Notes under the pieces: generated by a model
Told to the model about the DNA's origin: nothing
The model's database searches: none
What the model saw: the letters and a program-made list of their open reading frames with translations, nothing else
Source: Firmicutes bacterium ADurb.Bin146
Lineage (GTDB): Bacteria > Bacillota > Clostridia > DUPQ01
Assembly: GCA_002070475.1 (NCBI GenBank)
Contig: MWDI01000022.1
Location: forward strand, 1 to 64,000
Length of the DNA stretch: 64,000 bases
Reading direction: 5' to 3'
In this document: one piece after another, positions 1 to 64,000 of the stretch
Layout of the letters: each line of letters opens with the position of its first letter
How positions within the stretch are numbered: the first letter of the stretch is position 1
Made by a program: the position numbers and the translations under genes

Positions 1-75
1 AACAATATGGAATTATGTGCAAGACTAAAATCCGCTTCAATATATTAATACTGGAATTTAACTTTTCACTTCACT
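1..75. mobile_element. Diverged right-end remnant of an IS30-like element
   Basis: Positions 50-75 match the terminal inverted repeat of the complete IS30-family element at 21190-22893 at 23 of 26 positions, in the same orientation as that element's right end. Similarity continues inward: the stretch around 8-35 resembles the element's subterminal DNA near 22832-22859. The rest of this copy would lie left of the window. It is either a decayed end or a related but different element. I see no gene in it. Confidence 0.6.
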
Positions 76-101
76 GTTTTATTATCAGATGTCTTTTCAT
101 G

Positions 102-130
102 TTGACATAATGATTTTAAATCTATATAAT
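102..130 (+). promoter_or_regulatory. Promoter of tRNA-Trp
   Basis: TTGACA at 102-107 and TATAAT at 125-130, both perfect consensus boxes separated by 17 bp. Transcription should start near 137, about 8 bases before the mature tRNA. Confidence 0.85.
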
Positions 131-144
131 TTCCATTGCTACAT

Positions 145-220
145 AGGGAAGTAGTTCAATCGGTAGAGCAGCGGTCTCCAAAACCGTTTGTTGCGGGTTC
201 AAATCCTGTCTTCCCTGCCA
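145..220 (+). tRNA. tRNA-Trp (anticodon CCA)
   Basis: A full cloverleaf can be drawn. The 7-bp acceptor stem is 145-151 with 210-216, the discriminator is G217 and an encoded CCA follows at 218-220. The T arm contains GGGTTCAAATCC. The anticodon loop reads CTCCAAA, giving anticodon CCA, which reads UGG (Trp). It is a single tRNA gene with its own consensus promoter and is not part of a tRNA cluster in this window. Confidence 0.95.
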
Positions 221-224
221 AATT

Positions 225-252
225 CCGGACTTTAACAGCCCGGTTTTGTTTT
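225..252 (+). terminator. Possible weak terminator after tRNA-Trp
   Basis: A short CCGG stem (225-228 with 240-243) and an 11-base loop are followed by a T-rich run. The stem is only four pairs, so this is a tentative call based on position just after the tRNA. Confidence 0.35.
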
Positions 253-288
253 ATTTACTTACAAAGTATTCATTAGCATATGTAAATA

Positions 289-297
289 TGATATAAT
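289..297 (+). promoter_or_regulatory. Extended -10 promoter of the V-ATPase operon
   Basis: TGA-TATAAT at 289-297 is a perfect extended -10 box. A weak -35 candidate, TTCATT, lies at 269-274 with 17-bp spacing. The start would fall near 304, about 48 bases before the first ATPase gene. Confidence 0.6.
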
Positions 298-351
298 GAC
301 TTTTGTTGAATAAAAAGAAGGAATGACCGTTATATTTGTAGAATAGGAAAA

Positions 352-675
352 ATGATGGAAAAAACATATTTGGACAGGATAAAGGAAGCAGAAGAAAAAG
401 CAGGTGATATATTAAGAGCTGCAATTAATAGAACAGAGCAGATGCTTTATGATGCGGAAAAGGAAAATGCTGAATATGAAAAAAAACAAATTGAAGGCAT
501 TGATAAGCAATACAAAGCATTACTTGAAAAAGCTGAATCAGATGCTGTAAAACTAGTTGAAGAAGCAGATGTTGAGTATGCTTTACAAAGTGATGTTTTA
601 AAATCTGCAGCTATACCGAATATTAATGACGCAGTTAAGCTTGTTGTTGAAAAGGTGACAAATGGCAGTTGTTGA
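352..675 (+). CDS. ntpF: V-type ATPase peripheral-stalk subunit H (NtpF/AhaH-like)
   Basis: Small, highly charged 107-residue protein that is almost entirely coiled coil (residues about 5-80), rich in Glu, Lys and Ala. This is typical of the H/G-type stalk subunit that pairs with subunit E to hold the V1 head against the membrane. It opens a complete V-ATPase operon and overlaps the next gene by 14 nt. The start is ambiguous between ATG352 and ATG355 because the AGGAAA at 345-350 fits the second better. The family call rests on composition and operon position more than on specific residues. Confidence 0.8.
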   Translation: MMEKTYLDRIKEAEEKAGDILRAAINRTEQMLYDAEKENAEYEKKQIEGIDKQYKALLEKAESDAVKLVEEADVEYALQSDVLKSAAIPNINDAVKLVVEKVTNGSC

Positions 676-2632
676 AATGCAAAAAATCCACATAACCGGT
701 CTTGTTAAGGAAAAGAAGGCATTGCTTTCTTTTCTAATCAAACATGGTGTTGTTGATATTCAAGATATGAAGATAGACTCGGAATATGAGGATATATTTT
801 CTAAAGGGTATGACAGAAATCTTGAGTCGGGCATAGATAGCGACATGTCCATGTTATCCAAAGCTATTTCTATTTTAGAAGAGTATGATAAATCAAAGAA
901 ACCTTTATTCAAAGTCAGGAAAGATATACACAGGCAGTATTATGATAGCATAGCGAATAATGCCAATAAGCTAATCGGATTTGCTGAGGATGTCATAAAA
1001 GCCGATAATTCCATAATGGATTACAAAAGTTCGATAAATACTATGGAAAATGATATACATTCCATTTCACCATGGATGGGATTAGATATACCACTAAATA
1101 AGTCATCTACAGATAAAACAAGAATAATGCTTGGTACTATACCAGAGTATGTAAAACCGCAGACATATATCCAATCATTAGATGAGCAAGGATTACTTTG
1201 TCAGATTCATCAGATAAGTAAAGACAGGACTAATTCTTATGTTGTGGTATATGTCCATAAATCAGATGTTGAAAAGTCTTTGCATTTTCTTAAGAGCATA
1301 GGATTCACTTTAATGGAATATGATTTTGGAGATATCCCGAAAAATTTAATTAATGATAAGAAGAAGAATATTGATATTTATAAGAGGGAAATTGAAAAAG
1401 TAAAGGAAAGTCTCAGCGAGTATGCTTTAAAAATCGACGATTTGCAAACTGCTTATGATTATTTTGCTATTAAGAAAAGTCTTTTAGTAGTTGATGATAA
1501 GATTCTTTCGGGAAAGTACAGTTACATAATAGATGGATGGATTCCAAAAGAAAAAGCACAAGATACAATTAATGAATTAAACAAGAGTTACATGTGTGAC
1601 ATACAGTTAAGAGAACCATATGATGATGAAGAATTTCCTGTCCTTCTAGAAAATGGATTTTTAGGGGAAGCTGTGTCTGGTGTAACTGAAATGTTCAGCC
1701 TTCCAAATTGCAGGGAAGCGGATCCTAATACCATCACTTCAATATTTTTCGCTCTGTTTTTCGGAATGATGCTTTCTGATGCAGGATACGGTCTTGTGAT
1801 GGTGATAGCATGTTTATTCATCCTTATAAAATTTAAAATGGAGTCTTCAACTAAAAAATTTATTAAATTAATGCTCATATCCGGAATAGCGACTGTAGTA
1901 GTAGGTGCGCTTTACGGCTCTTGGTTTGGGAACTTCATACCTACAATTCTAAATGACACATCCATTGATATCGCTTTGTGGTTTGATCCCATTAAGGATC
2001 CTAATAGACTTCTGTTGTGGTCTTTGATTCTTGGGGTGATTCATATTTATATAGGTTTAGGCATGAAAGGTTATAATAATATTAAAAAGAAGAAGTATCT
2101 TGATGCTATCCTTGATGTTCTTCCATGGTATTTTTTCTTTACTACTGCATGCTTTATGGCTTCTTCGTTTATTCCAAGTGTCCCAAAGGACATATATGAC
2201 ATATTGACACCAATAGGTTCAAAACTTTTTCCATATGCTGCAGGTGTAATCCTGCTTACACAGGGAAGGCATAAAAAAGGTATTTTCGGAAAACTCTTTG
2301 GTGGAATTGCATCTTTCTATGACCTTATTTCCTTTATGGGTGACGTATTATCCTACTCAAGACTTTTAGCAATGGGTCTTGCCACCGGAGTTATCGGAAC
2401 GATAATAAATCAGTTGGGATCATCAGGCGGCTTTACAATAGTCGGAGTTATCTCATTTGCGCTTGTTTTTGTTGTCGGACATGGATTTAATTTCGCGATT
2501 AATGCGCTTGGCGCTTATGTACACTCAAGCAGGTTGCAATATATCGAATTTTTTAATAAGTTTTTTGAAGGCGGCGGAACAGCTTATTCTCCTCTATTTG
2601 AGGATACAAAATATGTAAAGATTAAGGAATAA
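662..2632 (+). CDS. ntpI: V-type ATPase membrane subunit I (a subunit)
   Basis: 656 residues. The N-terminal half (about 1-330) is soluble and contains coiled coil. The C-terminal half has about seven hydrophobic segments starting near residue 360. This is the usual two-part layout of the 'a' subunit that forms the ion half-channels against the K rotor ring. Conserved family stretches include FALFFGMMLSDAGYGL and FMGDVLSYSRLLAMGLATG. It overlaps the preceding stalk gene by 14 nt and is followed after 19 nt by the K subunit. Confidence 0.95.
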   Translation: MAVVEMQKIHITGLVKEKKALLSFLIKHGVVDIQDMKIDSEYEDIFSKGYDRNLESGIDSDMSMLSKAISILEEYDKSKKPLFKVRKDIHRQYYDSIANNANKLIGFAEDVIKADNSIMDYKSSINTMENDIHSISPWMGLDIPLNKSSTDKTRIMLGTIPEYVKPQTYIQSLDEQGLLCQIHQISKDRTNSYVVVYVHKSDVEKSLHFLKSIGFTLMEYDFGDIPKNLINDKKKNIDIYKREIEKVKESLSEYALKIDDLQTAYDYFAIKKSLLVVDDKILSGKYSYIIDGWIPKEKAQDTINELNKSYMCDIQLREPYDDEEFPVLLENGFLGEAVSGVTEMFSLPNCREADPNTITSIFFALFFGMMLSDAGYGLVMVIACLFILIKFKMESSTKKFIKLMLISGIATVVVGALYGSWFGNFIPTILNDTSIDIALWFDPIKDPNRLLLWSLILGVIHIYIGLGMKGYNNIKKKKYLDAILDVLPWYFFFTTACFMASSFIPSVPKDIYDILTPIGSKLFPYAAGVILLTQGRHKKGIFGKLFGGIASFYDLISFMGDVLSYSRLLAMGLATGVIGTIINQLGSSGGFTIVGVISFALVFVVGHGFNFAINALGAYVHSSRLQYIEFFNKFFEGGGTAYSPLFEDTKYVKIKE

Positions 2633-2651
2633 TATTTGGAGGAATATTTTT

Positions 2652-3119
2652 ATGTTAAAGTATGTATTAGAAAACAATTTAGGTGATGTACTGGCCATAT
2701 TTGGAGCAGCTATTGGTTTTTTGCTTGCTGCTTCAGGTTCTGCAAAAGGTGTTGCTATGGCTGGAACAGTCGGCAGCGGTGTTATTGCGGAGGATTCCAG
2801 TAAATTCGTACCGGTCATGATTTTAGAAGCCCTGCCTAGCACACAGGGAATATACGGATTTGTTGTCGCATTCATGATAATCGGTAAATTAGGCGGACTT
2901 AATCTTGCAGATGGAATGAGTCTATTGATAGCTGGTCTTCCAGCAGGTATAGTCGGACTTGTTTCAGCTATTTTCCAAGGAAAAGTCGCAGCAGCAAGTA
3001 TCGGAATAGTTGCTAAGAGAAGCAATGATATGGTAAAAGGGGTTGTCCTTACTCTTATGGTCGAGCTTTTTGCGATATTCGGGCTTCTAATATCAATCCT
3101 TATGATTGGGAAAGTGTAA
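2652..3119 (+). CDS. ntpK: V-type ATPase rotor subunit K, with sodium-site residues
   Basis: 155-residue proteolipid made of two fused hairpins (four membrane segments), the duplicated size typical of NtpK. It forms the rotor ring in the membrane. The residues that bind Na+ in Enterococcus hirae NtpK (Leu61, Thr64, Gln65, Gln110, Glu139) have direct counterparts here: L61, T64 and Q65 in ALPSTQG, Q109 in IFQGK, and E138 in MVELF. I infer a sodium-translocating enzyme. A GGAGG ribosome site precedes the ATG. Confidence 0.95.
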   Translation: MLKYVLENNLGDVLAIFGAAIGFLLAASGSAKGVAMAGTVGSGVIAEDSSKFVPVMILEALPSTQGIYGFVVAFMIIGKLGGLNLADGMSLLIAGLPAGIVGLVSAIFQGKVAAASIGIVAKRSNDMVKGVVLTLMVELFAIFGLLISILMIGKV

Positions 3120-3120
3120 A

Positions 3121-3726
3121 ATGTCTGGAATAGAAAGAATATATGACAAGATAATTAATGATGCGAATGATCAGGTTGATGTAAAGATTAAAGAAACTTT
3201 ATCTAAAATTGATTCTGCTCGAAAAGCAGTTGATGAGAAGCTTCAAGAATATAAAGCAGTGCAATTATCTGAAGCAGAAAAAGAAGCGAAAAATATTATA
3301 CTAAGAGCACAAGCAAACAGAAATCTTGAAGGCAAGAAACAACTGTTAAGCATTAAACAGGAAATGATATCCCAAGTTTTTGATAAAGCACACAAATCCT
3401 TGATGGAGATGGAAGATTCAAAGAAGCTTTCCTTATATATGAAACTAATTAATAAAAGCTTGCAAAAAGGGCATAATGAGATACTGTTGAACAAAAAAGA
3501 TAAATTAAATTTTGGCGAGCAGCTGATTAGTGAAATTCAAGATCATTTAGGAGATGGTTTTCATGTTAATTTAAGTGAACAGCATATACAAGATGATTTT
3601 GGAGTTATAGTGAAAAATGGGAATATTTATTCCAATTCCACATTCGCAACTCTCTTAAAATATAGCAAGCAGGAGCTTGAAGCCGATGTAATGAAGATAC
3701 TTTTTGAAAGAGGTGTCCAGGCTTGA
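3121..3726 (+). CDS. ntpE: V-type ATPase stalk subunit E
   Basis: 201 residues from the chosen ATG at 3121, one base after the K stop; the reading frame is open 15 nt further upstream, but that extension would overlap ntpK. The N-terminal third is a charged helix (residues about 15-75) and the C-terminal part is an alpha/beta domain, as in subunit E, the partner of the H-type subunit in the peripheral stalk. The end overlaps the next gene by 4 nt (TTGA). Confidence 0.9.
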   Translation: MSGIERIYDKIINDANDQVDVKIKETLSKIDSARKAVDEKLQEYKAVQLSEAEKEAKNIILRAQANRNLEGKKQLLSIKQEMISQVFDKAHKSLMEMEDSKKLSLYMKLINKSLQKGHNEILLNKKDKLNFGEQLISEIQDHLGDGFHVNLSEQHIQDDFGVIVKNGNIYSNSTFATLLKYSKQELEADVMKILFERGVQA

Positions 3727-4673
3727 TAGATACAACAAGGTATGCATATTCTGTCGGAAGGGTGCGTGTCGCAGAAAACTACATGATGGATGAAATGAAG
3801 CTTTTAAGGCTTGTAGATGCTCCTGATATAAAAGAAGCAATTAGAATTCTAGCAGAGTGCAGATACAAAGAAGACGAAGATTATATGGTTATGCTTAAAA
3901 ATGAACAGAAATCTCTGTATTCATATATAAGAAGCATAATACCCGACAAAAAAGTATTTGATGCCTTTTTCTTTAAATTCGATATTCATAATTTGAAAGT
4001 TTTACTTAAGTCAGAATTTTTAAAGAAGCCATATCATGAAATTGCATTAGATATGGGAGTGTTTAAATTTGACGAGCTTAAAGAATTCCTCAGAAACAGG
4101 GATTTTTCTAAACTTCCACAGATTATTGGGAATGCAACTCAAGAAAGTATAGAAGAATTTCTAAAAACTAATGATCCCCAGTTAATAGACCTTATATTAG
4201 ATAATGCATACTACACCTTTTTCAATGATATTATAAGCAGGACACATGATACTTTCTTGAAAGAATTTATGATGATACAGACTGACCTTATAAATTTAAA
4301 AGCATTTATAAGGATAAGAAAAATATTCCGTAAGGAATCTTTCCTTGATTATGCGATTATTCAAAAAGGAAGTATAGGTAAAGAGAACTATCATAGGCTC
4401 TATGAAGCAGATGATCAGACTCTATATGATTTTTTAAAAAAAACCAGATATTCCGCTATATTTGAAAAAGGCAATATTGAGAAGAATTGTGATGATTATA
4501 TGACTGACTTTTTAAGAAGCAATAGATATGATCCATTAGGGATTTCTCCAGTAGTAGGCTATATGCTGGGTAAAGAAACTGAAATAAAGAACGCAAGAAT
4601 AGTTATGATAGGGAAAGCAAACAAGATCAGTAAGGAAAAAACAAAGGAAAGGCTAAGGATGTGTTATGTATAA
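3723..4673 (+). CDS. ntpC: V-type ATPase subunit C (AC39/d type)
   Basis: 316-residue, mostly helical soluble protein of the size and position of NtpC. That subunit is the funnel-shaped adaptor linking the central shaft to the K ring. It starts with TTG in a TTGA overlap with the E stop, preceded by an AGAGGTG ribosome site, so translation is probably coupled. The N-terminal motif YAYSVGRVRVAE agrees with bacterial V-ATPase subunit C. The 3' end overlaps the next gene by 8 nt. Confidence 0.9.
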   Translation: MIDTTRYAYSVGRVRVAENYMMDEMKLLRLVDAPDIKEAIRILAECRYKEDEDYMVMLKNEQKSLYSYIRSIIPDKKVFDAFFFKFDIHNLKVLLKSEFLKKPYHEIALDMGVFKFDELKEFLRNRDFSKLPQIIGNATQESIEEFLKTNDPQLIDLILDNAYYTFFNDIISRTHDTFLKEFMMIQTDLINLKAFIRIRKIFRKESFLDYAIIQKGSIGKENYHRLYEADDQTLYDFLKKTRYSAIFEKGNIEKNCDDYMTDFLRSNRYDPLGISPVVGYMLGKETEIKNARIVMIGKANKISKEKTKERLRMCYV

Positions 4674-4980
4674 AGCTGCTGTAATCGGGCGTCATGATGA
4701 CATACTGGCGTATAAAGCTGTAGGATTGACTGCATATAACATAGAAGAAGCAGAATTCAAAGATATAGTAAAGATACTTGAAAAGCAGCAATACGCAGTT
4801 ATTTTCGTTACTGAAGAAATTTACGAGCAAAACAGCGAAGCAATAGATAAATATACTGATCAGGTACTTCCTGCATTTATTGCCATACCTGGTATGAAGG
4901 GAACAACAGGCATTGGAATGATGAATATCCGTAAATGCACTGAACGAGCTATTGGAGCAGACATCAATATAACTGAATAG
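4666..4980 (+). CDS. ntpG: V-type ATPase subunit F (NtpG)
   Basis: 104-residue alpha/beta protein with the Rossmann-like pattern of archaeal/bacterial V-ATPase subunit F, the small part of the central shaft that binds subunit D. The N-terminus (AVIGRHDDILAYKAVGL) and the C-terminal IPG motif fit the family. It lies between C and A, as in the Enterococcus ntp operon. Confidence 0.9.
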   Translation: MYKAAVIGRHDDILAYKAVGLTAYNIEEAEFKDIVKILEKQQYAVIFVTEEIYEQNSEAIDKYTDQVLPAFIAIPGMKGTTGIGMMNIRKCTERAIGADINITE

Positions 4981-4995
4981 AATGGAGAATCATAT

Positions 4996-6762
4996 ATGAA
5001 TAAAGGAACTATTATAAAAGTATCAGGACCGCTTATAGTAGCAGGAGGCATGAAGCATGCTAACATGTTTGATGTTGTTAAAGTCAGCGAATACGGTCTT
5101 ATAGGAGAAATCATTGAGATGAGAGATGATTTAGCCAGTATACAGGTATATGAGGAAACTTCAGGTTTAGGACCTGGCGAAGCTGTTGAAACGACTAATA
5201 TGCCTTTAAGTGTAGAGCTTGCGCCTGGCATAATTGGAGGCATATTTGATGGTATTCAAAGGCCATTAGAAGAGATGCGTAAAATTTCCGGAAATACAAT
5301 AAAACGAGGCATCTCAGTAACTAGTATTGACAGGAATAAGAAATGGGACTTCAAGCCAGTAAAGAAAATCGGTGACAGAGTACAGTCAGGAGATATAATA
5401 GGTATTGTTCAAGAAACAGTGCTCATTGAACACAGAATTATGGTTTCTCATGATTTGAGCGGTACCATAGTCCAAATTGAAGAAGGTAGTTTTAATGTTA
5501 CTGAAACCATTGCGAAAATAGAAAATGATAAAAATGAAGTAAAAGAAATATGTATGCTTACTAAGTGGCCTGTTCGAAAACAGCGTCCTTTTAAGAAGAA
5601 ATTTGCACCTGGTGAACCTCTTATAACCGGGCAAAGATCCATCGATACTTTCTTTCCTTTGACTAAAGGAGGGATTTCAGCTATCCCCGGACCTTTCGGA
5701 AGCGGCAAAACAGTGGTACAGCACCAGCTAGCAAAGTGGTCAGATGCTGATATAGTCGTATATATCGGATGTGGAGAAAGAGGAAATGAGATGACAGATG
5801 TCCTAATGGAGTTCCCTCAACTTATTGATCCTAGAAGTAATGAACCACTTATGAAGAGAACGGTCCTTATAGCAAATACATCGGATATGCCTGTTGCAGC
5901 TAGAGAAGCATCGATATATACGGGTATAACAATTGCAGAGTATTATCGTGATATGGGTTATGATGTTGCGATTATGGCAGACTCAACATCCAGATGGGCA
6001 GAGGCTTTGAGAGAAATGTCAGCCAGATTAGAAGAAATGCCTGGTGAGGAAGGGTATCCAGCATATCTCGGATCGAGACTTGCACAGTTTTATGAAAGAG
6101 CAGGGAAAGTATTAACATTGGGCAGTGAAAATAGAGAAGGGTCGATTACAGCAATTGGAGCAGTATCACCTCCTGGAGGGGACTTGTCTGAGCCGGTCAC
6201 ACAGTCTACCATGAGAATAGTAAAAGTGTTCTGGAGTCTTGATTCTTCATTAGCATATGCAAGGCACTTTCCAGCTATAAACTGGCTGACTAGTTATTCA
6301 CTGTATGCATCTAAGCTTAACTCCTGGTCAGATATTAATATTGCTAAAGATTACTCAAAACTTACAAGAGACGCTATGAGGCTTTTACAAGAAGAAGCAA
6401 ATCTTCAGGAAATAGTCAGACTTGTCGGTATTGATGCTCTATCAAAATCTGAACGTCTTGTATTAGAAGCAGCAAGATCCCTAAGAGAGGATTTTCTGTA
6501 TCAGGATGCAATGCATCCTTTTGATACATATTGCAGTGTCAATAAAAGATATATGCTTATTAAAACTATAATGGATTTTTACTACAAATCTAAAGAATTA
6601 ATAAAAAAGGATATAGATATTGAGGAACTTTTCAAGTTACCAGTACGTGAAAAAATTGCACGATCAAGGCTTGTAGAAGAAGCTCAAATTAATGATCATT
6701 TCCGCAAGATTGAGGAAGAACTTGAGAGCCAGCTTAAACATCTTGGCGAAGTGGAGGCATAA
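4996..6762 (+). CDS. ntpA: V-type ATPase catalytic subunit A
   Basis: 588 residues, the normal length for subunit A, which includes an extra insert compared with subunit B. It hydrolyses ATP in the V1 head. The Walker A loop GPFGSGKTV is intact near residue 235, followed by the family stretch [13 protein letters not shown] and by [13 protein letters not shown] around the Walker B region. The EEGYP and SGSxxPPGGD-type stretches (here [12 protein letters not shown]) are also present. A GGAGAA ribosome site lies just upstream of the ATG, and subunit B begins 3 nt after the stop. Confidence 0.97.
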
Positions 6763-6765
6763 AAC

Positions 6766-8163
6766 ATGATTAAGGAATATAGGACTATAAATGAAGTATA
6801 CGGCCCTTTGATGATAGTGAAGGATGTCGAAAATGTTAAATATAATGAACTTGGCGAAATAGAGCTTTCTAATGGAGAAATCAGAAAATGCAAAGTGCTA
6901 GAAATTGACGGAACTAATGCAGTAGTCCAGTTATTCGAAAGCTCTGCTGGTATCAACCTTGAAGACAGCAAAGTCAGATTCTTAGGAAAGAGCCTGGATC
7001 TTCCAGTTTCTAAAGATATGCTTGGCAGGGTATTTGACGGGATGGGTAATCCTATGGATAATGGCCCGAAAATAATTCCAGACAAGAGAGTTGATGTTAA
7101 TGGAGAACCTATGAATCCGACTGCAAGGAATTATCCTTCGGAATTCATTCAGACAGGCATATCTTCTATTGATACGCTTAATACATTAGTAAGAGGTCAG
7201 AAACTTCCCATATTCTCAGGATCAGGTTTACCTCATCCTGAACTTGCTGCTCAGATTGCCAGACAGGCAAGAGTTCTGAATACTGATACGAATTTCGTTG
7301 TCGTATTTGCTACAATGGGAATAACCTTCGAAGAATCAGATTTCTTTATACAGGATTTCAAAAAGACAGGTGCTATTGACAGGACAGTTATGTTTATAAA
7401 TCTAGCGAATGATCCACCGATTGAAAGGATTTCCACACCTAGAATGGCTCTTACTGCTGCAGAATATCTTGCTTTTGAACAGGATATGCATGTGTTGGTA
7501 ATACTTACTGACATAACTTATTATGCAGACGCGTTAAGGGAAGTTTCCGCAGCAAAGAAGGAGGTTCCTGGAAGAAGAGGATATCCTGGATATCTTTATA
7601 CTGACCTTGCTACTATGTATGAACGTGCTGGTAGAAGAAAGGGAAATGAAGGGAGTATTACATTAATACCTATACTTTCTATGCCTGAAGATGACAAGAC
7701 TCACCCTATTCCAGATCTTACAGGATATATCACTGAAGGACAAATAATACTGTCAAGGGAATTGAATAGAAAATCCATAACGCCTCCAATTGATGTTATG
7801 CCATCACTATCTCGTTTAAAAGATAAAGGCATAGGGAAAGAAAAAACAAGAGAAGACCATTCTGATGTGATGAATCAACTATTTGCTGCTTATTCAAGAG
7901 GAAGAGAAGTCAGAGAACTTGCAATCATTTTAGGTGAAGCCGCACTGACTGAGACTGACAAACTGTACGCAAATTTTGCAGAAAACTTTGAAAATATATA
8001 TATTAATCAGGGATTTTATGAAAACAGGTCTATACAGGAATCATTAGATTTAGGATGGAAATTGTTAGTCAAACTGCCGAGAAGCGAAATGAAAAGGGTA
8101 AGGGATTCTAACCTTATTAAATATTATGATAAATTTAAGGAATTAGACGATGGCCAGGATTAA
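6766..8163 (+). CDS. ntpB: V-type ATPase regulatory subunit B
   Basis: 465 residues, standard for subunit B. This is the non-catalytic partner that alternates with A in the V1 hexamer. The P-loop is degenerate ([12 protein letters not shown] in place of GxxxxGKT), as expected for B. The motifs ATMGITFEE and [12 protein letters not shown] are conserved. The last 14 nt overlap subunit D. Confidence 0.97.
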
Positions 8164-8812
8164 TGTAAATCCTACAAGGATGGAGCTTAACAACTTAAAA
8201 AAGCGGCTAATTACTGCAAGAAGAGGACATAAGCTTCTAAAAGATAAAAGGGACGAACTCGTAAAGCAGTTCATCAATATTGTTAAGGAAAATAAAAGAC
8301 TAAGGCAAATATGTGAGCGAATGCTTGGAGAAGCCCAAAATGATTTTATGCTTTCAAGAGCTTCCTTATCTGATGAAATTATTGAAGAAAGCCTTATGTA
8401 TCCTAAAAACAAGATACGGCTGGATGTGCAGACAAAAAATATAATGGGAGTAAAAGTTCCTATTATTACAAATATTGATGATACAAAAAAAGATTCAAAC
8501 ATATACCCTTATGGTATTTTAAGCACTGCAGCTGAATTGGATAGCGCTTTATATAATATTACCGAAGTTCTTCCATATTTGATTATGCTTGCTGAAAAGG
8601 AAAAAACAGTTCAGCTTATGGCATCAGAAATTGAAAGGACCAGAAGGAGGGTTAATGCGCTTGAATACATAATGATCCCACAATTTGAGGAAACAATAAA
8701 ATATATAACTATGAAACTTGATGAGAATGAACGAGGCAATACATCCAGACTTATGAAAGTTAAAGATATGATGATTAAGGAGGTCAGAAGTAAAAACAAT
8801 GTTGAAAATTGA
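8150..8812 (+). CDS. ntpD: V-type ATPase central-shaft subunit D
   Basis: 220 residues. The N- and C-terminal parts are long helices that would form the coiled-coil rotor shaft. The signature [14 protein letters not shown] is at the start and a second heptad-rich helix runs from about residue 150 to 205. It overlaps subunit B by 14 nt and the following ABC gene by 14 nt. No NtpH- or NtpJ-like gene follows, so the operon's ATPase section ends here. Confidence 0.95.
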
Positions 8813-9512
8813 AAATCTGACAAAAACTTATGCAAATAAAGTAAAAGCGGTTGATAATATTTCTTTTGAGATAGAATCAGGCGATATGTTCGGATTTATT
8901 GGTCCTAATGGCGCTGGTAAAACTACAACATTGAAATGTGTAGCAGGAATACTGGAGTTTGAAGAAGGACAGATTCACATAAATGGGAAAAACATTAAAG
9001 AGGATCCTGTCGGATGTAAATCTGATATAGCATATATTCCGGATAATCCTGATGTATATGAATCGTTAACAGGTATACAGTATTTAAATTTTATTGCTGA
9101 TATTTTCAAAGTGACGAAGCATGATCGTGAAAGATTAACGGAGTATTATTCAACACAGCTTGCTTTTACTGATGCTTTAGGAGACATAATATCTTCATAT
9201 TCTCACGGGATGAAACAGAAGCTTGTTATCATATCAGCTCTAATACACAGTCCAAAATTATTAATACTTGATGAACCATTTACCGGCCTTGATCCTCAAG
9301 CTTCCTTTACTGTTAAAGAAATTATGAAAAATTTATGTGCTAAAGGAGGAGCTGTTTTCTTTTCAACGCATGTTCTTGACGTAGCTGAAAAAATATGCAA
9401 CAAGATTGCTATTATAAAAAATGGAAAGCTTGTAGCGCTTGGAGACATACATAAAGTGATGGGAGATAAATCTTTGGAAGGCACTTTTATGGAGCTTGCT
9501 AAAAATGAGTAA
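8799..9512 (+). CDS. ABC transporter ATP-binding protein
   Basis: 237-residue single ABC domain. Walker A is GPNGAGKTT near residue 35, the signature is YSHGMKQKL near 135, and Walker B LLILDEPFTGLDP ends with the catalytic Glu. The switch His is in STHVLD. This subclass usually energises ABC-2 type exporters, and the permease follows with overlap. It overlaps ntpD by 14 nt. An AAGGAGG site at 8777-8783 is rather far (15 nt) from the ATG, so translation is probably coupled. The substrate is unknown. Confidence 0.93.
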   Translation: MLKIENLTKTYANKVKAVDNISFEIESGDMFGFIGPNGAGKTTTLKCVAGILEFEEGQIHINGKNIKEDPVGCKSDIAYIPDNPDVYESLTGIQYLNFIADIFKVTKHDRERLTEYYSTQLAFTDALGDIISSYSHGMKQKLVIISALIHSPKLLILDEPFTGLDPQASFTVKEIMKNLCAKGGAVFFSTHVLDVAEKICNKIAIIKNGKLVALGDIHKVMGDKSLEGTFMELAKNE

Positions 9513-11112
9513 CTTATTTACGCTTCTTAAGGCAGATATAGTAAACACCTATAAGCTAAATGGTTTTAAAGATCCTTCGAATAGAAAAAAAGCTATAGGT
9601 ATGTTCTTCATAGCACTTACCATTATTATTATATGTTTTCTGTATATTGGAGGATCTGCTTTCCTTATATCTGATGTTCTAAAGAGCATGAATCTTCTTA
9701 ATATACTTCTTGTATTTGCTTTTGCTTTACCTTTTTTCGCTCTATTCATTATGGACATATATAAGATGCCTTCAGTACTGTTTTCCTTTAGAGATTATGA
9801 TATGTTAATGTCTCTGCCAGTTCAAAATAATGTCATACTTGCAGCGAAAGTAATTAAACTTATGCTAAGCGGTTATATGTGGCAGTTTCTTACTGGTTTT
9901 CCGATATTTTTAGTCTATTGCATAAAATCTGACAACTTGAGCATATTATCCATAATTATATATATTATCTTGTTTATCATACTTCCTCTTCTTCCTATAA
10001 GCATTGGTTCTGTAATAGGATTTATAGTCGCTAAAATATCCGCAAAGATGAGAAGTAAGAATATAATTATGATAATTGGTTCGTTTGCTTTGCTTATCTT
10101 GATAATGGGTATATCTTTTTCAATACAAAACATTATAAATGAGCAGGCGATTAAAAATTTAGTATCATCAATTTCCAATATTGAATCCTCATTTTTTCTA
10201 TTCAGACTCTATGTTGATTCTGTTTACAGACTGGATATAGTCTCGCTTCTTCTTTTGATTTTAATATTTGTCATTCCTTTTATCCTGTTTATTTATCTGT
10301 TCGGGAAATCCTTTAAAAAGATAAACTCTTCAATGATGGAGACTAAAGCATCACGTTCTTCGAAAAATATTAAATATCAGGAATATTCACCCGTAGTAGC
10401 TATATTTAAGAAAGAATTGAATTTTTATGTGCATTGCGTCATATATATAGTAAATACTTTTTTTGGAATGGTACTTTTGTTTGCTGCAAGCATCGCTATT
10501 TTAGTTATTGATTTTGATATTGAAGCATTTTTTGCAGAGTTTGGACAGCTTGCGACAAATGCAGGTGATATGAAGCTAATGGCTGCGGTAATGGTATTCG
10601 GATACTGCATAATGCTAAGTACTCCTACTGCAGCATCAATTTCACTGGAAGGCAAGAATCTTTGGATACTTAAATCCATGCCGATTCATCCAAAAATGAT
10701 ATTTAAAGGGAAAATAGGGTTAGGATTGATTGTCACGCTGCCTCTTGGTGTAGTATGCTCAGTGCTCGTTTACATAGGATTAGGATTAACTTTCATCCAA
10801 TGGCTTATACTCTTAGCTTTTACTATATCTGCAGGATTTTTATCTTCAATACTAGGATTATTCATTAATATTCTATTGCCTAAATTAGAATTCAAATCGC
10901 CAACAGAAGTTGTAAAGCAATCAGCATCAGTCGGGGTCGCAGTGTTTGCAGGAATGTTTTTGGTATTAATACCTATGATACTAGGTTCCTCATTGGTTTT
11001 ATCCAGTACATCATTGTATGTTCTTGTATTGACAGGGATATATACCCTTATTACTCTTGTTTTATGGCAGTATATTGCTACAAAAGGAGTAAAACGATTT
11101 AACAAGATGTAA
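9505..11112 (+). CDS. ABC exporter membrane protein (ABC-2-like)
   Basis: 535 residues with about 10-12 hydrophobic segments and a central hydrophilic part around residues 270-310, typical of large ABC-2 type permeases. I chose ATG9505, 11 nt after a GGAG; a TTG nine bases upstream would sit inside that site. It overlaps the ATPase gene by 8 nt, so the two are probably one exporter. The final LVLWQYIATKGVKRFNKM ends the last membrane segment. No terminator is visible before the next promoter. The substrate is unknown. Confidence 0.85.
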   Translation: MSNLFTLLKADIVNTYKLNGFKDPSNRKKAIGMFFIALTIIIICFLYIGGSAFLISDVLKSMNLLNILLVFAFALPFFALFIMDIYKMPSVLFSFRDYDMLMSLPVQNNVILAAKVIKLMLSGYMWQFLTGFPIFLVYCIKSDNLSILSIIIYIILFIILPLLPISIGSVIGFIVAKISAKMRSKNIIMIIGSFALLILIMGISFSIQNIINEQAIKNLVSSISNIESSFFLFRLYVDSVYRLDIVSLLLLILIFVIPFILFIYLFGKSFKKINSSMMETKASRSSKNIKYQEYSPVVAIFKKELNFYVHCVIYIVNTFFGMVLLFAASIAILVIDFDIEAFFAEFGQLATNAGDMKLMAAVMVFGYCIMLSTPTAASISLEGKNLWILKSMPIHPKMIFKGKIGLGLIVTLPLGVVCSVLVYIGLGLTFIQWLILLAFTISAGFLSSILGLFINILLPKLEFKSPTEVVKQSASVGVAVFAGMFLVLIPMILGSSLVLSSTSLYVLVLTGIYTLITLVLWQYIATKGVKRFNKM

Positions 11113-11132
11113 TATTATTAATTATGTTTTGC

Positions 11133-11160
11133 TTGTATTTAACGATGGTTTTATTATAAT
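11133..11160 (+). promoter_or_regulatory. Promoter before the SpoIID-like gene
   Basis: TTGTAT at 11133-11138 and perfect TATAAT at 11155-11160 with 16-bp spacing. This starts a new transcript for the SpoIID-queA-tgt-yajC group. Confidence 0.65.
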
Positions 11161-11208
11161 AAAGATAAATACTAATGATATGGTCGATTTATATTGAAAG
11201 GATATCTC

Positions 11209-12804
11209 ATGAATAGAAAAAAAAGACAAAGGATTTCAACAGTACTGGCAATAATAAGCCTCATATGTTTTTCCTGTGTTAATGTAGCTAACGCAGTCAT
11301 ATATGCTCCTTTATATCTTCAAGTTGGGCTCTATTTCGGAAACACAGCAAAAAGCGCATACACGATATCCAGCCCATTTGGATTAAATATGACTATTAAT
11401 ATAAATAACCAGGAAATTGATTTTGCTTCATCGCAGAATATACTAGTAGTAGCTAAAGATACTTCTGAGTATTCATATCATATTGTACGTGATGACAATT
11501 TTACTACTTATAAAGAAGCTCTTGATGTTTCCAATAATATGTCATTAGCAGGTGCGACCTCTTTTCCAGTATATGCTGCAACAGGATTTTGGCAAGTATG
11601 GCTGGGAAGCTATGCTTCTTCTGATTCAGCTATGAATGCCATTGCATCTGTAGCAGCAAAATACCCTGGAAGTTACTCTACTATAGCATATCCATCCAGT
11701 GCCAGGATACTTGTTAGAGATAAAGCTTCAAGTCGTATCTTATTCGCATGTGATAATCCTTCTGCACCAGTTATTGCAAAAACTATAACTACCAGCAACA
11801 GCTCATATATGTATATTGAAGGGAAGCCTTACAGAGGAAATCTTGAATTTACTATCTTTAAATCAAATGAGCTAAGCGTACTGAACAACCTGATTCTTGA
11901 ATATTATGTTTATGGGGTTGTTGCACTGGAAATAGGTAGCAATTCTCCATTGGAATCTTTAAAAGCTCAAGCTGTTGTTGCAAGAACATATGCTTTATGT
12001 CAGAACAAGCACCAGGAGTATGGGTTTGATGTATGCGCGACAACATGTTGTCAGGTTTACGGAGGATATAATGCCGAGACAAACCGTACAAATCAAGCAA
12101 CAAATGAGACATATGGCCAGGTAGTGACATATGCAGGTAAAGTAGTCACACCATACTATTTCAGTTCTTCAGGAGGGTATACGGAAAATTCTGAGAATGT
12201 ATGGGTATCATCAGTTCCATATCTTAAGGCGGTAGTTGATGCTTATGATATAAACAGGACATGGAGTTACTCATACACTACAGCTCAGATGACAGACTAT
12301 ATGTATAAAATGGGACACAGAATAGGCAATGTAATTAAAATAACAATAGATTCCAGCTCTCATACGGGAAGAGTCCTTTCCATGACTGTAAATGGGTCTA
12401 CTGGTTCGGTAACATTTTTGAAGTCTAATGTACGCAGTGCTTTTCCTGACTTTCTGCCAAGCCAGATGTTTGTGTTAGGAGGGCAGTCTACTGTAAAAGT
12501 AGCGAATGCTTCAGGTACTGCTACCACACAGGCTTTGGATTATGCAAGTATCCGCGGTATATATAATACATCACTAATTACTTCAAAAAGTATAGGAGTG
12601 AAGACTAATTCAGGTATAGTAACTATTTCATTAGTTACAGAGGAAAGTAATGACAAAATAACTGTATCAGGAAGAGGATCAGGGCATGGTGTAGGAATGG
12701 CTCAGTGGGGAGCTATAAATATGGCAGATGCAGGATATACTTACGAGCAGATAATTAAATACTTCTACACAGGAGTGAAACTTGAATCGGTGACACTGAG
12801 GTAG
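11209..12804 (+). CDS. SpoIID/LytB-domain cell-wall protein
   Basis: 531 residues from ATG11209, which has AAAGGA eight bases upstream; an in-frame TTG at 11194 has no site. A signal peptide or anchor covers residues 1-27. A SPOR-like stretch with [11 protein letters not shown] lies near 120. The SpoIID domain follows (about residues 220-530), with [19 protein letters not shown] containing the conserved Glu of this lytic transglycosylase family, and [15 protein letters not shown] near the end. SpoIID strips denuded glycan during engulfment, and LytB-type relatives act in vegetative cells. The gene ends one base before queA, so it is probably vegetative and not strictly a sporulation gene; this is inference. 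Confidence 0.88.
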
Positions 12805-12805
12805 C

Positions 12806-13834
12806 ATGAAGAAGAGTGAATTTTATTATGATCTTCCTCAGGAATTGATTGCACAGCATCCTTTAAAGAAAAGAGATTCATCCAGATTGCTTGTTTTGAA
12901 TAAGTATAATGGGGTTATCGAACATAAGAAGTTTTCAGATATCATTAATCTATTCAATAAAGGTGACTGTCTTGTGCTTAATGAGACAAAAGTAATTCCT
13001 GCACGTCTTTTAGGTCATGTAGAGGATTCTACAGGAAAAATTGAATTTCTTCTTCTAAAACGAATATCTGATACTGACTGGGAGGTACTGACACGTCCTG
13101 GTAAAAAGGCTTTGCCCGGTAAACATTTTGTTTTTGGAGATGGTATCCTAAAGGCGACAGTTCTGGATATTGTAGATTTCGGAAATAGGATAGTACGCTT
13201 TGAATTTAGCGGTGTTTTTGAAGAAATTTTAGATAAGGCAGGTCTTGTACCTTTACCGCCATATATAACAGAGAAACTTGATGATAACAGCCGTTATCAG
13301 ACAGTATATGCTAAAAGCAGCGGATCATCAGCAGCACCTACTGCTGGATTGCATTTTACAGAAGATCTATTAAATGAACTTAGAGAAAAAGGAATTGAAA
13401 TCGTAAAAGTGACTCTGCATGTCGGAATTGGCACATTCAGACCTGTAAAAACAGACAATATTGAAGATCATGTAATGCATTCAGAGTATTATGAAATTAG
13501 CAAACAAGCAGCAGATACTATAAATAAAGCAAAAATAGAAGGAAGAAAGATAATAGCTTGTGGAACAACCAGTTTAAGGGTGCTTGAAGGCGCATCTGAT
13601 GATAATGGGATTTTATATGAAAAGCAGGGACAAACAGATATATTCATATACCCAGGGTACAAGTTTAAGGTTGTAGACCGCTTGATTACTAACTTTCATC
13701 TTCCTGAATCAACATTAATAATGCTTGTGTGCGCTTTAGCAGGGAAAGATAATGTGCTTAAGGCATACAAAGAAGCTATAAACAAACGATATAGGTTCTT
13801 CTCATTTGGAGACGCTATGTTTATAAATGAATAA
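12806..13834 (+). CDS. queA: S-adenosylmethionine:tRNA ribosyltransferase-isomerase
   Basis: 342 residues, normal length. It uses SAM to convert preQ1 at tRNA position 34 to epoxyqueuosine. Family motifs seen: [15 protein letters not shown] at the start, [15 protein letters not shown] near residue 55, [13 protein letters not shown] near 172, and the C-terminal [19 protein letters not shown]. The neighbour tgt performs the preceding step. A TGAGG site lies before the ATG. Confidence 0.97.
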
Positions 13835-13857
13835 TGAAATTTTAAAAGGAATAATAA

Positions 13858-14985
<1,128 letters not shown>

Positions 14986-15003
14986 AATCGGAGGATAATA
15001 TAA

Positions 15004-15354
15004 ATGTTTAACTTAATACTGGCTGAAACCGCACCTGAAACTGGTGGCACGAACTGGACATCATTGATACTAATAGTAGTAGTTTTTGTAGTAATGTATG
15101 CAGTAATACTCATTCCACAAAGGAAAAAGGACAAAAAACTCAAACAAATGCTTTCTGAACTGAAAACCGGTGATGTAATCTGTACAATAGGCGGAATAGT
15201 CGGAACTATTGTTAATGTTAAAGAAGATGAGCTTACAATCGAGACTTCAATTGAAAGAAGTAAAATCCGTATGAAGAAATGGGCTGTAAGAAATGTTGAA
15301 TCAGTTGAAGAAACATCAGATGCTGAACCGACAGGGGAAATAGAAAATAAGTAA
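15004..15354 (+). CDS. yajC: Preprotein translocase accessory protein YajC
   Basis: 116 residues: one membrane segment (about 18-37), then a positively charged linker (PQRKKDKK) and a small beta domain with LKTGDVICTIGGIVGTI. YajC associates with SecDF-YidC and is commonly linked to tgt, as here. A GGAGGA site precedes the ATG by 8 nt, and a strong terminator follows. No secD or secF follows in this window. Confidence 0.93.
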   Translation: MFNLILAETAPETGGTNWTSLILIVVVFVVMYAVILIPQRKKDKKLKQMLSELKTGDVICTIGGIVGTIVNVKEDELTIETSIERSKIRMKKWAVRNVESVEETSDAEPTGEIENK

Positions 15355-15370
15355 TAAATTCTGAGTATAC

Positions 15371-15399
15371 AAAGACCGGTTTTTTAACCGGTCTTTTAT
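15371..15399 (+). terminator. Terminator of the queA-tgt-yajC transcript
   Basis: Perfect 11-bp stem (15371-15381 with 15386-15396) with a 4-base loop, followed by a T-rich tail. Confidence 0.9.
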
Positions 15400-15413
15400 T
15401 TTGTCTGTAAATA

Positions 15414-15419
15414 TATTAT
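15414..15419 (+). promoter_or_regulatory. Candidate -10 box for the DUF1624-like gene
   Basis: TATTAT at 15414-15419 lies 9 bp before the ATG at 15429. No Shine-Dalgarno sequence and no clear -35 box are visible. It would give an mRNA with a leader of only a few bases. Confidence 0.4.
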
Positions 15420-15428
15420 GATTCATAT

Positions 15429-16181
15429 ATGAAAAAGAATGCGGATGAAAGATTATATCTTTTAGATGAATTGCGGGGATTTTTGATACTTGGAGTAGTA
15501 GTATCTCATACGTTGTTCGATATGTACCATATTTTTGGCTTTGATATGCCATGGGTGGAATCTGATTTTGTTAATTCAATATCAGACATCGGAGCTATGC
15601 TGTTCATATTGATATCTGGGATGGTATCCAAATTCTCAAGAGACAATATTTCAAGAGGACTGAAGCTCATGTGTGTTGCTATTGCTTTAACCTTAGTGAC
15701 ACGCATAGTTATACCTGATTATGTTGTTTATGCAGGTATTCTTCACCTTCTTGCCTTTGCTATTGTTCTTCTTGAGCTTATAAAACCAGTCATAAGCAAA
15801 ATACCAAAATTTACAGGTGTAATTTTAAATATCCTGCTTGCAATCCTTTCATGGAATCTATATGAAAGAAGAATTAGTTTTTTAGGGTTTAAATTGTTTG
15901 ACATTCCAGATGATATTATGAATGGAGGGCTTTCTTACCTTCTAGGCCTTAAAATTAAAAATATAACTATTTCATCTGATTATTATCCGCTTCTACCATG
16001 GATAACTTTTTTCTTTTTAGGTTTTTATCTAATCGAATATATTGAAAAAGAACCAGTAAAAAGATTTTTCGCAAAAAAAAGATGTGCTTTTCTAGCAAAA
16101 ACCGGTACGCTTTCCTTATGGATATATCTAATTCATCAACCTATCATTTATGGCATACTTTATCTGGTTACTTTGATATAA
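15429..16181 (+). CDS. DUF1624 / heparan-alpha-glucosaminide acetyltransferase-like membrane protein
   Basis: 250 residues with about seven membrane segments. The N-terminus RLYLLDELRGFLILGVVVSH, followed by DIGAMLFILISGM, is the hallmark of the DUF1624/HGSNAT-like acyltransferases, where the conserved early His is the presumed acyl carrier. These proteins are thought to move acyl groups across the membrane onto glycans; the substrate here is unknown. The start has no ribosome site. The 3' end overlaps the convergent gene by 14 nt. Confidence 0.75.
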   Translation: MKKNADERLYLLDELRGFLILGVVVSHTLFDMYHIFGFDMPWVESDFVNSISDIGAMLFILISGMVSKFSRDNISRGLKLMCVAIALTLVTRIVIPDYVVYAGILHLLAFAIVLLELIKPVISKIPKFTGVILNILLAILSWNLYERRISFLGFKLFDIPDDIMNGGLSYLLGLKIKNITISSDYYPLLPWITFFFLGFYLIEYIEKEPVKRFFAKKRCAFLAKTGTLSLWIYLIHQPIIYGILYLVTLI

Positions 16182-17412
16182 AAAGAAATGATGTAAAAAG
16201 GTTAATATACTCATAACCTACAGAGTTTTTTATATAAATGTCTGTTATAGCGACTTTATTGGCACTTACGTATACTCCTTCAGAATAGTATATTGTTATG
16301 TCATGCAGAATATATCCTTTTTCCTCGATCCATCCAAGATATAGCATCACATGACCATCCATAAAGATTAGAGATCCAGGTGGTTGTGCTCTGAGAATAT
16401 TTTCTTTTTCTTGCTTGCTTAAATTTCTTACATCCCGTGTAATCGGGTTCATAGTTTCCTGCTGGTCAGTATTCCTTTTAAGTTTAACACCCACAGACCT
16501 GAATATATCCATAACAAGTGCTGAACAGTCCCTGTATCCGTTCATGCCACCCCATCCATAGGGTTCATCTATGAATTTTGCAGCTTGAATAAGAATATTT
16601 TTCATATTATACTGAAGATAACCGATGTTCGCATCTTCAGAAGCAACATATCCAAATGAAAAGTATAGTTTTCCATCTGAGTTTTGTTTTGGACATAGAA
16701 CTGTAAAGTATTTTTCATGCTGTTTGACAAGCGGAAACACACATCCCATATCCAACTCAGTGCTAGTGTATGCCATATATGTTTTTGGGTTTGTTATGAC
16801 TATAAAATTGTTGTTTTTTTCATATAATTTCAGGATTTCTAATGATGTGACTGCTACATTGCTTTTATGTACCCATCCTTCATAATTATACATTTTGACA
16901 AATAACCATTCACCATCTCTGCTTTCATGAATAATTGCAACAGGTTCGAATGGGTACAATGTTGACTCTAAAAATCTGTCATGAACCGATGAAGGGCTTG
17001 AAAATACTTCATCATGGCTTGGAAAAGTCTTAAGAGGAGTTCTTTTAATTATAAATCCATAAACTATATTTTCTTTATCAGTTATAGCTTGGTAATTTAT
17101 ATTCTCATTAAGCTGTTTGAAATACTCCATGTCTGCTTCGTGAAAGAATCCGTATGAATCTTTTAAATACCTCTTTGCTGATGGAATTATACTTAAACTC
17201 TTAATCTTAAATTCGATTGTAAATTTGCTTATAGGTGTATTAATATAAATATTTTCATTTTGTTCATTCCATTTCTTGATTTCAACAGTATCCATTATAA
17301 GTTTATTAGAAGCAAGTGAAATGGATTCATCTAATATGCTAGTAGAACAGTCAGCTGTTAATGAGGGAAAAAGAAGTATTATAGTTAATATTGCAGTTAA
17401 AAGCTTTTTCAT
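16168..17412 (-). CDS. Secreted SH3 plus NlpC/P60 (C40) peptidase
   Basis: 414 residues from the chosen ATG at 17412. A signal peptide covers residues 1-22. A bacterial SH3-like segment (HESRDGEWLFVKMYNYEGWV) lies mid-protein. The C-terminal C40 domain has PYGWGGMNGYRDCSALVMD with the catalytic Cys, then DGHVMLYLG and a third polar residue at LHD. Such enzymes cut peptide stems in peptidoglycan. The start has no Shine-Dalgarno sequence: a perfect extended -10 lies six bases upstream, so the mRNA is probably leaderless. It is convergent with the previous gene. Confidence 0.88.
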   Translation of the reverse strand: MKKLLTAILTIILLFPSLTADCSTSILDESISLASNKLIMDTVEIKKWNEQNENIYINTPISKFTIEFKIKSLSIIPSAKRYLKDSYGFFHEADMEYFKQLNENINYQAITDKENIVYGFIIKRTPLKTFPSHDEVFSSPSSVHDRFLESTLYPFEPVAIIHESRDGEWLFVKMYNYEGWVHKSNVAVTSLEILKLYEKNNNFIVITNPKTYMAYTSTELDMGCVFPLVKQHEKYFTVLCPKQNSDGKLYFSFGYVASEDANIGYLQYNMKNILIQAAKFIDEPYGWGGMNGYRDCSALVMDIFRSVGVKLKRNTDQQETMNPITRDVRNLSKQEKENILRAQPPGSLIFMDGHVMLYLGWIEEKGYILHDITIYYSEGVYVSANKVAITDIYIKNSVGYEYINLFTSFLFISK

Positions 17413-17418
17413 GATATG

Positions 17419-17427
17419 ATTATAACA
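17419..17427 (-). promoter_or_regulatory. Extended -10 promoter giving a leaderless C40 peptidase mRNA
   Basis: On the - strand, TGT-TATAAT is followed by exactly six bases (complement of 17413-17418) and then the ATG. The expected start is the A of the ATG. No -35 box is recognisable. Confidence 0.6.
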
Positions 17428-17468
17428 TCGCAAATAAATGTTTTTTATAAAAACGTGTTATTGTGAAG

Positions 17469-17474
17469 TATAAT
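17469..17474 (+). promoter_or_regulatory. Candidate -10 box for rplI-dnaB
   Basis: TATAAT at 17469-17474, about 33 bp before the L9 start and divergent from the peptidase promoter. No convincing -35 box is present at the right spacing. Confidence 0.45.
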
Positions 17475-17507
17475 AACTTTAGAAGATTCACCGATTCGGA
17501 GGGAAAT

Positions 17508-17957
17508 ATGAAAGTCATACTCACGCAAGATGTTAAAAGTTTAGGTAAGAAGAATCAGCTTGTTGATGTAAGTGATGGTTATGCAAGGAACTACTTGTTC
17601 AAAAAAAATCTTGCAATAGAAGCTAATGCTAAAAATCTTAATATTATGAATGACAAATTACAGTCAGATAATTCAAAGAAAGACAGGGAGCTTATAGAAG
17701 CTAATATTTTAAAATCCAAACTTGAAGGAAAACAAATAGAGATTGAAGTCAGAGCAGGTGAGAACGGGAAACTGTTCGGCTCCATCACAAGTAAAGATAT
17801 TGCAGATGCTATATTAAATAAATACAAGGTTGATGTTGACAAAAAAAAGATACAGCTTGAAGAATCTGTCAAAAATATCGGGAAAACAAAAGTAATAATA
17901 AAAGTTCATCCAGAAGTAAGTATAAATATTGAATTACTGATTACGGAGAAAGCATAG
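17508..17957 (+). CDS. rplI: 50S ribosomal protein L9
   Basis: 149 residues, normal for L9, which binds 23S rRNA near the L1 stalk. The start is set by the L9 N-terminus [20 protein letters not shown] and a GGAGGGAAAT ribosome site at 17498; the frame is open 45 nt further upstream but that extension matches no L9. The two-domain layout with a long linking helix (about residues 40-75) is present. dnaB starts one base after the stop, the classical rplI-dnaB pairing. Confidence 0.97.
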
Positions 17958-17958
17958 A

Positions 17959-19284
17959 ATGACAGTAAAGACAAACAGAATTATGCCTCATAATGAGGAA
18001 GCAGAACAATATGTGTTAGGATGCCTACTTTTGGACAGTTCTGCATTTGAACCAGTCCAAAAGAAGATTGATTCCTCCATGTTTTATACAGCAGAAAATC
18101 AAAATATATACACTGCTCTACAAACAGTTTTTATGGGAGGTATACCGGTAGATATTATTTCGGTATCCGAGCAGATGAAGAAGGATAATACATTTTCAAA
18201 ATCAGGAGGTATGGAATATCTGACAAAACTGGCATCACAGATAGTATCTGCATCATCTGCTGAGTATTATGCTTCCATTATTTTTGATAAATATATATTA
18301 AGATCTCTTATCAGACTCAGCGGAGAAGTATTTGAAGAAGGATATAGCGATACCAAAGAAGCGAAGGAACTTTTAGAATACGCTCAGCAGAAATTATTTG
18401 ACCTCTCCGAGCAAGCCGATACGGAAGGTGTAAAGAAAATTAGCGATCTTATAGTACATAGGCTTAATTATTTTCGTGAACTTAGCAAGACAAAGAAAAT
18501 GCCACAACGTATAGAAACTGGATTTGCAGATCTTGATAATCTGATACTGGGATTCCAACCGGGAGATTTCGTACTTATTGCTGCAAGGCCTTCTGTAGGA
18601 AAGTCTACATTAGCAATGAATATGGCTCAGAATATGGCAATAAGAAAAGGAAAAAATGTGCTTTTCTTAAGTCTTGAAATGTCGAATGAACAACTAACTG
18701 ACAGGATAATTGCTTCGGAAGCAAGAGTATCAAATTCAAAATTGCAAAGAGGAGAAGCAGACCAGAATGAATGGGCTAAAGTCACAGCCACTGCAGGTGT
18801 TATTCATGAGTCAAAGATTTTTCTTGATGACACTTCATCTATTACTGTAGCAGATATACGCTCCAAATGCAGAAGGTTTAGGAGTGCTGAAAATCTAGAT
18901 ATATTATTCATTGATTATCTTCAATTAATTGGAAGCGCTGTTAAAAAAGAAAACAGACAGCAGGAAGTAACTGAAATTTCTAGACAACTCAAGATTTTAG
19001 CAAAAGATATGAAAATACCAGTAGTTGCATTATCTCAGCTTTCTAGAGCTTCTGAGCAGAGATCTGATCATGTTCCTCAACTAAGTGATCTTCGTGAATC
19101 AGGCGCTATAGAACAGGATGCGGATATTGTTATGTTTTTATACAGACCTTCACAATTTGACAAAGCTGCAAGTACACATCTTGTTGACTTGGTTGTAGCA
19201 AAAAATAGGAATGGTTCTATAGGAAAGATTAAACTTGTATGGCAGGATCAGATTGTGAAATTTGACAGCTATAAGCAAGAATGA
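17959..19284 (+). CDS. dnaB: Replicative DNA helicase DnaB
   Basis: 441 residues, normal. It is the hexameric helicase that opens the replication fork and interacts with primase. The N-terminal domain starts with RIMPHNEEAEQYVLGCLL. The RecA-like domain has Walker A AARPSVGKST (Lys215), DIRSKCRRF, Walker B ILFIDYLQLI, and the late SQLSRASEQRSDHVPQLSDL stretch. No intein or insertion is present. tilS overlaps the stop by 4 nt. Confidence 0.97.
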   Translation: MTVKTNRIMPHNEEAEQYVLGCLLLDSSAFEPVQKKIDSSMFYTAENQNIYTALQTVFMGGIPVDIISVSEQMKKDNTFSKSGGMEYLTKLASQIVSASSAEYYASIIFDKYILRSLIRLSGEVFEEGYSDTKEAKELLEYAQQKLFDLSEQADTEGVKKISDLIVHRLNYFRELSKTKKMPQRIETGFADLDNLILGFQPGDFVLIAARPSVGKSTLAMNMAQNMAIRKGKNVLFLSLEMSNEQLTDRIIASEARVSNSKLQRGEADQNEWAKVTATAGVIHESKIFLDDTSSITVADIRSKCRRFRSAENLDILFIDYLQLIGSAVKKENRQQEVTEISRQLKILAKDMKIPVVALSQLSRASEQRSDHVPQLSDLRESGAIEQDADIVMFLYRPSQFDKAASTHLVDLVVAKNRNGSIGKIKLVWQDQIVKFDSYKQE

Positions 19285-20657
19285 TGATTAAGCTGGATAT
19301 AGATGACAATTTAATAATAGGTAAAGACTGGTATGTTGCATTTTCAGGAGGACCGGATTCAACATGTCTGTTGTATCTTTTGATGAAAAAGAAAGAGCAG
19401 ATAGAAATGGAAAAAGATATTAAAATACGATTATCAGCTATTCATGTAAATCATAACTTAAGGCAAAACGAGAGCGTAAGAGACGAAAATTTCTGTAAAC
19501 AATTCTGTGAAAAGAATAATATTAATTTTTTATTATTCAATGTTGATGTAAAAAAATATGCGCAATCTGAAAAGTTAACCATAGAACAAGCTGCTAGAAT
19601 ACTCAGGTATGAGATATTTGACAAATATTCAGATGGATGTGTTTTTCTTGGTCATAACAAGGATGACAATGCTGAAACTATTTTCATGAATATTATAAGA
19701 GGAACAGGTCTTCAAGGCCTTTGCGGTATTGATAAAATCACCTCTCATTATTATCGGCCTCTTCTTTCTTATTCCAAAAAACAAATTATAGATTTTAATC
19801 AGAAAAATGATATTGAATATATTATTGACAGTACCAACTATTCCAGTCACTATATGAGAAATTTTATAAGAAATGATATTTTTCCTTCAATAAACGAAAA
19901 AACAGGAAAGAATATATCCAACAATTTAGTTTCGATGTCTAATCTTGTCAGACAAGCTCAGAAATATATTGATAAACAGATTGATCTTGAGTTTAATAAA
20001 AGGGTTAGCATTGAGAATAACACAGCTGTTATTAATATTTATGATTTTAAATTTTTAGATGATGTAATAGCCACAGGAGTAATTAGAAAAGCGATACTTC
20101 ATGTCAAAGGCATACTTAAGGATGTAGAGAAGAAGCATATAGATATAGTTAAGAATTTAATTGCAAATAGCCAGAGCGGATCAATAATTGATTTAAAAGA
20201 TGGTATAAAGGTTCTTTTACTGCAAAATGACAGAATTAAAATTTTTGTCGAAAAAAAACAGGATAAGAATTTTTGCATTGATATAGATATAGAAGGAATT
20301 ACATATGTAAAAGAAATAGATTTGTTGATTAAAACTGGAAGATGTGAATATGACAAAGGAGAGGTTTTTAATGAGGGATGGGTTATACTAGATTATGAAT
20401 CTGTGAAAAAAGGCCTTGTCATACGCAAAAGGATGGAAAAGGATTTAATCTACCCATATAAAGGAAATGGCACAAAGACACTCAAAAAGTACTTTATTGA
20501 TAACAAAATAGATAGTGACTTAAGGGATAAGCTTTTTATTCTTGCGATTGAAAATGAGATAGTGTATATTGAGAACATGGAAATCGGAAAAAATTTCCTG
20601 CCTAAAAAAAACCAGAAAGCATTGAGATTGGAGTTTTTATATGAGTGCACTGTATGA
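19281..20657 (+). CDS. tilS: tRNA(Ile)-lysidine synthetase
   Basis: 458 residues. It attaches lysine to C34 of tRNA-Ile(CAU) so that AUA is read as Ile, an essential step. The PP-loop is SGGPDS (residues 22-27), followed by AIHVNHNLRQNES and GHNKDDNAETIFMNIIRGTGLQGL. The C-terminal domain (about 370-458) fits the usual TilS tail. It overlaps dnaB by 4 nt and hpt by 17 nt. The start could be either of two adjacent ATGs. Confidence 0.95.
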   Translation: MMIKLDIDDNLIIGKDWYVAFSGGPDSTCLLYLLMKKKEQIEMEKDIKIRLSAIHVNHNLRQNESVRDENFCKQFCEKNNINFLLFNVDVKKYAQSEKLTIEQAARILRYEIFDKYSDGCVFLGHNKDDNAETIFMNIIRGTGLQGLCGIDKITSHYYRPLLSYSKKQIIDFNQKNDIEYIIDSTNYSSHYMRNFIRNDIFPSINEKTGKNISNNLVSMSNLVRQAQKYIDKQIDLEFNKRVSIENNTAVINIYDFKFLDDVIATGVIRKAILHVKGILKDVEKKHIDIVKNLIANSQSGSIIDLKDGIKVLLLQNDRIKIFVEKKQDKNFCIDIDIEGITYVKEIDLLIKTGRCEYDKGEVFNEGWVILDYESVKKGLVIRKRMEKDLIYPYKGNGTKTLKKYFIDNKIDSDLRDKLFILAIENEIVYIENMEIGKNFLPKKNQKALRLEFLYECTV

Positions 20658-21186
20658 TGATGTTAGCGAGATAATGATACCAAAAGAAAGACTTGATGAA
20701 ATATGTACGCAACTTGGAGAAAAAATTTCTGAAGACTACAAAGACAAGAAATTAATTTTGGTAGGGATAATGAAAGGCGGATTAATATTTTTATCCGATC
20801 TTTTAAGGAAGATAACAATCCCTGTGGAATTCGGTACTGTAACTGCATCAAGTTATGGTCAAGGTACATCGTCAAGCGGCCAGGTAAAAATACTCCAGGA
20901 TCTGGATATGGAAATAAGGGATAAGGATATAATAATTGTAGAGGATCTTATAGATACAGGTCACACATTAAAGTATTTAAAGGAATTCTTTGCATTAAGA
21001 GGACCAAACAGCGTAAAGATATGTTGTATGCTTGATAAGCCTTCAAGACGTGAAAAACAGGTTCAAGTTGATTATATTGGAATGGAGATACCAGATAAAT
21101 TTGTGGTAGGATATGGAATGGATTTCAATGAGAAATATAGAAATCTCGCAGATGTTTGCGTTTTGAAAGAAGAGCTCTATAAATAG
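20641..21186 (+). CDS. hpt: Hypoxanthine phosphoribosyltransferase
   Basis: 181 residues, normal. It salvages hypoxanthine (and usually guanine) with PRPP. The PRPP-binding signature IIIVEDLIDTGHTL is intact near residue 100, and the early VGIMKGGLIFLSDLLR loop matches the family. tilS-hpt-ftsH is a common Firmicutes gene order. An insertion sequence sits right behind it: the stop codon (21184-21186) lies inside the 13-bp target duplication, so the protein is complete. Confidence 0.96.
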   Translation: MSALYDDVSEIMIPKERLDEICTQLGEKISEDYKDKKLILVGIMKGGLIFLSDLLRKITIPVEFGTVTASSYGQGTSSSGQVKILQDLDMEIRDKDIIIVEDLIDTGHTLKYLKEFFALRGPNSVKICCMLDKPSRREKQVQVDYIGMEIPDKFVVGYGMDFNEKYRNLADVCVLKEELYK

Positions 21187-21189
21187 CAT
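21177..21189 (+). repeat. Left target-site duplication of the IS element (13 bp)
   Basis: CTATAAATAGCAT directly abuts the left inverted repeat and is repeated exactly at 22894-22906 against the right one. It contains the end of hpt. Confidence 0.9.
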
Positions 21190-21215
21190 GGTGAATTGAA
21201 AAATTAAATTCCAGT
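21190..21215 (+). repeat. Left terminal inverted repeat of the IS
   Basis: 26 bp starting GGTGAATTG, an exact reverse complement of 22868-22893. Confidence 0.95.
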
Positions 21216-21240
21216 ACTAGATGGAAAAAGAAAATTGCAC

Positions 21241-21277
21241 AAGAAACTTCCATAAACAAGGTAGGAGTTTCTTTTTT
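21241..21277 (+). terminator. Inward-facing terminator in the left end of the IS
   Basis: A 10-bp stem (21241-21250 with 21264-21273, one G-T wobble) with a 13-base loop is followed by a run of six T. It faces the + strand, so it would stop transcripts coming from hpt before they run antisense through the transposase gene. Confidence 0.75.
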
Positions 21278-21473
21278 CGATAAGGCAAACTATTGTTTTT
21301 TATTTGAAAAAGGGATATAGTGACTATGCCTGGATAAATGAAAGGCACAGCAAAGCCGAGGCTGGATTGGTTAATTTTTAAAATTCGCACAATTAAAATC
21401 CAGTCGCGTGAGGCTTGTTGTATATGGTGAAGACGACCCGTATTATCCCCGGTTAATGGGGAGGTTCGACGTC

Positions 21474-22754
21474 CTAGAGGTTGTCCGGCCTCTTGTAGAC
21501 GTGGCCCAGAAGGCAAGGTTTCAATGTGACCTTGTCTTTTTCTATGCAGCTCACATTAAGAATGTCTGCTGTTTCCCTCCCATAAAGGAACACGAACATC
21601 TCATAAGGGGTCCTGTCCGCCAGGGACTTCCTCGGTGTCGAGTTGATATGGGAGAACATGACGTCCAGATCCTCCTGGCTCATCCTGTCCAATTGGTACT
21701 TGTTAGGTATTATGTCCCTGATATAGTTGTGATTGTTTTCCACATGAGGCTTCTGGCTGGCCTGCATCGGGTCGCAGTAGAACATCCTGCATCTGGTAGA
21801 GCCGTCAGGTCCTGACTCGAACATGGAATATTTCTCGAATTCAGGCCCCCTGTCTGCAAGAATCACAGGGAAGAGGGTGCTGAATAGCTGTTTTCCCAGA
21901 GTGTTCTGGAGCATGTCCAGTTTCTCTGACATTGACCTGGAAGTCTTCTCTCTGTGCATGAACCCTATCATAAGCTTGGTCTGGTTATGGATGATAGTCT
22001 GTATGTAAGGGCCTTCCAGAGCATTCATCACAGTGTCCATCTCTGCATAGGGGGTATCAGGATTTTTCGACAGGAAATTCAGGAAATCACTGTATGTCCT
22101 CCCTGAATAGTCCGCTCTTTCTTTCCTCGGCTTGTGCTTGCCCCTGTACCGCTTCCTGTTGACCTGCTCTTTGAGGGAGAAGCAGTCTATGCCCAATGTT
22201 ATGAAAACGCCAGTCTCTATGTAGTGGTATATGGTCCTCTCGCTTAAATCTATCTCGTCTTTGTGTGAGGCCAGTATCTGATGCACTGACTGCCCTTTCT
22301 TGAGAAGCGGAGCCAATATGCCGCCAATCCTGAGCATATCTTTGGCTGTTATGCCTATTCCTTCTCTCGATTCTACGAGCTTCTCTTTGTACTCTTCATC
22401 GGCGCGTTCGGCGTTGTATATGTACCTGTCGAGGCAGCATCTGCTGAATTTGTCGCATTTGTTGCATGCTCCTGGAGATATGTCCCTTCTTGTGCACTTA
22501 GGTTCCTCATACCTTTCGCAGCTTCCTATGCATTTTTTCCCGCACTCCCTGGCATGTACGCATATCGTAGGCCTATTGTATGTGTTGCGTGGCTTCTTGA
22601 TCCTATGTTTTCTGATCTCTTTTGCTATGGTCGAAGGGTCTTTGTTTATCACACTCGCTATGCCAGCTTTTGATGATCCGTTCTCAATTCCAGCCTGTAT
22701 AATCTTCCTGTCGTCTATAGTCATATGTTTGTTGTTATATGGTGGTCTTCTCAT
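21474..22754 (-). CDS. IS30-family transposase
   Basis: 426 residues, longer than the roughly 380 of classical IS30. The N-terminal helix-turn-helix region has the IS30-like stretch MTIDDRKIIQAGIENGSSKA and STIAKEIRKHR. A Cys-rich segment follows (residues about 65-105, at least eight Cys), a probable zinc-binding part of the N-terminal region. The DDE catalytic residues are in YAEMDTVMN, ILADRGPEF and KPHVENNHNYIRD. A GGAAAGGA ribosome site precedes the ATG. No frameshift or stop is seen, so it is likely functional. Confidence 0.93.
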   Translation of the reverse strand: MRRPPYNNKHMTIDDRKIIQAGIENGSSKAGIASVINKDPSTIAKEIRKHRIKKPRNTYNRPTICVHARECGKKCIGSCERYEEPKCTRRDISPGACNKCDKFSRCCLDRYIYNAERADEEYKEKLVESREGIGITAKDMLRIGGILAPLLKKGQSVHQILASHKDEIDLSERTIYHYIETGVFITLGIDCFSLKEQVNRKRYRGKHKPRKERADYSGRTYSDFLNFLSKNPDTPYAEMDTVMNALEGPYIQTIIHNQTKLMIGFMHREKTSRSMSEKLDMLQNTLGKQLFSTLFPVILADRGPEFEKYSMFESGPDGSTRCRMFYCDPMQASQKPHVENNHNYIRDIIPNKYQLDRMSQEDLDVMFSHINSTPRKSLADRTPYEMFVFLYGRETADILNVSCIEKDKVTLKPCLLGHVYKRPDNL

Positions 22755-22867
22755 GTCTTCGTCCTTTCCATACGAGACGTCTTCATTAAGACACTATATA
22801 GACTTATGTCATGCAAGACAACAGCTGGAATTTGATGCATAACTAAATTCCATTCGCGTCCTCTAGC

Positions 22868-22893
22868 ACTGGAATTTAATTTTTCAATTCACC
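22868..22893 (-). repeat. Right terminal inverted repeat of the IS
   Basis: 26 bp ending CAATTCACC, an exact reverse complement of 21190-21215. A related 26-bp sequence lies at 50-75. Confidence 0.95.
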
Positions 22894-22906
22894 CTATAAA
22901 TAGCAT
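22894..22906 (+). repeat. Right target-site duplication of the IS (13 bp)
   Basis: Second exact copy of the 13-bp repeat at 21177-21189. Removing the element and one copy would leave about 82 bp between hpt and ftsH. Confidence 0.9.
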
Positions 22907-22929
22907 AAATGAAGTTTATGTGAACTTTG

Positions 22930-22958
22930 TTGCATTACTTATTCACATATGCTAATAT
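22930..22958 (+). promoter_or_regulatory. Promoter of ftsH
   Basis: TTGCAT at 22930-22935, 17 bp, TAATAT at 22953-22958. It lies outside the IS and so predates the insertion. It would keep ftsH expressed despite the interruption of the operon. Confidence 0.75.
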
Positions 22959-22985
22959 GTTTTATCAGGTATAAGGAGATGACTT

Positions 22986-24821
22986 TTGAAAAAATACAAA
23001 AATATTAGCTTCTATGTAATAACATTTATAATCCTGGTGATACTGATTTCACTTTTCACAAATCAGAACTCTGTAAAAGAACTGGGATATTCAGAATTTT
23101 TAAACCAGCTGGAAAAACAGAATGTTTCTGAAGTTGTTATTCGCACAAGCACTCTATCAGTAACCTTAAAGGAACCTATAAAAGATGGTAACAAGATTTT
23201 TTATGTTAATGTTGAAAATCTTGATAAGATTGAAGATATTTTAAATCAAGCAAGACTCACAGATCCGGATCTTTCTTACACATGGAAACCGGAAACTACA
23301 TCATGGTGGCTTTCACTACTTCCTTCTTTTATTATACTTGCTGTTGTTGTAATAATATTTTTTGTTTTTATGAACAAACAAGCAGGAGCGAATAATTCCG
23401 CTATGTCTTTTGGAAAAAGCAGAGCCAGGGAATATAGTGATAAAGACAGGAGGGTCACATTCCTTGATGTAGCTGGAGCAGATGAAGAGAAAGCCGAACT
23501 TGAGGAAGTAGTGGATTTTCTAAAACAACCGGAAAAATATAAGAAACTAGGTGCAAGAATACCAAAAGGTATGCTTATAGTAGGACCTCCAGGAACAGGA
23601 AAAACATTACTTGCCAGAGCTGTTGCTGGTGAAGCAGGCGTACCTTTTTTCAGTATAAGCGGTTCAGATTTCGTTGAAATGTTTGTTGGTGTAGGAGCGT
23701 CAAGAGTAAGGGATTTATTTACTCAGGCAAAAGCAAAAGCTCCTTGCATAATTTTTATTGATGAAATAGATGCGGTAGGCCGTCACAGAGGAGCAGGTCT
23801 CGGAGGAGGCAATGATGAAAGAGAACAGACTCTTAATCAGCTTTTAGTGGAGATGGACGGTTTTACTATTGATCAAGGGATTATTATTCTTGCTGCAACG
23901 AACAGGCCTGATATACTGGATCCTGCTCTGCTTCGTCCTGGCAGATTTGATAGGCGCGTATATGTTAATTATCCAGATGCAAAAGGAAGATATGAGATTC
24001 TTTTAGTTCACACACGAAACAAGAAACTTGATACTGATGTTGATTTGCATGAGATATCAAAGATTACCCCGATGTTTACTGGAGCTGATATCGAAAACCT
24101 CATGAATGAAGCTGCTATACTCGCAGCAAAAAAGAACAAAGAAAAGATTTCCATGGAGGAAATAAGGGAATCCATTTATAAAGTCGCAATGGGTCCTGAA
24201 AAGAAAAGCAAAATTATTTCAGACAGTGAAAGGAAACTTACAGCATACCACGAATCAGGTCATGCAATTGCAATGAGAAGTGTCTCATCCACTTCAAAAG
24301 TTCAAAGAGTATCCATAATACCTGTCGGTCAGGCAGGCGGATATACTATGCCTATGGCTAACGAAGATAAATACTTCTATACCAAAAAGCAACTGCAAGA
24401 AGAAATTATAACCTTGCTTGGAGGGCGTGCAGCAGAAAAGATTTGTATTGGAGAAATAAGTACAGGAGCTTCGAATGATCTTCAAAGAGCAAATAAGATT
24501 GCAAGAAATATGATAGTTAAGTATGGGATGAGTGATAGCCTTGCGAATATAGTTTTTCAGGAGGATGACGAAGTATTTATCGGAAAAGATTACTCAAAGG
24601 TAAAGGGATACTCGGAAGAAATAGCAAATAAGATTGATATGGAAACTAAACGTATTATTGATGAGTCTTATGAGAAAGTAAAACAGATTTTGTCTGAAAA
24701 GAGAGATACTTTAGAGATATTAGCCCGTTCACTTCTAAAAAATGAAAAGGTAGAAGCGGATGAATTTGAAAGGATCTATAATGGCGAAAATCCTTTTGAA
24801 GTAGAGGCGCTGATAGCTTAA
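22986..24821 (+). CDS. ftsH: ATP-dependent zinc metalloprotease FtsH
   Basis: 611 residues, normal. It is a membrane-bound AAA+ protease that degrades misfolded membrane and regulatory proteins. Two membrane segments (about 7-25 and 108-130) flank a small extracytoplasmic domain. The AAA domain has Walker A GPPGTGKT near 200, Walker [13 protein letters not shown], and the SRH stretch [20 protein letters not shown]. The protease zinc motif HESGH is at residues 422-426. The start is TTG22986 with AAGGAGAT seven to ten bases upstream. Confidence 0.97.
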
Positions 24822-24843
24822 AGATTTACTAATTGAATATAAT

Positions 24844-24958
24844 AACTTATCAAGAGTGGCTGAGAGACTGGCTCTATGACGCCCGGCAACCTGCAAAGCA
24901 AAGGTGCCAATTCCAAATAGATGAGGTAATTACAAGGTCTCATCAAGAGGCCTTTTTT
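24844..24958 (+). promoter_or_regulatory. SAM-I (S-box) riboswitch controlling metK
   Basis: The conserved S-box core is present: CTTATCAAGAG at 24846, GACTGGC, GCCCGGCAACC and AAGGTGCCAATTCC. P1 pairs 24846-24851 with 24920-24925. The same 3' strand (GATGAG) can instead pair with CTCATC at 24939-24944, forming an antiterminator. That excludes the terminator stem 24935-24941 with 24947-24953, which is followed by six T. When SAM binds, P1 forms and transcription should stop before metK, giving feedback on SAM synthesis. Confidence 0.96.
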
Positions 24959-24975
24959 ATGGAAAAGGAGATAAT

Positions 24976-26139
24976 ATGAGTTTAAGAAAAATATTTACAT
25001 CTGAATCGGTAACAGAAGGACATCCAGACAAGCTGTGTGACCAGATATCTGATGCTATTCTCGATGAGATACTTAGAAAAGACAGACAGGCAAGAGTCGC
25101 ATGTGAAACTGCAGTAACAACAGGATTAATTCATGTTATGGGAGAAATAACTACTGATTGCTATGTAGACATAGCAAAAATTGCCAGAGAAACAGCATTA
25201 TCAGTGGGTTATACAAGAGCGAAATTCGGTTTTGACGGAGAGACTTGCGGAGTGATTACTTCAATTAATGAACAATCAGCAGACATTGCTATGGGTGTGA
25301 ACAGTTCTTATGATCTTGCTGGAGAACAAGGAGCAGGAGATCAGGGAATGATGTTCGGATTTGCATGTGATGAAACAAAAGAACTTATGCCTTATCCAAT
25401 ACAAACTGCTCATAATCTTTGTAAAAGACTCTCCAAAGTCAGAAAAGAAAGCAATCATAAATATCTCAGACCAGACGGCAAAAGCCAGGTCACTATTGAG
25501 TATGACGGATATGTCCCCAAGCGAATTGATACAATTGTATTATCCTCTCAGCATAGTGATGAAATTACTATGAAAGAATTAAGAGAATATTTGACTGATG
25601 AAGTTATTCTGCCTGCTGTAGATAATGCAATGATAGACAGCAAAACAAAAATCTATATTAATCCTACAGGAAGATTTGTTATCGGCGGACCAATGGGAGA
25701 TTCCGGGTTAACTGGAAGAAAGATAATAGTGGACACATATGGAGGCATGGGACGGCATGGAGGAGGTGCTTTTTCTGGTAAGGACCCTTCAAAAGTCGAT
25801 CGTTCAGCAGCATATGCTGCAAGATATGCTGCAAAAAATATTGTCGCAAGCGGAGTCGCAAAGAGATGTGAAATTCAAATTGCTTATGCGATAGGTATGG
25901 CAAAACCTGTATCTGTTGTTGTAGATACTTTTGGCACTGCTTTGATAGATGATGAAATTATCGCTAAAGCTGTTATGCAAGTATTTGACCTTCGTCCTCA
26001 TTCGATTATAGAGTCTCTTGGTTTAAAAAATCCAATTTACAAGCAGGTTGCAGCATATGGCCATTTTGGAAGGTCGGATCTTGATCTTCCATGGGAGAAA
26101 ACAGACAAAGCAGACATTTTAAGAGACATGCTAAAATAA
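24976..26139 (+). CDS. metK: S-adenosylmethionine synthetase
   Basis: 387 residues, normal. It makes SAM from methionine and ATP. Family motifs: [20 protein letters not shown] at the start with the conserved His, [15 protein letters not shown] near residue 117, the GGxG ATP-binding loop [15 protein letters not shown] near 257, and [16 protein letters not shown]. It has an AAAAGGAG ribosome site and is governed by the SAM-I riboswitch directly upstream. It is monocistronic, with a terminator after it. SahH and PNP, about 7 kb downstream, act on the product of SAM use. Confidence 0.98.
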
Positions 26140-26165
26140 ATTTTCTTAATATCAAAAATAAACTG

Positions 26166-26192
26166 AAAGACTGCAGATGCAGTCTTTATTTT
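26166..26192 (+). terminator. Terminator of metK
   Basis: Perfect 9-bp stem (26166-26174 with 26179-26187), 4-base loop AGAT, then a T-rich tail. Confidence 0.9.
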
Positions 26193-26207
26193 TACTAAAA
26201 AATAACA

Positions 26208-26213
26208 TATAAT
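26208..26213 (+). promoter_or_regulatory. -10 box giving a leaderless mRNA for the ComFC-like gene
   Basis: Perfect TATAAT with exactly six bases before the ATG at 26220, so transcription should start on the A of the ATG. A weak TTTATT at 26185-26190 is at 17-bp spacing. No ribosome site is present. Confidence 0.55.
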
Positions 26214-26219
26214 GTCAGT

Positions 26220-26792
26220 ATGAGTGATTTTATGCAATTTATTTTTCCAAATGAAAAATATGATGATATTAATAGCCTTAAGTTTGATGCACATATCATA
26301 GATAACCACATTTACTTTGTAGAGTATAACGATGTTATATCTTCTATAATAAAATATGCTAAATATACACATCATCCTGCTTCTTTTGTTCTAATCGGAA
26401 AGAAAATTGCACAGATATTGAAGAAAACAAATTTAACTGCAGATTTGATAACTTATGTACCTATGCATTTTAAAGCACAAAAAAAAAGAGGATTCAATCA
26501 ATCTATGATACTTGCAAAGGAAATATCAAAAACTACAGGAATACCAATATGTCATGAAGCTTTAAGAAAAATAAAGCAAACATGCAATCAGGCATCTTTA
26601 AATGCTTCAATGAGATTGGTCAATCTCAAAGGAGTATTTTTTGCAGATGATAGATATACAGCGGGTAGAAGAATAATTATTGTTGATGACATATATACAA
26701 CAGGTACCACCTTAAATGAATGTAGAAATGCATTGATTGAAAGTATGGCTGATTCAGTAATATATTTGACTATCACAAAAAGAAATATATAA
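26220..26792 (+). CDS. ComFC-like phosphoribosyltransferase-fold protein
   Basis: 190 residues. The PRPP-binding motif IIIVDDIYTTGTTLNECRNAL is intact near the C-terminus, and YVPMHFKAQKKRGFNQSMILAKEI is the typical ComF stretch (P.h..r...RGfNQ...la). ComFC takes part in natural transformation in several bacteria; relatives may have other roles. The four-Cys zinc finger that usually opens ComFC proteins is missing: the N-terminus instead begins MSDFMQFIFPNEKYDDIN. No other competence gene is nearby. The start lacks a Shine-Dalgarno sequence and looks leaderless. Confidence 0.8.
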   Translation: MSDFMQFIFPNEKYDDINSLKFDAHIIDNHIYFVEYNDVISSIIKYAKYTHHPASFVLIGKKIAQILKKTNLTADLITYVPMHFKAQKKRGFNQSMILAKEISKTTGIPICHEALRKIKQTCNQASLNASMRLVNLKGVFFADDRYTAGRRIIIVDDIYTTGTTLNECRNALIESMADSVIYLTITKRNI

Positions 26793-26799
26793 TTGTGTA

Positions 26800-26827
26800 T
26801 TGACAAATAATGTAAATAATATAATAT
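26800..26827 (+). promoter_or_regulatory. Promoter of the Tad-like locus
   Basis: Perfect TTGACA at 26800-26805 and TAATAT at 26822-26827 with 16-bp spacing, followed by AGGAGG and the first gene at 26850. No other promoter is obvious before 32700, so the nine or so genes are probably one transcript. Confidence 0.75.
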
Positions 26828-26849
26828 CTATTTATTCTCAGGAGGAATT

Positions 26850-28220
26850 ATGTTTTACAGTGAAAGATACAAGATTATACAACCTTTGTTTATAAATCCA
26901 AAAGAATCGAAATATCTTGTGTTTGATGAAATAGACAAATGCAAAAAAGTAATAAGTGAAAAAAACGATAAGGACGAAATAGGATTTGACATTGAGGACA
27001 TTGCTAAGATAGAACACATAGGAATACCAAAAATTACTGACTATTTTGAAGTTAACGGATGTTTCTGTATTGTTCATGAGTATATTGAAGGAGAAACACT
27101 AAAAAATTATGTTGACAAGAAAGGGGTACTTGATACATATGAAGCTCTTGATATATTTATAAAGATTCTATATACAGTAAAATTTCTTCATGATATAAAA
27201 CCTTTTGAGGTAATTCATGGGAATATTCATGATGAAAATGTAGTTTTAGCTAATGATGAAGTCTACTTAACTGATTATGGAACAAAGGATGAAAAAAGGA
27301 ATCCATATCAAGCTCCAGAAGTAATAATAGGCATTAAAAAAAGCAAGCACCAAGATATTTACTCATTAGGGATGCTTTTAAATTACATGCTTACCGGCAG
27401 TTATAAAAAACCTAGTCATTCTTTAAAAAGTAACAATGGTACTGATTCGATAATTATTAGGAGCACAAGTGTGAATTATAATAATCGTTTTAATGATGTC
27501 GGAATTCTCATAACTGAGTGTGAACGACTGTACAGGAATTTAGCATCGGATGGTTCAAAGCATGTATCAAAAATTTTTGCATTAAACGGAAGCCATGATG
27601 CTATATTTGAGTTTGCCAAGACTTATTGCAAGGCTATATCAGATGACATCCTTGTTATCGATGCCGATATGCTTCATCCGTCTTTTAATGCTGATAGTTA
27701 TGTTCTAAATTATGATCTCCAGACTTTAATGGATATGGTTTCCAAAGGAGAAGACGATTCCTTAGTATTAAAAAAAGCTAAGATTGGGACTAAAGTATAT
27801 ATAATACCAAGTGTTATACGTATTGAAGGATATGAAAATGTGACATTTGCTTCATTTTATAATCTTTTAACAAGACTTGCAGAAGATTTTAATATGATAT
27901 TTATAAGATGTTCGGATTTCATATATGATTCTTTGACTATAAATACATATTCTATTGCTGACCAGATAATACACATAATGACAGATCCTTTGAATGATAT
28001 AAGGCTGTTTAATAAAATAAGCGAGTATCTCTGTTCAAGACATGACATAGATAATAAAAGATTTAATGCATTCATTTATAAAGTTAAAGCCAAAGACATT
28101 ATTACAGCTGGGATTAAAGAAAACTTATATGGTGAATACCTTGGTATAGTTAATAGTCAAAGTAAAAATTTTTACAAAGATTTACTTAACATTACTGAAA
28201 AAATCAGGAGGAAGTCTTGA
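26850..28220 (+). CDS. Pseudokinase fused to a degenerate TadZ/MinD-like domain
   Basis: 456 residues in two parts. Residues about 1-200 have the pattern of a protein-kinase fold: a hinge FCIVHEYIEGETLKNYV, a catalytic-loop equivalent HGNIHDEN (123-130), DYG (142-144) in place of DFG, APE (155-157) and HQDIYSLG. The HRD aspartate is Asn and the following Lys is His, and no glycine loop is seen, so catalysis is unlikely. Residues about 240-420 follow the TadZ/CpaE pattern of MinD-like ATPases (DILVIDADMLHPS, YDLQTLMDMV, VYIIPSVI, FNMIFIRCSD, ADQIIHIMTDP). The Walker A loop is lost (FALNGSHDA). TadZ localises Tad machines; the kinase-like half is unusual. It is the first gene of the locus, ending 1 nt before tadA. 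Confidence 0.72.
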   Translation: MFYSERYKIIQPLFINPKESKYLVFDEIDKCKKVISEKNDKDEIGFDIEDIAKIEHIGIPKITDYFEVNGCFCIVHEYIEGETLKNYVDKKGVLDTYEALDIFIKILYTVKFLHDIKPFEVIHGNIHDENVVLANDEVYLTDYGTKDEKRNPYQAPEVIIGIKKSKHQDIYSLGMLLNYMLTGSYKKPSHSLKSNNGTDSIIIRSTSVNYNNRFNDVGILITECERLYRNLASDGSKHVSKIFALNGSHDAIFEFAKTYCKAISDDILVIDADMLHPSFNADSYVLNYDLQTLMDMVSKGEDDSLVLKKAKIGTKVYIIPSVIRIEGYENVTFASFYNLLTRLAEDFNMIFIRCSDFIYDSLTINTYSIADQIIHIMTDPLNDIRLFNKISEYLCSRHDIDNKRFNAFIYKVKAKDIITAGIKENLYGEYLGIVNSQSKNFYKDLLNITEKIRRKS

Positions 28221-28221
28221 T

Positions 28222-29415
28222 ATGGGAGTACTAAAAAGATTATCATCTTTCAACGATGATTCAAACAACAGAAGATATGTAAAAGGTAGTTATCCATTAT
28301 CAAAAGTTGTAACCGATGTTACAAAGGAAATTTTAAATGCTTCCCCTGAAATTGTTGTCAATGCATATTATGATGATAAGCAAAGGAGTTTTTTAGAGAA
28401 CAGAATACTTAATATACTGGATAAACAACAATATTTTGCCATGGGATCAAAAAGGAAAATGATTAAGAGCATATTTGATTTTATGTTTGGCTATGGACAG
28501 CTTCAAGAATATATTGAAGATGATGATATTACAGATATTGATGGAGTACGTTTTGACTGTTTTTCCATTACAAAGAATGGGATAAGAGAACCTGCAGATA
28601 TAAATTTCTGTACTGAAACGGATTTTTATGTTTACTGCAAACTGATTGCTTTGAGAAATGGAGGTATCCTCAATGAGAATGACAGCCATTGCAGAGTTGC
28701 GGATATTCAGAATAAGCTTCGAATTAATATTTCAATATATCCAAGAAACATATCAGGACCAGCTATTTCAATACGAAAACATAGAAAATCCGCATTCACA
28801 ATGGAAAATCTGAAAGATTTGGGTATGCTAGATGATGCATGTGTTGAGATTCTTGAAAAATCCTTATTAGAGAATAAAACAATAATAATGTGTGGAAAAG
28901 GAGGTTCTGGAAAGACTACTCTTCTGCGTGCTCTGATAAATATACTCCCTGAAATGGAAAGAGTCCTTATAGTAGAATCAGATGCTGAGATTTATCCTGA
29001 CAAGAAATACTGTATTGAACAAAGAGTTAAAAGATATAATGAAGGCGGTAATCCAATTAATTTGGATATGCTTATAAAAGATGGGCTTACTATGTCCTTA
29101 GACACATATTGCGTTGGAGAGATCGTAGGAAACGAAGCTATGGCTTTTTTAAATGCTTGTTGTTCAGGACATAGATTCTTAACAACAATGCATGCGGATA
29201 AACCGCAGGACTGTGTAAAAAGACTTATAGCGCTTGCAAAAGGCTCGAATGGTATAAGTGATGAAAAAATGCTACTAGGTTTATTTGCTGAAGGTGTGGA
29301 TTGCATTGTTTTTCTAGAAGATTTTAAAGTTCTCAGTATTAGTAACGTAATAGGTACTGATATACCGTTAAATACTGTTGTATATGAAAAAGTATATCAA
29401 AGGAGCAGCAAATGA
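28222..29415 (+). CDS. tadA: TadA/CpaF-type secretion ATPase
   Basis: 397 residues, cytoplasmic hexameric motor of type II/IV-like (Tad) systems. Walker A GKGGSGKTT covers residues 225-233. The Walker B equivalent has TYCVGEIVGNEAM with Glu300, followed by the His box LTTMHADKPQDCVKR. The N-terminal domain contains the FGYGQLQEYIEDDDITDI stretch of the CpaF family (usual form G.gpl..ll.D..ItEI). It lies between the TadZ-like and TadB-like genes with overlaps of a few nucleotides. All catalytic motifs look intact, so the motor should be active. Confidence 0.92.
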   Translation: MGVLKRLSSFNDDSNNRRYVKGSYPLSKVVTDVTKEILNASPEIVVNAYYDDKQRSFLENRILNILDKQQYFAMGSKRKMIKSIFDFMFGYGQLQEYIEDDDITDIDGVRFDCFSITKNGIREPADINFCTETDFYVYCKLIALRNGGILNENDSHCRVADIQNKLRINISIYPRNISGPAISIRKHRKSAFTMENLKDLGMLDDACVEILEKSLLENKTIIMCGKGGSGKTTLLRALINILPEMERVLIVESDAEIYPDKKYCIEQRVKRYNEGGNPINLDMLIKDGLTMSLDTYCVGEIVGNEAMAFLNACCSGHRFLTTMHADKPQDCVKRLIALAKGSNGISDEKMLLGLFAEGVDCIVFLEDFKVLSISNVIGTDIPLNTVVYEKVYQRSSK

Positions 29416-30209
29416 CATATCTTCTCTTAAATATTTGCTTTTTTATGGTCATTGCATATTTATCTCAATTAAAAAAAACAAGATATGATATCAGATTTTT
29501 ATTTAAAAAACAACGAGGAAAATTTGTTTTATGCATATGTTTCGCCTTGTTTATAATTATAGGATCATTAATAAATAAAAGATTATCAAATTTTATAACA
29601 AGTTACTTAATTGCATTAATGCCGGCTTCAATACCATATTTAATTTATGATTTGGCAAAAAGTTCGGTTTTTACTAAAGAAAAAGAAGGTATAACTTCCT
29701 TACTAATGGTACTTACTAAATGGAGCGCAGTTAGAAATGATGCAGTCTACTGTCTTCAAAAAAGCAACGATACAAAATTATCCAAACCAATAGGAGGTTA
29801 CATAAATGACTTATGTATAAGACTCGAAAAAGGTATGAGCGTTTCTGAAGCATTGATAGCTTGCGAGAAAACAGTTTTAAGTGAAGAACTTCGATATGTC
29901 CTAATTAATATACGATATGCCTATGAAAAAGGAGGGGATCTTTACAAGATATTTAAAAGTTTGGAAAATCAGTTCTTTAAGATAGATGAGGAAAATTTTA
30001 AAAGGAAGATTAATACGATATCTGATAAGTATGCTGTATATACAGCAATTATTATGGTAATGTCTACCTTCTGTATGGTAGTATTGAACAAAGGACAGTC
30101 GCGTGAATACTATTTAAACACAGAGGCAGGCATGATGCTTTTAGGTGTATTTGCGGGACTTTTTTCTATTGGCATTTTTATTATTGTTAAAGTAATTAAG
30201 AGGTACTAA
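29412..30209 (+). CDS. tadB: TadB-like inner-membrane platform protein
   Basis: 265 residues with a membrane segment near the N-terminus, two around 35-75 and two near the C-terminus (about 208-228 and 240-262). The central cytoplasmic GspF-type domain contains the helix RLEKGMSVSEALIACEKT and YAYEKGGDLYKIFKSLENQ. This is the usual TadB layout. It overlaps tadA by 4 nt and is followed after 1 nt by a second platform gene, as TadB and TadC normally pair. Individual residues are weakly conserved, so the assignment leans on topology and position. Confidence 0.8.
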   Translation: MTYLLLNICFFMVIAYLSQLKKTRYDIRFLFKKQRGKFVLCICFALFIIIGSLINKRLSNFITSYLIALMPASIPYLIYDLAKSSVFTKEKEGITSLLMVLTKWSAVRNDAVYCLQKSNDTKLSKPIGGYINDLCIRLEKGMSVSEALIACEKTVLSEELRYVLINIRYAYEKGGDLYKIFKSLENQFFKIDEENFKRKINTISDKYAVYTAIIMVMSTFCMVVLNKGQSREYYLNTEAGMMLLGVFAGLFSIGIFIIVKVIKRY

Positions 30210-30210
30210 A

Positions 30211-30999
30211 ATGCAGATTATTAGAAATGTTATGTATTTAGGTAATATAGGAGTCGGTATCTTGTTTGCATCTTATATATCAGGTATGAAGCTTTTTAAC
30301 TACGAGAAAAAAGTTGTAAATGTCAAATCAGATAATAGAGTTAATATTTTTTTAAATAAACTTTCAAAGAAATTAAACATACCAACTGAGAAGATAAAAG
30401 AGTTCGGATCAATTGTACTGTTCTTTTTCATTGTATGTATTCTAGCTGTAATAACATCTGGAATTTTGAAGGCTGCTATTATATTAATACTTTGTGTTAT
30501 ATGGATATCTTTAATAAAAAAAGCGTGGGAAAAGAAAATCAATGACCTTTTTCAGAAAAATGCTTATAGATTATACAGATATCTGATATCACAAATAATG
30601 GCAGGGGTTAAGCCTAAAGATGTAATCATTAGTATGTACAAAATAACAGAGGACAATAGTTTAAAGAAGATACTGACTAAGGCATCCGCTGCATATTCTA
30701 TAACACTTGATGGAAAAACATATGCAAATGTCATAAAAAGTTCTATAAAAACTGAAGATGCAAAAAGATTCTGTATGATTCTTGAAGAGGATCTTTTATA
30801 TATAGATAATGAAGATTTTTTGGAAAAAATGGAAGAAATGATGTTTAACAGGTATTTTTCTTATCATCAAAGAAAAACAGACATAATTAAGAGAGGCTGC
30901 TTTGCGGCAGTATGCGTATTCATGCTTATCGTAATAATCATGGTAGCTTTGCCGCTTATGAACGAGCTTGTGCAGGGGCTCAAATATATATTTATATAG
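30211..30999 (+). CDS. tadC: TadC-like inner-membrane platform protein
   Basis: 262 residues: one membrane segment at the N-terminus (about 7-25), two around 68-105, a cytoplasmic helical domain with LYRYLISQIMAGVKPKDVIISMY, and one segment at the C-terminus (about 228-250). This matches the T2SSF/TadC architecture. TadB and TadC are thought to form the base that TadA works against. The gene lies directly after tadB and 9 nt before the pilin-like gene, whose AGGAGG site overlaps the stop region. Confidence 0.8.
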   Translation: MQIIRNVMYLGNIGVGILFASYISGMKLFNYEKKVVNVKSDNRVNIFLNKLSKKLNIPTEKIKEFGSIVLFFFIVCILAVITSGILKAAIILILCVIWISLIKKAWEKKINDLFQKNAYRLYRYLISQIMAGVKPKDVIISMYKITEDNSLKKILTKASAAYSITLDGKTYANVIKSSIKTEDAKRFCMILEEDLLYIDNEDFLEKMEEMMFNRYFSYHQRKTDIIKRGCFAAVCVFMLIVIIMVALPLMNELVQGLKYIFI

Positions 31000-31008
31000 G
31001 AGGATATA

Positions 31009-31200
31009 ATGATTACGAAACAAAAAAGCAAGAAAGGATTTGGTGTGTCTGAAATAATCGGAATAGCGACAGTTCTGATAATCGCAGCAGCGGTGGTAAT
31101 ACCTGGCTTAAGAGGTATTGCAGCAGACATTATCGATTCAACAAAAACATGGGTTGGAACAAAGTTGCAATTTATCTTTGGTCTTGAAACCGGAAGTTAG
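31009..31200 (+). CDS. Flp-type prepilin (63 residues)
   Basis: Tiny protein with a class III signal: a basic leader of 10 residues (MITKQKSKKG), predicted cleavage between G10 and F11, and Glu at +5 (E15) in FGVSE. A single hydrophobic segment follows (about residues 16-40), then a short polar tail. This fits a Flp major pilin or pseudopilin, which TadA/B/C would assemble after cleavage by a TadV-like peptidase. No such peptidase is in the window. A strong AGGAGGA site makes it well expressed, as expected for a main subunit. Confidence 0.78.
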   Translation: MITKQKSKKGFGVSEIIGIATVLIIAAAVVIPGLRGIAADIIDSTKTWVGTKLQFIFGLETGS

Positions 31201-31209
31201 TTCAAAAAT

Positions 31210-31584
31210 ATGGCTGAGAAAATTATAATAAGCATGATAACTTTGCTCATAATGCTTTGTGTCTTTGCATATTTTGTTGATGTACTTGCAATTATATCAA
31301 AAAATATGGAATTTCAAGACATATGCAGAGGATATATGCATTTAGCTGAACAGAATGCAGGATTAACCTATGAGCATAAAATAAGTGTGGTCCAGGATCT
31401 GATTTCAAGGGGCTTTGATAATGTTGTAGTCCAGGCCCCTGAATCAGCCATATATGGAAGTATGTTTAGTTTGAATATACAAGCATCGTATCAGATGAAT
31501 ATGATAAATGATATCTTCAGCAGAAATTTTCAGAAGTATGTAATGTGTTTTAGTCAAAATATTATGGCAAGAAAGATTCGATGA
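31210..31584 (+). CDS. Small single-pass protein in the Tad-like locus (TadE-like candidate)
   Basis: 124 residues. One hydrophobic segment at the N-terminus (about 5-29), then a soluble domain with no motif I recognise. Size, topology and position match the minor pilin-like TadE proteins or the clostridial DUF4320-type proteins of such loci. It lacks the KKG leader seen in its two neighbours, so it may not be processed. The role as a minor subunit is inferred from context only. Confidence 0.6.
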   Translation: MAEKIIISMITLLIMLCVFAYFVDVLAIISKNMEFQDICRGYMHLAEQNAGLTYEHKISVVQDLISRGFDNVVVQAPESAIYGSMFSLNIQASYQMNMINDIFSRNFQKYVMCFSQNIMARKIR

Positions 31585-31585
31585 T

Positions 31586-32041
31586 ATGGGTATTAAGAAA
31601 AAGGGAACAGGAATATCAGAACTGCTTATAGGTGTTTTTATAATAATCTATATATTGCTTCCTCTTTTTTGCTCTATAGTCAATAAAGCAATGTTTTATC
31701 ATCAGATTAATAAAATAGAACAGTCTGTGGAGATGGCTGTTATATCTTTAATAAGCAATAATAATATTGATTCATTTTCATCAGGCTTACTTTCATTAGA
31801 TGAAGATAATGATATGCTTAAATATTTGATTGCTGATGAGATATCAAAAGCTTGTATTAATACTCTAAATGTAAATAGTGAAGGTATTGATGTTTTTGTA
31901 CATGAAACAGACAGTTTTTGCAGATGCGGTTACTATAGTGACTATTTCATGATATCAGCAGATATATTCGCAACTTTGAATTTTTTGGGTCAAAGACAAA
32001 TGGTAGTCCATAAGCATGTTGAGTTCCCTGTTAAAAGATGA
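31586..32041 (+). CDS. TadE-like pseudopilin with class III signal
   Basis: 151 residues. The N-terminus MGIKKKGTGISELL has a basic leader ending in G7, then T8 and Glu at +5 (E12), the same KKGxG(V/I)SE motif as the 63-residue pilin. One hydrophobic segment (about 13-33) is followed by a soluble domain of about 115 residues containing two close Cys residues (CRCGYYS). I infer a minor pilin or pilus-tip protein. The gene follows its neighbour after 1 nt. Confidence 0.68.
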   Translation: MGIKKKGTGISELLIGVFIIIYILLPLFCSIVNKAMFYHQINKIEQSVEMAVISLISNNNIDSFSSGLLSLDEDNDMLKYLIADEISKACINTLNVNSEGIDVFVHETDSFCRCGYYSDYFMISADIFATLNFLGQRQMVVHKHVEFPVKR

Positions 32042-32087
32042 TGCTGTATTATAGCATATGACAGATACAGGTTAATAAAGGAGAGAA

Positions 32088-32714
32088 ATGAAAAAATATA
32101 AATATTACATATTAGCAGCTATATTTGCTGTCTTGCTTACTCTTTTACAGATATTTATCTCTAAAGCTATGATCGAAAAAGATAAGGGATATCTATATGT
32201 TTCTGATAGAGATTTTGTTAAAGGAGAGCATATAAAAGAAGGGGATATAAGAAAAATAGAAGTATTTGGATATACATCATCATATACTATCGATGAAAAC
32301 AAGGTATGCATCAGTGACATGCCAAAAGGTGTAATACTTACAGAACAGATGTTTATTGATGCTAAAATCAATCAAGATTTGAGAATAGTATGCCTGATGG
32401 TTGATAAAAGCAGATGTCCTTCAACAATGTTATCTGAGTCTGATAATATTGATTTGTTCATAATACCTGATAATAAATCAATAAGTTTGTATGAATCAGA
32501 ATGGATGAATAAAATTCTTAAAGTGTTGAAAATAGAATATGATATGGATAATGATATCGGATTTATGATAAAAAATTTATCAATAGCTTCTCTTAGCTAT
32601 CCTGAAAGTTCGAATTATTCTATTAATTTTAGAGTTATTGAACCTGTAGACCAGCTTTTAGCTTTTCTTAAAAATCGGAGCATAATAGAGATTATCCTTC
32701 CTATGCAATATTGA
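32088..32714 (+). CDS. CpaB/RcpC-like SAF-domain protein
   Basis: 208 residues with one N-terminal membrane segment (about 6-26) and an extracytoplasmic SAF-type domain: LYVSDRDFVKGEHIKEGDI, then DMPKGVILTEQMF. This is the usual arrangement of CpaB/RcpC. In Gram-negative Tad systems that protein works next to the secretin. In a cell without an outer membrane it more likely contacts the wall or pilus. A GGAGAG site precedes the ATG. It closes the Tad-like locus. Confidence 0.75.
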   Translation: MKKYKYYILAAIFAVLLTLLQIFISKAMIEKDKGYLYVSDRDFVKGEHIKEGDIRKIEVFGYTSSYTIDENKVCISDMPKGVILTEQMFIDAKINQDLRIVCLMVDKSRCPSTMLSESDNIDLFIIPDNKSISLYESEWMNKILKVLKIEYDMDNDIGFMIKNLSIASLSYPESSNYSINFRVIEPVDQLLAFLKNRSIIEIILPMQY

Positions 32715-32752
32715 GAGTAGAAAGATAAAATCCTTTATGATATACTTTTTTA

Positions 32753-32758
32753 TATAAT
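32753..32758 (+). promoter_or_regulatory. Candidate -10 box for the PNP-sahH transcript
   Basis: TATAAT at 32753-32758, about 17 bp before the start codon of the phosphorylase gene. No recognisable -35 box is present. It would separate this metabolic group from the Tad-like locus. Confidence 0.4.
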
Positions 32759-32774
32759 ATGTCATGGAGGATAT

Positions 32775-33596
32775 ATGGATAAATACTACGAAAACTTACT
32801 GAAGTCAGTTGAATATATTAAATCGAAAATCAAAGAAAGACCTGTAATTGGTATTATACTGGGTTCTGGTTTAGGATTGCTCTCTTCACATATACAAGAT
32901 GCGATAGAAATAGATTATCATGATATTCCAAATTATCCTGTATCAACAATTCCAGGACATGCAGGAAAATTGATATTCGGACATCTAAGCGGAAAATATG
33001 TCGCATGCATGGCAGGAAGATTCCATTACTATGAAGGTTATGAACCTGAACAAATACATATCGGAGTTCGTACATTCAAACTTTTAGGCGCTGAGGGAGT
33101 TATTATTACTAATGCTGCTGGAGGTATAAATACTTCATTTAAAGAAGGTACTATAATGCTTATTAATGACCATATAGGTTTTTTGGCTCCATCTGCTCTT
33201 AGAGGTCCTAATATTGATGTAATTGGAGACAGATTCTTTGATATGTCAAAGGTGTATGATAAGCAGTACCTTGAAAAGGCTAGAAATGTTGCAAAAAGGA
33301 TAGGGCTCGATGTAAAAGAAGGTGTATATATGTTTTTTAAAGGACCTAATTTTGAGACTCCTGCAGAGATAAGAGCAGCTAGGATTTTAGGAGCTGACGC
33401 AGCAGGAATGTCAACAGTACCTGAAGTTGTTGCCTGTGCTCACTGTAATTTAAGGGTGCTCGGTATTTCCGTTATAACTAATATGGCAGCAGGGATTTTG
33501 GATAAAAAACTTAATCATGAAGAAGTTATGGAAACTGCAAACCGGATACATGAATCTTTTATAGAATATGTAAAGCAGATTATCAAGGAGATGTAA
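32775..33596 (+). CDS. Purine nucleoside phosphorylase (trimeric PNP type)
   Basis: 273 residues. It splits purine nucleosides with phosphate into base and ribose-1-phosphate. Motifs: GSGLGLLSSHI near the start (phosphate loop), GRFHYYEGYEPEQ, TNAAGGINTSFKEG, and AAGMSTVPEVVACAHCNLRVLG with the specificity segment. This is the PunA/DeoD-II (PNP-I) family, normally active on inosine and guanosine. The neighbour sahH releases adenosine, one base after this stop codon, which suggests joint use in clearing the products of methyl transfer. It has a GGAGG site. Confidence 0.93.
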   Translation: MDKYYENLLKSVEYIKSKIKERPVIGIILGSGLGLLSSHIQDAIEIDYHDIPNYPVSTIPGHAGKLIFGHLSGKYVACMAGRFHYYEGYEPEQIHIGVRTFKLLGAEGVIITNAAGGINTSFKEGTIMLINDHIGFLAPSALRGPNIDVIGDRFFDMSKVYDKQYLEKARNVAKRIGLDVKEGVYMFFKGPNFETPAEIRAARILGADAAGMSTVPEVVACAHCNLRVLGISVITNMAAGILDKKLNHEEVMETANRIHESFIEYVKQIIKEM

Positions 33597-33597
33597 G

Positions 33598-34842
33598 ATG
33601 GAATATGAGATTAAGGATATTTCCTTAAAGGATATTGGCAAAGAAAAGATTGTGTGGATAAAGGACTTTATGCCTGTTTTATCTTCTATAGAAAAACAAT
33701 TTATAAAAGAACAACCTTTAAAAGGAATAAAAATAAGTATGGCGCTTCATCTGGAAGCAAAAACTGCATATCTTGCTGTTGTAATGAATAATCTCGGTGC
33801 AGCAGTGAGAGTGACAGGAAGTAATCCATTATCTACTCAAGATGAAATAACAGCTGCACTAGTTGATATGGGGATATCCGTTTTCGCATATAGAGGAGTG
33901 GACAGCATGACATATAAACAGCACCTTGTCAGAGCATTGTCACATAAGCCTAATATTGTTATTGATGATGGAGCTGATTTAGCTTATACTTTGCACAAAG
34001 AGCATCCAGAACTTATGACTGATGTCTATGGAGGATGCGAAGAAACAACGACGGGAATAGTACGGCTTAAAGCGATGGATACTCAGAAGATATTAAAATA
34101 TCCTATGTTTGCAATTAATGATGCAGATTGCAAGCATCTGTTTGATAACAGATATGGAACCGGACAGTCTTCGCTTGAGGGTATTATGAGAGCAACTAAT
34201 CTTACTCTATTTGGAAAAAAGATTGTTATCGCAGGTTATGGATGGTGTGGCAAAGGTATTGCTTCAAAGGCAAAAGGCTTTGGAGCGAATGTAATAATTA
34301 CTGAAGTTGACACTATTAAAGCTTTAGAAGCTGCTATGGACGGGTTCGAAGTTATGCCTATGGAACAGGCAGCAAGTATTGGAGATATTTTTATAACAGT
34401 TACAGGAAATATCGATGTCATTACTGATAGACACTTCAACTTAATGAAGAACAATGCAATATTATGTAATGCTGGCCATTTCGATTGCGAGATATCAATG
34501 AAAAAGCTTAGCAAGATCGCTACAAAACAGGAAATCAGAAGGAATGGAGTTACAGGATATCATCTGCCAAATGGCAATGTCATAAATGTTCTTGGAGAGG
34601 GACGCCTTGTAAATTTAGCATGTGCAGATGGGCATGCTGCAGAGATTATGGATATGAGTTTTTCTTTACAGCTTCTTACTGCATTGCACATATTAAAAAA
34701 TAAAGATAATCTTCAGAATAAATTATATAATGTTCCAGCGTGTATTGATAAGGCTGTAGCAGATGCGAAATTGAAATCTATGGGTATAAGGATTGATATC
34801 CTGTCAGATGAACAAAAAAAATATTTGGAGAGCTGGGAGTAA
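33598..34842 (+). CDS. ahcY: S-adenosylhomocysteine hydrolase (short form)
   Basis: 414 residues, shorter than the 430-470 residues of many AhcY proteins and similar in size to the Thermotoga/archaeal type. It cleaves SAH reversibly to adenosine and homocysteine using bound NAD. Motifs: MALHLEAKTAYLAV, the GCEETTTGIVRL stretch, FDNRYGTGQSSLEGI, the NAD loop GYGWCGKGIASKAKGFGA, and NAGHFDCEI. Some short archaeal homologues prefer S-inosylhomocysteine, so the exact nucleoside is uncertain. It is coupled to PNP upstream and to the next gene 1 nt downstream. Confidence 0.93.
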   Translation: MEYEIKDISLKDIGKEKIVWIKDFMPVLSSIEKQFIKEQPLKGIKISMALHLEAKTAYLAVVMNNLGAAVRVTGSNPLSTQDEITAALVDMGISVFAYRGVDSMTYKQHLVRALSHKPNIVIDDGADLAYTLHKEHPELMTDVYGGCEETTTGIVRLKAMDTQKILKYPMFAINDADCKHLFDNRYGTGQSSLEGIMRATNLTLFGKKIVIAGYGWCGKGIASKAKGFGANVIITEVDTIKALEAAMDGFEVMPMEQAASIGDIFITVTGNIDVITDRHFNLMKNNAILCNAGHFDCEISMKKLSKIATKQEIRRNGVTGYHLPNGNVINVLGEGRLVNLACADGHAAEIMDMSFSLQLLTALHILKNKDNLQNKLYNVPACIDKAVADAKLKSMGIRIDILSDEQKKYLESWE

Positions 34843-34843
34843 G

Positions 34844-36511
34844 ATGAAATTTTCTGTAAAAGATAGAATAATACCATGTCCAAAGAATATCAAGACTAAA
34901 GGAAGCTATACATTTTTTAGAAACATGACAAAGGTCATAGTAAAAGTTGATATGACACCGATAATATCAACTGGTTATGAGATGCTGAACTCTTTATGCT
35001 CATCAGGTTACATCAATCCAAATTTTATTATTACTTTAAAAAAGATAGATGAATATTATGAAGGTAAAGAACTGGATAAATGTGCAAACATAAAACAGGC
35101 ATATATTATAAAACCTGTTATGAATGGTAAGAATTTTTCCGGTCTGGATTTATTGGCATATACGGATACCGGTCTTTATTATGCCTGCTCTACATTATAC
35201 CAGGCGATCATACAGATTTCTGATAAGGAAATAGAAATACCAATTATGGAAGTTTCTGACTGGCCTTCTATTGAATATAGGGGAATGTTTTTGGGAGATT
35301 ATGTTAAATGTCTGCAACATACCTCAACACTTAAGCTGAATGCTTTGGATTATGTTTATAATACAAAGAATAAAGAAAAGGAAAATGAAATATATGCAGA
35401 CTGCGTCAGATACGGGGTTACACCATTTAGTGCAGTTTTTGATTGGGCAGATCCTGCGGAAATATTTGAAAAGCTATATAAAAACGAACGTAAGAATAAT
35501 TTGCTTTTTTGGATGAACGAACAGTGGGACGAAAACGAACTGTTTTATGAGACGACAAGGATAATAGAAGCCTTTAAGGAAAACAGTGCTGCTGATGATC
35601 AGCTAGAAGCAGGAATAATAACAAATTATAAAGGCGATAAAGCTTTTGACAGGATATTTAACCTTAATATACCGAAAAACTTTTCAATTTCATACTGTGA
35701 TAAGACAAAGACATATAATACTGATGTTAGAGAAATAACTGATTCTGCTATTAATATGTTTACTAAAAATAATGGCAGATTTGGGATTTATCCTATGATA
35801 GCATTTGATATTAAAACATTCTTCTTGTGGACTGCTCCTGAATTTATTCAGTTTAGATGTGCGGAATTCGACAGGATAAGAGCTCATAAGGTTATGGGTT
35901 ATACACCATATGCTTGTTCATTTTTAAAATTTAATATAGCTGCATTTGCAGAGTGGTTATGGAACCCGAAAGGCAGAAATACCATTGATTTCATAAAAGC
36001 ATATTCATATAGAGAAGGTCTGGATTTTGATAAATTCGAAAACATGCTATATTATCTGACATTTGCATCCTGGTCTTTGCAAAGAAGCAACTTTGTGCAG
36101 TGTATAAATGAAGAAGAAGTGGATTTTAAAAAACTTAAAAAACTATCACGTGCAAATCAAATGGCTAATGATGCCCAAAGAGCTTTAAAATATGCCCAAT
36201 TACTAGACAATCCACTCTTGATTAATGAAGCTCAGGCTACATATTCAGCTATAATATCATTCATATGCACAAAAAAACTATTAAGGTTATCTTCTCAAAA
36301 AAATACAAATAAAAAGAAATATCTTGTCAACAGAGAAAAATTGGATGAATCCTGTAAAACTGTTTACACAAGTCTTATGGAATGGGCAGAATACATGAAA
36401 AAGGAATCTGGTGCTTATGATACTTATATTTACGAGACAGCTAAATCATTCTTGCATCTTCCTTCAATGTTTAACAAATTCATGCCAGAAATAGAGAAAA
36501 AAACTGAATAG
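34844..36511 (+). CDS. GH20/GH84-like glycosidase-related protein
   Basis: 555 residues from ATG34844 (TGGGAG site nearby); the frame is open upstream inside ahcY but that part has no site. Residues about 1-140 resemble the N-terminal domain of beta-hexosaminidases, including GLYYACSTLYQAIIQ and ISDWP-like VSDWPSIEYRGMF leading into a TIM barrel. The barrel section is divergent, and the Asp-Glu pair of GH20 is not evident. It may be an inactive or altered N-acetylhexosaminidase. There is no signal peptide, so it is cytoplasmic. The link to SAH recycling is unexplained. Confidence 0.5.
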   Translation: MKFSVKDRIIPCPKNIKTKGSYTFFRNMTKVIVKVDMTPIISTGYEMLNSLCSSGYINPNFIITLKKIDEYYEGKELDKCANIKQAYIIKPVMNGKNFSGLDLLAYTDTGLYYACSTLYQAIIQISDKEIEIPIMEVSDWPSIEYRGMFLGDYVKCLQHTSTLKLNALDYVYNTKNKEKENEIYADCVRYGVTPFSAVFDWADPAEIFEKLYKNERKNNLLFWMNEQWDENELFYETTRIIEAFKENSAADDQLEAGIITNYKGDKAFDRIFNLNIPKNFSISYCDKTKTYNTDVREITDSAINMFTKNNGRFGIYPMIAFDIKTFFLWTAPEFIQFRCAEFDRIRAHKVMGYTPYACSFLKFNIAAFAEWLWNPKGRNTIDFIKAYSYREGLDFDKFENMLYYLTFASWSLQRSNFVQCINEEEVDFKKLKKLSRANQMANDAQRALKYAQLLDNPLLINEAQATYSAIISFICTKKLLRLSSQKNTNKKKYLVNREKLDESCKTVYTSLMEWAEYMKKESGAYDTYIYETAKSFLHLPSMFNKFMPEIEKKTE

Positions 36512-37201
36512 GTGAAAAAGAAACTTATCTTCATATATATAGTTGCTATATCGTTATTTCTGCTTTCCTCATGTAATAATGAGAAGCAGCCTTATCTCAT
36601 ATATGACAGTTCTTTAAAAGACCAGGAGCTAGTCGACTCTATTATTCAAAGAGTTCCTGACAGTATATATATCGAGATTGAAATGAATATACAAGGCTCA
36701 GCTTCTGAAATGATTCTATGCAAACATAATAATATTGTTATGACAAAAACCGCTTTAGCGGATGGAATAAAAGTAATTAGCATATATAATTACTCATCAA
36801 ATAAAGCATATCAGTATTTTGAAGGTGAAAACCTTACAGTTGAAGAAAAAACATATGGTATGGAGCTTTCCTTGACGGATGATGAAATAAAAAAAGGAAT
36901 TGATTATCATTTTAGAACGCTTGATGACATAGGGGATGTAATTAAAGCATATGAAACTGAATATAATACCAAAAAAGCAGTTTATATAAAAAGCAGTTAT
37001 TATTATGAAAGTTCAGAACTTATATTTGAGATTTACCTTTCTATAGATTACTCATATCCATTATATTTGTTAAGTACTGTAGACGGGAAAGATACGGTTG
37101 AAATGATTGTCACGAATATTGACACAGAATATGTGTTTTCTGATACATACCCGGATATTCCAGATATAATTGAGTTCGTGAACTACGATAATTACGAGTA
37201 G
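36512..37201 (+). CDS. Predicted lipoprotein, function unknown
   Basis: 229 residues starting with GTG directly after the previous stop. The signal peptide ends in a lipobox LLSSC, with Cys20 as the lipid-carrying residue. The mature part looks like a beta-rich domain of the LolA/YcdC-like outer-surface type (many alternating strands, acidic tail). I do not recognise the family. No ribosome site is obvious, so translation is probably coupled to the preceding gene. Its neighbours suggest no clear role. Confidence 0.7.
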   Translation: MKKKLIFIYIVAISLFLLSSCNNEKQPYLIYDSSLKDQELVDSIIQRVPDSIYIEIEMNIQGSASEMILCKHNNIVMTKTALADGIKVISIYNYSSNKAYQYFEGENLTVEEKTYGMELSLTDDEIKKGIDYHFRTLDDIGDVIKAYETEYNTKKAVYIKSSYYYESSELIFEIYLSIDYSYPLYLLSTVDGKDTVEMIVTNIDTEYVFSDTYPDIPDIIEFVNYDNYE

Positions 37202-37210
37202 TAGCTTGTA

Positions 37211-37238
37211 TTGACATATGACAAATTAATGATATAAT
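37211..37238 (+). promoter_or_regulatory. Promoter of the alaS T-box transcript
   Basis: Perfect TTGACA at 37211-37216 and perfect TATAAT at 37233-37238, 16-bp spacing. The start is near 37245, at the beginning of the T-box leader. Confidence 0.85.
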
Positions 37239-37244
37239 ACACTC

Positions 37245-37462
37245 AATATGGCGTTACAAGAAGGATAAGTAACATATATTTTTAGATAAAGAGAGAGGGG
37301 AATGGTGAAAACCCTTACAAGGATATTTGTGAAAGCTGCCCTTTGAAGCCTTCCGGAAAACGGAACGTATTCCTGCGTTAAAGGGTTAAGAGCTTTCTTA
37401 GGAAAGAAATTGGGTGGTACCGCGTGATAACTCTCGTCCCTTTACAGGATGGGAGTTTTTTA
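37245..37462 (+). promoter_or_regulatory. T-box leader controlling alaS
   Basis: About 215 bases ending in the T-box sequence TGGGTGGTACCGCG (37411-37424). The stem I landmarks are AGTAA near 37270 and GGGGAATGGTGAAAACCC near 37300. A GCT triplet at 37335-37337, in the expected specifier position after GAAA, would read alanine. The terminator is 37429-37440 with 37448-37456, followed by seven T. Uncharged tRNA-Ala should favour the antiterminator and allow alaS transcription. The specifier assignment is an inference from spacing and the downstream gene. Confidence 0.93.
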
Positions 37463-37493
37463 TATACAATTAACAAAGAATAAGGAGAAAAGA

Positions 37494-40097
37494 ATGGAAA
37501 AATTATCATTAAACACACTAAGAGAAGAGTATTTGAAGTTCTTCGAGAGTAAAGGCCATCTGAGATTGAAGAGTTTTTCTCTTGTTCCTCAAGATGATCC
37601 TTCCATACTCCTTATAAATGCAGGGATGACGCCTTTGAAACCTTATTTTACAGGAGCATTAAAACCTCCTTCAAAGAGGATTACTACATGCCAAAAATGC
37701 ATCCGTACTCTTGATATTGACCGTGTTGGGATTACAACACGACATGGTACATTTTTTGAAATGCTTGGCAATTTTTCCTTTGGAGATTATTTCAAAAAAG
37801 AAGCAATACAATGGTCATGGGAGTTCTTTACTGATGTGCTGAAAATGGACAAGGAACTTCTATATGCATCTGTATATGAAGAAGATGAAGAAGCATATGA
37901 TATCTGGAAAAACCTTATTAAAATGGATGAAAGTCACATAGTAAGGCTTGGTAAAGAAGATAATTTTTGGGAACACGGAACTGGCCCCTGTGGTCCAAGT
38001 TCTGAGATATATTATGACAGAGGCAAAGACAAAGGTTGTGGTTCAAAAGACTGTAAGGTAGGATGTGACTGTGACAGATTTGTAGAGGTATGGAATAATG
38101 TCTTCACTCAATTTGATAAACAGGAGGATGGGACATATTTACCGTTAAAAAACAGGAATATCGATACTGGAATGGGATTGGAAAGGCTTGCATGCGTAGT
38201 GCAGGGCGTTGATTCCTTGTTTGAGACAGATACTATTAAACAAATATTGGATTCTGTATGCAGTTCAACTGAATATATATACGGAATTGATAAAACAAAG
38301 GATATATCAATTCGTGTAATAACCGATCATATCCGCAGCTCAGTTATGATGATCTCTGATGGTATAATTCCTTCAAACGAAGGAAGAGGATATGTACTAA
38401 GAAGATTATTAAGAAGAGCATCAAGGCATGGGAGGCTTTTAGGAAAAGAGGATTTGTTTCTTGCAGATCTGACAGACGTAGTTATAAACAACTCAAAAAT
38501 CGCATATCCAGAGCTTGAAGAGAAGAAAGAATACATTTATAAAATAGTGCAAAGTGAAGAAATAAAATTCATGAATACAATCGAAAGCGGTATGTTTATT
38601 TTAAACCAGTATCTTGAACAAGCTAAAAATGCGAAAAAAAATATTTTGGATGGAGAATATATTTTCAAGCTTCATGATACATACGGATTCCCATATGACC
38701 TTACGCGAGAGATTGCTTATGAACGCGGATTTACCCTTGACAAAGATGGTTTTGATGAGTGTATGAAAAATCAAAAAAAGACTGCTAGAGATGCTAAGAA
38801 AGCCAATGAAGGATCTGCTTGGCACAATGAGGAGAATACGTATAAGAATATTTCCAAAACGGAATTTTTGGGTTATACAAAACTTGTAACGCCAGCGATT
38901 ATCTTTTCCGTTATACAAAAAGATGAAATCGTGGAGATAGTTACTGATAAAACAGTGTTTTATGCAGAAGGAGGCGGTCAGCAGTCTGACGCAGGATATA
39001 TATATAATTTGAATGCAAAAATGAAGGTAACAGGATGTATAAATAAAGAAGGCGTTTATATACATTCTGGATTTATGGAAGAAGGCATGTTTTATACAGG
39101 TGATTCTGTTACTTGTATTGTCGATGAAAAAAGAAGAAAATCTACAGAACGTAACCATACTGCTACTCATATGCTTCAGTACGCTTTAAGAGAAGTGCTT
39201 GGAAATCATGTGCATCAGGCAGGTTCTTATGTGGACCAGCACAAGCTGCGATTTGACTTTACTCATTTTTCAGCTATGGATGATGACCAGATAAAAAAAG
39301 TTCAGGATATAGTTAATAGTATTATTCTTGAGGATATTGACGTTTTTAAAGAAGTAATGGATATAGATACAGCAAGGAAAAAAGGAGCAACAGCTCTATT
39401 TGGCGAAAAGTATTCAAATACAGTCCGTGTTATATCGATAAATCCGTACAGTATGGAATTATGTGGAGGCACTCATATTGCAAGAACCGGAGAAGCAGGA
39501 ATGTTTAAGATAATTTCAGAAAATGCAGTCGCATCTGGAGTAAGAAGGATTGAAGCGCTCACTGGAACTAATACTTATGATTATATGCAAAAACAGGATG
39601 ACATAGTCAATAAACTAGCAAAAATTTTGAAAGGTAATGATGTTGTCAGCAAGGTAGAAAATTTATCTTTACAGATTAAAGAGTTAAGGAAAGACAATGA
39701 AGAGTTGAAAAATAAGTTGTCATCATCTGAGGTTAAAGATTTACTTGGCACTTTTGAACAATATAAAGGTATTAAAATAATCGCATCAGTGATTGAAAAT
39801 GCTGATATGACTGCTCTTCGAAGCTTATCTGATAAAGCTCGTGAAAGATATGATGACTGCGTAGCGGTATTTGTCTCTACAAACGATAAAGTATCAATGG
39901 TTGTCGCAGCAACAAAGCATGCTGTTGATAAAGGAATTAATGCTAATCTGATAGTAAAAGAAGCAGCCGTCCTCATCGGCGGTTCAGGCGGAGGCAGGAC
40001 AGATATGGCTCAAGCAGGAGGAAAAGATTCTGATAAAGCATATGATGCTCTTAATAAAGCTGTTGAGTTAATTAAGGAGGCAATAGATAATGGATGA
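37494..40097 (+). CDS. alaS: Alanyl-tRNA synthetase
   Basis: 867 residues from ATG37494, chosen for the AAGGAG site and the AlaRS N-terminus MEKLSLNTLREEYLKFFESKGH; the in-frame ATG at 37449 lies in the terminator hairpin of the leader. The class II core has NAGMTPLKPYF, EMLGNFSFGDYFK and NIDTGMGLERLA. The editing domain has NHTATHML and CGGTHIARTGE. The C-terminal domain follows, with GGGRTDMAQAGG at the end. It overlaps the HIT gene by 8 nt. Expression should follow tRNA-Ala charging through the T-box leader. Confidence 0.97.
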   Translation: MEKLSLNTLREEYLKFFESKGHLRLKSFSLVPQDDPSILLINAGMTPLKPYFTGALKPPSKRITTCQKCIRTLDIDRVGITTRHGTFFEMLGNFSFGDYFKKEAIQWSWEFFTDVLKMDKELLYASVYEEDEEAYDIWKNLIKMDESHIVRLGKEDNFWEHGTGPCGPSSEIYYDRGKDKGCGSKDCKVGCDCDRFVEVWNNVFTQFDKQEDGTYLPLKNRNIDTGMGLERLACVVQGVDSLFETDTIKQILDSVCSSTEYIYGIDKTKDISIRVITDHIRSSVMMISDGIIPSNEGRGYVLRRLLRRASRHGRLLGKEDLFLADLTDVVINNSKIAYPELEEKKEYIYKIVQSEEIKFMNTIESGMFILNQYLEQAKNAKKNILDGEYIFKLHDTYGFPYDLTREIAYERGFTLDKDGFDECMKNQKKTARDAKKANEGSAWHNEENTYKNISKTEFLGYTKLVTPAIIFSVIQKDEIVEIVTDKTVFYAEGGGQQSDAGYIYNLNAKMKVTGCINKEGVYIHSGFMEEGMFYTGDSVTCIVDEKRRKSTERNHTATHMLQYALREVLGNHVHQAGSYVDQHKLRFDFTHFSAMDDDQIKKVQDIVNSIILEDIDVFKEVMDIDTARKKGATALFGEKYSNTVRVISINPYSMELCGGTHIARTGEAGMFKIISENAVASGVRRIEALTGTNTYDYMQKQDDIVNKLAKILKGNDVVSKVENLSLQIKELRKDNEELKNKLSSSEVKDLLGTFEQYKGIKIIASVIENADMTALRSLSDKARERYDDCVAVFVSTNDKVSMVVAATKHAVDKGINANLIVKEAAVLIGGSGGGRTDMAQAGGKDSDKAYDALNKAVELIKEAIDNG

Positions 40098-40437
40098 CTG
40101 TATTTTTTGTAAAATTGCAAATAAGGAGATACCCAGCACTAAAATTTATGAGGATGAATATGTATATGCTTTCCTAGACCTTAATCCTCAGGCAAAACAT
40201 CATGCATTAATAATCCCAAAACAGCATAGCTTGTCAGATATAAATGATATAGATGAGGATAATTGTGAAATAATAGGAAGAATGTTTTATGCTGCAAAGA
40301 AGGTAAGTGATATCTTAGGAATATCAAAAAGCGGAGTTAGGATAATAAATAATACTGGTAAAGATGCGCATCAAACAGTAAGACATATTCATATACACGT
40401 ACTTGGCGGTCAGGACATGGCGGAAAGATTAATATAA
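40090..40437 (+). CDS. HIT-family nucleotide hydrolase (HinT-like)
   Basis: 115 residues, a typical histidine-triad protein. The start CIFCKIANKEIPSTKIYEDE includes the two Cys residues often present in HinT, and the active-site triad is HQTVRHIHIHVLGG. HinT proteins hydrolyse AMP-lysine-type phosphoramidates and may clear adenylated by-products of aminoacyl-tRNA synthetases, which would suit the alaS overlap; that link is inference. It is translationally coupled to alaS by an 8-nt overlap and has its own AAGGAGG site inside alaS. Confidence 0.92.
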   Translation: MDDCIFCKIANKEIPSTKIYEDEYVYAFLDLNPQAKHHALIIPKQHSLSDINDIDEDNCEIIGRMFYAAKKVSDILGISKSGVRIINNTGKDAHQTVRHIHIHVLGGQDMAERLI

Positions 40438-40492
40438 ATACTTGTAAAGTATGCTTTGAACAGATATAGTAAGTATTACTTCAGCGTAGTAG

Positions 40493-40518
40493 AAAAATGG
40501 GAGCTTTATGCTCCCATT
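40493..40518 (-). terminator. Terminator of rpsU, probably bidirectional
   Basis: Perfect 9-bp stem (40496-40504 with 40510-40518) and a 5-base loop. On the - strand it is followed by a run of five T, and on the + strand by a weaker T-rich stretch serving the alaS-HIT transcript. Confidence 0.85.
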
Positions 40519-40529
40519 AAGTTTATTTA

Positions 40530-40706
40530 TTATCTTTTCTTTCTCTTCCTTGCAGCTTCGGATTTTTTCTTCCTTTTGACGCTGGGTTTTTCGTAGTGTT
40601 CTCTTTTTCTAACCTCGGCTAAAACACCTGCTTTGGCGCATTGCCTTTTAAAACGCTTTAATGCGCTTTCAAGAGTTTCGTTTTCTTTAAGCCTTACTTC
40701 CGCCAT
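40530..40706 (-). CDS. rpsU: 30S ribosomal protein S21
   Basis: 58 residues, too small to stand out by length, but the sequence is clear S21: [19 protein letters not shown], then [21 protein letters not shown] and a strongly basic tail. S21 sits on the 30S platform near the anti-Shine-Dalgarno region of 16S rRNA. It has a GGGTGGTGA ribosome site, a consensus promoter and its own terminator, so it is a single-gene transcript. Firmicutes often have rpsU next to yqeY; here it is alone. Confidence 0.96.
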
Positions 40707-40751
40707 CTGTTTTCACCACCCTTCTGTCATAAGGTAAATCAATTCTTTTGT

Positions 40752-40780
40752 ATTTTATAGTTTTCATAAGTGTTTGTCAA
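40752..40780 (-). promoter_or_regulatory. Promoter of rpsU
   Basis: On the - strand TTGACA (complement of 40775-40780), 17 bp, TAAAAT (complement of 40752-40757). This is a strong housekeeping-type promoter. Confidence 0.85.
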
Positions 40781-40786
40781 TGAAAA

Positions 40787-41605
40787 TCATGCTTTTTCGT
40801 CAGGATTCTTCAAATCTTTTTCCATATCCCTGTAAAAAGAATCAATTCCTTTATATGCTATTATAAGTGCAAGAAGGAAAATTAGTGAATCACCTAAAAT
40901 TATATTCAAAGTTGTTGACATCCAAATAACATATATTATTACAGGAAGAGTGAGAGCATATGCTGAAAGCTGTAAAGACAAGCCTAAATTAGCAGTCTTC
41001 TTTCTGATCCTCCTTAATATGTTAACAATTAAGGAAATTAAAAGTGTATACATTAAATAATTAACAAGTAAGAATATAAACAAAGAAACGAATAGTAAGA
41101 CATATAGGAAGGATTTTGCATTGGAAATTGTCTCGATAAGCATTTCAGATGTAATCTCTTGTTTATTGCCTAAAATGGATTCATAACTAACAAGGTATCT
41201 GATGGCCGAGTTGGAAAGATATACATTTTCTTTTCCTAATACTACAACTGTCTCATATTCCTCATATTTCGTTACAGAACCTGTATATTCCTTATCAATA
41301 ATGATAAGTGTTCCTTTATTTGAAGTTTCTGCAAGAATAATAGGCTGATCGGATTCTATTACAAGTTTTGCATCTTTAATGGAAAATTCTTCTGTATTCT
41401 GTTTCAACTCATCAATAAGCTCTGAAGCATACGCATCAACTGATGCAATATAAATTAATGAAAATATTGCTGAAATTAGAAATGTCAGTAATAATATGTA
41501 TAAAAAAGATCTCAAAAAATTTTTAGAGGCAAAATTCTTGTAAGCATGCATGTCAGTGAAACTTTTAATAAATATCCAATACATTGGTTTTTTCTTATTA
41601 TCCAT
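40787..41605 (-). CDS. DUF1189-like membrane protein
   Basis: 272 residues from ATG41605, which has GAGGAG seven bases upstream; an ATG 12 nt earlier overlaps that site. One membrane segment near the N-terminus (about 32-55), an extracytoplasmic domain of about 110 residues, then four hydrophobic segments near the C-terminus. The opening FIKSFTDMHAYKNFA and late YALTLP stretch resemble DUF1189 proteins, whose role (possible link to maltodextrin-type regions in some Firmicutes) is unknown. It is monocistronic and divergent from uvrB. Confidence 0.65.
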   Translation of the reverse strand: MDNKKKPMYWIFIKSFTDMHAYKNFASKNFLRSFLYILLLTFLISAIFSLIYIASVDAYASELIDELKQNTEEFSIKDAKLVIESDQPIILAETSNKGTLIIIDKEYTGSVTKYEEYETVVVLGKENVYLSNSAIRYLVSYESILGNKQEITSEMLIETISNAKSFLYVLLFVSLFIFLLVNYLMYTLLISLIVNILRRIRKKTANLGLSLQLSAYALTLPVIIYVIWMSTTLNIILGDSLIFLLALIIAYKGIDSFYRDMEKDLKNPDEKA

Positions 41606-41685
41606 AAATCTCCTCATAGTAACACAAACTTTACTATATATTATACAGCATATTAGTTAAAAACATACTGTATACATATTGATTA

Positions 41686-41694
41686 TGTTAAAAT
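41686..41694 (+). promoter_or_regulatory. Extended -10 promoter giving a leaderless uvrB mRNA
   Basis: TGT-TAAAAT at 41686-41694 with exactly six bases before the uvrB ATG at 41701. The predicted start is the A of the ATG. The in-frame TAA at 41689 rules out any longer protein. A palindromic TGTATACA lies at 41669-41676, a possible operator, not matched to a known one. Confidence 0.6.
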
Positions 41695-41700
41695 ATATAT

Positions 41701-43704
41701 ATGGACAACTCAAGTAAATCGGAAAAGTTTGTTTTAAAATCAGAATACAGACCTACAGGAGACCAGCCTCAAGCGATTGAAGCTTTAGCAAAAGGTGTAA
41801 TTGAAGGCCAGAAACATCAGACTCTTTTAGGAGTTACAGGCTCTGGCAAGACTTTTACTATGGCCAATATAATCGAGAAAGTTCAGAAGCCAACTCTTGT
41901 AATAGCTCATAATAAAACCCTCGCAGCACAGTTATGCTCAGAATTCAAAGAATTTTTTCCTGAAAATAGCGTGGAATATTTCGTTTCATATTATGATTAT
42001 TTCCAGCCAGAAGCATATATACCTTCTACTGATACATATATTGAAAAAGATTTATCTATAAATGATGAAATAGATCAGCTGCGCCATGCCGCTACGTCAG
42101 CTCTTCTGCAAAGAAGAGATGTAATTATAGTAGCTTCTGTTTCCTGTATATATGGACTTGGTGATCCTGCAGACTATAAGGATCTTATGCTTTATTTAGG
42201 TGTTGGCATGATTAAAGATAGGGATGAAGTAATTAAGAAATTAGTGGAAATACAGTATTCTAGAAACGAGATAGACTTCAAAAGAGGAACTTTCCGTGCA
42301 AAAGGCGACTCGCTTGAAGTTGCTCCTTCAAATAGTGCTAACAGCGCATATCGGATTAGTTTCTTCGGTGATGAAATTGAAAGAATAACTCAGTTTGATC
42401 CTTTGACAGGAGAACTGACTGGTAATGTTAATCATCTGGCGATTTTCCCTGCAAGCCATTTTGTATCAAAGGATACCAAACTTAAGAAAGCATTAGAAGA
42501 TATTCAGGATGAGCTGGAAGAAAGAGTGAGTTTTTTTGAAAAAGAAGGAAAGATAGTTGAAGCATATAGACTTAAACAGAGAACAAATTATGATTTAGAG
42601 ATGATAAAAAATATCGGTTTTTGTTCCGGTATAGAAAATTACTCTAGACATATTGACGGAAGAAAAGCCGGACAACCTCCGGCAACCTTATTGTCTTTTT
42701 ACCCAGAAGATTTTTTAATGTTCATAGATGAATCCCATGTTACAGTTCCGCAGATAGGTGGTATGCACAAAGGAGACAAGTCGAGAAAGAAAAACCTTAT
42801 TGAATACGGATTTAGGTTACCATCAGCATATGATAACCGACCGCTGACTTTTGAAGAATTTAAAAAAAAGCAGAACCAATGTATATATGTATCAGCAACC
42901 CCTGGAGATTATGAGATACAAGTATCTCAACAGGTAGCTGAACAAATTATAAGACCAACAGGATTAATGGACCCTAAAATTGAGATACGTCCTGTTAAGG
43001 GCCAGATTGATGATTTGTTATCTGAGATTCAGGATACAATATCTAGAAAAAATCGCGTGCTTGTTACTACTCTTACTAAAAGAATGGCTGAAAAACTGAC
43101 CGAATACTACACAAGTCTTGATGTGAAAGTACAATATCTTCACTCGGATATTGAAACGCTAGAAAGAATACAGATATTGAAACAATTAAGAGACGGTACT
43201 TTTGATGTTCTGATAGGGATTAATCTTCTTCGTGAGGGGATTGACCTTCCTGAAGTGGAATTGGTTGCTATTTTAGATGCAGATAAAGAAGGTTTTTTAA
43301 GATGTGCACGTTCTTTAATTCAGACTGCAGGAAGAGCTGCAAGGAATGTCGCAGGCAGAGTAATAATGTATGCTGATACAGTTACTGACAGTATGAAAGC
43401 GGCTATAAATGAAACAGACAGAAGAAGAGCTATACAAAAGGAGTATAATCAAAAAAACAATATAACTCCATCTAGCATAGTAAAGGAAATAAGAGATAAC
43501 ATAAGCTTCAAGGTTATGGAGAAACAGGACTCAAGATATTCAAAAGCAAAGGAGTTACCAAAAACAGAGGTTGAAATTATACGACTTATTGATTTTTATG
43601 AAAGACAGATGAAAAGATATGCAAAACTCCAGGAATATGAGAATGCTGCTAGATACAGGGATATGATTAAAGAGCTTAGAGATATTCTTAACAGCGGGAT
43701 TTGA
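41701..43704 (+). CDS. uvrB: Excinuclease ABC subunit B
   Basis: 667 residues, normal. UvrB verifies DNA damage in nucleotide excision repair and then recruits UvrC. Motifs: Walker [10 protein letters not shown] near residue 42, the beta-hairpin [33 protein letters not shown], the helicase stretch [20 protein letters not shown], and a C-terminal UVR domain ([18 protein letters not shown]). There is no Shine-Dalgarno sequence, and a stop codon lies 10 nt upstream in frame, so the start is certain and probably leaderless. uvrA and uvrC are not in the window. No terminator is visible after it. Confidence 0.97.
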
Positions 43705-43754
43705 TGTTGAAATGAGAGTTAAAATAGAGTAACATAGCACATGATAAGCCCATG

Positions 43755-43790
43755 AAAGGAGATAGGGCTGAAATGCCCTGATACAATATG
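43755..43790 (+). promoter_or_regulatory. Ribosome site separated from its start codon by a hairpin
   Basis: AAAGGAG at 43755-43761 is 26 nt from the ATG at 43788, normally too far. A hairpin, AGGGC 43764-43768 with GCCCT 43775-43779 and a 6-base loop, lies between them. Folding would leave about 10 nt between site and start, an ideal distance. It also encloses a minimal ATG-CCC-TGA reading frame. Confidence 0.5.
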
Positions 43791-44759
43791 AAAAAGGTAA
43801 GAGTAGGACTATATGGCATAAACGGACATCAGATACATAATCAGATGGTTAATCATGATAAGGCTTATGTTACTGCCATATCAATGATAGACAAAGACAA
43901 GCTGCCAAAAGAGTTAATTAATGAGGAAGTTATATTCTATGAGGATTTTGATTCTTTAATTAATGCAGAAAATGTGGATGTAGTTTCAATATGCGCTCCA
44001 AAAAGAATAGACCAGAAGAACCTAGCAATAAAGGCAATGCTTTCAGGCAAGCATGTATACAGCGAAAAACCTTGTGCATACACTGAATCTGATTTGGATG
44101 AAATACTGGAAGTATCCAGAAAAACAGGTAAACTTTTTCATGAAATGGCGGGTTCAGTATTTGATGAACCCTTCATATCAGTCACTGAAATTATTAAGTC
44201 AGGAAGGATAGGAGAGGTTGTACAAGTGTTTGCACAAAAATCATATCCATATAAGACTTCAGCTGGCAGGCCTCAAGATGACATTACGGACGGTGGCCTT
44301 ATAAGATGGATTGCCATACATGCTGCAAGATTTGTTGAACATACGACAGGATTAAAAATGAAAGAGATTTATGCAATGGAAACCAAACATGGGAATCCTG
44401 TTAAGGATGGAAATTTAAAAATGGCTGCTAGTATGATGTTTTCACTAGAAAATAATGCTGTAGGATGTATAGTGTCTAACTATCTTAATATGAATAATTT
44501 CCCGACATGGGGTAATGAGCATCTTAGAGTATGGGGGACAAACGGTTTTGTCGAAATAACTGATGGATTGACAAAGACTAGGCTAGTAACTCCAGATTAT
44601 GATGGTCCTGTGGAGATAAAACATAAATCAATTGATTATTTTGATTTCTTTATTGATGAAATTTTATATAAAAAGCCAATGCCATTAACACTAGAAGAGG
44701 AACTTCATCCTTTAAGAATGGTAATTAGAGCGCAAAAAAGTGCTGTGGAGGTTGAATGA
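43788..44759 (+). CDS. Gfo/Idh/MocA-family oxidoreductase
   Basis: 323 residues. N-terminal NAD(P)-binding Rossmann domain, with the glycine motif in degenerate form (VGLYGINGHQ), and the characteristic EKP motif in GKHVYSEKPCAYTE near residue 95. The C-terminal alpha/beta domain follows. The family oxidises or epimerises sugars, inositols and their derivatives; the substrate cannot be read here. It overlaps a second member by 4 nt and precedes an alpha-mannosidase gene, which points to glycan breakdown. The start has an unusual hairpin between ribosome site and ATG. Confidence 0.88.
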   Translation: MKKVRVGLYGINGHQIHNQMVNHDKAYVTAISMIDKDKLPKELINEEVIFYEDFDSLINAENVDVVSICAPKRIDQKNLAIKAMLSGKHVYSEKPCAYTESDLDEILEVSRKTGKLFHEMAGSVFDEPFISVTEIIKSGRIGEVVQVFAQKSYPYKTSAGRPQDDITDGGLIRWIAIHAARFVEHTTGLKMKEIYAMETKHGNPVKDGNLKMAASMMFSLENNAVGCIVSNYLNMNNFPTWGNEHLRVWGTNGFVEITDGLTKTRLVTPDYDGPVEIKHKSIDYFDFFIDEILYKKPMPLTLEEELHPLRMVIRAQKSAVEVE

Positions 44760-45943
44760 TGAAAATTGTAGTTGTTGGTATCGGAGGATATGGTGAAATA
44801 GTGCTTAACGGATTATTTGCAAATCCGGACAATTTGGATTTCACTATAGAAGGTTATGTAGCACCAAGACCAAAAGATAATGATTATTCTAAGAAACTTC
44901 ATGAAATGGGAGCTCAAAGATATGTAACTTTAGAAGAATTCTTTGAACAGAAACATGCAGACCTCGCAGTAATTTCCAGCCCTATAGAATTTCATATGCC
45001 CCAAACAATCTTATGCTTAAGCAAGAATACAGCTGTCATGTGCGAAAAACCTGTAGCAGGAACTATACAGGATGCGTATGCTATGAAGCAAGCGGAAGAT
45101 GCATCTAATGCTTTTGTTGGAATAGGTTATCAATGGTCATATTCAGATGCAATCATAAATCTAAAAAAAGATATACTCAATGGAATATATGGCCAACCTG
45201 TCAGACTAAAGAATATAGTGTTATGGCCTAGAACACAGAGATATTTTAAGAGGAACAGTTGGGCAGGCAAGGTAAAAAACGAGTCAGGATACTGGATACT
45301 GGATTCTGTCGCAAATAATGCTACAGCTCATTATATTCATAATATGTTCTTTGTTTTAGGAGATAGTTTAAAAAGCAGCGCATGGCCTAAGACTATCCAG
45401 GCAAATATATACAGAGCAAATGACATTGAGAATTATGATACATGCGTATCCAGGATAATTACGCAAAAAGGTGTAGAAATACTGTATTATGCAAGCCATT
45501 CAACAGATACTAAATGTGAGCCTCTTCTCAATTTCCAGTTTGAGAAAGGTGAAATATATGCAGATTTCAATAAGGAAAAATGCATATATGGCAAAATCGG
45601 CGACAAAATAATATCATATGGTAATCCTTTTGATGTAGAGATGAAAAAGGTATTTGACTGTATAAGGACAATTAAAGGTGAAGATGTAAATTATTGTCCT
45701 ATAGAAGCTGCCATACCGCAGCTTAAGACTATAAATGCAATCAGTCAATATTATGATATAGAACAAGTTCCTGAAGCAAAATTAGGATATCTAGAGGCTG
45801 AAGAGAATACTACGAAACTAGTTTATGTAAAGGGACTTTATGAGGAAATGATGACAGCATATAAAGACAACAAGATTCTAAATGAGTCTTCAGAAGTTAT
45901 AGATATAATCGGCTATAACCATTTTGAAAATATAAAGCAATAG
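44756..45943 (+). CDS. Second Gfo/Idh/MocA-family oxidoreductase
   Basis: 395 residues. The Rossmann glycine motif VVGIGGYGEIV is at the N-terminus, CEKPVAGTIQDAYAM carries the EKP lysine near residue 96, and a long C-terminal substrate domain follows. It is about 70 residues longer than its neighbour, so the two are unlikely to be recent duplicates. The ATG at 44759 has better spacing from the GGAGG at 44747 than the first ATG at 44756. Probable sugar or sugar-acid dehydrogenase; the substrate is unknown. Confidence 0.87.
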   Translation: MMKIVVVGIGGYGEIVLNGLFANPDNLDFTIEGYVAPRPKDNDYSKKLHEMGAQRYVTLEEFFEQKHADLAVISSPIEFHMPQTILCLSKNTAVMCEKPVAGTIQDAYAMKQAEDASNAFVGIGYQWSYSDAIINLKKDILNGIYGQPVRLKNIVLWPRTQRYFKRNSWAGKVKNESGYWILDSVANNATAHYIHNMFFVLGDSLKSSAWPKTIQANIYRANDIENYDTCVSRIITQKGVEILYYASHSTDTKCEPLLNFQFEKGEIYADFNKEKCIYGKIGDKIISYGNPFDVEMKKVFDCIRTIKGEDVNYCPIEAAIPQLKTINAISQYYDIEQVPEAKLGYLEAEENTTKLVYVKGLYEEMMTAYKDNKILNESSEVIDIIGYNHFENIKQ

Positions 45944-45952
45944 GAGGATGCT

Positions 45953-48900
45953 ATGTATCTGGACCAAAGCCATGTAAAAAAGTTTCTTAATGATATGTCA
46001 CAGATGAGGTTTACTCATATGAATGATGTAAATAATATTCATATGATGGAAGTGACTGGCAAAATAAATCTCAAGGTATTAAAAGAGACTGATGTTTCAA
46101 AGATGAAATCTTATGAAAGCGGTATGATATATGAAACTGAAGGAAACAGATATCATATATTTAGGTTTAAACTCAAAGTCAGCCCTGTATATGATCAAAA
46201 ACCTTTTGTTTTAAAGGCAATTACTGGATTTGGTTATGAATGGAATGAGTATAGAAATCCGAATTTTCTTCTATTTGTAAATGGCGAACCACTGCAAGCT
46301 TTTGATTACGGCCATCATGAGTGCATAATAACTAATAGTGCGAAAGCATATGATGAATATGACTGTTTTATCTTTGAATTTTCCGGCATGAAAAAAGGAC
46401 CTGTACAACTCACCTTAAAAACCTGTTCTTTAGACTTTCCAACAGAAGATTTGTATTATGATGTATTGTGTCCTGCAGAGTCAGTACAATATATCGAAAG
46501 CGAAGCGATAAGAAAAGATACTCTGAAATACTTGATAAATGCAATAAATATGGTTGACCTAAGGAAGCCTTATTCTGATGAGTATTATGATACAGTAAAA
46601 AAAGCAGATGCATACCTTTTAGAGGAATACTATAATAATTATTGTGATGATGATACTTCGAAAGTAACAGTTGCTGCTGTAGGACATTCTCACATTGATG
46701 TAGCATGGAGATGGCCTTTAAAAGAAACAAGGCAGAAGACCGTAAGGACATTTACTACTCAGCTAAAAAATATGCAAGATTACAAAGACTATAAATTCAT
46801 AGTAAGCCAGCCTCAGCTTTATAAATATCTTGAAGAGGATTATCCTGAACTAATAGATAAGATAAAACTTGCAGTACAGAACAAACAGTGGGAGCCAGAA
46901 GGCGCAATGTGGTTGGAATCCGATTGCAATCTTGTAAGTGGTGAATCTTTTATCAGACAAATAATGCATGGGAAGAGATATTTTAAAAATATGTTTAATA
47001 AAGATTCTAGAATATTATGGCTTCCTGATGTTTTTGGATATAGTGCAGCGCTACCTCAGATTCTGAAAAAATCAGGAATTGATTATTTTTCAACATCTAA
47101 AATATCTTGGAATGAATATAATGTAATCCCGTACAACACTTTTATGTGGCAGGGCATAGACGGATCGGAAATATTCACTAATTTCATAGTCGGAGGAAGA
47201 GGTCCAGACGATAAAGGTAAGCCAAGAGTAAATTACAATGCATGGGTTGATGCAGAAAACATTATGGGTACCTGGAAGAATTACCGCGATAAGGGAATAT
47301 CAAAGGAACCTTTAATGACATATGGGCTTGGAGATGGTGGAGGCGGTCCAAGCAGAGATCATCTTGAACAAGCTATAAGGTTTGCTAGAGGAATAAAAGG
47401 AATGCCTAAGCTTGAGAATATCACTGTAATAGAATATTTTGACAGGTTATATGATAATGTCAAAGATGATAAAAGACTTCCAAAATGGGTAGGTGAGTTA
47501 TATCTGGAACTGCACCGAGGAACATATACATCAATTGCGAAAAATAAGAAAAATAATAGAAAATCAGAAATACTTATGCGTGATACAGAAGTTTTCTGTT
47601 CTTTGGCTGATAGATTAGGATTAGATGTATATGATAAGAAAAGAATATATGATACATGGGAAACAATTCTTCTTAATCAGTTCCATGACATAATCCCGGG
47701 ATCTTCAATCAAGGAAGTATATGATGATTCTGATATAGATTATGCCAGAATAATGAAAGATGGGAAAGAACTTTTGTCAAATTCCCTACATGCGTTTTCA
47801 AGGACAGTCAAAGGGGAAGACCTGTGTGTGGTTTTTAATCAGCTTGCTTTCAAACGTGTTGATATAGTAAAGCTCAGAACAGACAAATTATTTAACAGCG
47901 CATATGATTCAAATGGGAATATTATTCCAGGACAGACGATAATAGAAGACAATAAGCAGTATTTCATTTTTGAAGGCAAACTGTGTCCGATGGGTTATAC
48001 GATATTCAAACTTTCACAAGAAAAATATGAATTGAAAGATAAATCATTTATTGCATCAAATAATATGATGGAAAATGAGCATCTAAAGGTTGTTTTTGAT
48101 GAAAATATGAATATATCATCGATATATGATAAGGATGCTAAAAGAGAAGTCATAATGGAAGGCCAAAGCGCAAATAAGATAACAGCATATGAAGATAAAC
48201 CAATAAAATATCAGGCATGGGATATTAATATATACTATAATGAAAAACCATATGACATTAATGATGTGTCATATTCAGCATTAGTTGAAGATGGTCTAGT
48301 CAGAAAATGTATAAAGGTAGACCGTAAATTTATGGAAAGTACTATAACCCAGTATATTTCACTGGAAAAGAATTCTAGAAGAATAGATTTTAAGACTATC
48401 ATAGACTGCAATCATGATGATTTGCTTATAAAAGCAGCTTTTCCTGTAGATGTACACGCAAATGAAGCGACTTATGATATACAGTTCGGTAATGTGAAAA
48501 GACCTACACATTGGAATACAAGCTGGGATTATGCACGATTTGAAGTGTGCGCACATAAATGGGCTGATCTGTCTGAAGATGATTACGGAGTTAGTATTTT
48601 AAATGACTGCAAATACGGGCATGACATCAAAGGTTCTATTATTAGGCTTACATTACTTAAATCAGCAATAGAACCTTATCCGGATGCGGACAGAGGACTT
48701 CATGAGTTTACTTATTCATTATATCCGCATGTAGGTGATTTCAAGGAAGCACACACTATAGATATGGCATATAAACTAAACTATAGACCATACGCAAATT
48801 ACATAGAAAGAGGTTTAGGGGAAATTTCAAATTACAAATCTTTTGTGATAAGCAATAACGAAAATGTTATTGTAGATACATTGAAGAAAGCTGAAGATAG

Positions 48901-49093
48901 CGAACATCTGGTGTTAAGAGTTTATGAATGCTTCAACAGGCGTACAGAATGTACAATTGACCTGGGTTTTGATGTATTGCATGGTATAGAATGCGATCTT
49001 ATGGAAAATGATATCGCAGATGCAATAATAGAAGACAATGTTTTAAAATTTTCAATTAAACCATATGAAATAAAGACTTTCAAGCTGCTGTAA
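45953..49093 (+). CDS. Alpha-mannosidase, glycoside hydrolase family 38
   Basis: 1046 residues, typical of bacterial GH38. Zinc motif GHSHIDVAW with H247 and D249, catalytic nucleophile D359 in WLPDVFGYS, and zinc ligand H578 in QFHDIIPGSS. The C-terminal half holds the beta-sandwich domains of the family. There is no signal peptide, so it works in the cytoplasm on imported mannosides. It has an AGGAGG site and is third in an operon with two dehydrogenases. It probably releases mannose from short oligosaccharides; linkage preference cannot be told. Confidence 0.95.
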   Translation: MYLDQSHVKKFLNDMSQMRFTHMNDVNNIHMMEVTGKINLKVLKETDVSKMKSYESGMIYETEGNRYHIFRFKLKVSPVYDQKPFVLKAITGFGYEWNEYRNPNFLLFVNGEPLQAFDYGHHECIITNSAKAYDEYDCFIFEFSGMKKGPVQLTLKTCSLDFPTEDLYYDVLCPAESVQYIESEAIRKDTLKYLINAINMVDLRKPYSDEYYDTVKKADAYLLEEYYNNYCDDDTSKVTVAAVGHSHIDVAWRWPLKETRQKTVRTFTTQLKNMQDYKDYKFIVSQPQLYKYLEEDYPELIDKIKLAVQNKQWEPEGAMWLESDCNLVSGESFIRQIMHGKRYFKNMFNKDSRILWLPDVFGYSAALPQILKKSGIDYFSTSKISWNEYNVIPYNTFMWQGIDGSEIFTNFIVGGRGPDDKGKPRVNYNAWVDAENIMGTWKNYRDKGISKEPLMTYGLGDGGGGPSRDHLEQAIRFARGIKGMPKLENITVIEYFDRLYDNVKDDKRLPKWVGELYLELHRGTYTSIAKNKKNNRKSEILMRDTEVFCSLADRLGLDVYDKKRIYDTWETILLNQFHDIIPGSSIKEVYDDSDIDYARIMKDGKELLSNSLHAFSRTVKGEDLCVVFNQLAFKRVDIVKLRTDKLFNSAYDSNGNIIPGQTIIEDNKQYFIFEGKLCPMGYTIFKLSQEKYELKDKSFIASNNMMENEHLKVVFDENMNISSIYDKDAKREVIMEGQSANKITAYEDKPIKYQAWDINIYYNEKPYDINDVSYSALVEDGLVRKCIKVDRKFMESTITQYISLEKNSRRIDFKTIIDCNHDDLLIKAAFPVDVHANEATYDIQFGNVKRPTHWNTSWDYARFEVCAHKWADLSEDDYGVSILNDCKYGHDIKGSIIRLTLLKSAIEPYPDADRGLHEFTYSLYPHVGDFKEAHTIDMAYKLNYRPYANYIERGLGEISNYKSFVISNNENVIVDTLKKAEDSEHLVLRVYECFNRRTECTIDLGFDVLHGIECDLMENDIADAIIEDNVLKFSIKPYEIKTFKLL

Positions 49094-49118
49094 AGATCAA
49101 TTGATATTTAATTATTAT

Positions 49119-49150
49119 AAAAGATAACGGTTTTTACCGTTATCTTTTTA
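49119..49150. terminator. Bidirectional terminator between the mannosidase and HAD genes
   Basis: 11-bp perfect stem (49121-49131 with 49136-49146), loop TTTT, T-run on the + strand and T-rich DNA on the - strand. It serves both converging transcripts. Confidence 0.9.
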
Positions 49151-49175
49151 ACTTGCCGATTTTTATATTACTATC

Positions 49176-49982
49176 TTACTTATCTTTTTTAATAATGTTA
49201 TCAACAATATAAGCAATTACACCCTCGTTATTAGAGCATGCAACCATATCAGCATGTTTTTTCACTTCGTCATGACCGTTTTCTGCAACAACTGCAAATC
49301 CTGCATAATCAAGCATATCAATATCATTAAAGCCATCTCCTACTGCTATCATCTGTTTTCTATCTATGTTCAAAGCCTTTGAAAGTATTGATAAGGCAGT
49401 TGTCTTAGATATGTTGCTACTGAAGAACTCTAAAAAGTATGGCCTTGTAGTTACAGCAGTCACTGAAGCAGGGGAGAGCGTAGCTGCTTGTTCTTTAATG
49501 CTTGTAATTTTTTCCAAAGTATCAGTAAACACGAATTTTGTAGGTCCATTCTTGCATTTCGTTAAGTCTATCTGCTTCAGAAGAAGAGGAGACACGCCTG
49601 TTATGCTTGCATAATCATATGCATATTTATTCAGTTCAGAAACATATAAGATGTTATCATGCCACATACAGACAGTGCAATTGAATAACTCATTGAGTTT
49701 GAGGACATGTAGCGCATCATCTATACTCATAGTTTCATTATGTATCAAAGGCCCATCTTTACTTAGATAAACCATAGCACCATTATTTGCGACAACTGGA
49801 GATGTAAGATTTAAATCATCATATATTTTAACAACTCCGAGAAGAGGTCTTCCTGTACATAATACAAGTTTTATGCCTTTTTGTTCAAGGTAAGCAGCAG
49901 CACGGTATGTATTGTATGGAAGTTTTCCTTCATCATTGAGCAAAGTGCCATCCATATCTGTTGCAATTAATTTATAACCCAT
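49176..49982 (-). CDS. Cof-type HAD-IIB phosphatase
   Basis: 268 residues from ATG49982, just past the MATE stop and preceded by GATGAGG; an earlier in-frame ATG would overlap the MATE gene. HAD motif I is IATDMDGTLL, with nucleophile and acid Asp, motif II VLCTGRP, and motif IV VGDGFNDIDMLDYAG. The family dephosphorylates sugar phosphates, pyridoxal phosphate and others. The cap domain of about 90 residues makes it subclass IIB. The substrate is unknown. It is co-transcribed with the upstream MATE pump. Confidence 0.92.
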   Translation of the reverse strand: MGYKLIATDMDGTLLNDEGKLPYNTYRAAAYLEQKGIKLVLCTGRPLLGVVKIYDDLNLTSPVVANNGAMVYLSKDGPLIHNETMSIDDALHVLKLNELFNCTVCMWHDNILYVSELNKYAYDYASITGVSPLLLKQIDLTKCKNGPTKFVFTDTLEKITSIKEQAATLSPASVTAVTTRPYFLEFFSSNISKTTALSILSKALNIDRKQMIAVGDGFNDIDMLDYAGFAVVAENGHDEVKKHADMVACSNNEGVIAYIVDNIIKKDK

Positions 49983-49989
49983 AACCTCA

Positions 49990-51342
49990 TCAGTCCACCA
50001 GGACATTTATCCATTTCCTGCTCTTAAAACGTATTGAGCATAATATAAGTTTAGCTACTTCCTCAAGATTTACAAGAGCAATACAGTAATATATAGGCCA
50101 CTTTAGTACTACAGCAGATAAAAATGCAAGAGGAACTCCAATAAACCAAACTGAACCTGTCTCTATAATCATATTAAATTTTGTATCTCCGCCACCTCTT
50201 AATATGCCTACGATGAAAAGAAAATTCATACATTTTATTGGCAGATAAGCAGCAAGAATTAATATCGTATATGATGTAGCTTCATTACCTGCAACGGAAA
50301 AATTTAAAAAACTTGTAATCCAGCTCCCGGAAAGAGCAAACAGCACTGCAAAAGGAATAGATAGTATAATTTGGTATAAAATGATTTTACTGCTATATTT
50401 CCATGCTTTATCAACTTGTTTTTCTCCAAGAAGGTTTCCAACCATTACACCAGCTCCATTTCCGAGTCCTATGAATAAGGAAATATATATATCTAAAGCT
50501 GTCATTGAAACCTGAGCTGCAGCAACAGAAGCAGAGTTTAAGCTTCCATAAGCTATAAAATAAACAGATGTACCTATAGCCCATAATCCTTCCTGCATAA
50601 CAACAGGAAGACTTCTTTTTAGCACTGTAGTCAACAGGGAAATATCAAATGAAAAATACGTTTTTATTGTACCTTTCAAAGGACAGTTTTTATGGGTAAA
50701 TACAAAAATCATAACCATTACAAGTTCAACAATTCTTGCAGCAACTGTAGCTATAGCAGCACCCTTCACGCCAAGTGCAGAAAAACCAAGTTTTCCGAAT
50801 ATGAGTATATAATTTAAAAATCCGTTTACCAAAACAGCTACAATGCTTGTCATCATAGGAATTTTAGTCATTCGTACACTTCTCAAGTTAATTTGGAAGA
50901 CCATTGATATAGAAGTAGGTATAAAAGATAATACTGCTATTTTAAGATATTCAGTACCCATTTTTATGACATTTTCATCCTTTATAAAAATTCTTACCGT
51001 ATCTTCAGGAAATATAGATATTAACAGTGTAAGTATGACAGCAAAACTCACTCCGATACTGAATCCGATTCCCATCATGGAGTGGATTTTTGATATTTCC
51101 TTACTTCCGTAATATTGTGATGAAAATATGCCAATACCGCTTACTAGACCAAAAAGCAACATTATAAATATGAAATATGACCTGTTCGCCATACTGACTG
51201 CGGTAAGAGCATCCTCAGACAAACTTCCAACCATAAAATTGTCCAAAAGATTCACACCATTCGATAAAAGGTTTTGTATTGCTATGGGAAGCCCCACAGT
51301 TATGAGTAGTTTCAGGATTTTCCTGTTCTCATTTTTGCTCAT
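49990..51342 (-). CDS. MATE-family efflux pump
   Basis: 450 residues with 12 predicted membrane segments in two similar halves, the MATE layout. The N-terminus contains LPIAIQNLLSNGVNLLDNFMVG and the second half has LPVVMQEGLWAIGTSVYF, the equivalent repeat. MATE pumps export cationic drugs and metabolites against H+ or Na+. Na+ use would fit the predicted Na+ V-ATPase, but this is speculation. There is no ribosome site, and the -10 box lies 7 bp upstream of the ATG. It is divergent from the next gene. Confidence 0.93.
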   Translation of the reverse strand: MSKNENRKILKLLITVGLPIAIQNLLSNGVNLLDNFMVGSLSEDALTAVSMANRSYFIFIMLLFGLVSGIGIFSSQYYGSKEISKIHSMMGIGFSIGVSFAVILTLLISIFPEDTVRIFIKDENVIKMGTEYLKIAVLSFIPTSISMVFQINLRSVRMTKIPMMTSIVAVLVNGFLNYILIFGKLGFSALGVKGAAIATVAARIVELVMVMIFVFTHKNCPLKGTIKTYFSFDISLLTTVLKRSLPVVMQEGLWAIGTSVYFIAYGSLNSASVAAAQVSMTALDIYISLFIGLGNGAGVMVGNLLGEKQVDKAWKYSSKIILYQIILSIPFAVLFALSGSWITSFLNFSVAGNEATSYTILILAAYLPIKCMNFLFIVGILRGGGDTKFNMIIETGSVWFIGVPLAFLSAVVLKWPIYYCIALVNLEEVAKLILCSIRFKSRKWINVLVD

Positions 51343-51349
51343 AAAGCAT

Positions 51350-51355
51350 ATTATA
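51350..51355 (-). promoter_or_regulatory. -10 box of the MATE gene, leaderless or nearly so
   Basis: TATAAT on the - strand (complement of 51350-51355), 7 bases before the ATG, with no Shine-Dalgarno sequence. The transcript should begin at or one base before the start codon. Confidence 0.5.
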
Positions 51356-51438
51356 CATACATTTACATGATAAATACATATAATTTTAACTAAACGTTTT
51401 GCAAATAAATTATTCTATATAAACCGAATTAATATTCA

Positions 51439-51447
51439 TGATATAAT
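51439..51447 (+). promoter_or_regulatory. Extended -10 promoter of the glycosidase-aldolase operon
   Basis: TGA-TATAAT at 51439-51447. No good -35 box. The start is near 51454, leaving a 15-base leader with an AGGAG site. An AAACGTTT palindrome lies upstream near 51393-51400, a possible LacI-type operator core, weakly supported. Confidence 0.6.
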
Positions 51448-51468
51448 TATAAAGTATAGGAGTGTCAT

Positions 51469-53025
51469 ATGAGCGGTATTATGTTAAATTGGGATGACAG
51501 TGCATTCTTTTACTATATTCATAAGGGATACGGAAAGGATGTAAAAGACAAGCAAGATGCGCTTGCATGCAGTAAAGCTGTTATCGATCAGTATGAAGGT
51601 AGTGGTGTAACTGATTTTTTGATGTGCGTCAATGCTAGACTTGCATCTTTCCCATCAATAACAATGGAGAATTATGGTGATTCATATAATAGGAAAATTC
51701 AAAATAACGAAAAAGTAGATTTTTCTGATACATGGGCATCATCCTTTAATAAAGTATTCAATGAGTGGGGTATAGACTATTTTCAGATATGGTCTGACAG
51801 GTTAAAAGAGCTTGGAATTAAACCTTGGATATCCATAAGAATGAATGATGCTCATGATACATTGGCTGATACAACATTTCTAGCACCAGATTTTTATTAT
51901 AAAAACCCACAATACAGAAGAATCACTCATCATAAAACTCAAAAATATTTTGATGGCTTATTTGATTATGGAGAAGAAGAGATTAGAAAAAGATTTTTGG
52001 GTTTTATAAATGAAACACTAACCAGATACGATGTTTTCGGGATTGAACTGGATTGGATGAGGGAAGCTTTCTGTTTCAAGATTGGTATGGAACTTAAAGG
52101 GATAGAAATATTGACCAGTTTTATGCAAGATGTGAAAAATATTGTTAAAAGTCATGAAGAGAGAAAAGGACATGATATTTCTATTGCAGTCAGAGTCCCA
52201 AGCAGAGTTGAAACATGTCTATACCTTGGATTTGATGTTGCAAGATGGGCCGAATATGGACTTGTAGATAATGTTATAATTTCTCCAAGATGGTCAACGA
52301 CGGATACAGATATGCCAGTTGAGGTATGGAAAAGACTTTTACAACCTTATAAAGTGTCCCTTTCTGCAGGAATAGAAGTACTTATAAGGCAGAATAGACA
52401 AGCTGATTATACATACAATTGTATGGAAACCGTTTATGCTAATGCAGTATCATATTTTAGTGCCGGAATTGATAAACTATATCTTTTTAATTTTATGACA
52501 ATGCCAGAACTTTTCGGTGCTGACAGAGAAAATAAAGCACTTTATACTCTTTACAAGAATATGTTTGATATTCTGAAAGGATGCAAAGATATTAAAAGTT
52601 TATTAACAAAAGACAGACGTCATTTTGTTACTTTCAATGATTTAACTGCTCCATGGGAAAAAAGCTTATATTATGTGCCTGCAACATGTAATCCATCCAA
52701 ATCTGAACCGGAAATATTCAGGATAAGAACAGGAAGAGTTAGTATAAATTTACATGCCTACATACAGTTTGGTATTGATAGCAAAGAAAACAATATATGT
52801 GATGAGGATATATTTATTTATCTAAACAGCAAAAGGATAAATGGATTATCAAAAATTGATGAGCCTGACTATTATATAAAATCCGATCGTTTTATATGTA
52901 AAATACCTGATATTGGAATTCTGAATGATATAAATATCATTGAAGCATGGTCGCTTACAAAAGAATTTACAATTACTCATATAGAAATATTAATATGTAA
53001 TAAGAGGAAAGGATGGTGCAAATGA
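51469..53025 (+). CDS. Glycoside hydrolase-like TIM-barrel protein
   Basis: 518 residues. The pattern is that of an alpha/beta barrel of the GH10-like or GHL (hypothetical glycosyl hydrolase) type: WISIRMNDAHD, then YDVFGIELDWMREAFCF near residue 190 with acidic residues at a strand end, SIAVRVPSRVETC, and VIISPRWS. The C-terminal 120 residues look like a beta domain. There is no signal peptide. The exact family and substrate are not recognised. It overlaps the aldolase gene by 4 nt (ATGA), which suggests a shared pathway. Confidence 0.6.
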   Translation: MSGIMLNWDDSAFFYYIHKGYGKDVKDKQDALACSKAVIDQYEGSGVTDFLMCVNARLASFPSITMENYGDSYNRKIQNNEKVDFSDTWASSFNKVFNEWGIDYFQIWSDRLKELGIKPWISIRMNDAHDTLADTTFLAPDFYYKNPQYRRITHHKTQKYFDGLFDYGEEEIRKRFLGFINETLTRYDVFGIELDWMREAFCFKIGMELKGIEILTSFMQDVKNIVKSHEERKGHDISIAVRVPSRVETCLYLGFDVARWAEYGLVDNVIISPRWSTTDTDMPVEVWKRLLQPYKVSLSAGIEVLIRQNRQADYTYNCMETVYANAVSYFSAGIDKLYLFNFMTMPELFGADRENKALYTLYKNMFDILKGCKDIKSLLTKDRRHFVTFNDLTAPWEKSLYYVPATCNPSKSEPEIFRIRTGRVSINLHAYIQFGIDSKENNICDEDIFIYLNSKRINGLSKIDEPDYYIKSDRFICKIPDIGILNDINIIEAWSLTKEFTITHIEILICNKRKGWCK

Positions 53026-54317
53026 TAAAATTTAATCTTCTGCATCCAGCAGACCAGATAGTAATGTTAATGGAAAGAATATACAGATATGGAATGACAA
53101 CAACAAGCGGCGGCAATCTGTCAGTTCTTGATGAAAATGGTGATATTTGGATTACACCAAGCGGTATAGATAAAGGAAATTTGAAAAGAACAGATATAAT
53201 GCAGATTAAGCCCGATGGAACGGTCATAGGACCACATAAACCTTCAGTTGAGCTTCCTTTTCATGCGCATGTTTATAAGACACGTCCTGACGCAAAAGCT
53301 GTTATACATGCACATCCGCCAGCATCTGTTGCTTTTAGCATTGTACGTAAGATACCAAACGTCCATCTGGTTCCAAATATTAACAAAATATGCGGTGAAG
53401 TTGGGATGGCAGAGTATGATGTCCCAGGAAGTGAAGGCCTTGGAAAAAAAATATCTATTGCTTTTCTAAAAGGATATGATACCGTTATGATGGAAAACCA
53501 TGGAGTTATTGTTATAGGAGATAATTTGTTTAATGCATTTATGAAGTTTGAAACAATAGATATGTGCGCTAAACTGGAAATAAGAGCGAAAAGTATTGGT
53601 TGTATAAAACCATTATCTCAAAAACATATAGATATTTCGCTTCAGAAAAAAGGTGAGGATTTACAGGAGTTTGTTCCTTCAGGTTATTCATCTTTTGAAA
53701 GAGCTGTCAGACGAGAGATGTGTGAGCTTATTCATCGCTCATATGACCAGCAGTTGTTTACTAGTACGCAGGGTACATTCTCTGTAAAACTGGATGATGA
53801 CTCTTTTGTAATAACCCCGTATGGTATTGACAGAAAGTACATTGCTGTAGAGGATCTTGTAAGAATTGAAAACGGAAAATACAGAGAATCAGGAAAAACA
53901 CCTTCTCGTTCAGTTGCACTTCATCAACAGATATATAATCTGCAGCCTCATGTGAAAAGTATTATTATTTCACATCCTCCTAATATGATGGCTTTCGCTG
54001 TTACCGATGCGGTTTTCGATGCTCATACTATACCAGAGAGTTATATCGCGTTAAGAAATGTGCCTAAAATGCCATATGGATCAAGTTTTTTACAGCCTGC
54101 AATGTTTGCAAAAATCTTTGACAAGAAGACACCTGTGGTCTTAGTGGAAAATGATTGCGTAATAGTTACAGGAGCAACCCTTCTTCAGGCTTTTGATAGA
54201 CTGGAAGTAGCAGAATACAGCGCAAAAGCTCTTATTGATACCCATGTGCTTGGAGATATGATTAAAATTAATGATGAACAAACAAAACAGATAGAAAAAA
54301 GTTTTAATCTTGATTAA
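53022..54317 (+). CDS. Tandem class II aldolase/adducin-domain protein
   Basis: 431 residues from ATG53022, which sits nine bases after GGAAAGG; an ATG nine bases upstream is too close to that site. It holds two copies of the L-fuculose/L-ribulose-phosphate aldolase fold (about residues 5-200 and 215-420). The first has SGGNLSV, the acid in KPSVELPFHAH, zinc ligands in IHAHPP and ENHGV. The second keeps ISHPP but has ENDCV in place of ENHG, so its metal site is incomplete. Probably a sugar-phosphate aldolase with a structural second half. Confidence 0.85.
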   Translation: MIKFNLLHPADQIVMLMERIYRYGMTTTSGGNLSVLDENGDIWITPSGIDKGNLKRTDIMQIKPDGTVIGPHKPSVELPFHAHVYKTRPDAKAVIHAHPPASVAFSIVRKIPNVHLVPNINKICGEVGMAEYDVPGSEGLGKKISIAFLKGYDTVMMENHGVIVIGDNLFNAFMKFETIDMCAKLEIRAKSIGCIKPLSQKHIDISLQKKGEDLQEFVPSGYSSFERAVRREMCELIHRSYDQQLFTSTQGTFSVKLDDDSFVITPYGIDRKYIAVEDLVRIENGKYRESGKTPSRSVALHQQIYNLQPHVKSIIISHPPNMMAFAVTDAVFDAHTIPESYIALRNVPKMPYGSSFLQPAMFAKIFDKKTPVVLVENDCVIVTGATLLQAFDRLEVAEYSAKALIDTHVLGDMIKINDEQTKQIEKSFNLD

Positions 54318-54331
54318 GGAGGTAACTGTCT

Positions 54332-55111
54332 ATGTATAATAAAAGTGATCTCGAAATATTGGGACTTGATGAAAGTTTTACACGCGAACAGTTAGAATAT
54401 GAATATTCACTTATATTGAAGCGTGCCAAGTCGGATCCACAATTTGATATTTCCAAAGCGGAAGAAGCATATAACAGGATATTAGGATTAAAGCAACCTG
54501 AAAAGATATCAGAAGAAGAGCAAAAAAAGCGTAACAGGAAAATGAAGCTTGCTGAAAATTCCATTTTTTTTATAGCAGGAGGTATTCTTTTGTTGATTTT
54601 AGCGATTACGATTCCTTCAACGATACTAAGAAAATCAATTGATCTTCACATATGCATTTCCGGACAATTTGCTGTTGGAGATACGGAAACTTTAAAACAG
54701 GAAATACGACCTGAGGTTAAATCAAGAAAAACATCTATAGAATTCATTTACGCGTCATTTGCTACAGGGGATGACTCTGCATCATACTCTCTTCAAGCAC
54801 TATCCTTGTCACTTCTTGCAGGCGATTATGACCTTATGATAACGGATTATCAGGTATTCCGTTTCCTTGTATCCAATCCAAGCGATCTTTTAGTCAAAGA
54901 TATTTCTGAGTATCTTGATGATTTAGGAATAAGTCAGAATGATGACCGGCTTATTAAACTATATGGAGGAATCTATGGAATCAGGGTTCTTAAAAGCGAT
55001 GTGTTGGATAAGATATCTTCTAATGAGGAAGGTTACTATTTATCCATTCCAAATAAAGCAGATGATATAGATAATGCTATTTCTGCAATTGAAAAAATAC
55101 TATATAATTAG
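54332..55111 (+). CDS. J-like domain plus membrane segment plus binding-protein-like domain, function unknown
   Basis: 259 residues. The first about 50 residues follow the helix pattern of a DnaJ domain (LEILGLDESFTREQLEYEY, then KAEEAYNRILG), but the HPD loop needed to activate DnaK is absent. A basic stretch and one membrane segment (about 75-98) follow. The outside part (about 105-259) has a pattern like a small periplasmic-binding-type domain (DLMITDYQVFRFLV). I do not recognise the family. An AAGGAGG site precedes the ATG. It may sense or bind a ligand for the neighbouring catabolic genes; this is conjecture. Confidence 0.6.
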   Translation: MYNKSDLEILGLDESFTREQLEYEYSLILKRAKSDPQFDISKAEEAYNRILGLKQPEKISEEEQKKRNRKMKLAENSIFFIAGGILLLILAITIPSTILRKSIDLHICISGQFAVGDTETLKQEIRPEVKSRKTSIEFIYASFATGDDSASYSLQALSLSLLAGDYDLMITDYQVFRFLVSNPSDLLVKDISEYLDDLGISQNDDRLIKLYGGIYGIRVLKSDVLDKISSNEEGYYLSIPNKADDIDNAISAIEKILYN

Positions 55112-55119
55112 GAGATTTT

Positions 55120-56175
55120 ATGATTACGAATGAAATTAAAAAGAAATACAATGCTTTTTGGGATAGGACATCGTATGAAAGATGCACTCTATTCATATCC
55201 CAAAGAACAAAAAGAAATTCGATAATGGAAGGTGCTTCAGTAACCGAAAAGTGGACTGATCTTAAGAGACGCACTCAAGCTGCAAAAGAATCATTTACTA
55301 ATATAAAGTACTATGCAGAAGGATTCCCGACAGTATTCACCAATTTCGGACCAGGGAATATGGCTGCTTGTATTGGTGGTGATTATGTGCTTGCGGAATC
55401 AACTATATGGTTTGACCGTAATCCTATTATTAAAGACTGGTCACAAATACCTGATTTGAAATTATATGAAGAAAGCAAAATGTGGAAACTAACTAGGGAT
55501 TTAACAGAAATGCTATGTAAAAATTCGCAAGGTAATTATTACACTTCAATGGCCGATATTGGAGGTTCTTTGGATGTTGTCGCTTCATTAAGAGGTTCTG
55601 AAGAACTTTTGTACGATATAATTGATTATCCTGATGAAATAAAAAAAGTACATAATAAAGTTGAGGAATTATGGAAAATAACATACAACAAATTATATAA
55701 CCTTATTTCTTCATATCAGGAGGGTATGACAAGCTGGATGCCTATTTGGTGCCAAAAAAGATATTATCCTCTACAGTGTGATTTCTGTGCGATGATATCT
55801 CCAGACATGTTTAGAGAGTTTGTCAAACCTAATCTAATTGCGCAGACAGAATGGCTTGAACATTCCGTTTATCATCTTGACGGGCCTACTGCGGTCTGTC
55901 ATCTTGATCATCTTCTTGACATTCCATCTCTTGATGCTATACAGTGGAGTCCTGGAGATGGCAGGAAACCTATATATGATGAGTCATATTTTGATATGTA
56001 TAATAAGATAGCAAAAAGTGGTAAAGGACTTGTACTTTTTTCTATACCTCTATCCAAACTAGAAAATGTTCTTAAAAATATTTCGACTAAAGGTTTGTAT
56101 ATTAATATGGGTGTTGAAAACGAGAAAGAGGCTGAAGAAGCTATAAAGATAGCAAATAGTTATGGAGTTAAGTAG
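55120..56175 (+). CDS. URO-D superfamily protein (not haem HemE)
   Basis: 351 residues. The fold pattern matches the uroporphyrinogen decarboxylase/methyltransferase superfamily: ADIGGSLDVVASLRGSEELLYDIIDYPDE, then YHLDGPTAVCHLDHLLDIP and AIQWSPGDG. HemE substrate residues are not visible and no haem genes are nearby. The zinc-binding His-Cys-Cys set of corrinoid methyltransferases such as MtaA is not complete either. Members of this type occur in sugar catabolic clusters, where their reaction is not established. It is preceded by AGGAG. Confidence 0.75.
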   Translation: MITNEIKKKYNAFWDRTSYERCTLFISQRTKRNSIMEGASVTEKWTDLKRRTQAAKESFTNIKYYAEGFPTVFTNFGPGNMAACIGGDYVLAESTIWFDRNPIIKDWSQIPDLKLYEESKMWKLTRDLTEMLCKNSQGNYYTSMADIGGSLDVVASLRGSEELLYDIIDYPDEIKKVHNKVEELWKITYNKLYNLISSYQEGMTSWMPIWCQKRYYPLQCDFCAMISPDMFREFVKPNLIAQTEWLEHSVYHLDGPTAVCHLDHLLDIPSLDAIQWSPGDGRKPIYDESYFDMYNKIAKSGKGLVLFSIPLSKLENVLKNISTKGLYINMGVENEKEAEEAIKIANSYGVK

Positions 56176-56201
56176 TAATATGTGTATAGGAGGAAAAAGA
56201 A

Positions 56202-57020
56202 ATGAGTTTTAAAATCGGTGTAATCACGGATTCATTCAGATGCCCGCTTGAAAAAGCAATTGAAAAAGCAGCCTTTTTAGGCGCAGATGGAGTTCAAATT
56301 TATGCAACTGGCAGAGAACTTTCACATGATACTCCAGATGATTTAATAAAGAAAATAATGCGTCAATTAAATGATACTCATCTGGAATTATCTGCACTGT
56401 GCGGTGATATTGGAGCATTTGACGATGAAATTGTAAATATTGAAAGAATAAAAAGATCCAAAAAAATTGTAGATCTTGCTGTAAAAATGGGTACTAATGT
56501 AGTTACGACCCATATAGGAACAGTACCCGAGGATAAGAATGATAAGAAATATATCACGATACATAAAGCATGCCTAGAGTTAGGTAAATATGCTGACTCT
56601 CATAATGTTAAGTTTGCAATAGAGACAGGTCCAGAAAAAGCTCATGTATTAAGGATGTTATTAGATGATTTGGACTGTACCGGTATAGCAGTTAACTTTG
56701 ATCCTGCAAATCTTACAATGTGCGTTGATGATGATGCGAGAGCTGCAGTAGCGATACTTGCTCCGTATATTGTACATACACATGCTAAGGATGGCATTAT
56801 GCTAAGCAAATATGCTTTGGATCCGAGGTATGCTGAAATTGCTAAACAAAGAAAATGGCTTGAGCTTCCATTAGGAGAAGGTGATGTAGGTTTTCCAACT
56901 TATCTTGAAGCATTAAGGAAATCGGGTTATAAAGGCTTTCTGACAATTGAACGTGAGGTTGGTGAAGATCCTGCTAAAGACATAGCAAATGCCGTATCAT
57001 TCTTAAGGAAATTAATATAG
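56202..57020 (+). CDS. Sugar phosphate isomerase/epimerase-like TIM barrel
   Basis: 272 residues of the xylose isomerase-like/AP endonuclease 2 fold. Typical strands with metal ligands: TTHIGTVPE, FAIETGPE, VNFDPANL, VHTHAKDG and LTIEREVGEDP. The pattern Glu-Asp-His-Glu is that of divalent-metal sugar epimerases and isomerases such as IolE/IolI or tagatose epimerases. The substrate is unknown. It has an AGGAGG site and lies next to a second member of the same fold. Confidence 0.87.
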   Translation: MSFKIGVITDSFRCPLEKAIEKAAFLGADGVQIYATGRELSHDTPDDLIKKIMRQLNDTHLELSALCGDIGAFDDEIVNIERIKRSKKIVDLAVKMGTNVVTTHIGTVPEDKNDKKYITIHKACLELGKYADSHNVKFAIETGPEKAHVLRMLLDDLDCTGIAVNFDPANLTMCVDDDARAAVAILAPYIVHTHAKDGIMLSKYALDPRYAEIAKQRKWLELPLGEGDVGFPTYLEALRKSGYKGFLTIEREVGEDPAKDIANAVSFLRKLI

Positions 57021-57029
57021 GAGGAGTAA

Positions 57030-57899
57030 ATGAAAATCGGTATAAGTTCTTATTCATATGAAAAACTTGCAAGAAAAGGATTAATGGATTCTTTTAGCAT
57101 TATTAAAAAGACGAAGGAATTTGGTTTTGATGCGATAGAATTCTCTGGAATTCCTGGAGACACTTACCAAAAAAGATATGAGCTTGCTAAAGAGATAAAA
57201 AAAGCATGTGATGACATAAATCTATTAATCGCAAATTACTCAACAGGTGCAGACCTGATTAAAGGTTCTGACTGGAATCTGCAGAACGAAACAGACAGGA
57301 TCAAAAAAGAAATTGATATTGCTGCAGTTCTTGGAGTAACAAAAATGAGGCATGATGCATCGTTTGGTTTTGGAGCAGAAGATCCAAAAGCACGTCCTTT
57401 AGAATGTTATCTTGATAAGCTTGCAAAGGGATGCAAGATACTGACTGAGTACGCAAAGAGCGCGAATATACGTACAATGGTGGAGAATCACGGAAAGTAC
57501 TGCCAGCATAGCCAGGATGTTTTAAGCATATATAAAGCAGTAGATGACGATAATTTCGGTATTCTGATTGATATTGGAAATTTTAAATGTGTTGATCAGG
57601 ATCCTGTTGAAGGTATAGCTGATCTTGCACCATATGCATTCCATGTGCATGCAAAAGATTTTCATCAAAAATCTGGAAACTGCATGAACCCTGGATGGGG
57701 ATGGTTTTTAACTAAGCATGGTAATTATTTGAGAGGATCAATAATAGGGCATGGGGATGTCCCGTTACATCAGTGTATAAATGTTCTAAAAGCATATGGA
57801 TATAACGATGTGCTTTCAATTGAATTTGAAGGAATTGAAGATGTTTTTTCAGCTATAGAAAGCGGTTACTCTAACTTGAAGAGATTAGTAGATATGTAA
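57030..57899 (+). CDS. Second sugar phosphate isomerase/epimerase-like TIM barrel
   Basis: 289 residues, same fold as its neighbour but clearly different in sequence. Ligand-bearing strands: RTMVENHGKYCQ, LIDIGNFKCVD, FHVHAKDFHQK and LSIEFEGIEDV. Two different isomerases or epimerases side by side, with dehydrogenases and aldolase nearby, suggest stepwise conversion of an unusual sugar to a central intermediate; this is inference. It has an AGGAGG site. The stop overlaps the next start by 1 nt. Confidence 0.87.
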   Translation: MKIGISSYSYEKLARKGLMDSFSIIKKTKEFGFDAIEFSGIPGDTYQKRYELAKEIKKACDDINLLIANYSTGADLIKGSDWNLQNETDRIKKEIDIAAVLGVTKMRHDASFGFGAEDPKARPLECYLDKLAKGCKILTEYAKSANIRTMVENHGKYCQHSQDVLSIYKAVDDDNFGILIDIGNFKCVDQDPVEGIADLAPYAFHVHAKDFHQKSGNCMNPGWGWFLTKHGNYLRGSIIGHGDVPLHQCINVLKAYGYNDVLSIEFEGIEDVFSAIESGYSNLKRLVDM

Positions 57900-58183
57900 T
57901 GGAAGAGAAGAAAAACAAAAAAATATTAATATGGCTTATTCTAGGATCGGCTGTTCTTGGTATTATATTCAGCATACTGTACTTGGGATTTGAAATTTTC
58001 ATACCAGCAGCAAGTGCTGTGTGTCTTTGTCTGATGTTTCTCTTTATTATACTTGCTGCGAAAAAATATATGGAATTATTTAGTAAAAGACAGATGATGG
58101 TAATTAAAATCATCGCATGGATTGGGATGATTTCAGGTTTGCTTGCAGCTATTATACAGTTGGTATTATTTTTCAAATTCTAA
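57899..58183 (+). CDS. Small three-segment membrane protein, unknown
   Basis: 94 residues with three hydrophobic segments (about 9-29, 31-51 and 68-92) and charged ends. I recognise no family. The start overlaps the preceding stop by 1 nt and has no separate ribosome site beyond weak purines, so it is coupled to the isomerase operon. It ends about 50 bp before the glycogen promoter. Confidence 0.6.
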   Translation: MEEKKNKKILIWLILGSAVLGIIFSILYLGFEIFIPAASAVCLCLMFLFIILAAKKYMELFSKRQMMVIKIIAWIGMISGLLAAIIQLVLFFKF

Positions 58184-58235
58184 TTGAGTTCTTATGTTTT
58201 ATGAAGGGATATGTATGTATTATTCCTTCTTTTTG

Positions 58236-58244
58236 TGTTAAAAT
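58236..58244 (+). promoter_or_regulatory. Extended -10 promoter of the glycogen operon
   Basis: TGT-TAAAAT at 58236-58244, 16 bp before the glgB ATG. There is only a weak -35 candidate (TGTATT at 58216-58221). The leader is about 10 bases and contains AGAGG. Confidence 0.55.
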
Positions 58245-58260
58245 ATCAATAGAGGTTAGC

Positions 58261-60129
58261 ATGAAAATTATTTCCGGCTTTGACATGCATTTGTTCCATG
58301 AAGGGACGCAATGCCAAGCATACAGGATGTTCGGAGCACACCTTAGGGATAATGGGTGTGAATTTTCAGTGTTTGCACCTAATGCCGCTTTCGTATCTGT
58401 TGTAGGTGATTTTAATAACTGGGATGTATTCGCGCATAATATGAATCAATCAGGTGATGGGATTTTTAGCATATTTATTCCTGATGCAAAAGAATGGGAC
58501 AGATATAAATTCAGAATACTTACAAAGGATAATGAGGAATTGTTTAAAGCGGATCCTTATGCATTTTATGCTGAACATATGCCAAATACAGCTTCAAAAA
58601 TCGCAATGATTGATGATTATATATGGTATGACAATGATTGGATTGAGAAACGTAATAATACTCCCTTATATGATAAACCAATCAATATATACGAAATGCA
58701 TTTAGGTTCATGGAAAAGACATGACGATAACACCTATTATATGTACGAAGAGTATGTAAATGAATTAATACCATATATAAAATATATGGGTTATACCCAT
58801 ATAGAACTTATGCCTGTCATGGAATATCCTTTTGATATGTCTTGGGGGTATCAGTGTTTGGGATATTTTGCAGCAAACAGCCGATACGGTTCTCCAAAGC
58901 AGCTTAAATACCTGATTGACTGCTGTCATCAGAATAATATTGGGGTAATACTTGACTGGGTACCAGCTCATTTTCCAAAAGATTCATACGGCCTAGCGAA
59001 CTTTGACGGAACTAGCCTGTATGAATATTCCGATCCTAGAAAAGCACATCATGAGGAATGGGGGACATTGATTTTTGATTATGGAAAAAATGAAGTGTGC
59101 AGTTTTCTTTTATCTTCAGCATATTTTTGGTTGAAAGAATATCATGCAGATGGCTTAAGAGTGGATGCTGTATCTTCCATGTTATATCTTGATTATGGTA
59201 GAAGGGCAGGTGAATGGACTCCAAACGAAAAAGGAGGAAGAGAAAACCTTGAAGCTGTGAAGTTTTTAAGATCCTTATCTTTAAATCTTTTTAGGGATTT
59301 TCCGAATATAATTCTTGCAGCAGAAGAATCTACAGCATGGCCAAATGTGACAGCAAGGGTATGTGATGGAGGATTAGGGTTTAACTTCAAATGGAATATG
59401 GGATGGATGAATGACACTTTATCATATATTTCAAAAGACCCGCTTTTTAGAAAGTATGACCACCATAAGCTTACCTTTTCCATGGTGTACGCTTTTTCTG
59501 AAAATTATATACTTCCTCTATCTCATGATGAAGTTGTACATGGTAAGAAATCGCTTTTAGAGAAAATGCCAGGATCATACAATGAAAAGTTTTCTAATTT
59601 GAAGATATATTATGCATATTACATGTCTCACCCTGGTAAAAAACTTATGTTTATGGGCGGTGAATTTGCTCAGTTCATAGAATGGAGATATCAATCAGGA
59701 CTAGACTGGATGCTGCTTGATTATGAGTCACACAAAAAATTGAGAATATTTGTGAAAGATTTGAATATGTTTTACAGGAAGCATAAAGCGTTTTATGAAC
59801 AAGAAAGAGACTGGACAGGATTCAAATGGATTAATGCAGATGCTGATTCAGACAGCGTTCTTTCTTATATTAGAAGAGATAAAGCAGGGAAGAATGATAT
59901 ACTTGTAATTATTAATTTTACGCCTGTAGATCGTAATGGATATCGTATAGGTGTCCCGTATAAGGGTAAGTATAAGATACTTATGAATTCATCTGATGAA
60001 GATTATTCTGTTTATGGAAAACCCATTAAAAAAGAATTAATATCTCAGGATATACCATGGGACGGATTAAAAGCGAGTATATGTGTAGACTTAAAGGGAT
60101 TAACTGCTTTGTATATAAAAAAAGACTAG
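58261..60129 (+). CDS. glgB: 1,4-alpha-glucan branching enzyme
   Basis: 622 residues from ATG58261 (AGAGG site); the frame is open 144 nt further upstream, but that part would overlap the previous gene and is hydrophobic. An N-terminal CBM48 domain ([20 protein letters not shown]) is followed by the GH13 barrel with the catalytic triad D302 (GLRVDAV), E355 (LAAEEST) and D423 ([12 protein letters not shown]). It adds alpha-1,6 branches to glycogen and is first in the glg operon, 8 nt before glgC. Confidence 0.96.
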
Positions 60130-60137
60130 GAGGATAT

Positions 60138-61340
60138 ATGCAAAATAAAGAATGTATAGCATTGATTCTGGCAGGAGGACAAGGAAGCCGTTTAGGGGTA
60201 CTTACAAAAAAAGTTGCAAAACCAGCTGTGAATTTTGGTGGAAAATATAGGATAATTGATTTTCCACTAAGCAATTGCACTAATTCCAATATTGATACAG
60301 TTGGCGTGCTGACACAATATCAGCCTTTGGAATTAAATTCATATATTGGAAGCGGACAACCGTGGGATTTGGATAGAAGCTTCGGAGGAGTATATCTTCT
60401 TCCTCCTTATATGAAATCTGAAACAGGAATCTGGTATAAGGGAACAGCAAATGCCATTTATCAGAATATGAACTTTATACAGATGTTCAATCCTAGGAAT
60501 GTATTGATTCTTTCAGGAGACCATATTTATAAAATGAATTACACAAAAATGCTAGATTTCCATATACGGAACAATGCGGATGCTACTATTTCCTGTATAA
60601 AGGTTCCATGGGATCAGGCGGACCGTTTTGGTATAATGGAAACGGATAAATCCATGAGAATAAGTAATTTTTATGAGAAACCAAAAAATCCTGTTAGCAA
60701 TATGGCTTCCATGGGTGTCTATATTTTTAAGTGGGAAGTCTTAAAAAACTATCTTATCAAAGATGAAGCGGATAATAGCTCTTCAAATGATTTTGGGAAA
60801 AATGTTATACCATCAATGCTTAATGAAGGACAGAGAATGTTCGCATATAAGTTTAATGGGTATTGGAAGGATGTCGGTACCATTTACAGCCTTTGGGAAG
60901 CGAATATGGAACTGCTACACAAAAGGCCTGCCATGAATCTATTTGATAAGGGTTGGAGGATTTACTCAAAGAATGCTATCCAGCCTCCTCACTACACTGC
61001 TTCGGGAGCAGTTATAAAGGACAGCATGATAACAGAAGGAAGCGTAATATACGGTAAAGTTAAAAACAGTATAATTTCCAGTGGAGTGAAAATTGGGAAA
61101 AATTCTATAGTAGAAGACTCAGTGCTGTTTCCATCTGTTGTTGTTGAGGAAAACTGCATAATAAAAAAAGCCATTATTGGTGAACGGTCTGTAATAATGG
61201 AAAACAGTAAAATTGGCGTTTTAGATGCTATTGATGGGCAAACCCCTTCAAAAATGTGTTCAGACGGTATTGTGCTTATTGGATCTGATCTGATTGTGGA
61301 ACCCGGATCAAATATTGCAAAAAATGTTATGGTGGAGTAG
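60138..61340 (+). CDS. glgC: Glucose-1-phosphate adenylyltransferase, catalytic subunit
   Basis: 400 residues from ATG60138 behind AGGAGGATAT; the frame is open upstream inside glgB. It makes ADP-glucose. The nucleotidyltransferase motif [21 protein letters not shown] is intact, as are [21 protein letters not shown] and the FYEKP motif. The left-handed beta-helix C-terminus follows (about 300-400). In Firmicutes GlgC usually works with the non-catalytic GlgD, which follows 8 nt later. Confidence 0.97.
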
Positions 61341-61348
61341 GTGAATAT

Positions 61349-62473
61349 ATGAAAGAAGCATTAGGAATAATATTTGGAGAAGGTTCAGATGCAGGATTAA
61401 GCTCATTGACAGCTAAAAGATCGTTGGCTGCTGTTCCTATAGCATCAAGATACAGGATAATAGATTTTATATTATCATCAATGGTTAATTCCGGAATAAC
61501 CAATGTCGGAATAATTACACAGAGAAATTACAAATCCCTAATGGATCATTTGGGAACAGGTAAAGAATGGGATTTGAATAGAAAGATTGGAGGTCTTCTT
61601 CTAATACCTCCATATTCATCTAGAGAGACTATGAGTAATGAAAACGGAGATCTTTCAGATCTTGCAGGAGCTTTGGATTTTCTTGAGAAATCTCCTCAAA
61701 AATACGTTGTATTATCCAAAAGTCATTTAATCTGTAATCTGAACTTCGATGATGCTTTTGAAAAGCATATTCACTCTAACGCAATTGTAACCATTTTTTA
61801 CCAGAACCTGGAGCCAAAAGGCGAGATTAGCGGATTAAAAAACAGATTTTTCATAAAGACCGACCAAGAAGACAGAATAACACAGGTAAAAGCATATTCA
61901 TCAACAAATGAAAGTAATAAAATTTCATTGGATATCTATATTATAAATAAGGAATTCCTTATATATCTGATACGCGATGGGCTTGCTACATCAGAAAAGG
62001 GTAGTTTAAGCGAAATATTTTCCAGAAGAATTGACCATATAAGGATGATTGGGTATGCTACGAAGGATTTTGTAGCGAGGATTGATTCCATAAAAACTTA
62101 TTATCAAGCTAACATGATGATTTTGGAAAAGGAGATAAGGGAGAAGCTCTTCTTTAAACCAGGTCTTATATATACAAAAGTAAAAGATGAAGCTCCTTCG
62201 AAATATATGGATTCAGCTGTTGTTAAAAATTCTCTAATTGCAGATGGATGCGTGATAAACGGGTGCGTTGAAAATAGCATAATATTCAGGGGAGTAAAGA
62301 TCGAAAAAGGTGCAAAAATATCCGATTCGATTATTATGCAGAATTCCGAAGTACAGGAAAATGCGATACTTGAGCATGTTATATTGGATAAAGAGGTTAT
62401 AATAAGACAGGATATCCGCCTGACAGGACAGGAATCCTATCTCATTCTTATTAATAAAGGAGCGATAGTGTGA
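61349..62473 (+). CDS. glgD: GlgD, regulatory partner of glucose-1-phosphate adenylyltransferase
   Basis: 374 residues, related to GlgC but with the catalytic loop lost: the start is LGIIFGEGSDAGLSSLTAKRSLAAVP, in which the GGxGxRL motif is absent. Conserved RYRIIDFILSSMVNSG and GTGKEWDLNRKIGGL remain. The C-terminal beta-helix repeats are visible (SLIADGCVINGCVENSIIF). GlgD raises activity of GlgC in a mixed tetramer. The stop overlaps the glgA start. Confidence 0.95.
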   Translation: MKEALGIIFGEGSDAGLSSLTAKRSLAAVPIASRYRIIDFILSSMVNSGITNVGIITQRNYKSLMDHLGTGKEWDLNRKIGGLLLIPPYSSRETMSNENGDLSDLAGALDFLEKSPQKYVVLSKSHLICNLNFDDAFEKHIHSNAIVTIFYQNLEPKGEISGLKNRFFIKTDQEDRITQVKAYSSTNESNKISLDIYIINKEFLIYLIRDGLATSEKGSLSEIFSRRIDHIRMIGYATKDFVARIDSIKTYYQANMMILEKEIREKLFFKPGLIYTKVKDEAPSKYMDSAVVKNSLIADGCVINGCVENSIIFRGVKIEKGAKISDSIIMQNSEVQENAILEHVILDKEVIIRQDIRLTGQESYLILINKGAIV

Positions 62474-63918
62474 TGAAGATTCTATATGTATCAACAGAAG
62501 GCACTCCTTTTGCAAAAGCTGGCGGTCTTGCCGATGTGATAGGAGCATTACCATATGCTGTTGCGCAAAAGGGACATGATACTGCAATAATGATGCCATA
62601 TTATAAGAGTATCAGGGATAAGTGGAAATATGAAGCTAAATTTCTTACAAGCACAATTGTGACTGTTGGCTGGCGAAAACAGTATGCAGGAATATTCTAT
62701 ATCATTCATAAAGGAATAACTGTTTATTTCATAGACAATGAATTCTATTTCGGTTCAGATAAAATCTACAGTTATGGTGATTATGAAGCTGAGAGAACTG
62801 CTTTTTTTAATAGAGCGGTCCTTGAGTCCATAAGGCTTCTTAATGTCACTTTTGATATCCTTCATCTTAATGACTGGCAGACAGCAATGATTGCGTTGCT
62901 TTTAAAAGAACAGTATATAGGGAAGAAGGAGTACGAAGGTTTTTATGATGATATAAAAACTGTATTTACAATACATAACCTTAAATACCAGGGTATATTT
63001 GAACCATCAGTTCTCACTGACCTTTTCAGCCTTTCAATGGACTATATGTCCCTAGATAAACTGGAGTTCTTTGGAAGAGTAAACTTTATGAAAGCAGGAT
63101 TAGTATATTCCGACAAGATAACGACTGTCAGCAACACATACAAAGAGGAAATAAGAAACCCATTTTTTGGGGAAAATCTTGATGGGGTAATAAATACGAG
63201 AATTATCGATCTGTACGGTATTGTAAATGGCCTTGATGCACAAGAATATGATCCGAAAACTGATAAAAACATATATTCAAATTATGGCATACGTGATCTT
63301 GAGAAAAAAAAGGAAAACAAGAAAAGCCTTCAAAAACAACTGGATCTGGATATTAATGATAACGCTCCTATAGTAGCTATGGTAACAAGATTGGTATCAC
63401 AAAAAGGTTTAGATCTTGTAAGAAGAGTGTTTGATGATTTGATGTCGTTTAATATACAGTTTATAGTTCTAGGTACAGGTGAAGAGCAATATGAAAGCTT
63501 TTTTGAAGATGCTCATACAAGGTATTATGGTAAAGTTGCTTCACTGATAAGGTTTGATGAACAAATGGCAAGAAGGATATATGCTGGAGCAGATATGTTT
63601 CTGATGCCTTCTCTTTCTGAACCATGTGGAATCAGCCAGCTGATAGCAATGAGGTATGGAACTATTCCTATAGTTAGGGCAGTCGGGGGACTACGCGACA
63701 CTGTCACGCAGTATGATCCACAAAAAGAAACAGGAAATGGGTATTTGTTCCAAAATTACAACGCTCATGAAATGGCTCATACAGTTTTTCTTGCATGTCA
63801 GACTTATAAAGATCAGGAAAAATGGCTTAAACTTGTTAAAAGAGCGATGAAAACGGACTTTTCATGGGAAAATGCTGCTATACAATATATTGATGTATAT
63901 GAAAGGACTATAAAGTAA
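62470..63918 (+). CDS. glgA: Glycogen synthase (ADP-glucose type)
   Basis: 482 residues, GT5 family. The N-terminal KAGGLADVIGALPYA motif binds ADP-glucose, and the C-terminal PSLSEPCGISQLIAMRYGTI and VGGLRDTV form the GT-B active site. It extends alpha-1,4-glucan chains. The start is GTG62470 or the adjacent ATG62473, both served by AAAGGAG. It overlaps glgD by 4 nt, completing a glgBCDA operon. No phosphorylase (glgP) is in the window. Confidence 0.97.
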   Translation: MMKILYVSTEGTPFAKAGGLADVIGALPYAVAQKGHDTAIMMPYYKSIRDKWKYEAKFLTSTIVTVGWRKQYAGIFYIIHKGITVYFIDNEFYFGSDKIYSYGDYEAERTAFFNRAVLESIRLLNVTFDILHLNDWQTAMIALLLKEQYIGKKEYEGFYDDIKTVFTIHNLKYQGIFEPSVLTDLFSLSMDYMSLDKLEFFGRVNFMKAGLVYSDKITTVSNTYKEEIRNPFFGENLDGVINTRIIDLYGIVNGLDAQEYDPKTDKNIYSNYGIRDLEKKKENKKSLQKQLDLDINDNAPIVAMVTRLVSQKGLDLVRRVFDDLMSFNIQFIVLGTGEEQYESFFEDAHTRYYGKVASLIRFDEQMARRIYAGADMFLMPSLSEPCGISQLIAMRYGTIPIVRAVGGLRDTVTQYDPQKETGNGYLFQNYNAHEMAHTVFLACQTYKDQEKWLKLVKRAMKTDFSWENAAIQYIDVYERTIK

Positions 63919-63920
63919 TT

Positions 63921-64000
63921 ATGAAATTTGGTATTTATTATGCATTCTGGGAAAAGCAGTGGGGCGCAGATTATACCAGATATATTCAAAAAGCTGCTTT
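63921..64000 (+). CDS. Partial: D-psicose/D-tagatose 3-epimerase-like protein
   Basis: Only 26 complete codons are present, cut by the window end. The N-terminus MKFGIYYAFWEKQWGADYTR, followed by YIQKAAF, closely matches the start of D-psicose (allulose) 3-epimerases known from Clostridium, which isomerise D-fructose-type ketoses at C3. It begins 2 nt after glgA, with no separate ribosome site, so it is probably co-translated with the glycogen operon. The name should be treated as provisional because the metal-binding region is not visible. Confidence 0.65.
   Translation, partial: MKFGIYYAFWEKQWGADYTRYIQKAA

Follow-up and report, generated by a model that had tools for sequence, protein, structure and literature searches.

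A kinase-fold module fused to a TadZ-like domain in clostridial tad operons, with a putative non-catalytic form in one genus

The window, a stretch of 64,000 nucleotides from the genome of Firmicutes bacterium ADurb.Bin146, carries a tad/flp operon whose first gene encodes a protein of two joined domains (Table 1). The gene (26850-28220, + strand) is a single frame of 456 codons followed by TGA, and its ATG is preceded by AGGAGG, a good ribosome-binding site; the original prediction had frame, length and coordinates right. A protein-kinase fold is found at the N-terminal end of the protein and a MinD/ParA/TadZ-fold domain at the C-terminal end. The start of tadA lies one base past the stop of the fusion gene, and tadB, tadC and flp are encoded with them, which bears out the Tad context that had been proposed. 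The two TadE/TadG-like frames and the frame in the CpaB/RcpC position are putative assignments made by position, and a prepilin peptidase gene is located elsewhere in the genome. Each of the 11 genomes available for the order has the fusion and, as far as contigs extend, an identical gene order; in G003 most of the kinase half is cut off by a contig end. As independent genomes show the same single frame, an assembly or frame artefact is ruled out. Outside the operon, an IS30-like transposase frame (21474-22754, - strand) lies between a phosphoribosyltransferase gene and ftsH; the same interval has only about 90 bases in genome G001 (L025), so this element looks recently inserted.

Table 1. Features of the fusion gene and of the tad/flp operon that it opens (positions are those of the window).
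Feature	Position	Strand	Basis
Whole fusion gene, pseudokinase and P-loop-less TadZ-like protein, 456 aa	26850..28220	+	Orthologues in 11 of 11 genomes of the order
Pseudokinase domain, residues 1-233	26850..27548	+	Pfam Pkinase, Foldseek PknB
Ser36 at the beta3 VAIK lysine position	26955..26957	+	Lys in g2, g3 and most other fusions
Catalytic loop, residues 123-130, HGNIHDEN with Asn for the HRD Asp, His for Lys and Asn130 retained	27216..27239	+	HGDIKPEN in sister genera
DYG, residues 142-144, metal-binding Asp kept	27273..27281	+	
TadZ/MinD-fold domain without P-loop, residues 234-456	27549..28217	+	AlphaFold2 model, Foldseek, motif table
C-terminal amphipathic, basic segment, residues 437-454	28158..28211	+	Hydrophobic moment 0.60, net charge +3
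tadA, CpaF-type motor ATPase	28222..29415	+	TIGR03819 8.8e-37 (below curated cut-off), T2SSE 6.4e-24; conserved neighbour
tadB-like platform protein	29412..30209	+	T2SSF 5.7e-8; conserved order
tadC-like platform protein	30211..30999	+	Position and conservation; no Pfam match above cut-off
Flp-like prepilin, 63 aa, KKG/FGVSE processing motif	31009..31200	+	Sequence; conserved in family
Two TadE/TadG-like pseudopilin frames (124 and 151 aa), putative	31210..32041	+	DUF4320 0.006 for the first, below cut-off; conserved order
208-aa frame in CpaB/RcpC position, putative	32088..32714	+	Conserved order; no Pfam match

The kinase fold of the N-terminal half, which had been proposed from the letters of the sequence, is upheld by three lines of evidence. 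Pfam Pkinase matches residues 35-189 (2.3e-18), PDB sequence profiles place PknB/Stk1 and StkP at the top (E 5e-33 against PknB), and the predicted structure has Staphylococcus aureus PknB (4eqm) as its top Foldseek match (E 1.3e-15, TM 0.70 of the target). These values rule out a chance resemblance. The model of the full-length protein is of moderate quality (pLDDT 75.5, pTM 0.58) and is no guide to the orientation of the two domains.

Which kinase residues are left? The half reads H123-G-N125-I-H127-D-E-N130, D142-Y-G and A155-P-E157, with Asp169 in helix F; Asn125, His127, DYG, the intact APE and the helix-F Asp, together with a VIDAD at residues 269-273 of the C-terminal half, match what had been described. 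Beyond that description, the beta3 VAIK lysine is also lost (Ser36) and the glycine-rich loop is missing. With Ser36, Asn125 and no glycine loop, the domain lacks the features of an active Hanks-type Ser/Thr kinase and has those of a pseudokinase, as the kinase fold and the DFG Asp are kept while the VAIK Lys and the HRD Asp are gone. PknB, Stk1 and StkP are the best matches to the N-terminal half in sequence and fold, but the fusion protein differs from them in being joined to a TadZ domain, in being without PASTA, in its shortened activation segment and, in the genus of the window (g1), in the loss of the catalytic Lys, the catalytic Asp and the glycine loop.

The C-terminal half taken alone matches weakly (minD_arch 0.012); as a family profile it matches archaeal MinD (3.8e-8) and ParA (1.7e-14). 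Its AlphaFold2 model is confident (pLDDT 91.6, pTM 0.90), with Foldseek matches to ParA (3ea0), MinD, FleN and the Eubacterium rectale TadZ (3fkq), and the MinD/TadZ likeness first read from strand patterns is confirmed by profile, model and the 3fkq match. The reported loss of the Walker A lysines is correct but was understated, as no GK[ST] is left and the P-loop has shrunk by about six residues. A P-loop of the VWDNAEFGCELAY type, shortened in this way, is found in the fused proteins and in related receiver-type proteins, and GKT or GKS is retained in five other TadZ proteins from the class. NYE and IYDS are new conserved positions in most of the P-loop-less TadZ proteins. The segment at residues 437-454 ranks third of 439 windows of the protein by hydrophobic moment, and it is possibly a membrane-targeting helix.

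TadZ/CpaE proteins, represented by E. rectale TadZ and Caulobacter CpaE, share with the fusion protein a MinD/ParA-fold C-terminal domain, a place in a tad operon beside tadA and a two-domain build; the basic, high-moment segment at residues 437-454 may correspond to their C-terminal amphipathic helix. Two of their traits are different here. The atypical receiver domain at the N-terminus is replaced by a kinase fold, and the P-loop, which in TadZ/CpaE is deviant but ATP-binding, is deleted rather than deviant. TadZ/CpaE proteins also localise to the pole and recruit parts of the Tad machine. For Caulobacter, a fit of CpaE dimers into the Tad machine puts them in a ring about the CpaF motor, where the REC domains are the probable points of contact; a C-terminal amphipathic helix of CpaE is proposed to bind the membrane (PMC13170226).

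The original prediction suggested a search for the same domain order beside tadA in other Clostridia. A C-domain profile was run against 391 genomes of the class and against 58 of a single order, with a check of every match frame by frame. No fewer than 39 genomes, from 18 families of the class, encode a kinase and a TadZ-like domain in one frame, a count that is a lower bound and, as the order was chosen for holding the family, gives no estimate of frequency. About 30 of these fusions adjoin tadA, usually with tadB and tadC as well. The fusion is therefore not unique to this lineage, and absence from relatives, which would have spoken against it, is not what is seen. In the sample of the phylum outside the class, only kinase-free TadZ was found at the same threshold (L116-L118). 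A fortieth genome (G038; L123, 517 aa) was left out of the count since a second frame scored higher; its locus (C285, 1479-3340) has a kinase-TadZ frame followed by a second TadZ-domain frame cut by the contig end, possibly a tandem. At L141 / L170 (G799:C426) an in-frame TAA in the TadZ domain splits the fusion gene, either a sequencing error or a pseudogene.

Comparison of the catalytic residues among the fusions gives a graded picture. In most fusions of other families the set is full, with a glycine loop such as GxGGMGxV, AIKE, YRDxKPSN and DFG, and nearly all fusions among the 39 or more genomes retain the beta3 Lys, the HRD Asp, the catalytic-loop Lys and the DFG Asp. Sister genera g2 and g3 have no glycine loop and keep the beta3 Lys (IIKE, VIKE, VLKE, IIKR), HGD[IV]KPEN and DF[GDA]. 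In g1, Ser stands for the beta3 Lys, Asn or Ser for the HRD Asp, His for the catalytic-loop Lys and DYG for DFG; APE, the helix-F Asp, Asn130 and Asp142 are retained, and position 125 varies (N, N, S) among the three species with the N-terminal half available. Degraded N-lobes also occur in two genomes of family f84 and one of f67, where the HRD Asp is kept. Among the fusions found, loss of this Asp is seen in g1 only, and its presence in g2, g3 and elsewhere points to a derived state. A fusion with a pseudokinase was thus correctly predicted, but the pairing with a dead kinase is not typical, as the fused kinases elsewhere usually keep all catalytic residues. The statement that both enzymatic centres look dead holds for the residues; the two histories differ. 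Judged from the residues present, the nucleotide-binding loop is lost across the whole TadZ subfamily, and the kinase catalytic residues are lost locally.

In part of this TadZ subfamily the N-terminal domain is a different one, which matches response-regulator receivers weakly but consistently (Spo0A 0.0024). When the presence or absence of the kinase is placed on the C-domain tree, six changes are needed and a single kinase clade is rejected (p 0.02), on a tree with long branches and unsure deep branching; a kinase fusion that arose only once in the subfamily is accordingly not favoured. This repeated exchange of N-terminal domains indicates that the kinase occupies the slot of the receiver domain. 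In one species pair, the kinase half has a dN/dS of 0.143, the TadZ half 0.116, TadC 0.134 and TadA 0.068, rough values because dS is saturated. By this measure the pseudokinase half is under purifying selection and about as constrained as the TadZ half. Together with the presence of fusion and operon in all 11 genomes, this speaks strongly against a decaying gene.

The protein is probably a variant of TadZ/CpaE, a partner of the TadA motor in which a Ser/Thr-kinase module has taken the place of the atypical receiver domain. It would be a TadZ-type ring subunit, with the kinase module where REC lies, and would be held at the membrane. In most Clostridia with the fusion, the kinase keeps its catalytic residues and probably phosphorylates something at the Tad machine. 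In g1 the module would act as a non-catalytic scaffold or switch: as it has apparently lost catalysis yet is kept under selection, it is most likely a structural or allosteric interface, which may join TadZ subunits that lack a P-loop to each other and to TadA, with neither domain turning over ATP. The role of a scaffold, possibly ligand-sensing, that was originally suggested is plausible for the g1 protein. Since Asn130 and Asp142 are conserved, some residual binding of nucleotide or metal could remain.

Other readings of the g1 module have to be weighed. It might be a regulatory receptor that binds another kinase or a phosphoprotein and so switches pilus assembly on or off. The same genome does encode a second kinase-domain protein (a 727-aa frame, Ser/Thr kinase) and has an FHA protein in a second Tad-like locus, and the receiver domains found in the same slot suggest a position for signal input; but the FHA gene lies outside the operon of the fusion gene, with no direct link to it, and the sequence gives no sign of a partner, which makes a receptor of this kind unlikely.

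Could the module still be an enzyme with altered chemistry, by SelO-like AMP transfer or weak kinase activity, rather than a pure scaffold? The catalytic loop and DYG of Escherichia coli SelO (Hgvmntdn) resemble HGNIHDEN and DYG of the fusion protein, and the two metal-ligand positions, Asn130 and Asp142, are conserved in all three species with the N-terminal half available. SelO, however, keeps the beta3 Lys where the fusion protein has Ser36, and the inconstancy of residue 125 and the missing glycine-rich loop also argue against an altered enzyme, so that this is quite improbable. Least credible, and very improbable, is a decaying remnant in which the kinase half lost its job in g1 and is tolerated as a linker. 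Most kinase motifs are eroded in g1 and its stem branch is long (1.8 changes per column in the C-domain), but the two halves are under about equal constraint (dN/dS 0.14 against 0.12, rough values with dS saturated), no frame damage is found in three g1 species, and APE, the helix-F Asp, Asn130 and Asp142 are kept.

The reading of g1 as a non-catalytic scaffold or switch has a precedent in EssB/YukC, a pseudokinase that serves as scaffold of a secretion system (PMC12599244). Both are non-catalytic kinase folds serving a secretion-type machine (PMC12599244, PMC9600267). The machine is a different one, type VIIb secretion, and EssB/YukC is not fused to a MinD-type domain; Pfam and NCBIfam scans gave no match of the fusion protein to the EssB family, and its neighbours are tad genes. 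Type VII loci of Gram-positive bacteria that adjoin Tad genes also have kinase-like proteins and TadZ-like receivers, and there TsfV (T7SSf) with a TadZ-like receiver and the T7SSg/h loci show a similar mixing of TadZ modules with kinase-like proteins; a kinase fused to the ATPase-type domain of TadZ is not described in the accessible part of that paper (PMC11217815). A survey of Gram-positive tad operons mentions no kinase (PMC3244431). A search of open-licence papers turned up none that describes a kinase-TadZ fusion, an absence that is not proof.

The control of Tad pilus extension and retraction is poorly known, most of all for Gram-positive organisms. That a kinase is joined to the motor's TadZ partner suggests phosphorylation as an input. 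Is it catalysis or the fold that matters? The graded series at one locus, from intact to loop-poor to dead kinase, asks this directly, and the same series may serve as a traceable case of evolution from enzyme to scaffold. A wider proposal is more tentative and somewhat doubtful as it stands: that type IVc pili have a new form of control, whereby clostridial TadZ exchanged its receiver for a Ser/Thr kinase on the motor ring and one lineage made the kinase a non-catalytic subunit of the motor. If true, it would offer a natural live-to-dead kinase series on a pilus motor.

Further sets of loci were observed. At L119, L121, L122, L167, L168 and L169, the kinase-TadZ fusion, in most cases with an intact kinase, has as its neighbour a distant T2SSE-type ATPase (about 550 aa), and several of these loci also have a small ParA-like protein; apparently the fusion is used here by another kind of type IV filament-like system. 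At L156, L157, L158, L161, L162, L164, L170, L073 and L080, all of one order, the kinase-TadZ tad operon adjoins fliD/fliS-like flagellar genes, and several of these contigs have leuC/leuD/leuB-like genes on the opposite side. This stable neighbourhood suggests vertical inheritance.

The second Tad-like locus of the window's own genome (L154:3015-7620; G000:C17, about 27014-31619) encodes a TadZ whose Walker A is intact (HGGAGKT), together with a TadA, a pair of platform proteins, an Flp-like frame of 55 aa and the FHA protein, which is of the DUF6382-FHA type. DUF6382, compared with the fusion protein as a candidate for another pseudokinase, gave a weak BLASTP similarity (E 0.18). DUF6382 genes are present in 9 of the 11 genomes of the family.
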